From Campylobacteraceae bacterium (GTDB lineage: Bacteria; Campylobacterota; Campylobacteria; Campylobacterales; Campylobacteraceae), in contig JAISGD010000010.1 in the NCBI GenBank assembly GCA_031263195.1, positions 1 to 32,074 on the forward strand: DNA of 32,074 nt, written 5' to 3'. A program made the translations under genes and the position numbers. The number at the start of each line of letters is the position of its first letter. Position 1 is the stretch's first letter. The notes beneath the pieces were generated by a model. The model was not told the DNA's origin. It saw only the letters and a program-made list of their open reading frames with translations, and did not search any database. Below, piece by piece: positions 1 to 32,074 of the stretch.

Positions 1-18
1 TCAGTCATTTTCTACTTA

Positions 19-114
19 TTACTTTTTAATTTTTATTCCGACACTCGAATACGGCGCCCGATATCCAAATCTGTTTTTATTTTTATTTCCTAACCTAAAT
101 TCCCTTATCATCAT
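19..114 (-). CDS. possible 31-aa basic small ORF (weak)
   Basis: A small open frame starts with ATGATG at 114, about 11 nt after the predicted start site of the leftward promoter, and ends with TAA at 19-21. The product would be 31 residues, very rich in Lys and Arg, ending GIKIKK. I recognise no family. Another ATG lies at 8-6 and could begin a gene that continues off the window, in which case this stretch is just its leader. Only the promoter position supports it. Confidence 0.2.
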   Translation of the reverse strand: MMIREFRLGNKNKNRFGYRAPYSSVGIKIKK

Positions 115-131
115 TTCCAATAAAGGGAGCG

Positions 132-162
132 CAAAGGTAGTTACTTTTTCATTACATCCAAA
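132..162 (-). promoter_or_regulatory. Bacteroidota-type promoter pointing left
   Basis: Read on the minus strand there is TTTG (162-159), a 19-nt spacer and TACCTTTG (139-132). This matches the Bacteroidota primary sigma factor consensus (-33 TTTG, 19-21 nt, -7 TAnnTTTG). Transcription would start near 125 and run off the left edge. It matters because this promoter type is not used by the Campylobacterota genes on the right of the window. Confidence 0.6.
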
Positions 163-488
163 TATTTTTTGCAATTTATTTTAAAGATTTTGATTGTCAG
201 TTACTTTCAATTGTAAAAAATATTCAGGAGAACGTTTTCTTTGCTTTGTCCTGACTTGAATCGTGATATTTTGAGGAATTTTTTCGTCAAAATGATGCGA
301 GGGTGTATCACGAAATGCTGAAAAAGAAATCAGACGTGTAATTATCAGTAGTCTGATGGACGACATACCGGCAGAAAAATGACTGCTGAAAAAAATAAAT
401 TTTATCATAAATTACATTACTAAAACATACATTATCAATCAATTCATAAATAAGTGCGAAAAAATTTTATGGACAATGGAAATAAAAA
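163..488. other. non-coding stretch between divergent promoters
   Basis: This AT-rich stretch separates the two divergent Bacteroidota-type promoters. A 75-codon open frame exists on the minus strand (408-181), but it has no recognisable domain and no clear ribosome binding site, and it ends just before the leftward promoter. I see no repeat or RNA gene here. Confidence 0.4.
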
Positions 489-519
489 TTTGCTTAATCA
501 CGAAAAACCTGTAATTTTG
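489..519 (+). promoter_or_regulatory. Bacteroidota-type promoter of the HU fragment and defence operon
   Basis: TTTG at 489-492, a 19-nt spacer and TAATTTTG at 512-519 match the Bacteroidota -33/-7 consensus. The predicted start site is near 525, about 35 nt before the HU-like fragment at 559. It is the only good promoter in front of the methyltransferase, so it probably serves the whole operon in a Bacteroidota host. Whether a Campylobacterota polymerase would use it is doubtful, since the -7 element is not a TATAAT-like box. Confidence 0.6.
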
Positions 520-558
520 CGCGCATTAATTAATATAAGTATAACTGTTAAAAAATAA

Positions 559-678
559 ATGAATATGGCAGCACCATACGTTGTTATCCCAAAAGGAAAC
601 CCGGGCAACCCGGACGCTCCGAAAAAGTACTACGCGCAGGCAAAGGCAAGAGGCGAAACGAAAACAGATATACTTTAA
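559..678 (+). pseudogene. 5' fragment of a Bacteroidota HU-family DNA-binding protein
   Basis: The frame encodes 39 residues. After MNM it reads AAPYVVIPKGNPGNPDAPKK and then YYAQAKARGET, which is the characteristic start of the Bacteroidota HU-like proteins (N-terminal extension plus the first helix of the HU fold). Full members run to roughly 120-150 residues. Here homology stops after about residue 35, and the frame ends with KTDIL and TAA at 676-678. The DNA-binding arms are absent, so it cannot work as HU. The stop lies 20 nt before the methyltransferase ATG, so the fragment may act only as a translated leader carrying a promoter and start signals. Family recognition is from memory of the family's N-terminus. 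The leader role is inference. Confidence 0.65.
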
Positions 679-718
679 ATTTATTCTGTAATTTGGATAT
701 GTTGCATACTTTAAATTT
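670..718 (+). repeat. 13-bp direct repeat at the HU/methyltransferase junction
   Basis: ATACTTTAAATTT occurs at 670-682, covering the end of the HU fragment, and again at 706-718, inside the first codons of the methyltransferase gene. The two copies are 36 bp apart. The repeat sits exactly where HU homology ends, which suggests recombination or slippage at the fusion point. Confidence 0.6.
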
Positions 719-1706
719 CATAGATTTGTTTGCTGGTGCAGGTGGGCTGTCCGAGGGCTTTATTCGAGCGGGCTACACGCTTTTGGCGCATATCGAAATG
801 GATAAGTATGCTTGTTATACGCTCAAAACCCGCGCCGCTTTTCATTACCTTAAAAGCAAAAACGAACTGCAAAAATATAAAAAATATCTGTATGAAAAAC
901 AGGAAAAGGAAGACGGCAGCAAACTTTGGGAACAAGTTTCGCAGGAAATAATCGACAGCGTTATTCACGAGGCAATCGGCGAGGACACCATAGACAAAAT
1001 TTTTGCAAAGATAGATAAACTCAAAAGCGAAAAGCAGGTTGATATTATAATTGGCGGTCCGCCTTGTCAGGCGTATTCCGTTGCAGGTCGCGCCCGAATG
1101 GGCAAAGCCGTAGAAGACGATCCGCGAAACGAACTGTACAAGTTTTATGTGAAGTTTTTGGAACGCTATCAGCCGAAAATGTTTGTATTTGAAAATGTTT
1201 TGGGTATTTGCACTGCCAAAAACGGAGAGCCGTTAAAAGCCCTCACCAGATTAGTTGAAAAGGCAGGGTATAAAATGGAGTTGAAAGTACAGACCGCTTC
1301 CGAACACGGCGTTTTGCAACACCGACAAAGAGTTATTATTATCGGGTGGAAAGTCAAAGACGAAAACGGAAATCCAACCAACTACCATTACCCCGACTTG
1401 AAACCAGAAAAAATCAAAGAAACTTTTCTCAATCGTTTTCAGGTGGTTGCCCCCTATAATTGCAGTCATACCACCGTTGTCGCTCATATTGCTATGGATG
1501 GACATTATTATATTCACCCAACTCTTAATCCGACAATAGAAAATGTGCGCTCAATAACCATACGCGAAGCCGCCCGCCTGCAATCATTTCCTGATGACTA
1601 TTATTTTGAAGGCAGCAGAAGCGCAGCATTTAAGCAGATAGGTAACGCTGTTCCTGTGGTTTTGGCTGAGAAAATTGCAAAAGAAATAAAAAAACAGTTT
1701 GAATGA
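699..1706 (+). CDS. DNA (cytosine-5)-methyltransferase
   Basis: This enzyme methylates cytosine at C5 using S-adenosylmethionine. As the first gene of the operon it should provide the modification half of the system. All the main C5-MTase motifs are visible in order: I (DLFAGAGGLSEGF), IV with the catalytic Cys (GGPPCQAYS, Cys123), VI (FENV), VIII (QHRQRVIIIG), IX (TIREAARLQSFPDDY) and X (QIGNAVPVVLAEKI). The protein is about 335 residues. The stretch between motifs I and IV is longer than usual and holds a charged helical insert (about residues 45-110). The target-recognition region between VIII and IX is short. I chose ATG 699; an in-frame TTG at 693 is also possible. Neither has a strong Shine-Dalgarno sequence, which is normal for Bacteroidota. 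The next gene starts 4 nt after the stop. The target sequence cannot be read from the protein. Confidence 0.93.
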   Translation: MLHTLNFIDLFAGAGGLSEGFIRAGYTLLAHIEMDKYACYTLKTRAAFHYLKSKNELQKYKKYLYEKQEKEDGSKLWEQVSQEIIDSVIHEAIGEDTIDKIFAKIDKLKSEKQVDIIIGGPPCQAYSVAGRARMGKAVEDDPRNELYKFYVKFLERYQPKMFVFENVLGICTAKNGEPLKALTRLVEKAGYKMELKVQTASEHGVLQHRQRVIIIGWKVKDENGNPTNYHYPDLKPEKIKETFLNRFQVVAPYNCSHTTVVAHIAMDGHYYIHPTLNPTIENVRSITIREAARLQSFPDDYYFEGSRSAAFKQIGNAVPVVLAEKIAKEIKKQFE

Positions 1707-1709
1707 GAA

Positions 1710-3185
1710 ATGTCAATAGATTATAATAATTTAGAAAAAGTTTCCGCTGAACCATATGCGTCATCAATGATTGAAACATTTAGAGCTATTGGTTACAATT
1801 TAGAGACAGCCGTCGCAGATATTATTGATAATTCCATTTCTGCCAACGCTAAAAATATATGGTTTAATTCCGAATGGCGAGGCAACGATTCCATTATTAC
1901 AATTTTAGATGACGGTTACGGAATGAATAATGATGAACTTGTGCAAGCAATGCGACCGGGAGCAAAAAATCCATTAGAAACAAGAACGGAAAAAGATTTA
2001 GGGCGTTTCGGGTTGGGGCTGAAAACTGCCTCATTTTCACAATGTAGAAAACTCATTCTTCTTAGTAAAAAAGTAAATTGCGCACCCGTTTATTGGATTT
2101 GGGACTTGGATTATGTAAATCAAACGGGCAGATGGGAACTGATTCGTCACCCCATTTCAAATGATTATATACATGCATTGGATGAGCAAACTTCCGGAAC
2201 ACTTGTAATGTGGACTCAATTGGACAGAATTGTACCGCCAAACACACAGACAGACAATGAACTTGCAAAAGAAAGATTTTTATCTCAAATGGATAAAATT
2301 AAACAACACATTGCAATGACTTTTCATAGATTTATTGAAGAGAAAAGTGTAAAAATTCATTGTTGGGGACGTGAAGTTACTGCCTGGAATCCATTTTTAG
2401 CAAACGAAACAGCTACGCAAACACTTTCAGAAGATCCTATTGGCAAAGAAGCAACAATAAAAGGTTATGTTTTGCCCCATAAAAGCCGAATACCAGAACA
2501 TGTTTATAAAAATGCAGAAGGCATAAACGGTTGGGTTAATATGCAGGGTTTTTATGTTTATCGCGGTAAACGCTTAATGTTAGCAGGCGATTGGCTCGGA
2601 ATGTTTAAACCAGAAGAACATTACAAATTGGTCCGTATTCAAATTGACTTGTCAAATTCATTGGATTCCGATTGGCAAATTGATATTAAAAAATCAGTTG
2701 CTCGACCACCATTGAAATTTAGAGAGCAAATCAAATCTTATGCAAAAACTGTTCGCTCAAGAGGTGTTGAAGTTTTTCGACACAGAGGAAAAATTTTAAC
2801 TACAAAAAACAAACAAGAATTTCAACCGCTTTGGATTGAAAAAAAGCAGGGCAATAAATATCTTTTTATTGTTAATCGTAAGCATTTAGTGATTGAAGAA
2901 ATTAAAAAGCTGGTGAAAATCGAATCGGAAAAAGCGATTGAATATTTGTTGCGATTTGTAGAAGAAACCATGCCAACAAAATCAGTTTTTATTCGTGAAT
3001 CTGAACATAATGAGATAGCAAAAGCATTTGAGATCAATTCTGAAGTTTTGAAAGCAACAATAAAAATGATTGTTACAACACAAAAAGAAAGTGGCAAAAG
3101 CATTGAACAAATTAAAACTTTACTTTTACATATGGAACCATTTGATAATTTTCCAGAACTAATAGAAACGATGGAGGATTTATGA
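1710..3185 (+). CDS. MORC/MutL-like GHKL ATPase of the R-M operon
   Basis: The 491-residue protein begins with a GHKL (Hsp90/MutL/histidine-kinase type) ATPase domain. The N-box region is ETAVADIIDNS (residues 32-42, Asn41 the likely Mg ligand), motif G1 is DDGYGM (67-72) and motif G2 is GRFGLGLKTASFS (98-110). A second domain of the MutL/MORC S5 type probably follows to about residue 330, and a helical C-terminus completes it. Such ATPases dimerise on ATP binding and act as DNA clamps. In prokaryotic R-M operons they are thought to couple recognition to nuclease loading, and they are seen as relatives of eukaryotic MORC proteins. The stop overlaps the Z1 gene by 4 nt (ATGA), so translation is coupled. 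The family call is firm; the role in this operon is inferred. Confidence 0.88.
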   Translation: MSIDYNNLEKVSAEPYASSMIETFRAIGYNLETAVADIIDNSISANAKNIWFNSEWRGNDSIITILDDGYGMNNDELVQAMRPGAKNPLETRTEKDLGRFGLGLKTASFSQCRKLILLSKKVNCAPVYWIWDLDYVNQTGRWELIRHPISNDYIHALDEQTSGTLVMWTQLDRIVPPNTQTDNELAKERFLSQMDKIKQHIAMTFHRFIEEKSVKIHCWGREVTAWNPFLANETATQTLSEDPIGKEATIKGYVLPHKSRIPEHVYKNAEGINGWVNMQGFYVYRGKRLMLAGDWLGMFKPEEHYKLVRIQIDLSNSLDSDWQIDIKKSVARPPLKFREQIKSYAKTVRSRGVEVFRHRGKILTTKNKQEFQPLWIEKKQGNKYLFIVNRKHLVIEEIKKLVKIESEKAIEYLLRFVEETMPTKSVFIRESEHNEIAKAFEINSEVLKATIKMIVTTQKESGKSIEQIKTLLLHMEPFDNFPELIETMEDL

Positions 3186-5971
3186 TAAACGAAGCAATCA
3201 AAATATGTAGAGCAATGCTCGGTGAAAAAATGAGCATAACTGACAGCGAAATTGACAACACTATTTCGCAAGTTTTGTATATGCCAATGTTTTCACGACT
3301 TGACAAGATACAACTTAAATTAGAAGTAATGAAGTTGTATAATGTCCGTCAGGATTCTTACAAAATGCTTGTTGATACAGCACGCAATACACCTTGGCTT
3401 ATTGGCTTCAAAGCAAATCATAACCAGGACCATTGGAAGTTTTGGAACAGATATATAACTTATTTGCAGAATACCAAAAACTTTGCTCCAAAAATCATAA
3501 GCGAAATCGACCGTCTTACAGACGACATTTTAGATAAACTTTACGACCCTACAGTTACAGATGTAAAAGGCATTGATAAAAAAGGATTAGTCGTTGGAGA
3601 TGTACAATCAGGCAAAACTGCAAACTATACGGGACTTATTTGTAAAGCAGCCGATTCAGGATTTAACTTAATTATTGTTTTGGCAGGAATGCACAACAAT
3701 TTGAGAAGTCAAACACAGCACCGTTTAGACGAGGACTTTCTCGGTTTTGATACCAAACATGAAAGAGCATGGAAAAATAACGAAACTAACAGAATTGGAG
3801 TAGGAATTTTAGATAGAAACAATAATGCAATTTCAATTACAACCATAGATTCTGATTTCAAAAAATCGTTAACCGACAGTGCAGGTGGAATCAGTTTTGA
3901 TGTTTCAAATCCGATTTTACTTGTCGTAAAGAAAAATTCAACGGTTTTAAAACGCTTAAATATCTGGCTGGAAACACATGGAGAAAATATTGAAGGCGAA
4001 AAAAAAATTACAAATAAATCGTTGCTAATTCTTGACGATGAAGCAGATAACGCTTCTATAAACACAAAAAAGAAAAATGAAACGCCTACGGCAATAAATG
4101 GCTGGATACGAAAAATCGCGAGCCATTTTTACCGCTATGCTTATGTTGGTTACACGGCTACGCCGTTTGCAAATATTTTCATACCACTTGATAAAGACGA
4201 TTTATTTCCACGAGATTTTATCATAAATATTCCTGCACCAAGTAACTATATTGGTGCTGAAAAAATCTTTGGTACTTCATTAGAGGCAGACGAAAACAAC
4301 GAAGATTTATTGCCGATTGTTCGTAAAATTGATGACTACAAAGAAACATTTCCAAACGGGCATAAAAAAGACGATAAAATACCTGTGTCATTGCCACTCT
4401 CATTACAAACAGCAATAAAATGTTTTATTGTTACATGTGCAATTCGTATTTTACGGGGACAGGAAAACAAACACAACTCAATGCTTATTCATGTTTCAAG
4501 ATATTTGATTTGGCAAAATTCATTAAAAGAAACTATTGAACAGCTTTTTAACTACTACAAACGAGGTATTGAGCAGAACGACAGCGGAATTTTAGAACAG
4601 TTTAAACAAATTTTTGAAGTTGACACGAACGATTATACTTCGTATAAAACTACAACACAAAATATCTTAAGTTCTTCATACAAAGATATTGACAGCAAAA
4701 TGAAAGTGCACACCTGGGAAGAATTAAAATCAAAATTGTACAGTGCTGTTCAGAAAATCAAAGTAATGTCAATCAATGGAAAATCGTCTGACGCTTTGGA
4801 ATATTACGAAAATGAAAAAACAGGAATTTCCATTATTGCAATCGGTGGCGATAAACTGGCACGAGGTTTAACTTTGGAAGGGCTGTCTGTAAGTTATTTT
4901 TTACGTGCTTCAAAAATGTATGATACACTTATGCAAATGGGGCGTTGGTTTGGTTACCGTCCAGGATATGTGGATTTGTGCCGACTTTTCACGAGCAGTG
5001 AACTCAATGAATGGTTTAGACATATCACGATGGTAAGCGAAGAGCTGAAACAAGAATTTGATGCGATGTGGAACGCCAAAGCAACACCGGAAAAATATGC
5101 TTTGCGTGTTCGCACCCACCCCGGACAACTGCAAATTACTGCAATTTCTAAAATGCGAAATACTGATAAAATTTATTTATCATGGTCGGGACGTTTAGTT
5201 GAAACCTATCAACTGCAAACCGATAAAGGAATTGTAAAGAAAAATCTTACAGCAACGCAAAATTTTCTTTCCCAACTTGGAACATATACAAATAAAGATA
5301 AAAACTATCTTTGGAAAGATGTTACACCTGACAAAGTTTTGAAATATTTTTCAGAATTTACCCTTGCACCACAACTTGTAAAAGTTGATTTATTACTGAT
5401 TAGCAATTTCATTAAAAAACTCAATGAAAACAACGAATTGAAAAGTTGGCGAATTGCTTTAATGAATAAAGAAAATTCCAGAATAAAATTCAGTGTTTCA
5501 AATCAGATTGTTTCGGGATGTTTTACTCGTAACACAGCAGGAGACACTGATACCTATGTAATCAAAAAAAATCACATTGTCGGAAATCCTGCCGATGAAT
5601 TTGTTGATATTGATAATAACACATTGCAACAAGCACTGCAAGATTCTAAACAGGACAAGGACTGGACAAAAGAATATCCCAAACCGAAAATTGTCAGAGA
5701 AAATTACAGAGATGTAAATAATCCGTTATTGCTGATTTACCCGATTGACCCTTTGAGTGCAAATCCAAAGGACAAAGACGGCAAGCCAATTCCGGAAAAA
5801 ATAATTTTCAACGATAAAGACGATGCAATAATTGGTTTTGCTATTTGTTTTCCCAAAAGCAATACCAATCACACCGTAGAATTTGCTATAAACACTGCAT
5901 TATCAAATGAATTTTATCAATCTGAAATAGATTTTGAAACCGACAACGATAACCTGGAAGACAATGAATAG
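3182..5971 (+). CDS. Z1-domain superfamily II helicase-like ATPase
   Basis: This is a 929-residue protein of the Z1 family. The helicase motifs are clear: Walker A GDVQSGKT (about 139-146), Walker B ILDDEADNAS (about 283-292), a motif III-like GYTATPFANIF (about 324-334) and a motif VI-like QMGRWFGYR (about 584-592) whose arginines would complete the ATP site. The DDEAD Walker B is typical of helicases and translocases. Residues beyond about 620 form a long C-terminal region without motifs I know. Z1 proteins occur almost only in predicted R-M or phage-defence operons, next to MORC-type ATPases and AIPR proteins. The likely role is ATP-driven DNA translocation or remodelling. It overlaps the ATPase gene by 4 nt and the DUF4420 gene by 8 nt. 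Confidence 0.9.
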   Translation: MINEAIKICRAMLGEKMSITDSEIDNTISQVLYMPMFSRLDKIQLKLEVMKLYNVRQDSYKMLVDTARNTPWLIGFKANHNQDHWKFWNRYITYLQNTKNFAPKIISEIDRLTDDILDKLYDPTVTDVKGIDKKGLVVGDVQSGKTANYTGLICKAADSGFNLIIVLAGMHNNLRSQTQHRLDEDFLGFDTKHERAWKNNETNRIGVGILDRNNNAISITTIDSDFKKSLTDSAGGISFDVSNPILLVVKKNSTVLKRLNIWLETHGENIEGEKKITNKSLLILDDEADNASINTKKKNETPTAINGWIRKIASHFYRYAYVGYTATPFANIFIPLDKDDLFPRDFIINIPAPSNYIGAEKIFGTSLEADENNEDLLPIVRKIDDYKETFPNGHKKDDKIPVSLPLSLQTAIKCFIVTCAIRILRGQENKHNSMLIHVSRYLIWQNSLKETIEQLFNYYKRGIEQNDSGILEQFKQIFEVDTNDYTSYKTTTQNILSSSYKDIDSKMKVHTWEELKSKLYSAVQKIKVMSINGKSSDALEYYENEKTGISIIAIGGDKLARGLTLEGLSVSYFLRASKMYDTLMQMGRWFGYRPGYVDLCRLFTSSELNEWFRHITMVSEELKQEFDAMWNAKATPEKYALRVRTHPGQLQITAISKMRNTDKIYLSWSGRLVETYQLQTDKGIVKKNLTATQNFLSQLGTYTNKDKNYLWKDVTPDKVLKYFSEFTLAPQLVKVDLLLISNFIKKLNENNELKSWRIALMNKENSRIKFSVSNQIVSGCFTRNTAGDTDTYVIKKNHIVGNPADEFVDIDNNTLQQALQDSKQDKDWTKEYPKPKIVRENYRDVNNPLLLIYPIDPLSANPKDKDGKPIPEKIIFNDKDDAIIGFAICFPKSNTNHTVEFAINTALSNEFYQSEIDFETDNDNLEDNE

Positions 5972-6956
5972 CATTTTAAAAATATGGAATGAAGTTGAAA
6001 AATTCAATACAAGTGGATTGTTAAAACGGCTTTACAATAGTCAGTCGCTATTGCACATTTACGCAATTTTTCAAAATCCGGAGCGGAATTACGGAATTGC
6101 TTTATCTTACAACAAAAACATTCGTATTGATATTTCCTCATTTTCCAATCTGCGAGAATTGCAAGTTTCTTTACAACATGACGCTTCATTTTCTGAAAAT
6201 AATTTATTGATTATAAAACTTTTACACTATCAAAACAAAGATGTATTTGCTGTAATGTGCGAAAATATGGTAAAAGCCGTTTTGAATTTAACAACAGAAC
6301 AGCAAATTGTAAAGGCAATTATCAACCAGCTTGAAAAATGGAAAATCCTTTTTGAAAAATTGCGTGGTGAAGGCTTGACCGTTCCAGAACAGCAAGGGCT
6401 TTATGGTGAATTACATTTTTTGAAAAAGTTTTTAGAAAAACAGGATACGATTTATGCACTTAATTCGTGGGTTGGTGCAGATAGGGAACTTCGTGATTTT
6501 CAATACGATAGCTGGGCATTGGAAGTGAAAACAACAGCAGGCAATAACCATCAGAAAGTAAATATCAGTAGCGAAAGACAACTTGATGAAACATTGCTTG
6601 AAAACTTATTTTTGTTTCATTTGTCGGTAGAAACAGCAAAGAAAAACGGCGAAAGTTTGAACGCCAAAGTAAATGCAATTAGAGAGTTTTTACAAAGTAA
6701 TCTATTAGCGTTAAACGTTTTCAATAACAAACTTTTAAATGCCGGCTATTTTGAAAATCATAAACATTTATATGAAGAACGCTGCTATCAAATTCGCTAC
6801 GAAAATTATTACAAAATCAAAGATAAATTTCCCCGCATAAAAGAAAGTGAAATTCGTAACGGCGTTGGCGATGTAAAATATTCAATAATCCTTGCTCAAT
6901 GCAATGATTATTCAGTTTCAGAAAGTGTAATTTTCAATATAGCAGGTTCAAAATGA
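5964..6956 (+). CDS. PD-(D/E)XK nuclease-fold protein, DUF4420 family
   Basis: The 330-residue protein fits the DUF4420 group of putative PD-(D/E)XK nucleases. Candidate catalytic residues lie close together: Glu149 in YGELHFL, Asp178 in RDFQYD and the Glu187-Val-Lys189 pair in LEVKTTAGN. That spacing (acidic helix residue, Asp, then E-x-K) is what a metal-dependent nuclease core needs. I chose ATG 5964, preceded by GGAAG and overlapping the Z1 stop by 8 nt; a TTG at 5934 in the same frame has no such support. The gene ends in an ATGA overlap with the AIPR gene. In this operon it is the best candidate for the DNA-cutting subunit, alone or with Vsr. Nuclease activity is inferred from the motif only. 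Confidence 0.82.
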   Translation: MNSILKIWNEVEKFNTSGLLKRLYNSQSLLHIYAIFQNPERNYGIALSYNKNIRIDISSFSNLRELQVSLQHDASFSENNLLIIKLLHYQNKDVFAVMCENMVKAVLNLTTEQQIVKAIINQLEKWKILFEKLRGEGLTVPEQQGLYGELHFLKKFLEKQDTIYALNSWVGADRELRDFQYDSWALEVKTTAGNNHQKVNISSERQLDETLLENLFLFHLSVETAKKNGESLNAKVNAIREFLQSNLLALNVFNNKLLNAGYFENHKHLYEERCYQIRYENYYKIKDKFPRIKESEIRNGVGDVKYSIILAQCNDYSVSESVIFNIAGSK

Positions 6957-9301
6957 ATGAAATAGAAAAGTTTTATCAGCAGCTAATTCAAGAAATTGTT
7001 GCACTGCAGGCAGGTAGCGAAGAGGGCGACACGCAGGAACAAACCTTTACCCGCATTGCTGTCGATATGCTGACAGAGGCAGGTGAAACAGAAAATGCCG
7101 ATGTTGTTTATGACGAAAAAGATACAGGCAAACGGGGACAACACAAAATCAACGCTTATGCTGTTGCAGATAACTACGAAACAATAGATTTGTTCATTTC
7201 TATTTTCCAAAACAATGATAATATTGGAAATATCACAAAAACTGAAATAGACAGAGCCGTAACCAGAATTTCAAATTTTTTCCGAAAAGCCACTGAAAAA
7301 GAATATTTTAACGAAATAGAAGAATCTTCGCCAATTTTTGAATTTGCGAACACACTTGCAAATTACGATGAACTCAAAGAAAATCTTGTGCGTGTTAATG
7401 CAATAATTTTAACAAATGGCGAGTATAAAAGTGAATTGCCACAAAGTGAAAAAATAAGTGGTTATAGTATTTTTTACAGAATTATTGATATAAAATATCT
7501 ATACCAGATTTCAGAACAATCACGAGTACCGATAGAAATTGATTTTAATGACTTTGAGGGTGAAAATTTTAAAATTCCATGTTTATCTGCAAACTCTCAA
7601 AATACTGATTATAGGGCATATATTGCAATTATATCCGGTACTTGTTTGGCAAAACTTTATGAGCGTTATGGTGAAAGGTTATTAGAACAAAATGTTCGTT
7701 CATTTCTACAATTTGCAGGAAAAATCAACAAAGGAATCAGAGATACCATTCGCAACGAACCTCAAATGTTTTTTGCCTATAATAACGGGATTGCGGCTAC
7801 TGCCGACCATATTGAGCTTGATGAAACAAACCATTATATTAAGAAAATCAGCAACTTGCAAATTGTGAATGGCGGGCAGACAACTGCCTCAATTTTCAAC
7901 ACAGTACGGCAATACAAAAACGATGTAGATATTTCAAAAATTTTTGTTCAGGTAAAATTTTCAATTATTGAAAACCCGGAGCAATATGCCGAAATTGTAT
8001 CAAGAATTTCACGTTATGCCAATACTCAAAATAAAGTAAATGATGCTGATTTTTCGGCTAATAATTCCACTTTGATTGCTTTTGAAAAACTGTCACGATA
8101 TATCCTTTCGCCTGTGACACCGCAAAACAACCTGCAAACTTACTGGTTCTTTGAGAGAGCGAAAGGACAATACAAAACATTGCGAAGTCGTGACGGTTAC
8201 ACGATTTCACGCAGAAATGCTTTTGATAAAAAATACCCTAAAAATCAAATGTTTGCGAAAGTTGATTTGGCAAAGTTTATTAATTCATACCAAGAAGTTT
8301 GGGACAGTAAAAAATTAGTCATTGGTCCTCATATTGCTGTTCGTGGAAATGAAAAAAACTACGCGAAATTTATCAATAACAACTTACCAGACGAAAAGAA
8401 AATCAACAGTATATATTTTGAAGACGCTATTGCAAAATGTATTTTGTTCAAAACTGCAGAAAAACGCTACGGAACAAAAAAAAACGATTATAATATTGGC
8501 GAAATGCGTCAATCGGTTGTACCTTATACACTTTCTTTAATTAATATTTTGACAGATAACAAATTAGACCTTTATAAAATTTGGAAAAATCAAAAAATAT
8601 CTGATATGCTTTCAGATTTTATTTATAGTCTAATGAAAAAAGTAAATAAATTTATTTTGGATAATTCGCCGAGTTCGCATTATATTGAATGGACAAAAAA
8701 AGAAGAATGTTGGAATGCAGTAAAAAACAACACTTGGAACGTGAATATCAACGACATAAAAGCGGATTTAATAGACGAGAACAACCCACCGAAACGCAAT
8801 ATTGGCATTGATATTTCGGAAGAAGAAATTGCCCAAAACAAAGAAATTGTAAAATCAATCCCGTCAGCACTTTGGAACAAGATTAGAATATGGGGCAAAG
8901 AGAGTGGCTATTTTGACATTACCAGGCAAAATATCGTTTCAAACATTGCTTACAATCTTCGTCAAAACAGACCATTGACCAACGAAGAATACAAAAAAGG
9001 TGTTGAACTGCTTGATATTGTAGCAAAACGAAACGAAGAGCTTTTGCAGAAAGCACTCGAATTTGAAGGCAAATGGGTGGCAATGGAAAAAGTGAAAATG
9101 TCAGACGAAGCAAAAGATAATCTAATTTCAGGGCTAATGCGTAAAATGATTACATTCAACTATGATAGAAATATTCTAACAGAAGAAGAAAACGATTTTT
9201 TGTATGATATTTTGAATGAAAAGCAAAAACGGAATTCCGATGAAACAGAAAGAATTGCAAACATTCTTGACAAATTAAAAAAGAAAGGATTTAAGGTTTA
9301 G
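6953..9301 (+). CDS. AIPR family (abortive infection phage resistance) protein
   Basis: This 782-residue protein belongs to the AIPR family, recognised by the central motif IVNGGQTTASIFN (Asn306-Gly-Gly-Gln-Thr-Thr) within a conserved block that also includes FFAYNNGIAATAD just before it. Family members are large, mostly alpha-helical at the C-terminus, and are found in defence loci, some linked to abortive infection. The biochemical activity is not established; a diverged nuclease fold has been suggested for relatives. It is the last gene of the plus-strand operon, coupled to DUF4420 by ATGA at 6953-6956. The stop is followed by a hairpin and then by the convergent vsr gene. The presence of AIPR beside Z1 and MORC ATPase genes is the main reason to read the set as one defence system. 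Confidence 0.87.
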   Translation: MNEIEKFYQQLIQEIVALQAGSEEGDTQEQTFTRIAVDMLTEAGETENADVVYDEKDTGKRGQHKINAYAVADNYETIDLFISIFQNNDNIGNITKTEIDRAVTRISNFFRKATEKEYFNEIEESSPIFEFANTLANYDELKENLVRVNAIILTNGEYKSELPQSEKISGYSIFYRIIDIKYLYQISEQSRVPIEIDFNDFEGENFKIPCLSANSQNTDYRAYIAIISGTCLAKLYERYGERLLEQNVRSFLQFAGKINKGIRDTIRNEPQMFFAYNNGIAATADHIELDETNHYIKKISNLQIVNGGQTTASIFNTVRQYKNDVDISKIFVQVKFSIIENPEQYAEIVSRISRYANTQNKVNDADFSANNSTLIAFEKLSRYILSPVTPQNNLQTYWFFERAKGQYKTLRSRDGYTISRRNAFDKKYPKNQMFAKVDLAKFINSYQEVWDSKKLVIGPHIAVRGNEKNYAKFINNNLPDEKKINSIYFEDAIAKCILFKTAEKRYGTKKNDYNIGEMRQSVVPYTLSLINILTDNKLDLYKIWKNQKISDMLSDFIYSLMKKVNKFILDNSPSSHYIEWTKKEECWNAVKNNTWNVNINDIKADLIDENNPPKRNIGIDISEEEIAQNKEIVKSIPSALWNKIRIWGKESGYFDITRQNIVSNIAYNLRQNRPLTNEEYKKGVELLDIVAKRNEELLQKALEFEGKWVAMEKVKMSDEAKDNLISGLMRKMITFNYDRNILTEEENDFLYDILNEKQKRNSDETERIANILDKLKKKGFKV

Positions 9302-9333
9302 TTATATATTAATGCTTAAACTTCATATTCAAC

Positions 9334-9354
9334 GACTATTAAAATTTTATAGTC
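9334..9354. terminator. bidirectional terminator-like hairpin between AIPR and vsr
   Basis: GACTA and TAGTC flank a self-complementary TTAAAATTTTA core, giving a near-perfect AT-rich hairpin that overlaps the vsr stop codon. On the plus strand it is followed by AGTTTT. It sits in the 51-nt gap between two convergent genes, where a shared terminator is expected. The stem is weak because it is AT-rich. Confidence 0.4.
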
Positions 9355-9790
9355 AGTTTTCCAGATGATTATCGCAAATTATTTTCGTAACTTTGTCAAT
9401 AAGCGGCGTAAGGTCGTGTTTGTATTCATGTCTTATTTCACACTCCCAAACCGTAATGACATTCCAGCCCAAAACTGTAAGTTTCTGCAAATTTACTTTG
9501 TCTCTCTCTACGTTTGAAGTGATTTTATCAACCCAAAATTTTGTATTTGTTTTTGGAGTATAGGCATATTTGCAACCTTCATGTCTGTGCCAAAAACAGC
9601 CGTGCAAAAATATAACCGTTTTATATTTAAGCAAAACAATATCTGGCTTTCCGGGCAAATTCTTATCATTCACGCGATACCTAAAGCCTCTTGCAAAAAG
9701 AGATTTGCGCAATGCCAATTCAGGCTTTGTACCTTTTGAACGAATTTTTGACATACATTCCGATCGTTTTTCTTTACTCCAAATATCCAT
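9353..9790 (-). CDS. vsr: Vsr-family very short patch repair endonuclease
   Basis: Vsr nicks DNA at T:G mismatches that arise when 5-methylcytosine deaminates, and it usually accompanies a C5 methyltransferase. The 145-residue protein has the full family layout: MDIWSKEKRSECMSKIRSKG at the start, LPGKPDIVL with catalytic Asp50, and FLHGCFWHRHEGC. Asp50, His63, His68 and His70 line up with E. coli Vsr Asp51, His64, His69 and His71; Phe66 and Trp67 correspond to the intercalating pair; nearby Cys and His residues suit the structural zinc site. The length is normal. An AGAGG site precedes the ATG. The gene is convergent with the operon. It may repair damage caused by the methyltransferase, or, as proposed for Vsr-like proteins in MORC-type R-M systems, serve as a restriction nuclease. 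Confidence 0.92.
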   Translation of the reverse strand: MDIWSKEKRSECMSKIRSKGTKPELALRKSLFARGFRYRVNDKNLPGKPDIVLLKYKTVIFLHGCFWHRHEGCKYAYTPKTNTKFWVDKITSNVERDKVNLQKLTVLGWNVITVWECEIRHEYKHDLTPLIDKVTKIICDNHLEN

Positions 9791-9867
9791 ACCGTTTTTT
9801 CCTCTAAAAACACTAAAAATTTGATTGATGAATTAAAAGCATTTTCATTTTTTGTTTCAACAACTGC

Positions 9868-10362
9868 TTAAAAAGGTATATTTACGCCCAAACTTACTCC
9901 GTGATTTCCAACATTGTTTATTTTATCGCCGCTTATATGCAAACCGTATTTATAAGTCAGCGCAACAAACGAACGCCGCCAACTAACACCAATCTCCGGA
10001 ACAAATCTAAACTCTTTTTCGCCGTAACCCGAATAGTGCGCAATGTCCGCTCCGACAACCATTTTAAATGGAAATTCTCTTTCGCGGTTTATTACTTTAA
10101 AGTCAAGTTTCACTCCTTTTAGCGAACTCTCAAGACTTTTTTCAACACCCGCTTTGATCACTATCATCTCGCCAAATTCACGTTCAAAAAAACCAAATCC
10201 GCTCTCAACGCTTACAAATTGCTCTTTTTAATATGTAAACCCGGGCGACAATACAAAGCCTGAGTCAAAAAGGTCTGAGCTAAAAAGACCAAGTGGACTA
10301 GCGTCAAAAGCCGATGAAAACAGCAGTCAAAATGCCAAAACGCTGCTTCTTATTGTTTTCAA
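9868..10362 (-). pseudogene. decayed small outer-membrane beta-barrel protein gene
   Basis: Reading one continuous frame from TTG 10362 to TAA 9868 gives 164 codons with the plan of a small outer-membrane barrel: a signal-peptide-like start (MKTIRSSVLAF, a stop, LLFSSAFDAS), alternating aromatic strands, and a C-terminus ending GVSLGVNIPF with the terminal Phe typical of barrels. Two stops interrupt it: TGA at codon 12 (10329-10327) and TAA at codon 45 (10230-10228). The start codon is TTG, but it has an AAAGGA site 8 nt upstream. The last 99 residues (from Met at 10167) are open and look like the end of an autotransporter or OmpA-like barrel. Because both stops fall in the same frame with no indels, decay seems recent. 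Sequencing error or recoding is possible but less likely. It adjoins the foreign/native junction. Confidence 0.65.
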
Positions 10363-10405
10363 TATATTTGTCCTTTTTGAAAATTTATTATAATTAAAGC
10401 TGGCT

Positions 10406-12604
10406 TTACAAATCTTGCTCTATCAATTTTTTGAACAAATCAAAATACAGCTCTTGAACTTTCACAACGCTTAACTCTATTTTTTCATCAATTATAAGTT
10501 TATCGCCCTCTACTCTTCCGATAACTCTTACATGTAAGCCTATATTTTTTGCTAACTCTTCAAAGGCTTTTTCATTTTTTACCTCAACTATCGCCCTTGA
10601 AAAACTCTCGCTAAAAAATAGCTTATCATCTTTAAAACCGGTATCTATTTTCGCGCCAAGTCCGCTAACAGCGCTCATTTTAGCAAGCGCGACAGCTAAG
10701 CCGCCCACATTTAAATCTTTAGCGCATAGCAGTAAATCTTGTTTGTTTGCCTCTATAACAAGTTCCCAAAGTTTTAACTCTTTATCATAATCAATATTCG
10801 GTAACCTGCCTTTAACAATGTCCGAAAAAACTTTAAGGTATAAACTTCCGCCAAGCTCATCGTTCGTATCTCCTAAAAGATATATCGCACTGCCCTCTTT
10901 TTGAAAAAACGAAGGCAACACTTTATTGGCGTCGTCATTTAATCCTACCATAGCTATAGAAGGCGTGGGAAACACTCCAACTCCCTCAGTTTCGTTATAC
11001 AAAGAGACGTTTCCGCTGACAACAGGAGTATTAAGAGCCAAGCAAGCCTCTTTTATTCCTTCGCAGCCTTTAGCGAATTGCCACATAACTTCCGGATTTT
11101 CAGGATTACCGTAATTTAGACAATCGGTAATCGCCAACGGTCTTGCTCCGCTCATAGCGACATTTCGACCACTCTCCATTACAGCCGCCGCCGCACCGCC
11201 TTTTGGGTCTATGTAGTTAAATCTGGGATTGCAATCGCTACTTAAACTAAGGGCTTTTCCATTTTCTTTAATGCGAATCACACTCGCGTCAAGAGATCCG
11301 GGAGCTTTTATGGTATTTGTCTGCACCATAGAATCATACTGCTCGTATATCCACGATTTATCAGCAATTTCCGGATGTGCCAAAAGCTTTTCAAAAGCTT
11401 CTTGTATATTTGGCGCTTCAAAAACGGGAATGTTTTCTATATCTTTTAAGTACTCAGGTTCTTTAATGGGACGATTTAAAATAGGAGCGTTTTCGCTAAC
11501 GGGAGCAACGGGAATATTCGCCGCCAACTCGCCGTTAAAATACAGTTCCATAACTCCCGTATCCGTAACTTCGCCAATCACTTCAGCGTCCAAATCCCAC
11601 TTTTTAAATATCTCAAGCACTTTATCTTCACAGCCTTTTTTAGCGCATATGAGCATTCTTTCTTGAGATTCGCTAAGCATAAATTCATAAGGCGTCATAC
11701 CCTCTTCGCGCGCGGGAACACGAGACAAATCCAATTTCATACCGCTGCCGCTGCGTCCCGCCATCTCAAATGAGCTTGAAGTAAGACCTGCCGCGCCCAT
11801 ATCTTGAATGCCAACGATATAATCATATTTAAATAGCTCCAAACAAGCCTCAAGCAAAAGTTTTTCGGCAAACGGATCGCCAACTTGAACGGTAGGTCTT
11901 AGAGATTTATTTTCTTCTGTAAAACTATCGCTTGCCATAACAGCTCCGCCAAGACCGTCCCGTCCCGTTTTGCTTCCCACATATATAACCGGATTTCCGA
12001 TACCCTCGGCTCGTCCGTAAAAAATCTCATCGCTTTTGCAAAGCCCTAAAGTAAAAGCGTTAACTAAAATATTTCCATTATAGCACTCGTCAAAAAATGT
12101 CTCGCCGCCTATCGTGGGAACACCCATACAGTTACCGTAATGCCCTATTCCCTCAACAACTCCCCGTACCAAATATCTCTGTTTTTTCGCCGTTTTATCG
12201 TCGCCTTCAACTCTGCCAAAACGTAAAGAGTTAAGATTTGCCACAGGACGAGCACCCATTGTGAAAACGTCTCTTAGTATTCCTCCAACTCCGGTAGCTG
12301 CACCTTGAAACGGTTCAATGAAACTCGGATGATTATGACTCTCCATTTTAAAAACAGCAGCCATACCGTCTCCTATATCTATAACTCCGGCATTTTCTCC
12401 GGGTCCTTGAATAACCCAAGCGGCTTTTGTCGGAAAACCGTTTAGATATTTTTTGCTGGATTTATATGAACAATGTTCGCTCCACATCGCAGAAAATATG
12501 CCAATTTCCAATATATTCGGTTCTCTTTGTAAAATATCTTTTATCTTTACATAATCTTCGTCTGTTAATTTATGAGCTTTTAAAATTTCAGCTGTGGTTT
12601 TCAT
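10406..12604 (-). CDS. purL: phosphoribosylformylglycinamidine synthase subunit PurL
   Basis: PurL catalyses the ATP-dependent conversion of FGAR to FGAM in purine synthesis, working with the small subunits PurS and PurQ (the glutaminase). At 732 residues it is the short, multi-subunit type found in Campylobacterota and Bacillus, not the 1,300-residue single-chain enzyme. Diagnostic segments are [15 protein letters not shown] (about 40-54), the nucleotide-site block [15 protein letters not shown] followed by [20 protein letters not shown], and [19 protein letters not shown]. The second half repeats the same fold with [13 protein letters not shown] and [13 protein letters not shown]. The ATG at 12604 fits the family N-terminus. 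A decayed copy of its first codons and upstream region lies 2.7 kb away (15268-15378). It stands alone here; neither purS nor purQ is in the window. Confidence 0.97.
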
Positions 12605-12680
12605 AGCGTAACCTTATAAAATTTTTTACAAATTGTACAAAAAAAGGGCTTATTGGCGCGTTAAAGAGCGAAAAAATAAC
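12564..12680. repeat. parent copy of duplicated purL 5' region
   Basis: This segment covers the first 14 purL codons and about 75 bp upstream. It matches 15268-15378 at roughly four positions in five by eye, including the upstream words TTACAAAT and GCTTATT.G.GCGTTAAAGA. The remaining upstream region (12681-12824) contains no gene that I can see. Confidence 0.65.
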
Positions 12681-12824
12681 GACGGAATGGATTTGCAAAC
12701 CATGTATTATGAGTGCAAAAAATGAAATAAACGTTATATAACATACTAAATGATATTAAAATGAGATCTATTAAATAAAGGAAGTGGTAGTCAAGCCGTT
12801 TATAAAACTGATTTGAAAAAGGAG

Positions 12825-13559
12825 TTAAAATTTTTCCGCTTTATGCACAACAACCTGTTTTGGCATTTGAATCGGTATTGATGATAATGCATATCCGCCT
12901 GCATGCGGCTCATTATATTTATATCTCTTGTCCGGTTTTTTCTCTATCAGCCAAAATGAGAAATGCTTGCCATTTTGCCAAAGCCCAGATAGCTTTCCGC
13001 CTTCAAACACTACATTATTCGCGTAAATATGGATAGTAGAATTTGGACTGTACGTAACCACGCCGCCTATTACTTTTACATTTTGCGACATATAACTGCC
13101 GCCATTAATATTAATACCGTAAATATGCGCAACAGCATCGTCATTTAGATTTAAAAAGCTTACGTTGCCACCGTTTATAGCGGCTTTAGACTTCCCGTAT
13201 AAATTAATATGCGAAATACTACTTGCTTCTTCCATCTCGATACTGCTGTTATCTTGAAGCGTAAGATGCGATATATCCGCTCCTTCTTCAATAAAAAGAT
13301 GCAAATTGTCAGACATTTCACAATGCGGCACAACAGTGTCTTTTTTAAAGGATAAATCTTCATTATTTTTTATATACAAAATACCCAATATCATAGTTTC
13401 ATTATTTATTTCATTTGTGCATATACTCTGTCTTTTGTAGTCTTTGTCCAATATTTCTATCACTTTGCCTCTATTTTCCTTGCATGTAGTTTCCATATTT
13501 TTATCTACCGCACACAAAATGCAAGCAAAAATTAAAAACATCAATACTGTTTTTTTCAT
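12825..13559 (-). CDS. exported protein with a beta-solenoid-like middle
   Basis: I do not recognise this 244-residue protein. It starts with a clear signal peptide (MKKTVLMFLIFACILCAVDK, cleavage near Ala17 or just after Cys16) and has an AAGGA site 5 nt before the ATG. Residues about 85-190 are built of short, evenly spaced strands with alternating polar and hydrophobic residues and many Asn and Gly (for example ISHLTLQDNSSIEMEEASSI, then ISHINLYGKSKAAINGG), the look of a parallel beta-helix or of polymer-forming bactofilin-like repeats. Cys residues lie before this part. It is codirectional with the LRR protein gene 25 bp upstream, so the two may be cotranscribed. Periplasmic or surface location is likely; function unknown. 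Confidence 0.7.
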   Translation of the reverse strand: MKKTVLMFLIFACILCAVDKNMETTCKENRGKVIEILDKDYKRQSICTNEINNETMILGILYIKNNEDLSFKKDTVVPHCEMSDNLHLFIEEGADISHLTLQDNSSIEMEEASSISHINLYGKSKAAINGGNVSFLNLNDDAVAHIYGININGGSYMSQNVKVIGGVVTYSPNSTIHIYANNVVFEGGKLSGLWQNGKHFSFWLIEKKPDKRYKYNEPHAGGYALSSIPIQMPKQVVVHKAEKF

Positions 13560-13584
13560 ATAAATCCTTCTAAAATTATTAATA

Positions 13585-15039
13585 TCATCGAGCAGTTTTT
13601 GATATATTATTGCCTTCTATATGAAAATATTTTAATTTTTTAAGCTCTTTTATCTCATCAGGCAAACTTGTCAATTTGTTGTTATTAACATAAAGATGTG
13701 TTAGATTGGTAAGATTCCCCATCTCTTTTGGCAAAAAAGCTACTTCATTATTATTTAGTGTCAATTCTCCAAGATTAGCAAGTTGTCCTATTTCGGATGG
13801 TAAAATTTTTACCTTATTTTTATCAAAACGCAGTGAAACTAAACTTGTAAGTCCGCCTATCTCTTTTGGCAAAACAGTAATTTGATTTTCAGTAAAATGT
13901 AGATATTCCAGTCGCTTCAATTCGCCTATCTCGCTTGGCAGTTCTATTAAACTGTTTTCGCTTATGTACAAGCTTTTCAGATTAACAAGTTGTCCTATTT
14001 CCAAAGGCAAATTGGTTATATTGTTTTTTATTAACGTAAGTTTTGCTAATTTTTGAAGTCCGCCTATTGTATTTGGAATAGATATAAGCCTATTTTGTCC
14101 TGCATGTAATTCATTTAAATTTTTTAGATTTCCGATAGTTTCGGGCAGAAAAGTAAGTTCATTTTTGACTATATTCAGTTCGCGTAAATTTTCAAGATTG
14201 CCTATCTGGTCTGGCAACTCTTTCAATTTATTCGCACACAAATTAAGATATGCCAAGCTTTTTAATTTTCCTATCTCTTTTGGCAAAGTTACTAATTTTC
14301 CATCTTCTGCTGTGAAATCTTTTAAATTTATAAGACCGCCTATTTCCGACGGGAGATCAGTTAATAAATTGCGGTTAATATTTAGCTTTTCCAGATTTTT
14401 AAGACCGCCTATTCCTTTGGGCATATTAATTAATTTATTACTGTTTATATTGAATTCTTTTAGATTGATAAGCAGACCTATCTCGTCAGGCAACTGTGCA
14501 ATGTGATTACTTTCAATCACCAATTTTTCTAAATTTACAAGTTTACCTGTCTCTTTGGGTAGCGCCGAGATATTATTATACGAAACATCTAAAGTTTTTA
14601 AAGATATAAGCTTTTCTATCTCCGTTGGCAAATAAGCTATTTGATTGTTGCGCGCAAAAAGATATTTTAAATTTGCGAGATTGGCTATCTCTGACGGCAG
14701 ATTAGTTAAAAGATTGCCATTAATACTTAAAACTTCAAGATTTTTAAGATTGCCTATCTCAGGAGATAAATCTTTCAAATTATTTCTTGATAAATTTAAC
14801 AATTTAAGCTCCAAAAGCTCTTTTTTGCGCCGCGGAAGACCTTCAAAATATTTTCCATCAGCGGTATATTGAGCAGGCGGTATGCCATTATCGTCAGCCC
14901 AAGTCCAAAGCCTTTGCATCCAATTATCTTCAAAGATGATTTCTATTGGAGATATTTTATAATGTACCCAGTAAAATATCGTTGTTGTAGTGCTTATAAA
15001 CGAAATTAAAATAAGCAAACAGATAAAAAACTTTTTCAT
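13585..15039 (-). CDS. membrane-anchored or exported leucine-rich repeat protein
   Basis: The 484-residue protein starts with a hydrophobic segment (residues 4-25, an uncleaved anchor or signal), then a linker to about residue 79. From residue 80 to 470 there are 17 uninterrupted leucine-rich repeats of exactly 23 residues, followed by a partial eighteenth. The consensus is roughly LxxLxLxxNxLxxLPxEIGxLxN, the bacterial form close to Ras-suppressor/SDS22-type LRRs. Such arcs bind proteins; partners cannot be predicted. The odd degree of regularity, with no indels in 391 residues, points to growth by internal duplication. GGAG lies 10 nt before the ATG. It lies upstream of the beta-solenoid-like gene on the same strand (25-bp gap). 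No catalytic domain (for example a NEL ligase) is attached. Confidence 0.88.
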   Translation of the reverse strand: MKKFFICLLILISFISTTTTIFYWVHYKISPIEIIFEDNWMQRLWTWADDNGIPPAQYTADGKYFEGLPRRKKELLELKLLNLSRNNLKDLSPEIGNLKNLEVLSINGNLLTNLPSEIANLANLKYLFARNNQIAYLPTEIEKLISLKTLDVSYNNISALPKETGKLVNLEKLVIESNHIAQLPDEIGLLINLKEFNINSNKLINMPKGIGGLKNLEKLNINRNLLTDLPSEIGGLINLKDFTAEDGKLVTLPKEIGKLKSLAYLNLCANKLKELPDQIGNLENLRELNIVKNELTFLPETIGNLKNLNELHAGQNRLISIPNTIGGLQKLAKLTLIKNNITNLPLEIGQLVNLKSLYISENSLIELPSEIGELKRLEYLHFTENQITVLPKEIGGLTSLVSLRFDKNKVKILPSEIGQLANLGELTLNNNEVAFLPKEMGNLTNLTHLYVNNNKLTSLPDEIKELKKLKYFHIEGNNISKTAR

Positions 15040-15267
15040 TTAGTATTTACTCCATTTTATAAAATCATCACTCTTATAAAAATAATGTAATTTTAAAATT
15101 TTAATTTTACAGTATATTATTTTATAGAAATTGTATTATATTTAAATAAAGTTAAAATATTAACAGATATATATCCAATATCTTCATATTTCCAATTCAG
15201 CTCGTTCATCATGATCTTTGCATCTATTCCCCACTATATTCAGCCATCTTTTTGGGACGGTTCTTCT

Positions 15268-15378
15268 ACGTTAATTTATAGGCTTTTAAAATTTTAGCTG
15301 TGGTTTTCGTAGTATAACATTATAAATTTTTACAAATCATACAAAAAATGCTTATTAGTGCGTTAAAGAATGAAAACT
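15268..15378 (-). repeat. decayed duplicate of the purL start and upstream region
   Basis: The segment corresponds to 12564-12680, in the same orientation. It includes the codons for the purL start (K-T-T-A-x-I-L-K-A) but with the ATG changed to ACG and a later codon changed to a stop (TAT AAA read as part of CTATAAATTAAC), so it cannot make PurL. It ends where the repeated Sel1 promoter region begins. Confidence 0.65.
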
Positions 15379-15412
15379 ATTTTAAGATAACTTTCCTATT
15401 TTTTCTGCTATT
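15350..15412 (+). repeat. upstream repeat, copy 1 (second copy at 16565-16627)
   Basis: The two copies share a run of about 45 nearly identical bases centred on AACTATTTTAAGATAACTTT and continuing to TTTTTTCTGCTAT. Copy 1 lies before the first Sel1-type gene, copy 2 before the third. The 5' end of copy 1 also continues into the purL-like duplicate. Confidence 0.8.
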
Positions 15413-15414
15413 AT
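15406..15414 (+). promoter_or_regulatory. extended -10 promoter of the first Sel1-type gene
   Basis: TGCTATTAT fits an extended -10 element (TGnTATAAT-like), about 27 nt before the ATG at 15442, with AAGGA in the leader. Upstream is AT-rich with no clear -35, as is usual in Campylobacter-type promoters. The second copy at 16624-16632 reads TGCTATGAC and should be weak or dead. Confidence 0.5.
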
Positions 15415-15441
15415 ACTACCAATTTTAAACAAGGATTTACT

Positions 15442-15831
15442 ATGAAAAAACTACTGCTTTTGTGTCTAATAAGCGCTGTTTGCTTCGCGCAATCAACGCT
15501 TGATTTTGATAAAAATAAAGAGCTTTGCGACAAAAAAAACGATGCTAAAGCTTGTTCTTTAGTCGGTTCTTTATACGCTTTAAAAGATAAGCCTGACTAT
15601 GAAAAAGCTATAGAATATACTGTAAAAGGTTGCAACGGTAAAGATGCAAACGGATGCTTGTCGGTAGGCAGTGCATATTTGATGGGTGCGGGTGTAGAAA
15701 AAGATGAAACAAAAGCGATGCAATTTTATAAAAAAGGTTGCGATTTAAAAGATGAATTAAGCTGCGAAATGTATAAAAGTAATGGCCAAACATTGAAAGA
15801 TATATTAAGCGATTTTGAAGATGATGAGTAG
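15442..15831 (+). CDS. small exported Sel1-repeat protein (A)
   Basis: A 129-residue protein with a signal peptide (MKKLLLLCLISAVCFAQ, cleavage after CFA) and two Sel1-like repeats: one around KACSLVGSLYALKDKPDYEK and one around NGCLSVGSAYLMGAGVEKDE, each ending in a YxxKGC-type segment. Paired cysteines in each repeat match the HcpA/Hcp cysteine-rich family of Campylobacterota, in which disulphides tie helix pairs in the periplasm or outside. It has a good AAGGA site. It is followed 22 nt after its stop by the second Sel1-type gene, so the pair probably forms an operon. Role unknown; relatives bind proteins or peptidoglycan fragments. Confidence 0.85.
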   Translation: MKKLLLLCLISAVCFAQSTLDFDKNKELCDKKNDAKACSLVGSLYALKDKPDYEKAIEYTVKGCNGKDANGCLSVGSAYLMGAGVEKDETKAMQFYKKGCDLKDELSCEMYKSNGQTLKDILSDFEDDE

Positions 15832-15853
15832 GAATATAACTAAAAGGACGAAT

Positions 15854-16345
15854 ATGAGAAAATTATTAGTTTTGATTTGTTGTGCCGGTTTTTGTTTTGC
15901 GAATGCAGATGTAGACAAATTAGTAAAAAAGTTTCAAGACGGTTGTGATAATAATAAATATGACGATTGTTTGCAACTTGCTATGATGTATGATAACAAC
16001 CCGTTCGCACCGCAAATGCACGATAAAGACAAAGCTGCGGAATATTACGGCAAAAGTTTACAAATTTTGAAAAAAACTTGTCTAAACGGCGATGCAAGAA
16101 ATTGTTTAAAGATTGGGAACTTTTATTTTGACGGATCTTTTAATGTTGAAAAAAATGGCGATAAAGCGTATGAATACTTTAAAAAAGGCTGCTTTGATTT
16201 AAAAAGCGGAGAAACTTGTTATATGGCGGGAAGTATTTACAAAACAGCTAAAGACGAAATAAAAGCAACCGAATTTATTGAAAAGTCTTGTGAGCTTAAA
16301 TACCCTATATGTTTATACGAAAAACAAATGGAGTCAAATAAATAA
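15854..16345 (+). CDS. small exported Sel1-like Cys-rich protein (B)
   Basis: The protein has 163 residues from ATG 15854, which is preceded by AAAAGGA. An in-frame ATG at 15815 overlaps gene A and would bury the signal peptide, so I reject it. The signal peptide is MRKLLVLICCAGFCFANA. The mature part has Sel1-type helix pairs, each marked by Cys pairs (GCDNNKYDDCLQLAMMYDNN; NARNC-like LKIGNFYFDG; YFKKGCFDL..GETCYMAGSIY; EKSCELKYPIC). It belongs to the same Hcp-like group as gene A, but the closest match is gene C at 16649: the last 90 bp of the shared part (16214-16305) are identical or nearly so. Probably periplasmic or secreted. Confidence 0.85.
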   Translation: MRKLLVLICCAGFCFANADVDKLVKKFQDGCDNNKYDDCLQLAMMYDNNPFAPQMHDKDKAAEYYGKSLQILKKTCLNGDARNCLKIGNFYFDGSFNVEKNGDKAYEYFKKGCFDLKSGETCYMAGSIYKTAKDEIKATEFIEKSCELKYPICLYEKQMESNK

Positions 16346-16349
16346 AAGT

Positions 16350-16514
16350 AACGTTTAAAAACATTCTTTTTGTAAATTCTTACGAATTTGCAAGTATTGT
16401 TCCGCTTTTTAGAACGGTTTCCAGTATCATGTTAGCAACTATCGTACCGCCATGACATTGAAATTCAATCATATCTTTTGTCGTATAACTATTGGGAATT
16501 ATTTTCTTGACCAT
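16350..16514 (-). pseudogene. mnmE: fragment of mnmE (tRNA modification GTPase)
   Basis: On the minus strand the frame reads IIPNSYTTKDMIEFQCHGG, then IVANMILETVLKSG, ILANS, a TAA stop, and EFTKRMFLN. This matches the end of the N-terminal folate-binding domain of MnmE, where the hallmark is SYTxEDxxEFQCHGG followed by ANPGEFTKRAFLNGK. The stop replaces PG. Both ends are missing: it begins near 16514 and breaks off just before the end of Sel1 gene B. A working mnmE must be elsewhere in the genome. The rest of this gap (16515-16627) holds no gene apart from the promoter repeat. Confidence 0.75.
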
Positions 16515-16564
16515 TTGCCATAGTTATAGTTTCAATCAAATCAAAAATGTAATGTCTTCATAAT

Positions 16565-16627
16565 AACTTATTTGGTGTGTTAAAAAGTGAGAAACTATTT
16601 TAAGATAACTTTCCTATTTTTTCTGCT
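16565..16627 (+). repeat. upstream repeat, copy 2, with damaged promoter
   Basis: This copy matches 15350-15412 but the -10 box has changed from TATTAT to TATGAC (16624-16632), and the ribosome binding site that follows has changed from AAGGAT to AAGAT. Confidence 0.75.
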
Positions 16628-16648
16628 ATGACGTTATCAAGATTTACC

Positions 16649-17203
16649 ATGAAAAAACTATTAGTTTTGATTTGTTGTGCTGGTTTTTGTTTTGCAAATG
16701 CGGATATAGACAAATTGGCAAAAGATATTCAAGATGGTTGCGATAACGGTAAATATGATGATTGTTTACAACTTGCTATGATGCATGACAACAATCCGTT
16801 CGCACCGGAAATGCGCAATAAAAATAAAGCCGCCGAATACTACGACAAAGGTATACAACTTTTGGAAAAAATTTGCTCAAACGGTGATGCAAAAAAGTGT
16901 TTAGAGATTGGAAGTTTTTATTTGGATGGAAATAGAGCTTTTGGTATTAAAAAAAATGGCGATAAAGCACATGAATTTTTTAAAAAAGGCTGTTTTGATT
17001 TTAAAAATGGAGAAACTTGTTATATGGCGGGAAGTATTTACAAAACAGCTAAAGACGAAATAAAAGCAACCGAATTTATTGAAAAGTCTTGTGAGCTTAA
17101 ATACCCTGTATTTTTATCAACGCCATCGTTATACGGCTCTGCTTTGAAACCTTCAAACTTCTTTATAAACTCAAATAGACTTGACATAAAAACTCCTTAT
17201 TAA
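16649..17203 (+). CDS. mosaic Sel1-like protein (C), probably decaying
   Basis: From ATG 16649 the frame gives 184 residues; an in-frame ATG at 16628 would precede the signal peptide and is rejected. The upstream region and first 12 bases copy gene A, the body copies gene B (signal peptide MKKLLVLICCAGFCFANA, then the Cys-paired Sel1 repeats with a few extra residues), and after CELKYP the protein switches to 30 residues (VFLSTPSLYGSALK...) that are simply the antisense of a lysozyme gene fragment. The final Cys pair is therefore lost. The -10 box and Shine-Dalgarno sequence are both damaged relative to gene A. It may still be translated but is best read as a degenerating duplicate. Confidence 0.6.
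   Translation: MKKLLVLICCAGFCFANADIDKLAKDIQDGCDNGKYDDCLQLAMMHDNNPFAPEMRNKNKAAEYYDKGIQLLEKICSNGDAKKCLEIGSFYLDGNRAFGIKKNGDKAHEFFKKGCFDFKNGETCYMAGSIYKTAKDEIKATEFIEKSCELKYPVFLSTPSLYGSALKPSNFFINSNRLDIKTPY
17108..17187 (-). pseudogene. 5' fragment of a phage-type GH24 lysozyme gene
   Basis: An AAGGAG site (17198-17193) and ATG at 17187 open a frame reading MSSLFEFIKKFEGFKAEPYN followed by DGVDKNT, the start of T4/lambda-type (GH24) lysozymes; the Glu in FEGF is the catalytic position. Normally NTIGYGH would follow, but the frame runs into the antisense of Sel1 gene C at about 17108 and soon stops. This is a remnant left by a recombination event, with no activity expected. Confidence 0.65.
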
Positions 17204-17212
17204 AAATTGTTA

Positions 17213-18541
17213 TTAAAATTCAATTGGTTCAATTTGCATTTTCGGTTTAAATGAACCATCCTGTAACGACTTTAGTAGTCCACAAGAACTGCCATCCGGA
17301 AACCTATTTATAAAATCTTTTTTTGTATTCCAGAAATAGTATTTGCAATTTTTAAAATTTTTAGTTGTTTCGCCGATATCGTCTCTTTTGTTCAAACCTT
17401 GAAAGGTATCACTAAATAGTTGTTCTTTATAGATAAAATCATAAAAATATTTATCGGCTACAAAAATTTTAAACTTATCATTTTCAGGCACATTGCGTTC
17501 ACAAGCAATACTTATATCATTGGGTAAAGAGTCATTCAACAACTCTACGTACTCTTTGCAGACATTCGGAAAGTCGGGGTCTTTTTTTATTGTGTCATAA
17601 GTCCACATATTGTGTATTCCAGCAAATTCATCATAGGCTATAAAAAACACGTAATCCCTTTTGATGATACTCTTTTCAAAGTGCGTCAAATCGTCCATTG
17701 TAAGATTTTGTTCTTTTGCGACTCTTGCATAATTCGTGTAAGCCTGTTTTGCTTTATAAGGGATATCAAACCGATAACCATAAGCCATAGTATACGCGTC
17801 TTTGCTGTATGCCACCACTTTTCCAATATAAGCGGTTTGTTTGAAAAGTTTTTGATATACCTGTCCTAAATAACGAAAAGTATCTGCGTCATTTGGATTT
17901 TTAGCCGAAGAGAGTTTTAATGTTTTCTCTGATAGTTTTAGATTAAACTGTTCTTGTTGGTTTTCTGCCGTATTTGCACGATAAAAACCATACTCTTTTA
18001 ACAGCCTTGCATAAGTTTCGTTATCTATGCCTTTTGGCTGAACAAGCAGTAATGCAACCGCATTAGCTTTATCTAAAAGTTCAATAGATATATAAACGTT
18101 TTTTGATTTGTCAAATCTAACTTTTGCTTCGTCAAATGCTTTGTTTATGCCTAAGAGATATTTTTCGATTATCTCATTGAGACTTTTTGCTTGATTTATA
18201 TAGAGAGTTTTCGTGCAATCTTCATCTTTGCAGTTATCTCTTTCTTTAAGCCATGAGAGTTGATTTTTATAAATTGAAGTTTTTTTGACATTTGGATGAA
18301 GTATGATTGTTTTATCTTCCTGAGGTTTATCGTAATCTCTTTTTTGGTTGTACTCTATGCCAATATTCGAAGTTATAATACGAGCCTGTTCGTATAATAG
18401 ATTCAATTCCTCATCAAGCTGTGAGAGTTCTTCATTGGAACATATCAGTTTTTCAACATCTGTTTTAGCTTTTTTACAATCAAAGCTAGCGGGAAAGAGA
18501 AATGTTAATGATATAGTTAAAAGCAGCAGAATTTTTTTCAT
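17213..18541 (-). CDS. exported LprI/DUF1311-domain protein
   Basis: The 442-residue protein starts at ATG 18541; the upstream in-frame GTG 18547 adds only two residues. The signal peptide is KKILLLLTISLTFLFPAS. Residues about 20-125 form an LprI-type (DUF1311) domain, identified by FDCKKAKTDVEKLICSNEEL, LDEELNLLYEQA, and the later LSWLKERDNCKDEDCTK with its paired cysteines. The remaining 300 residues contain helical, TPR-like stretches (PNDADTFRYLGQVYQKLFKQ, YRFDIPYKAKQAYTNYAR) and a C-terminal part I do not recognise. LprI-like domains bind lysozyme or act in the envelope in some bacteria, so a periplasmic role is plausible. An extended -10 promoter lies 37 nt upstream. It converges with the Sel1 genes. 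Confidence 0.8.
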   Translation of the reverse strand: MKKILLLLTISLTFLFPASFDCKKAKTDVEKLICSNEELSQLDEELNLLYEQARIITSNIGIEYNQKRDYDKPQEDKTIILHPNVKKTSIYKNQLSWLKERDNCKDEDCTKTLYINQAKSLNEIIEKYLLGINKAFDEAKVRFDKSKNVYISIELLDKANAVALLLVQPKGIDNETYARLLKEYGFYRANTAENQQEQFNLKLSEKTLKLSSAKNPNDADTFRYLGQVYQKLFKQTAYIGKVVAYSKDAYTMAYGYRFDIPYKAKQAYTNYARVAKEQNLTMDDLTHFEKSIIKRDYVFFIAYDEFAGIHNMWTYDTIKKDPDFPNVCKEYVELLNDSLPNDISIACERNVPENDKFKIFVADKYFYDFIYKEQLFSDTFQGLNKRDDIGETTKNFKNCKYYFWNTKKDFINRFPDGSSCGLLKSLQDGSFKPKMQIEPIEF

Positions 18542-18577
18542 AGTCACATCTTAAGCTAAATTAAAAATAATTTTATA

Positions 18578-18586
18578 ATGATATCA
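18578..18586 (-). promoter_or_regulatory. extended -10 promoter of the LprI-domain gene
   Basis: On the minus strand this reads TGATATCAT within the 15-base word TTATGATATCATTAT. The same 15-mer lies before the gene starting at 25525, and a close form (TGATATAAT) lies before the nadM gene. The spacing to the start codon (37 nt) fits a promoter with a short leader. Confidence 0.5.
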
Positions 18587-18993
18587 TAAGTTATAAAAAT
18601 AGTATATTTTTATAATAATATTTTTAATTGTTTGCATAAATATTTCTATTCTTCATTTGCTAATCTGTTGCGTGGATTTGCAAGTGCTATCTGTATTCTA
18701 AGATAGTTAATTTATTTCTATGTAAAGAGAACAGGCTTTGTTGATACTATGTCATTCTAATGAAGCTATAATATACTTGATGTATTTTAAATGTTTTTTC
18801 ACGTTTAATTGATTCTTGTCAGTTACTTAATGAGATTATTTGAAACTGTGTATAATAAAGTGTCTTGTTTAAAATAGAAAAATCACAATAGATTATACGA
18901 AGATTTTTATCCAACTGAGCGGACGAAGCTCTTTATAGAGACTTCGCCCATAAAATCGTATAATGTTTAGTGTTTTGCAGTCTGGAAATCCCC
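18587..18993. other. intergenic region, mostly without features
   Basis: AT-rich. On the minus strand (about 18707-18653) a short frame ends QIALANPRNRLANEE, which looks like the tail of a lost gene but cannot be named. A hairpin lies at 18921-18949, described separately. I see nothing else. Confidence 0.4.
18921..18949 (-). terminator. hairpin downstream of the M30 peptidase gene
   Basis: CGAAG-CTCT and AGAG-a-CTTCG flank a TTAT loop, extended by GG/CC, giving a stem of about 11 bp with one bulge. It lies 45 nt after the peptidase stop. There is no strong T run, so Rho-independent termination is uncertain. Confidence 0.35.
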
Positions 18994-20487
18994 TCACTTC
19001 ACCACAATAGACACTCCAACTCCTTTTGGTACAACAAACCACTCGCTATATGTATTGGTTGTGGGTTTTCTCAAAAACGGAAAATGAGCGTTTGGAGCTA
19101 ATGTCGCGGGTGACGATACAGGCAGTTTACGATATTGTCTGTACGTATTTCCATCAAATGCTTCTAAACTAAAACCGTTATCATTACTTCTGGCAGGATA
19201 TCCAAATCCTTTGGGAGCAGTTGAAAACATAGCTATGCTGGCTCCCCAATTACGCAAGGCTTTAACTAAACCTCCGTCGTCATATACTTTGATAGCTTTA
19301 TCCAAAGCATCAGTAGATGAACCGCTTGTTCTAAGCAGCGTCTTATAAAAATCTATACCGTATTGACGCATTAAGAATGACCCGAAGCTGCCTCCCATGT
19401 CATAGACACTACATTCTTCCGAGCCAAAACTACAATGATAAAGCGGTGTACTAAGCCAATTTCCGTATCTATTTTTGACTGCATTATATGATATATTGCT
19501 GCTTATCACATCTTCCATCATTACAGCCGTCATCTCTTCCAAAAAGGATTTATACTTATTGTCGCTGCCACTGCCCATCAGAACATAACGTTGATAGAAG
19601 TTTATGGCATGAGTCAGTTCATGGGCTATTGTGGCAAGTGTATATCCGTTATCCATACGCGTATGGATAAATATAACCAATGCTTCATTGGATTTGGATA
19701 CATAATTATTAGCACTGGTAAAATACCCTCCTACACTACCGCCGGTATTATAAAATACTATATCCAAAGGTTGGTTGCTCGATATTAGAGTTAAGTATTT
19801 GTGCGCTCCCCAAGGTTCTCCTGCCACACTGACTACATTAGTGTATATATCATTAATATAAGACGCTATATAATTGATCCTGGCTGTATCCATTCCTCCA
19901 TTTGCATACTCACTATCCTCAACCCATAGATTGATAGTGCGTCCGTTAACCGTTAACTGTTTTCTAAGAGTTGACGTGCGAGTTCCACCACCGCAACAAC
20001 TATGAATGCGCCAATTATATTTATTCCCTTCATTCCATACTTTATACGAAGGGGCTTGATTTAGTTTTAAGTCATCACTTTGTTCTATCAATTCGTCAGG
20101 CTCAAAGTCTATTACTGCATCGGGAAGATAGTTGAATATACCTTCATATGGATATATCTCATTTTTAAAAGTCTTATCGATATAAATAGAAGGCATAGTA
20201 ACATAACCGCTTCCTTCGTTTGTATAGACAATAGTTATCTCTTTATCTGCTATATTAGCCATAGAGACAGTTAGATTGACATTGCTGTTTCCGCTGTTTT
20301 TATAACTCCAGACATCATTACCTGTACCGGTATATGAATTCAGACTGTTGCCGCAAGAATCTCCGTTACATTGAATTACTGCTTTTACTTCACATTTACC
20401 GATAGTCACATTGCCGTATTCGTCAACACAGCAACCCGCCAGAAATAGAGCAGGCAGTAAAATCAAAATCGCTTTAATCTTTCTCAT
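18994..20487 (-). CDS. M30-type zinc metallopeptidase, lipoprotein
   Basis: The 497-residue protein starts at ATG 20487, preceded by AAAGGA; the TTG at 20493 is too close to be preferred. It opens with a lipoprotein signal (MRKIKAILILLPALFLAGCC, lipobox LAGC). The zinc-binding helix is ATIAHELTHAINFYQRY with HELTH at residues 289-293; KSFLEEMTAVMMEDVI about 25 residues later supplies the third ligand Glu, the arrangement of the M30 (hyicolysin) family. Residues 22-130 form a separate N-terminal, Ser/Asn-rich beta domain with Cys pairs. The C-terminal third is unrecognised. It should be anchored in a membrane, most likely on the outer membrane, and degrade extracellular or periplasmic proteins. 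The substrate is unknown. It is transcribed alone. Confidence 0.82.
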   Translation of the reverse strand: MRKIKAILILLPALFLAGCCVDEYGNVTIGKCEVKAVIQCNGDSCGNSLNSYTGTGNDVWSYKNSGNSNVNLTVSMANIADKEITIVYTNEGSGYVTMPSIYIDKTFKNEIYPYEGIFNYLPDAVIDFEPDELIEQSDDLKLNQAPSYKVWNEGNKYNWRIHSCCGGGTRTSTLRKQLTVNGRTINLWVEDSEYANGGMDTARINYIASYINDIYTNVVSVAGEPWGAHKYLTLISSNQPLDIVFYNTGGSVGGYFTSANNYVSKSNEALVIFIHTRMDNGYTLATIAHELTHAINFYQRYVLMGSGSDNKYKSFLEEMTAVMMEDVISSNISYNAVKNRYGNWLSTPLYHCSFGSEECSVYDMGGSFGSFLMRQYGIDFYKTLLRTSGSSTDALDKAIKVYDDGGLVKALRNWGASIAMFSTAPKGFGYPARSNDNGFSLEAFDGNTYRQYRKLPVSSPATLAPNAHFPFLRKPTTNTYSEWFVVPKGVGVSIVVK

Positions 20488-20709
20488 TTTCAATTCCTTT
20501 TATATAACCCCTTTGCAAAATATCGCTCCTGATGAACTCATACCACATAGTATGGAAATGCTTAAAATATATTTATAAATACTACCAGTGTTTATAAATT
20601 GAGGTGATTATATGTCGTTGTTAATAGTTTTTCAACTCTTTATTTGAAGTTGTAGGGGAGAATTTTTTAAATTTTTTTCTGCTTCCATTGTCAAGCTTAA
20701 TGGAGATTG

Positions 20710-20736
20710 CCCGCTGCAGATATTATATGCAGCGGG
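20710..20736. terminator. strong hairpin after the NAD salvage operon
   Basis: CCCGCTGCA (20710-20718) and TGCAGCGGG (20728-20736) form a perfect 9-bp GC-rich stem with a 9-nt loop, just 8 nt beyond the stop of the minus-strand nicotinamide phosphoribosyltransferase gene. It lacks a T run on the minus strand but is the strongest hairpin in the region, and it separates two genes on the same strand. The rest of the gap up to 20494-20700 holds no gene. Confidence 0.55.
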
Positions 20737-20744
20737 TTTATAGA

Positions 20745-22049
20745 TCAATCAGTTAAGTCCTCAAACTTATACTCTTTAATCAAATCGCCGTTCAAATAAA
20801 CAGTCTCAAGAGCATTTACAAAAGTATCCTTATCAAGATCCCGCACTATATATTTTCCATTTACAAACTCCGCACCGATTCTGCCGCTTTTACTCTTTTT
20901 AGAAGGATCGGTAACAGGGCTTTTGCAAATTCCGCGCCACTCCTTGTCAATCTTTATAGCGCTTGCTTTATACGCGAAACTATACATGTCTCTATTGACC
21001 TTTTGAAGCAATGCCGCTCCCATGCCAAAATTTACATTATCCGCGCTCCAGCCGCTCTTTGTTATAAGCGACAATATCTTATCTATCATATCTATATTTA
21101 TACCATCACCCCAAATAATTCTTACATTATTTAAAAGCTTCCCGTCCTCAGCGTTCGTGAAGCCAAAATTACTTGCCAAGCTATCCAAAGTGTACGGAAT
21201 AAGTTCAAGCGGATTTCCGCTATCCGGTCTTATAACTACAGTCGCTCCGCTTTTTTGTACCTGCTCTTTAAGCTCTTTGCCCCAAATCTCGTCAACAGCT
21301 TTTTTATAGTCGTAACTATCGCTCACTAACGCTAAAACAGCGCCATCTTTCGCGTAGACATTTAACGTATTGGAGTACGCGTCTTTTTCATTTTCCCAAG
21401 ATGTAATAGTGCTGTGCTCCGTAGCGGGAATTGAAAAACCGGCGATATTAGCGTTATAATATTTTCTAGCGCCCAAAAGCGATATAGCAGTATCCGTACC
21501 TCTAAAATTCAAAAGATGAGCCATTCCGCCGATTAACGCGTTTTCTTGACACGAAACTCCGCGCGAGCCAAAATCGTGAACTTTAAAATCACTGTTTTGC
21601 GTATATTTTCGCACGACTTTTTTAATATTATAAGAGTTTGTAGCAACCGTTGTAGGATACCACAAACGCAACAAAAATGTCTCTATAAAACTCACAAGCC
21701 AACCAAATCTGGCGTCCGTGCTTTGAATGCTCACGAGAGGGATTTGCGTAGGATAAACCCCGCCCTCTTTTAACGCTTTGATTTTTAGTGGAAAATACCC
21801 GAGCTCTCGCAACTCCTCAAATCCACTTTCGTTAAACGGAAGTCCATGCGAAGTTATAATCTCTTTCGCTTCTTTTATATCATCTTGCGTGTACATTTTC
21901 ATGAGCATTTTTTTGATGATATACTGCAATCCGAAAAACTTCACCTCATCCCCGTCTCTTGCCTCAATATAAGAAAAAAGCCCCTCGTTTTTGGGGTATT
22001 GAGCAAAATGACTGTATTTATAGCTGTCGCTATCAAGTAAAAAATTCAT
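20745..22049 (-). CDS. nadV: nicotinamide phosphoribosyltransferase (NAMPT/NadV type)
   Basis: This enzyme makes NMN from nicotinamide and PRPP, the first step of direct nicotinamide salvage. The 434-residue protein fits the NAMPT family: MNFLLDSDSYKYSHFAQYP at the start, RGTDTA with the Asp that binds nicotinamide ribose (human Asp219), ATEHSTITSW with the His phosphorylated in the human enzyme (His247) and VIRPDSGNP with the PRPP-binding Arg and Asp (human Arg311, Asp313). I chose ATG 22049 (AGAGG 7 nt before) over TTG 22073. It follows the nadM-Nudix gene by 93 nt on the same strand, and the two encode successive reactions. Bacterial members commonly move by horizontal transfer and occur on phages. 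Confidence 0.93.
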   Translation of the reverse strand: MNFLLDSDSYKYSHFAQYPKNEGLFSYIEARDGDEVKFFGLQYIIKKMLMKMYTQDDIKEAKEIITSHGLPFNESGFEELRELGYFPLKIKALKEGGVYPTQIPLVSIQSTDARFGWLVSFIETFLLRLWYPTTVATNSYNIKKVVRKYTQNSDFKVHDFGSRGVSCQENALIGGMAHLLNFRGTDTAISLLGARKYYNANIAGFSIPATEHSTITSWENEKDAYSNTLNVYAKDGAVLALVSDSYDYKKAVDEIWGKELKEQVQKSGATVVIRPDSGNPLELIPYTLDSLASNFGFTNAEDGKLLNNVRIIWGDGINIDMIDKILSLITKSGWSADNVNFGMGAALLQKVNRDMYSFAYKASAIKIDKEWRGICKSPVTDPSKKSKSGRIGAEFVNGKYIVRDLDKDTFVNALETVYLNGDLIKEYKFEDLTD

Positions 22050-22142
22050 TTTAAACCTCTTTGGTTTAGTCAAAACTCAAGCTCTCCGCTTTGAGCGCCG
22101 ATTTTTACTCTAAAAGCGCTACCTTTTAAAAACCACAAAAGC

Positions 22143-23123
22143 TTAGATATTCGTCAGCTTTCTTATTATGTGGAAATGATCTTCAAACATCATGGAGCGA
22201 TTTTCTTTCACCTTTGAAAGCGGTATCCAAAAAGCTTTTTTAGCGTCGTCTCCGCCTTTAACCGCCGGCAATTCCGCTCCTCCAAGCTGCAATAAAAACG
22301 CGTGCGTTATTGTGCGCCCCCTTGTGCTTCTATCAGGCTTATCAAACACTTCGGACTTTTTTATGCTGCCAATTAGCGCGGCTTTTGAAAGCTTGATACG
22401 CGTCTCCTCTCTAAGCTCTTTTATCGCGCTTTCTTGAATGGTGAGTTTACTCTCCAAAAATCCGCCCGGAAGCGCGTACAATCCTTTACCGGGATTACCG
22501 CCTCGCACCACAAGCAACACATGTCCATTACAAATCGTAACGCAATCTGTGGTAACAAATATCGGCTCATACGGCGCTTTGCTCCACGCTTCTTTCATTT
22601 TAAGATGGTCTTGATACTCCTCTATCCTGCTTTGCCACTCTTTTGTTTGCATAAAATCTTTTACGATTTTCTCTACATGTAAAGGCAGCGTATTTTTTGG
22701 GATATTCCCTTTATATAGCTCTTCTCTAATGGTTGTGGCGTTTATTTTTTTGTAATTGTCTATATTTTTTAACGTCCATTGCGGAAAACTTTTAAGATAG
22801 TAACTGCTCTCGTCTTTATCGTGTCCTATGATATAGACTTTATCGTATTTATAATCATATTTTGAGACTTTTTCTTGTATCTCGGCAAGCCACGGCGAAT
22901 CGTCAAACGGATAGTCGGATATCTCTTCTGTAAAAGTAGCGTACGGCTTTAACATTTCGCGTACAAGAGCGGTCGGAAAAGGGTTTTTGATATTTCTAGC
23001 TTCCGTAGCCGAACCTATAAGTGTCAATACATCGCCAATCTTTCGTGCATAATTCAAAACATACAAATGTCCGTTATGCAAAGGCTGAAAACGCCCGATG
23101 TAGATAGAAAGAGTAGCGTTCAT
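22143..23123 (-). CDS. nadM: bifunctional NMN adenylyltransferase / Nudix hydrolase
   Basis: The N-terminal domain (residues 1 to about 180) joins NMN and ATP to give NAD. Its nucleotidyltransferase motifs are IGRFQPLHNGHL (GxFxPxHxGH type), SATEARNIKNPFP and NATTIREEL (the SxTxxR motif). Residues about 190-326 are a Nudix domain with PGGFLES and the box core AIKELREET; in relatives such as Synechocystis slr0787 this part hydrolyses ADP-ribose. The Nudix box is imperfect: the Glu of GX5E is Leu (FLESKL) and the Gly after EET is Arg, but the metal-binding RE..EE core remains as KELREE. Length (326) is not far from that of the family. An extended -10 promoter and AAGG site precede ATG 23123. 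It is the first gene of the salvage operon with NAMPT. Confidence 0.92.
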   Translation of the reverse strand: MNATLSIYIGRFQPLHNGHLYVLNYARKIGDVLTLIGSATEARNIKNPFPTALVREMLKPYATFTEEISDYPFDDSPWLAEIQEKVSKYDYKYDKVYIIGHDKDESSYYLKSFPQWTLKNIDNYKKINATTIREELYKGNIPKNTLPLHVEKIVKDFMQTKEWQSRIEEYQDHLKMKEAWSKAPYEPIFVTTDCVTICNGHVLLVVRGGNPGKGLYALPGGFLESKLTIQESAIKELREETRIKLSKAALIGSIKKSEVFDKPDRSTRGRTITHAFLLQLGGAELPAVKGGDDAKKAFWIPLSKVKENRSMMFEDHFHIIRKLTNI

Positions 23124-23151
23124 ATATAACCTTATAAATTTAAAATTGGAA

Positions 23152-23160
23152 ATTATATCA
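23152..23160 (-). promoter_or_regulatory. extended -10 promoter of the NAD salvage operon
   Basis: TGATATAAT on the minus strand is a perfect TGnTATAAT element, 29 nt before the nadM start. Upstream is AT-rich without a clear -35. Confidence 0.6.
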
Positions 23161-23268
23161 TATTAGTATACGAAATGAATACTTTAATGATTTTGAGCTT
23201 AATAAAGACTTATAGAGTCAAAGCAATATATTTTTATAATTTGTTTTTTTAATATTAGGAGTTATTTT

Positions 23269-23382
23269 ATGAATCGCACTCTTATCCCGTTAAATAAAAA
23301 GCTTTACATTTTATATTTTTTCCATAAAACTTTCGACAGAGTGCAGCTAAGGTATAAATATTTTTTGCGACGAAACCGTTAA
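23269..23382 (+). pseudogene. small ORF with frameshifted continuation, unknown
   Basis: AGGAG precedes ATG 23269 by 8 nt, and the frame encodes 37 residues (MNRTLIPLNKK...VQLRYKYFLRRNR). Past the run of T at 23370, shifting by one base gives another 30 open codons (FCDETVNADVYHNATLNIPN...) to a stop near 23463. The joined product looks more like one protein of about 65 residues interrupted by a frameshift in the T run than like chance. I recognise no family. It is the only plus-strand gene candidate in the 400-bp gap 23124-23528. Confidence 0.35.
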
Positions 23383-23528
23383 TGCCGATGTTTATCATAA
23401 CGCTACTCTTAATATACCAAACGCGAACTATTATAGGCAGAGTGAGTGCTCTTGTTGGATATAAGATTTATAGCAACTTAATTCCTGCTTCCAAATAATT
23501 TTGCTATCCTCTTAATTATTCCTGCTTT

Positions 23529-24302
23529 TTAAACCTCTTTTTCCTCATGCTCATCGCACCAAGCCTCCTCTTTATACATAAAATATTTATTTAGAACTTG
23601 CCAATGATACAAAAATGCTGTTTTATTTTGAATGGATATATTTTTGCTTTTAAAATAAATCATCAATTCGTCAAACTCTTTTTGGGAGTAAATATTGACG
23701 AGAAAATAGTTTCTGTTTGTAAATTCTATAACGATATTTTTCTTGAGCAAAGACAACGGTTCTTTAGCTTTTGTTAATTTATATATTTTAATAGGCAAAA
23801 CTGGTAAATATCCAAGCAAATAACTTGCAAATTCTAATAATTTTGTTAATGGTATTGCTATGGGAGACTTCTTAAATAATCCCCATGATGATAAATAATG
23901 CTTCCTGCCATATCTTTGCCAAACTTCTGCTACTATACAAAAACTGACCTGTTTAATATATTTATTATAGATCAAACGTTCATCAAAAATTTCTGTATAA
24001 TTTTGATTTTTGTTATACTTAAACTCTTTATAGCAAATTCTATCATTTGTGAATTTAAAGATACTAAGTCTTTGAGCGGCTTCTTTTGGAAATATTACAA
24101 CTAATGTAAACAAGAAAAAAAGAACAATGGCTATTTCAAAGCAAATTTTAATATAATTAAAATTTTTATCTAAAAAAACAATGGAGAATATGTTGTATAA
24201 AATAAATATCATTAGAAAAAATATTATAATACCAGCTCTAATAACTCCAAAAAATACTCCATAATCCTTCACGACTATCGGTTCTTTATCATAATCTCTC
24301 AT
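23529..24302 (-). CDS. membrane protein, MRDYDK family (1)
   Basis: A 257-residue protein of unknown function. It starts MRDYDKEPIVVKDYG, has two strong membrane segments (about residues 18-42 and 52-72), a soluble middle, a third weaker hydrophobic segment around 150-175, and a soluble C-terminus in which a beta/alpha part (IVIEFTNRNYFLVNIYSQKE, then FDELMIYFKS) resembles the bacterial PH-like domains found in small membrane proteins. The same head and tail occur in the protein at 24872-25525. Its ATG overlaps the stop of the preceding 139-aa gene by one base (TAATG), so the two are translationally coupled. The C-terminal end is charged (DEHEEKEV). Confidence 0.75.
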   Translation of the reverse strand: MRDYDKEPIVVKDYGVFFGVIRAGIIIFFLMIFILYNIFSIVFLDKNFNYIKICFEIAIVLFFLFTLVVIFPKEAAQRLSIFKFTNDRICYKEFKYNKNQNYTEIFDERLIYNKYIKQVSFCIVAEVWQRYGRKHYLSSWGLFKKSPIAIPLTKLLEFASYLLGYLPVLPIKIYKLTKAKEPLSLLKKNIVIEFTNRNYFLVNIYSQKEFDELMIYFKSKNISIQNKTAFLYHWQVLNKYFMYKEEAWCDEHEEKEV

Positions 24303-24721
24303 TATCTATATTTCCTTGCTAAAAGCTTACATGTAAGATAAAACGGCAGATAGATAGCTAAAATATATTTGATAAGAGTAGTTACAAAGTAAGCTATATT
24401 TGTATTTATAAACTCTTTTGTCAGTACAAGTTCGCCACTATCAATAAACGGCTTAAGTCTATATACTGTAAAAGCTATCGATGCGATTATAAGTATAATT
24501 ATTATGAAGACAAGATAAACTATGCTTTCATTTTGCGCTGGAGCTCTTTTTTTATCTTTTACAAAAAAGAGAGCTGTGATAATGCTTGCCATAGCTACAA
24601 TAACCAAATCAATACCATATTCTGAAGCTCTTTTGTCAAACTCAATGATTAAAAGTAAAGTTGCTGTAACAATGATAGCTAAAATCGTAAAAACGAGAAA
24701 GAGAAGGATATATTTTTTCAT
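24302..24721 (-). CDS. small four-helix membrane protein
   Basis: A 139-residue protein with four hydrophobic segments (about 5-25, 38-54, 67-86, 107-130) separated by short charged loops, including KDKKRAPAQNES. I recognise no family. AAGGA lies 7 nt before the ATG, and the stop overlaps the next gene (TAATG), so it forms a two-gene unit with the MRDYDK protein. Confidence 0.72.
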   Translation of the reverse strand: MKKYILLFLVFTILAIIVTATLLLIIEFDKRASEYGIDLVIVAMASIITALFFVKDKKRAPAQNESIVYLVFIIIILIIASIAFTVYRLKPFIDSGELVLTKEFINTNIAYFVTTLIKYILAIYLPFYLTCKLLARKYR

Positions 24722-24871
24722 AAATTTATCCTTTTGATAAATTAAAAAGCTAAATTTTTAAATTATTTTTTCATAATAAAACTTATGTATTAATTAAAAA
24801 GTGCTCTTTTAAATTAAAGACATAAGTACTTATAGCATTTTGCGCTCTATTCAAATCTTCGTTCGTTATCG

Positions 24872-25525
24872 TTATATGCTCCTTTTATCAATAATTTTTT
24901 CGTCTTTATGCCCTATTATGTTCCAAAATATTTTTGCATTTTCCACATCAAAAGCAGGTTTTTTAGTTCTAAAATATACTATGATATCTTTATACTCTTT
25001 TTCAGTAGTAGGAAATATGTTGATAAATTTATTATTGCTAAAAACAATAAATGAGGATAAAAATCTGTAGCCTATATCCCCTCTTAGTAGAAGAAATATA
25101 AATTTCATCATGATGAGAGGCAAATGCCATAGCGTTAAAATAAGCGGAAAAGTTATGGGTAAAAATATTCTACTTATAAATGGTGGCTCTTGTGATTTGT
25201 GATATATATCGCTATGTGTTCTTCTTATATCAGTTATCCTTACTAAATGTATCTCTTCTGCCACTTTATCTTCATGCATAAATTTTATCGTTTTGTTTGA
25301 TAAAATAATTTTTCTTTTATTTTTAAGAGCAAAAAGCATATTTGCTTTATCAATGGCGGGAATAAAGCAGAAACAGAAACATATAGCTAAAGTAGCATGG
25401 TTTACATTACCTGGATTTACAATAATAACAAAAATACACAATGGTATTATGAATATAGAATATAATGGCATAAATATATAATTGTAGTCTTTTATTATTA
25501 TAGGATTTTTGTCGTAATCTCTCAA
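24872..25525 (-). CDS. membrane protein, MRDYDK family (2), TTG start
   Basis: A 217-residue paralogue of the protein at 23529-24302. Its start is TTG at 25525: AGAGG lies 5 nt before it, and the product begins MRDYDKNPIIIKDYN, aligned residue for residue with its paralogue, which begins at an ATG. Two membrane segments (about 17-35 and 44-58) are followed by a soluble part, a further hydrophobic stretch (about 120-150) and a C-terminal segment (FIVFSNNKFINIFPTTEKEY) equivalent to that of the paralogue. Function unknown. An extended -10 element (TGATATCAT) lies 30 nt upstream, so it has its own promoter. Confidence 0.75.
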   Translation of the reverse strand: MRDYDKNPIIIKDYNYIFMPLYSIFIIPLCIFVIIVNPGNVNHATLAICFCFCFIPAIDKANMLFALKNKRKIILSNKTIKFMHEDKVAEEIHLVRITDIRRTHSDIYHKSQEPPFISRIFLPITFPLILTLWHLPLIMMKFIFLLLRGDIGYRFLSSFIVFSNNKFINIFPTTEKEYKDIIVYFRTKKPAFDVENAKIFWNIIGHKDEKIIDKRSI

Positions 25526-25555
25526 CTTAACCTCTTAAATTAGAAAAATCTCATA

Positions 25556-25564
25556 ATGATATCA
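25556..25564 (-). promoter_or_regulatory. extended -10 promoter of MRDYDK gene 2
   Basis: TGATATCAT on the minus strand, inside the same 15-mer seen before the LprI-domain gene (TTATGATATCATTAT at 25567-25553). It is about 30 nt from the TTG start. Confidence 0.5.
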
Positions 25565-25728
25565 TAAAATTAGCAATTTTTAGTGTTTTTATCAAGGTGG
25601 ATAAAGTGATTTTTAAATGATAATTTGCGAGAGTATTTTTTCGAGCTTTGTAAATTTTTTATAGCAATATGAATTAGCATAAAAATTTCAACAATTTCAA
25701 CTGAATATCATTGGTAAATTTTGTAATT

Positions 25729-26217
25729 TTAATTCAAAAGACCATTTAGGATATACTGCTCCCAATCTTTTCTCGGAAGCTCTTTTTTTCTGATTTCGTG
25801 GTATAGCTCTTCTATCTTTTTATTATATTTATCATATGGAAAATATGGAAAATGAACAAGCCAAGCCTCTTTTATAAGTCTTAGAGTTATGTTATCCCTA
25901 AGCCACACCGTAAAATAGTTAAAGCTGATAAAAACGCACGATGTGGCAAATATCACTCCTAAAATCGGAATATGATTATTAACGCTTGGCATAAGATGAA
26001 TAAGCGCGATAAACGGCAGCAATATGCAAGCGCATATTAGGGCATATATAAAATACGCTTTTGTTATATTCATTCTAAAATTAAGTTTTGCCGGATCAAC
26101 ATACATTCCCTCGTTATAAAACGCGTTAGCGGCGAGCAAATCTTTATAGCGCACAGGTTGCTTTGAAACGGTAAAAATGTAATCAATCATTTTGTTTTTT
26201 AAAGACTTTTTGCTCAT
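25729..26217 (-). CDS. two-TM membrane protein, unknown
   Basis: A 162-residue protein with two clear membrane segments (about 54-74 and 80-103), a basic N-terminus (MSKKSLKNKMIDYIF) and a C-terminal soluble part rich in aromatics and charges (VHFPYFPYDKYNKKIEELYH). AAGGAG lies 7 nt before the ATG. I do not recognise a family. It lies downstream of the macro-domain gene on the same strand (38-bp gap), so it may be the last gene of the leu operon. Confidence 0.7.
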   Translation of the reverse strand: MSKKSLKNKMIDYIFTVSKQPVRYKDLLAANAFYNEGMYVDPAKLNFRMNITKAYFIYALICACILLPFIALIHLMPSVNNHIPILGVIFATSCVFISFNYFTVWLRDNITLRLIKEAWLVHFPYFPYDKYNKKIEELYHEIRKKELPRKDWEQYILNGLLN

Positions 26218-26255
26218 TGAAAACTCCTTTTTTAAATGTATAGCTATCTTAAAGT

Positions 26256-26729
26256 CTACATGCAGACTTTATTTAAATCATATACAAATACTTTTATTCC
26301 AACACTTACAAGAGTTTGCTTTATAATAAACTCTACCCTTTCCCACTCTCCGCCCGCAAGTCCGCAGCCAATTCGAGGCATATGCACGCTTGAACTGTTT
26401 TGAAGCGCGAAATCAGCCGTTTTTTCAAGACATTCTTTCAACGCGTCGTATCGTATCGGAGGCACACCGTTTAAATGTTTGATATCTCTTTGGGCTATCA
26501 TATTCGCGACTACTATATCTTTTGTCACATGTACAAATTGAACCTCACCTAAAGTAAAATTCTCTTTTGAGCTAAACCACTCAAAATAAGCCTCTTGCGG
26601 TTTTATCCATCTTTTTGATATGGATAGCACAAACCCTTCGCCCCACCCGCCTGTATCGTTGCAAATGTGAGCTATTATTTTATTTCCGTCTCCTATTGGA
26701 TTTGTCGCGTCTCCCGTTACTATTCTCAT
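26256..26729 (-). CDS. macro-domain protein (ADP-ribose binding or hydrolysis)
   Basis: The 157-residue protein is a single macro domain: MRIVTGDATNP at the start, IIAHICNDTGGWGEGFVLSI as the ligand loop, VVANMIAQ in the core and HMPRIGCGLAGGEWERVE as the second binding loop. These are the regions that hold ADP-ribose in the ALC1/TARG1-like and Appr-1''-p-processing families. It may remove ADP-ribose from proteins or nucleic acids, or hydrolyse ADP-ribose phosphates. Its ATG begins only 2 nt after the leuB stop and lacks a strong ribosome binding site, so translation probably depends on leuB. There is no metabolic reason for it to be with leucine genes. The NAD salvage operon about 3 kb away is a possible functional link, but that is inference. 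Confidence 0.85.
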   Translation of the reverse strand: MRIVTGDATNPIGDGNKIIAHICNDTGGWGEGFVLSISKRWIKPQEAYFEWFSSKENFTLGEVQFVHVTKDIVVANMIAQRDIKHLNGVPPIRYDALKECLEKTADFALQNSSSVHMPRIGCGLAGGEWERVEFIIKQTLVSVGIKVFVYDLNKVCM

Positions 26730-26731
26730 AT

Positions 26732-27802
26732 CTAAAGTCTGGAAACTCTATCGGCGATGATAGAACCTATCTCGCTTGTGGTGCAAATCTCTTTAGCGTC
26801 AAACTGCGAAATATCTTTTGTTCTGTAACCCTCTTTTAAAACCTCTTTTACAGCCGCTTCTATTCTATCGGCGGCATTCGCTTCATTTAAAGAAAATCTA
26901 AGCATCATAGCCGCGCTTAAAATTGTGGCTATCGGATTTGCTATGCCTTGTTTCGCGATATCGGGAGCGGAACCGTGAATAGGTTCAAAAAGCCCTACTT
27001 TGCCGCCTATGGAAGCGGAAGGCAAAAGTCCAATAGAGCCGCTTATCATACTGGCTTCATCGCTCAATATATCGCCGAAAAGATTGCTTGTCAATATAAC
27101 GTCAAATTGTCTTGGATTTCTTATAAGCTGCATGGCGGCATTATCTATATACATGTGAGATAAAGAGACGTCTTTATACTCTTGCGCGACTTCTTCTACG
27201 GTATCGCGCCAGAGCTGACTTACTTCAAGAACGTTTGATTTATCCACAGAGCAAACTTTTTTATCTCTTTTTTGCGCCGCTTGAAACGCTACGCGCGCTA
27301 TTCTTACTATCTCGTCTTTTTCATAAACCATAGTATTATACGCTCTGTTTCCATCGTTTGCTCTTGGCTGTCCGAAATATATACCGCCGATAAGCTCTCT
27401 TACGACAAGTAAATCCACTCCCTTTACAACTTCGTGTTTTAACGTGCTCGCGTTAATGAGTTCGTCAAATACAGTTGTAGGACGGAGATTTGCGAATACC
27501 CCAAGACTTTTGCGAAGTTTTAAAAGACCGCTTTCAGGTCTTTTTTCTCTTGGCAGCTTATCCCATTTCTCGCCGCCTATAGCACCAAAAAGCACGGCGT
27601 CTGAAGCTAAACATCCGTCAATAGTATGTTGCGGAAGCGGTTCGTCTTTCAAATCTATCGCTATACCGCCCATCAAAAAATCATTGTAGGTTATCGTAAA
27701 ATTCTCTTTTGAACTCGCCGCGTCCAACACTTTTACCGCTTCGTCAATTATTTCAGGACCTATGCCATCGCCTCTTATTAAAGCTATTTTGTAATGTTTC
27801 AT
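26732..27802 (-). CDS. leuB: 3-isopropylmalate dehydrogenase
   Basis: LeuB oxidatively decarboxylates 3-isopropylmalate to 2-ketoisocaproate with NAD, the third step of leucine synthesis. The 356-residue length is standard. Visible motifs: [13 protein letters not shown] at the start, [19 protein letters not shown] (substrate-binding arginines), and the family signature [20 protein letters not shown] with the metal-binding aspartates, followed by [17 protein letters not shown] at the NAD site. AAAGGA precedes the ATG and overlaps the stop of a 39-codon ORF upstream. It lies in a minus-strand unit: leuD, small ORF, leuB, macro-domain gene. Confidence 0.97.
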
Positions 27803-27811
27803 ATTTTTCCT

Positions 27812-27931
27812 TTATTGTTTTTGTATATGCGAATAAATCCGCTGCCGCGCCAAAACGCACTCAATCAACTCAAAATAAGAGAATTTACCGTTTTGAATTT
27901 TATCGAATAAAACCCGTTTACTAAAAAACAT
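27812..27931 (-). CDS. 39-aa small protein between leuD and leuB
   Basis: ATG at 27931 lies 16 nt after the leuD stop (AGAG just before it), and the frame ends with TAA at 27814-27812, 9 nt before leuB. The product is 39 residues (MFFSKRVLFDKIQNGKFSYF, then ELIECVLARQRIYSHIQKQ), amphipathic and mostly helical in appearance. The stop codon runs into the leuB Shine-Dalgarno sequence (TAAAGGA), a typical coupling arrangement. I recognise no family. It is neither leucine-rich nor histidine-rich, so it is not a classic attenuator leader. The position and composition argue for a real gene, but length makes this uncertain. Confidence 0.5.
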   Translation of the reverse strand: MFFSKRVLFDKIQNGKFSYFELIECVLARQRIYSHIQKQ

Positions 27932-27947
27932 CTCTAAAATTCGCCAT

Positions 27948-28442
27948 TTACGCTTTCATCTTTTTTTGTGCGTACTTGATAAGTCCGCCCGCGTTTATAA
28001 GTTCTTGCATAAAAGGAGGAATGGCGGTAAATTTATAAACTTTACCGTTAGTTATATTTCTGATAGTCCCCTCTTCCAAATCAATCTCAATTTGCTCGCC
28101 CTCTTTTATCTCGTCTGTGTCGGAAAGTTCAAATATCGGAAGTCCCATATTAAAAGAGTTTCTATAAAATATTCTGGCAAAACTTTTAGCCACAACGGCG
28201 CTTACTCCGGCGGCTTTAAGAGCTATGGGGGCATGTTCGCGGCTACTGCCGCAACCAAAATTTTCTCCCGCCACTATCACGTCGCCTTTATTTAACTTTT
28301 TGACAAAATCCGGATCAGCATCTTCCATAACGTGTTTTGCCAATTCGCTTGGTTCAGATGTGTTCAGATAACGCGCCGCGATAATAAGGTCTGTATCCAC
28401 ATTGTCGCCAAAACGCCACACATGTGCTTTTATCTTACTCAT
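27948..28442 (-). CDS. leuD: 3-isopropylmalate dehydratase small subunit
   Basis: LeuD pairs with LeuC, the iron-sulphur subunit, to isomerise 2-isopropylmalate to 3-isopropylmalate. The 164-residue protein has the short-form small subunit layout: HVWRFGDNVDTDLIIAARYL at the start, then GDVIVAGENFGCGSSREHAP, the swivelling-domain motif that reaches the active site. It has its own upstream region with AAGGA at the start and an AT-rich promoter candidate (TAAAAT near 28480). leuC and leuA are not in the window, so the leucine genes are split in this genome. Confidence 0.96.
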   Translation of the reverse strand: MSKIKAHVWRFGDNVDTDLIIAARYLNTSEPSELAKHVMEDADPDFVKKLNKGDVIVAGENFGCGSSREHAPIALKAAGVSAVVAKSFARIFYRNSFNMGLPIFELSDTDEIKEGEQIEIDLEEGTIRNITNGKVYKFTAIPPFMQELINAGGLIKYAQKKMKA

Positions 28443-28589
28443 AAATATCCTTAAAAAAGATACAAATTAAAATTATTATTTTAGCGAAATCTATTTATGA
28501 AAGAGATTAAATATCAATTTTTAGAGCAGTCACACTACATGTAAAAAGCAAAATACCGCGTTAGTTAAAACTTGAACCATACATGTAAC

Positions 28590-29357
28590 TTACAAAAAAA
28601 GCTTCCACGCTAAAGAGACAAACAACAAACTAAGTGAAAACAGCAATACCTTTTTGATAAAATTTGAACCTATTTTGATAGCTAAAGAGCTTCCGACCAC
28701 ATTGCCGATAATACTAAAAAAGATAAGCAAAATACCGACGACAAAAAAGATTTTACCCTCTATGGCAAAAACCGCGAAACTGCTAAAAGCGGTCGCCAGA
28801 TTAAATACTTTTGTCATAGCGGCGGCTTGCACGAGCGATAACCCGATAAAAAAGTTTAAAGCTATGATGAAAAAACTACCCACACCGGGACCGAAAAATC
28901 CATCGTAAAATCCTAAAAGCAGACAAATTATCGGCGTAATCAGATAGAGTTTTATTTTTGTAATCTTTTTCGCGGCATCAAAACTTTTTCTTGGCAAAAG
29001 TACGGCTATAATGCCGATGGGGAGCAAAAAAAGTATTATTTTACCTATATTCGCGCTATTAAAATAGAGTATCGCTTTTGTTCCCAAAATTCCGCCGATT
29101 ATCGCCGTAGGCAACCCAAAAAAAGCCAAACGCCAATTTATAAAACCGTTTTTCGCGTAATTTACAAGAGCGGCGATTTTACCTATGGTCGCCGACATTT
29201 TGGTAGTGCCAAGAGCAAACTCAGGCGGCGCGCCCACAAGTAAAAATATCGGAATATTTATAAGTCCGCCTCCTCCTGCTATACTATCCACAAATCCCGA
29301 CACAAAAAACGTAAAACACAAAATAATTACTATCCAAAATTCAAACTCTAATTCCAT
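28590..29357 (-). CDS. TauE/SafE family membrane transporter
   Basis: A 255-residue polytopic membrane protein with about eight hydrophobic segments in two similar halves. The first half carries GFVDSIAGGGGLINIPIFLL followed by GTTKMSATIGK; the second carries GFYDGFFGPGVGSF followed by AAAMTKVFNLATAFSS. These paired G-rich/TK motifs identify the TauE/SafE (DUF81) family, which exports sulphite, sulphoacetate and related anions. The substrate cannot be assigned. The ribosome binding site is weak. The gap to leuD (28443-28589) contains two TACATGTA palindromes 44 bp apart. Confidence 0.92.
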   Translation of the reverse strand: MELEFEFWIVIILCFTFFVSGFVDSIAGGGGLINIPIFLLVGAPPEFALGTTKMSATIGKIAALVNYAKNGFINWRLAFFGLPTAIIGGILGTKAILYFNSANIGKIILFLLPIGIIAVLLPRKSFDAAKKITKIKLYLITPIICLLLGFYDGFFGPGVGSFFIIALNFFIGLSLVQAAAMTKVFNLATAFSSFAVFAIEGKIFFVVGILLIFFSIIGNVVGSSLAIKIGSNFIKKVLLFSLSLLFVSLAWKLFL

Positions 29358-29467
29358 CTACGCTTCTCATTTTGCAAAAAAATCCACTCCTCATGTGCAG
29401 GCGTATTGTATCTAAATTGCACTTTGTCTTCCGTCGGAGCAAAACGATGAGACAATTCCTCCTTTTC

Positions 29468-29508
29468 CGTCATTGCGAGCCGCTTGCGGCGTGGCAATCC
29501 ATCTTTTC
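29468..29508 (+). repeat. palindromic repeat, copy 1
   Basis: CGTCATTGCGAG, GCCGC-TT-GCGGC and GTGGCAATCCATCTTTT in order. The outer ATTGC/GCAAT and inner GCCGC/GCGGC pairs make a hairpin of about 40 nt. Confidence 0.75.
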
Positions 29509-29658
29509 ATTCCTTTTGTTTCGTAAAGTCTAAAGACTTACAACCGTCTTCCTTGACCAAGCAAGAAAGAGGCAAAGAACTTGCCACGCTGATTGTGTCG
29601 TCCAAATAAATAGGATACCCTCGTATTGTTGTTTTATTTTGGACGCATTGTGGGACTC

Positions 29659-29676
29659 GTTGTTGTAAACAACAAC
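29659..29676. repeat. short hairpin
   Basis: GTTGTTGT and ACAACAAC pair around a 2-nt centre, a perfect 8-bp inverted repeat. Not part of the palindromic element family. Confidence 0.45.
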
Positions 29677-29764
29677 TTCAAACACTCCTCACGCTTTATC
29701 CTCGCAAAATCAAAAATACATCGGCGACACAAATGCGTGGGTTTAAAGATTGATTATTTTATTA

Positions 29765-29841
29765 CATTGCTTCGTCGTAAACTCCTCGCAATGACGGAGG
29801 CGGTTGTCATTGCGAGCGCAAGCGCGGCAATCCATCTTTTT
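29765..29841. repeat. palindromic repeats, copies 2 and 3 (head to head)
   Basis: A minus-orientation copy (ATTGCTTCGTCGTAAACTCC then TCGCAATGAC, 29765-29796) faces a plus-orientation copy (GTCATTGCGAGCGCAAGCGC then GGCAATCCATCTTTTT, 29806-29841). The second lies 15 bp before the stop of the GLUG lipoprotein gene and may form its transcript end. Confidence 0.75.
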
Positions 29842-29856
29842 GCGTTATTACCGCAA

Positions 29857-31263
29857 TCAATCCTGAAAATAAAGATAAGGATAGCCGCTGTTTTTACCTC
29901 CGCCTATCTGCCAAGGACTAAGATCGTCGTTTCCAAACTTCCAGCCTAAACCGCCGTTACTTGTAGCGTTTGAGTAGGTGTCTTGCTCTTTAAGCGTATC
30001 GCTGTCTTTATCCGTTCCGTCTTTGCCGAAAACCGTATCACCGCTTAGTGTCATTAATTTATACGCGAAATTATTTGAAACGGTTCCACCACCTTTATTG
30101 CCAACTATACGATTTACAAGATAGTCTCCGGTAACTGACGGATTGATAGCGGCGTTGTTTTGGATCGTACCGCCAATTATTGCGCCCGCGATACCGCCGA
30201 CAAAGTCATGTCCGCTTACATTGCCTTTCGAATAGCTGTTTGTGATAGAGCAGTTTTGAACATATCCGGCGATACCGCCAACATAGTCGGCTATTCCGAT
30301 TACATCACCGTTCGCGTAACTGTTTGTAATAAAGCTTGTTCCCCTAGTATCTCCGATAATACCGCCAACAAAGTCTGCTCCGCTAATATCGCCCGTTGTA
30401 TAGCTGTTTGTGATAGATGCGCCATTGCCTTGAAGTCGCCCCACGATACCGCCGACAAAGTTTTCTCCGACAATAGCGCCGGTAGAATAACTATTTGTGA
30501 TAGAGCCGCTTTCGACAAGTCCGGCGATACCGCCGACATATTCATATCCGCTTACATTGCCTTTTGAATAACTGTTTGTGATAGAACCGCTTTCTACATA
30601 TCCCGCAATAGCACCGACATAATATAATCCGACAATGTTGTAACTCCCTATTTCAACGCCTATATTTTTGATAGCTGCGTTGTTGTCGATATAACCAAAC
30701 AGACCGACATTGCCACCTGCTCTAAGTGACCATAGATTTGTTATCTTATGACTGCCTCCACTAAAAATACCCTCAAATCGGTCTGTAGGATCGCCAATCG
30801 GTAGCCAGCCGTTTCCATCTTCAAATCCAGCTTCTCTTGTTCCGTCTGCGCTTTTTGCTTTAAGTTCAATATCGTTTAGCAAAATGTATGTGCCTGATAG
30901 ATTTATTCTGGTATTATTCAACTCTTCCTGCGTTCTTATCTCTGTAACATCAAAGTTTGAAGTATTGTAAAAGTTGATATTTTCAGTTAGATTATAATCC
31001 TCATAAGTAGCATCACCTGCAATATTTGTAATGTCATTTGCCCTATATGCAGAGGTGATACCAAACTCGTCAGCGATAGCTGTGATATTTACATTGCCGC
31101 TTGGTTTTATTGTGGAGTTGATAATATCGAGATTAGTATTTAAAAAGGTGATGATGTATTTGGGAGTATTCCCGCCGCTATCCGATGAACTGCCACTGCT
31201 TCCGCATCCTGCCAAAACTAATGCCAAAAGAGCCGTTAAGCCCAACTTTAGTAAATCCTTCAT
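29857..31263 (-). CDS. GLUG-repeat lipoprotein
   Basis: From ATG 31263 the protein has 468 residues. AGGAG lies 7 nt upstream and the product begins MKDLLKLGLTALLALVLAGC, a lipoprotein signal with Cys20 as the lipid site, followed by a Ser/Gly linker. The frame is open another 99 codons upstream, but that part is a tandem-repeat leader, so I reject the longer start. Residues about 180-400 hold six or seven GLUG-type repeats of some 25-30 residues (for example YVGGIAGYVESGSITNSYS, with TGDISGADFVGGIIGD), which form beta-helical surface structures. The C-terminus ends GGGKNSGYPYLYFQD. This is a likely surface-exposed adhesin-like lipoprotein. Function not proven. Confidence 0.85.
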   Translation of the reverse strand: MKDLLKLGLTALLALVLAGCGSSGSSSDSGGNTPKYIITFLNTNLDIINSTIKPSGNVNITAIADEFGITSAYRANDITNIAGDATYEDYNLTENINFYNTSNFDVTEIRTQEELNNTRINLSGTYILLNDIELKAKSADGTREAGFEDGNGWLPIGDPTDRFEGIFSGGSHKITNLWSLRAGGNVGLFGYIDNNAAIKNIGVEIGSYNIVGLYYVGAIAGYVESGSITNSYSKGNVSGYEYVGGIAGLVESGSITNSYSTGAIVGENFVGGIVGRLQGNGASITNSYTTGDISGADFVGGIIGDTRGTSFITNSYANGDVIGIADYVGGIAGYVQNCSITNSYSKGNVSGHDFVGGIAGAIIGGTIQNNAAINPSVTGDYLVNRIVGNKGGGTVSNNFAYKLMTLSGDTVFGKDGTDKDSDTLKEQDTYSNATSNGGLGWKFGNDDLSPWQIGGGKNSGYPYLYFQD

Positions 31264-31297
31264 GTTAATACTCCTTGTAGGAAAATTTGTGATTATT

Positions 31298-31490
31298 TTT
31301 GTGATTGTTGATGTTAGATGGTGAAAAATAGATAATTTATCGAAAATCGGAAAATCTGTATGTTTTAAATATGATTTTACATGGGATTTTGGGTAAATAT
31401 TTGTGATTATTGATATTAGATATTGAAAGGCAGATAGTTGATTGGCAATCGGAAAAACGACACGATTTGAATGTGGATTTATATAATTAA
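31298..31490 (-). repeat. imperfect tandem duplication upstream of the GLUG gene
   Basis: Two units of roughly 100 bp begin with TTTGTGATTGTTGATGTTAG (31298) and TTTGTGATTATTGATATTAG (about 31400) and continue with matching blocks such as AATCGGAAAA. They lie in the leader or promoter region of the lipoprotein gene and keep the reading frame open by chance. Confidence 0.55.
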
Positions 31491-31682
31491 TGGCGAATTT
31501 TGTAAATTTTTGAGATGAACAGTTTAAGCTTATATTAAGGTTGTCTCTCTCTCTCTGCAAAGATTCTTACATAAATCTTAATCATTTTATCTCTTTGGTA
31601 AAGTTTACTTGTATTTTACAAAAGTTTTTATTAAATAAGACTTTTATCAAGGTGTAACTGTTTCTTAAGTTTATGGCTTTGT

Positions 31683-31904
31683 GGATTGCTTCGTCGTAAA
31701 CTCCTTGCAATGACAGAACAGAGGTATTCATGCAACTTTTCTCCGTCATTGCGAGACGCGAAGTGTCATGGCAATCTAAAGGAATTACAAAAATGGTTAG
31801 TTATTTTACTTTTTAAAATAAAAACTCGTGATTTTGAATTTTAAATATTAAACACTTCGTGTTTCTGGATTGCCACGCCGATTTCATCGACTCGCAATGA
31901 CAGA
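31683..31904. repeat. palindromic repeats, copies 4 to 6
   Basis: Copy 4 (31683-31715, minus orientation: GGATTGCTTCGTCGTAAACT, then TTGCAATGACAG), copy 5 (31745-31776, plus: GTCATTGCGAGACGCG, then GGCAATC) and copy 6 (31868-31904, minus: GGATTGCCACGCCGATTTCA, then CTCGCAATGACAG). They lie in the 680-bp gap between the lipoprotein gene and the GNAT gene, which otherwise holds only AT-rich sequence. Confidence 0.75.
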
Positions 31905-31947
31905 ATGAAACAATGCGATATTTTATCGCCGCATTTATTATAATATT

Positions 31948-32074
31948 TTATTTTATTTTCATATGTAAAAGCGGGAACGCTCGCCCTTGTGCATCTTTAT
32001 CCGAACGAGACACAACCTTAAATCCTTTGTGTTCATAAAATCTTCTCGCTTTATCGTTTTGCTCATTAACATCA
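31948..32074 (-). CDS. GNAT-family N-acetyltransferase, C-terminal part (cut by window edge)
   Basis: A minus-strand frame enters at the right edge and ends with TAA at 31950-31948. The 42 visible codons read DVNEQNDKARRFYEHKGFKV, then VSRSDKDAQGRAFPLLHMKIK. N-x-x-A-x-x-FYE-x-x-GF is motif B of the GNAT fold, and the ending RSD..GRxxPLLHM is typical of the YjaB-like subgroup. It transfers acetyl from acetyl-CoA to an unknown amine. The start lies beyond the window. Confidence 0.8.
   Translation of the reverse strand, partial: DVNEQNDKARRFYEHKGFKVVSRSDKDAQGRAFPLLHMKIK

Follow-up and report, generated by a model that had tools for sequence, protein, structure and literature searches.

Gene content of the window

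The window analyzed here comprises bases 1–32,074 of contig C10 (183,723 bp) from the Campylobacteraceae genome G000, a 1.79 Mb assembly of 32 contigs (reported completeness 99.68%, contamination 0.27%) that may be a metagenome-assembled genome (MAG). The relatives compared were 13 further genomes of the same genus and the remainder of the 153 genomes in the family. The left block of the window (~690–9790) encodes a C5 cytosine methyltransferase, a GHKL ATPase, a Z1 ATPase, a DUF4420 protein, an AIPR protein, and a convergent vsr gene. Window position 1 is also contig position 1, and the foreign block runs to the very end of the contig; no homology to bases 1–560 was found among the loci compared. 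The principal features are as follows.

489–519, + strand: Bacteroidota-type promoter-like site TTTG-N19-TAATTTTG, 5′ of the HU stub (pattern match)
560–678, + strand: 5′ stub (39 codons) of an HU-type DNA-binding protein gene (HU-HIG match; frame in MAG G159)
693–1706, + strand: C5 cytosine methyltransferase lacking ~95 residues (PF00145; alignment with eight relatives)
1710–3185, + strand: MzaB-like GHKL (MutL/MORC-type) ATPase (PF13589, E 2e-31; PADLOC MzaB, E 4e-107)
3182–5971, + strand: MzaC-like Z1-domain ATPase (PF10593, E 3e-84; PADLOC MzaC, E 1e-171)
5934–6956, + strand: MzaD-like DUF4420 protein, putative PD-(D/E)XK nuclease (PF14390, E 1e-78; PADLOC MzaD, E 4e-23)
6953–9301, + strand: MzaE-like AIPR protein (PF10592 and PF22879; PADLOC MzaE, E 3e-76)
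9353–9790, − strand: Vsr-type endonuclease, convergent with the operon (PF03852; TIGR00632 above cut-off; alignments end here)
9791–9867, no strand: junction, bases between foreign and native homology (alignment ends on both sides)
9868–10360, − strand: native barrel-like outer-membrane gene, broken in the window (homology to same-genus genomes)
10406–12604, − strand: purL, the native anchor next to the hotspot (AIRS domains; 95% amino acid identity to G005)

The reading frames of MzaB–E and Vsr are uninterrupted. In a dN/dS comparison meant to probe whether the operon is silent, most pairs were not computable and the remainder had synonymous divergence near 1 or above. The native part of the window also encodes a leucine-rich-repeat protein with many repeats (13585–15039), a run of near-copy Sel1/TPR-like secreted protein genes (15442–17203) that matches a comparable run beside purL in G005, and a protein of the peptidase M30 family that starts like a lipoprotein (18994–20493).

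An earlier sequence-only reading had listed an HU stub and promoters among Bacteroidota marks on the left side. The stub is indeed present and ends just 5′ of the methyltransferase gene; its residues 3–37 match HU-HIG weakly (E 0.0055, below the cut-off, profile positions 1–35), and it matches the HU frame of the Bacteroidales MAG G159 at 68% over 28 residues. The promoter claim held in part: a site exists at 489–519, yet it is weak evidence by itself, the motif not being enriched in the window (6 found versus 3.2 expected, with 12 of 100 shuffles reaching 6). Six of the seven Bacteroidales relatives carry TAnnTTTG 27–49 nt upstream of the methyltransferase. The Bacteroidales MAG with locus L002 has an HU frame truncated in a similar way near a methylase-like gene. 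At L209 (G159:C37, near contig position 50163), a truncated HU frame (55 aa open) stands ahead of defence-like genes, the arrangement seen in the window. Such cassettes may repeatedly enter Bacteroidales genomes at HU genes.

Comparison with known systems

A predicted type II Z1/DUF4420/cytosine-methyltransferase/AIPR system with a MORC protein, described by its authors as reminiscent of mzaABCDE (PMC9523054, which prints DUF4220 where Pfam here gives DUF4420), resembles the window operon by domains and description: both combine a Z1 protein of ~925 aa, a PD-(D/E)XK protein, a cytosine methyltransferase, an AIPR protein, and a MORC-type GHKL ATPase in one operon. The window differs in its convergent vsr and in a methyltransferase without the target-recognition region. 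Likewise, the GHKL, Z1, DUF4420, and AIPR genes follow the order B-C-D-E of MZA and match the PADLOC models, whereas the C5 methyltransferase comes first in the operon here, and the NCBIfam equivalog scores stay under their cut-offs (MzaB 414/850, MzaC 676/1500, MzaE 346/1050 bits). MzaA is a sigma factor (PMC9523054), and no such ORF was found between position 1, where the contig begins, and 9790. Because the scores fall short of the NCBIfam cut-offs and MzaA was not found, the operon is, as judged from sequence, Mza-like and outside MZA proper. MORC/paraMORC-type restriction-modification operons predicted from gene neighbourhoods (PMC2292703) also pair a GHKL ATPase and a helicase-type ATPase with a cytosine methylase, a restriction-fold nuclease, Vsr, and AIPR; in contrast to these, the methylase is damaged here and the host phylum differs from that of the nearest relatives. 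We infer the mechanism proposed below from the protein families of PMC9523054 and PMC2292703.

Bacteroidales ancestry of the left block

For every left-block gene the best match is in Bacteroidales, at 72–90% amino acid identity: MzaB–D are nearest to loci L002/L004 (72–80%), MzaE to L009 (77%), Vsr to L033 (88%), and the methyltransferase to L008 (90% over a partial 127 residues). Since the nearest relatives differ gene by gene, the left block is, on these matches, a mosaic of Bacteroidales lineages. Unrelated Bacteroidales loci carry the same gene set, including vsr in its convergent position, and the block therefore moves as a unit; some Bacteroidales relatives have one extra gene 3′ of the methyltransferase. 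No donor closer than ~80% (MzaC) is known, and no near-identical copy of the block was found on plasmids.

Codon usage, profiled along the window as the earlier reading had proposed, switches at the junction. With a Bacteroidales background free of Mza genes, MzaC, MzaD, MzaE, and the methyltransferase rank among the lowest 0–3% of native genes, and the signal is weaker for MzaB (10%) and Vsr (16%); against Bacteroidales Mza genes, a comparison that favours homologues, all six left-block genes fall in the lowest 0–1%. The barrel-like gene, purL, and the rest of the right-hand genes are within the range of native genes. The G+C profile of the window does not by itself mark the junction.

The junction

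The sharp change of DNA type that had been placed at about 9.8 kb was confirmed by the alignments. Position 9790, the start codon of vsr, is where the DNA alignments to five vsr-bearing Bacteroidales loci (L004, L007, L033, L034, and L005) all end, each having run through that gene. From the other side, same-genus alignments begin at 9867–9870 (G005, 90% identity over 9870–12665; G007, 77% starting at 9870; G012, 76% starting at 9867), which is where the barrel-like gene next to purL has its stop codon. The 76–79 bases between the two homology edges match neither side; because intergenic DNA diverges fast, the breakpoint is placeable only to 9791–9868 and may lie anywhere within that interval. 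A candidate target-site duplication (AAGCAGTT) flanks both sides, but 94 of 300 shuffles reach as much, and it is no evidence of one. No integrase, duplication, or other mobile-element signature was found.

A defence hotspot and the probable far side of the island

In G005, a single contig carries the native order: the barrel and lipoprotein genes lie ~0.5 kb apart, followed by tRNA-Thr, a malY-like gene, and purH. The barrel-like gene is intact there (160 aa) and open only over 9868–10167 in the window. At this site G005 carries an AbiP2-like fragment, and G012 and G001 both carry GmrSD proteins; a further contig of G012 has a methyltransferase and an HNH protein next to the lipoprotein gene. 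Conserved flanks thus enclose differing defence genes in G000, G001, G005, and G012, which makes the site a defence hotspot, with both flanks on one contig only in G005. Several relatives have contigs that break off within or close to this interval, which is what variable DNA would lead one to expect. Recurrence of these genes with the same flanks in other Campylobacterota had been named as a sign of a resident island: the native flanks do recur in the genus, with other defence genes between them, and therefore the site is resident and the cassette an arrival. A different Mza-like operon (~38% in MzaC) lies directly beside purH in G013, another species of the genus (L115, G013:C104, 441–10274), and points to a second defence site nearby.

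In G000 the lipoprotein gene, tRNA-Thr, the malY-like gene, and purH are all on another contig, C22, where they are preceded by a ureI-like gene. This ureI-like block is native (88% match to G003 from C22:4410). The beginning of the contig (C22:1–3917) is Bacteroidales-like defence DNA in the expected orientation; it encodes GmrSD, a frameshifted methyltransferase that shares 78–86% DNA identity with that of the window, and a third methyltransferase of which the 5′ end is present. This last remnant (L113, 3807–3917) is of the same family and breaks off at the point where GmrSD and the second methyltransferase start; cassettes seem to be layered onto the starts of methyltransferase genes. The orientation fits a single island running from C10:9868 to C10:1, across a gap, and from C22:1 to ~C22:3917–4409, in which the adjacency of C10:1 and C22:1 is deduced from this arrangement.

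State of the methyltransferase and of the system

The left block had been described as a complete defence system, a description that the methyltransferase contradicts. An in-frame loss of ~95 residues at ~1409–1413 removes the segment between the QxRxR motif and motif IX, which is the target-recognition region in C5 methyltransferases and which is kept in all eight aligned relatives; the N-terminal catalytic motifs and motifs IX–X are retained. An extra Thr lies slightly downstream of the loss. The sister methyltransferase on C22 keeps the target-recognition segment and is a pseudogene, frameshifted and cut.

Going by their families, the GHKL and Z1 ATPases would detect invading DNA or remodel it, nucleases of the DUF4420 and Vsr types would cleave it, the AIPR protein would add an abortive-infection arm, and the methyltransferase would normally mark self DNA. 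With the ~95 residues missing, self-marking by the window methyltransferase has probably been lost, and for that reason the operon in this host is most likely silent or attenuated, or independent of a methylation mark. The effector genes are open although both visible methyltransferases are damaged, which leads to a reading that we regard as unlikely: this Mza-like branch might tell self from foreign without a methylation mark of its own and still act against phages in its new host.

Origin of the island

We conclude, with a probability of roughly 0.9, that a Bacteroidales-type defence cassette was acquired by this Campylobacteraceae lineage and sits in a chromosomal hotspot that extends from purL and the barrel-like gene to the ureI-like, lipoprotein, tRNA-Thr, malY-like, and purH genes, the window showing one end of the island and C22 the other. 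The cross-phylum transfer considered by the sequence-only reading is supported by the Bacteroidales ancestry of the left block together with the native far flank on C22. The cassette would have arrived as DNA from a Bacteroidales and may have been fixed through recombination with the flanking DNA, in keeping with the lack of an integrase or duplication at the junction.

The opposing proposal, that contigs of a Bacteroidales and a Campylobacteraceae were falsely joined in assembling a mixed sample, accounts for a foreign block that reaches the contig end and for the two clear origins of the sequence. It does not sit well with C22, an independent contig that changes to the same kind of DNA at the other edge of the same native interval and in matching orientation: two independent false joins flanking one native interval (2 of 64 contig ends) would be very unlikely. 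Relatives hold defence genes at the same site, reported contamination is low, and no second Bacteroidota-type HU was found in G000 with the HU-HIG marker (one ordinary 94-aa HU frame only); the small contigs of G000, read by eye, contained no Bacteroidales block. A chimera by assembly was therefore rejected on the C22 evidence, and we consider it highly improbable. Even smaller is the chance that the block is an old resident of the genus that merely resembles Bacteroidales DNA. Mza-like systems do exist in same-genus G007 and G013 and in two other genera of the family, yet they are only ~24–40% identical to the window genes (Vsr up to 58%). The Z1 tree contradicts an old residency, grouping the window with three Bacteroidales at 100% support and placing nine Campylobacteraceae homologues far away (two of these are long-branched and their own places are unsure). 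The interval also holds other genes in G001, G005, and G012, and codon usage in the block is still foreign.

A less settled matter is whether the acquired island came in one transfer or was assembled stepwise from several Bacteroidales-type cassettes. Stepwise assembly is a serious contender that we rate at somewhat under even odds: the left-block genes point to different Bacteroidales, and two more methyltransferases are represented on C22, one of them broken and the other reduced to a 5′ stub. On the other hand, the same gene order exists as a block in Bacteroidales, and the mosaic may predate a single transfer.

The locus is a well-bounded example of a defence cassette of several genes passing from Bacteroidales into Campylobacteraceae, and both flanks of the insertion can be seen. 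It also illustrates that a suspected chimera can be judged without reads when the native far side is found on another contig. The comparison marks out a defence hotspot beside purL in this genus. A damaged methyltransferase beside open effector genes would offer a direct test of whether methylation is needed for sparing the host's own DNA.
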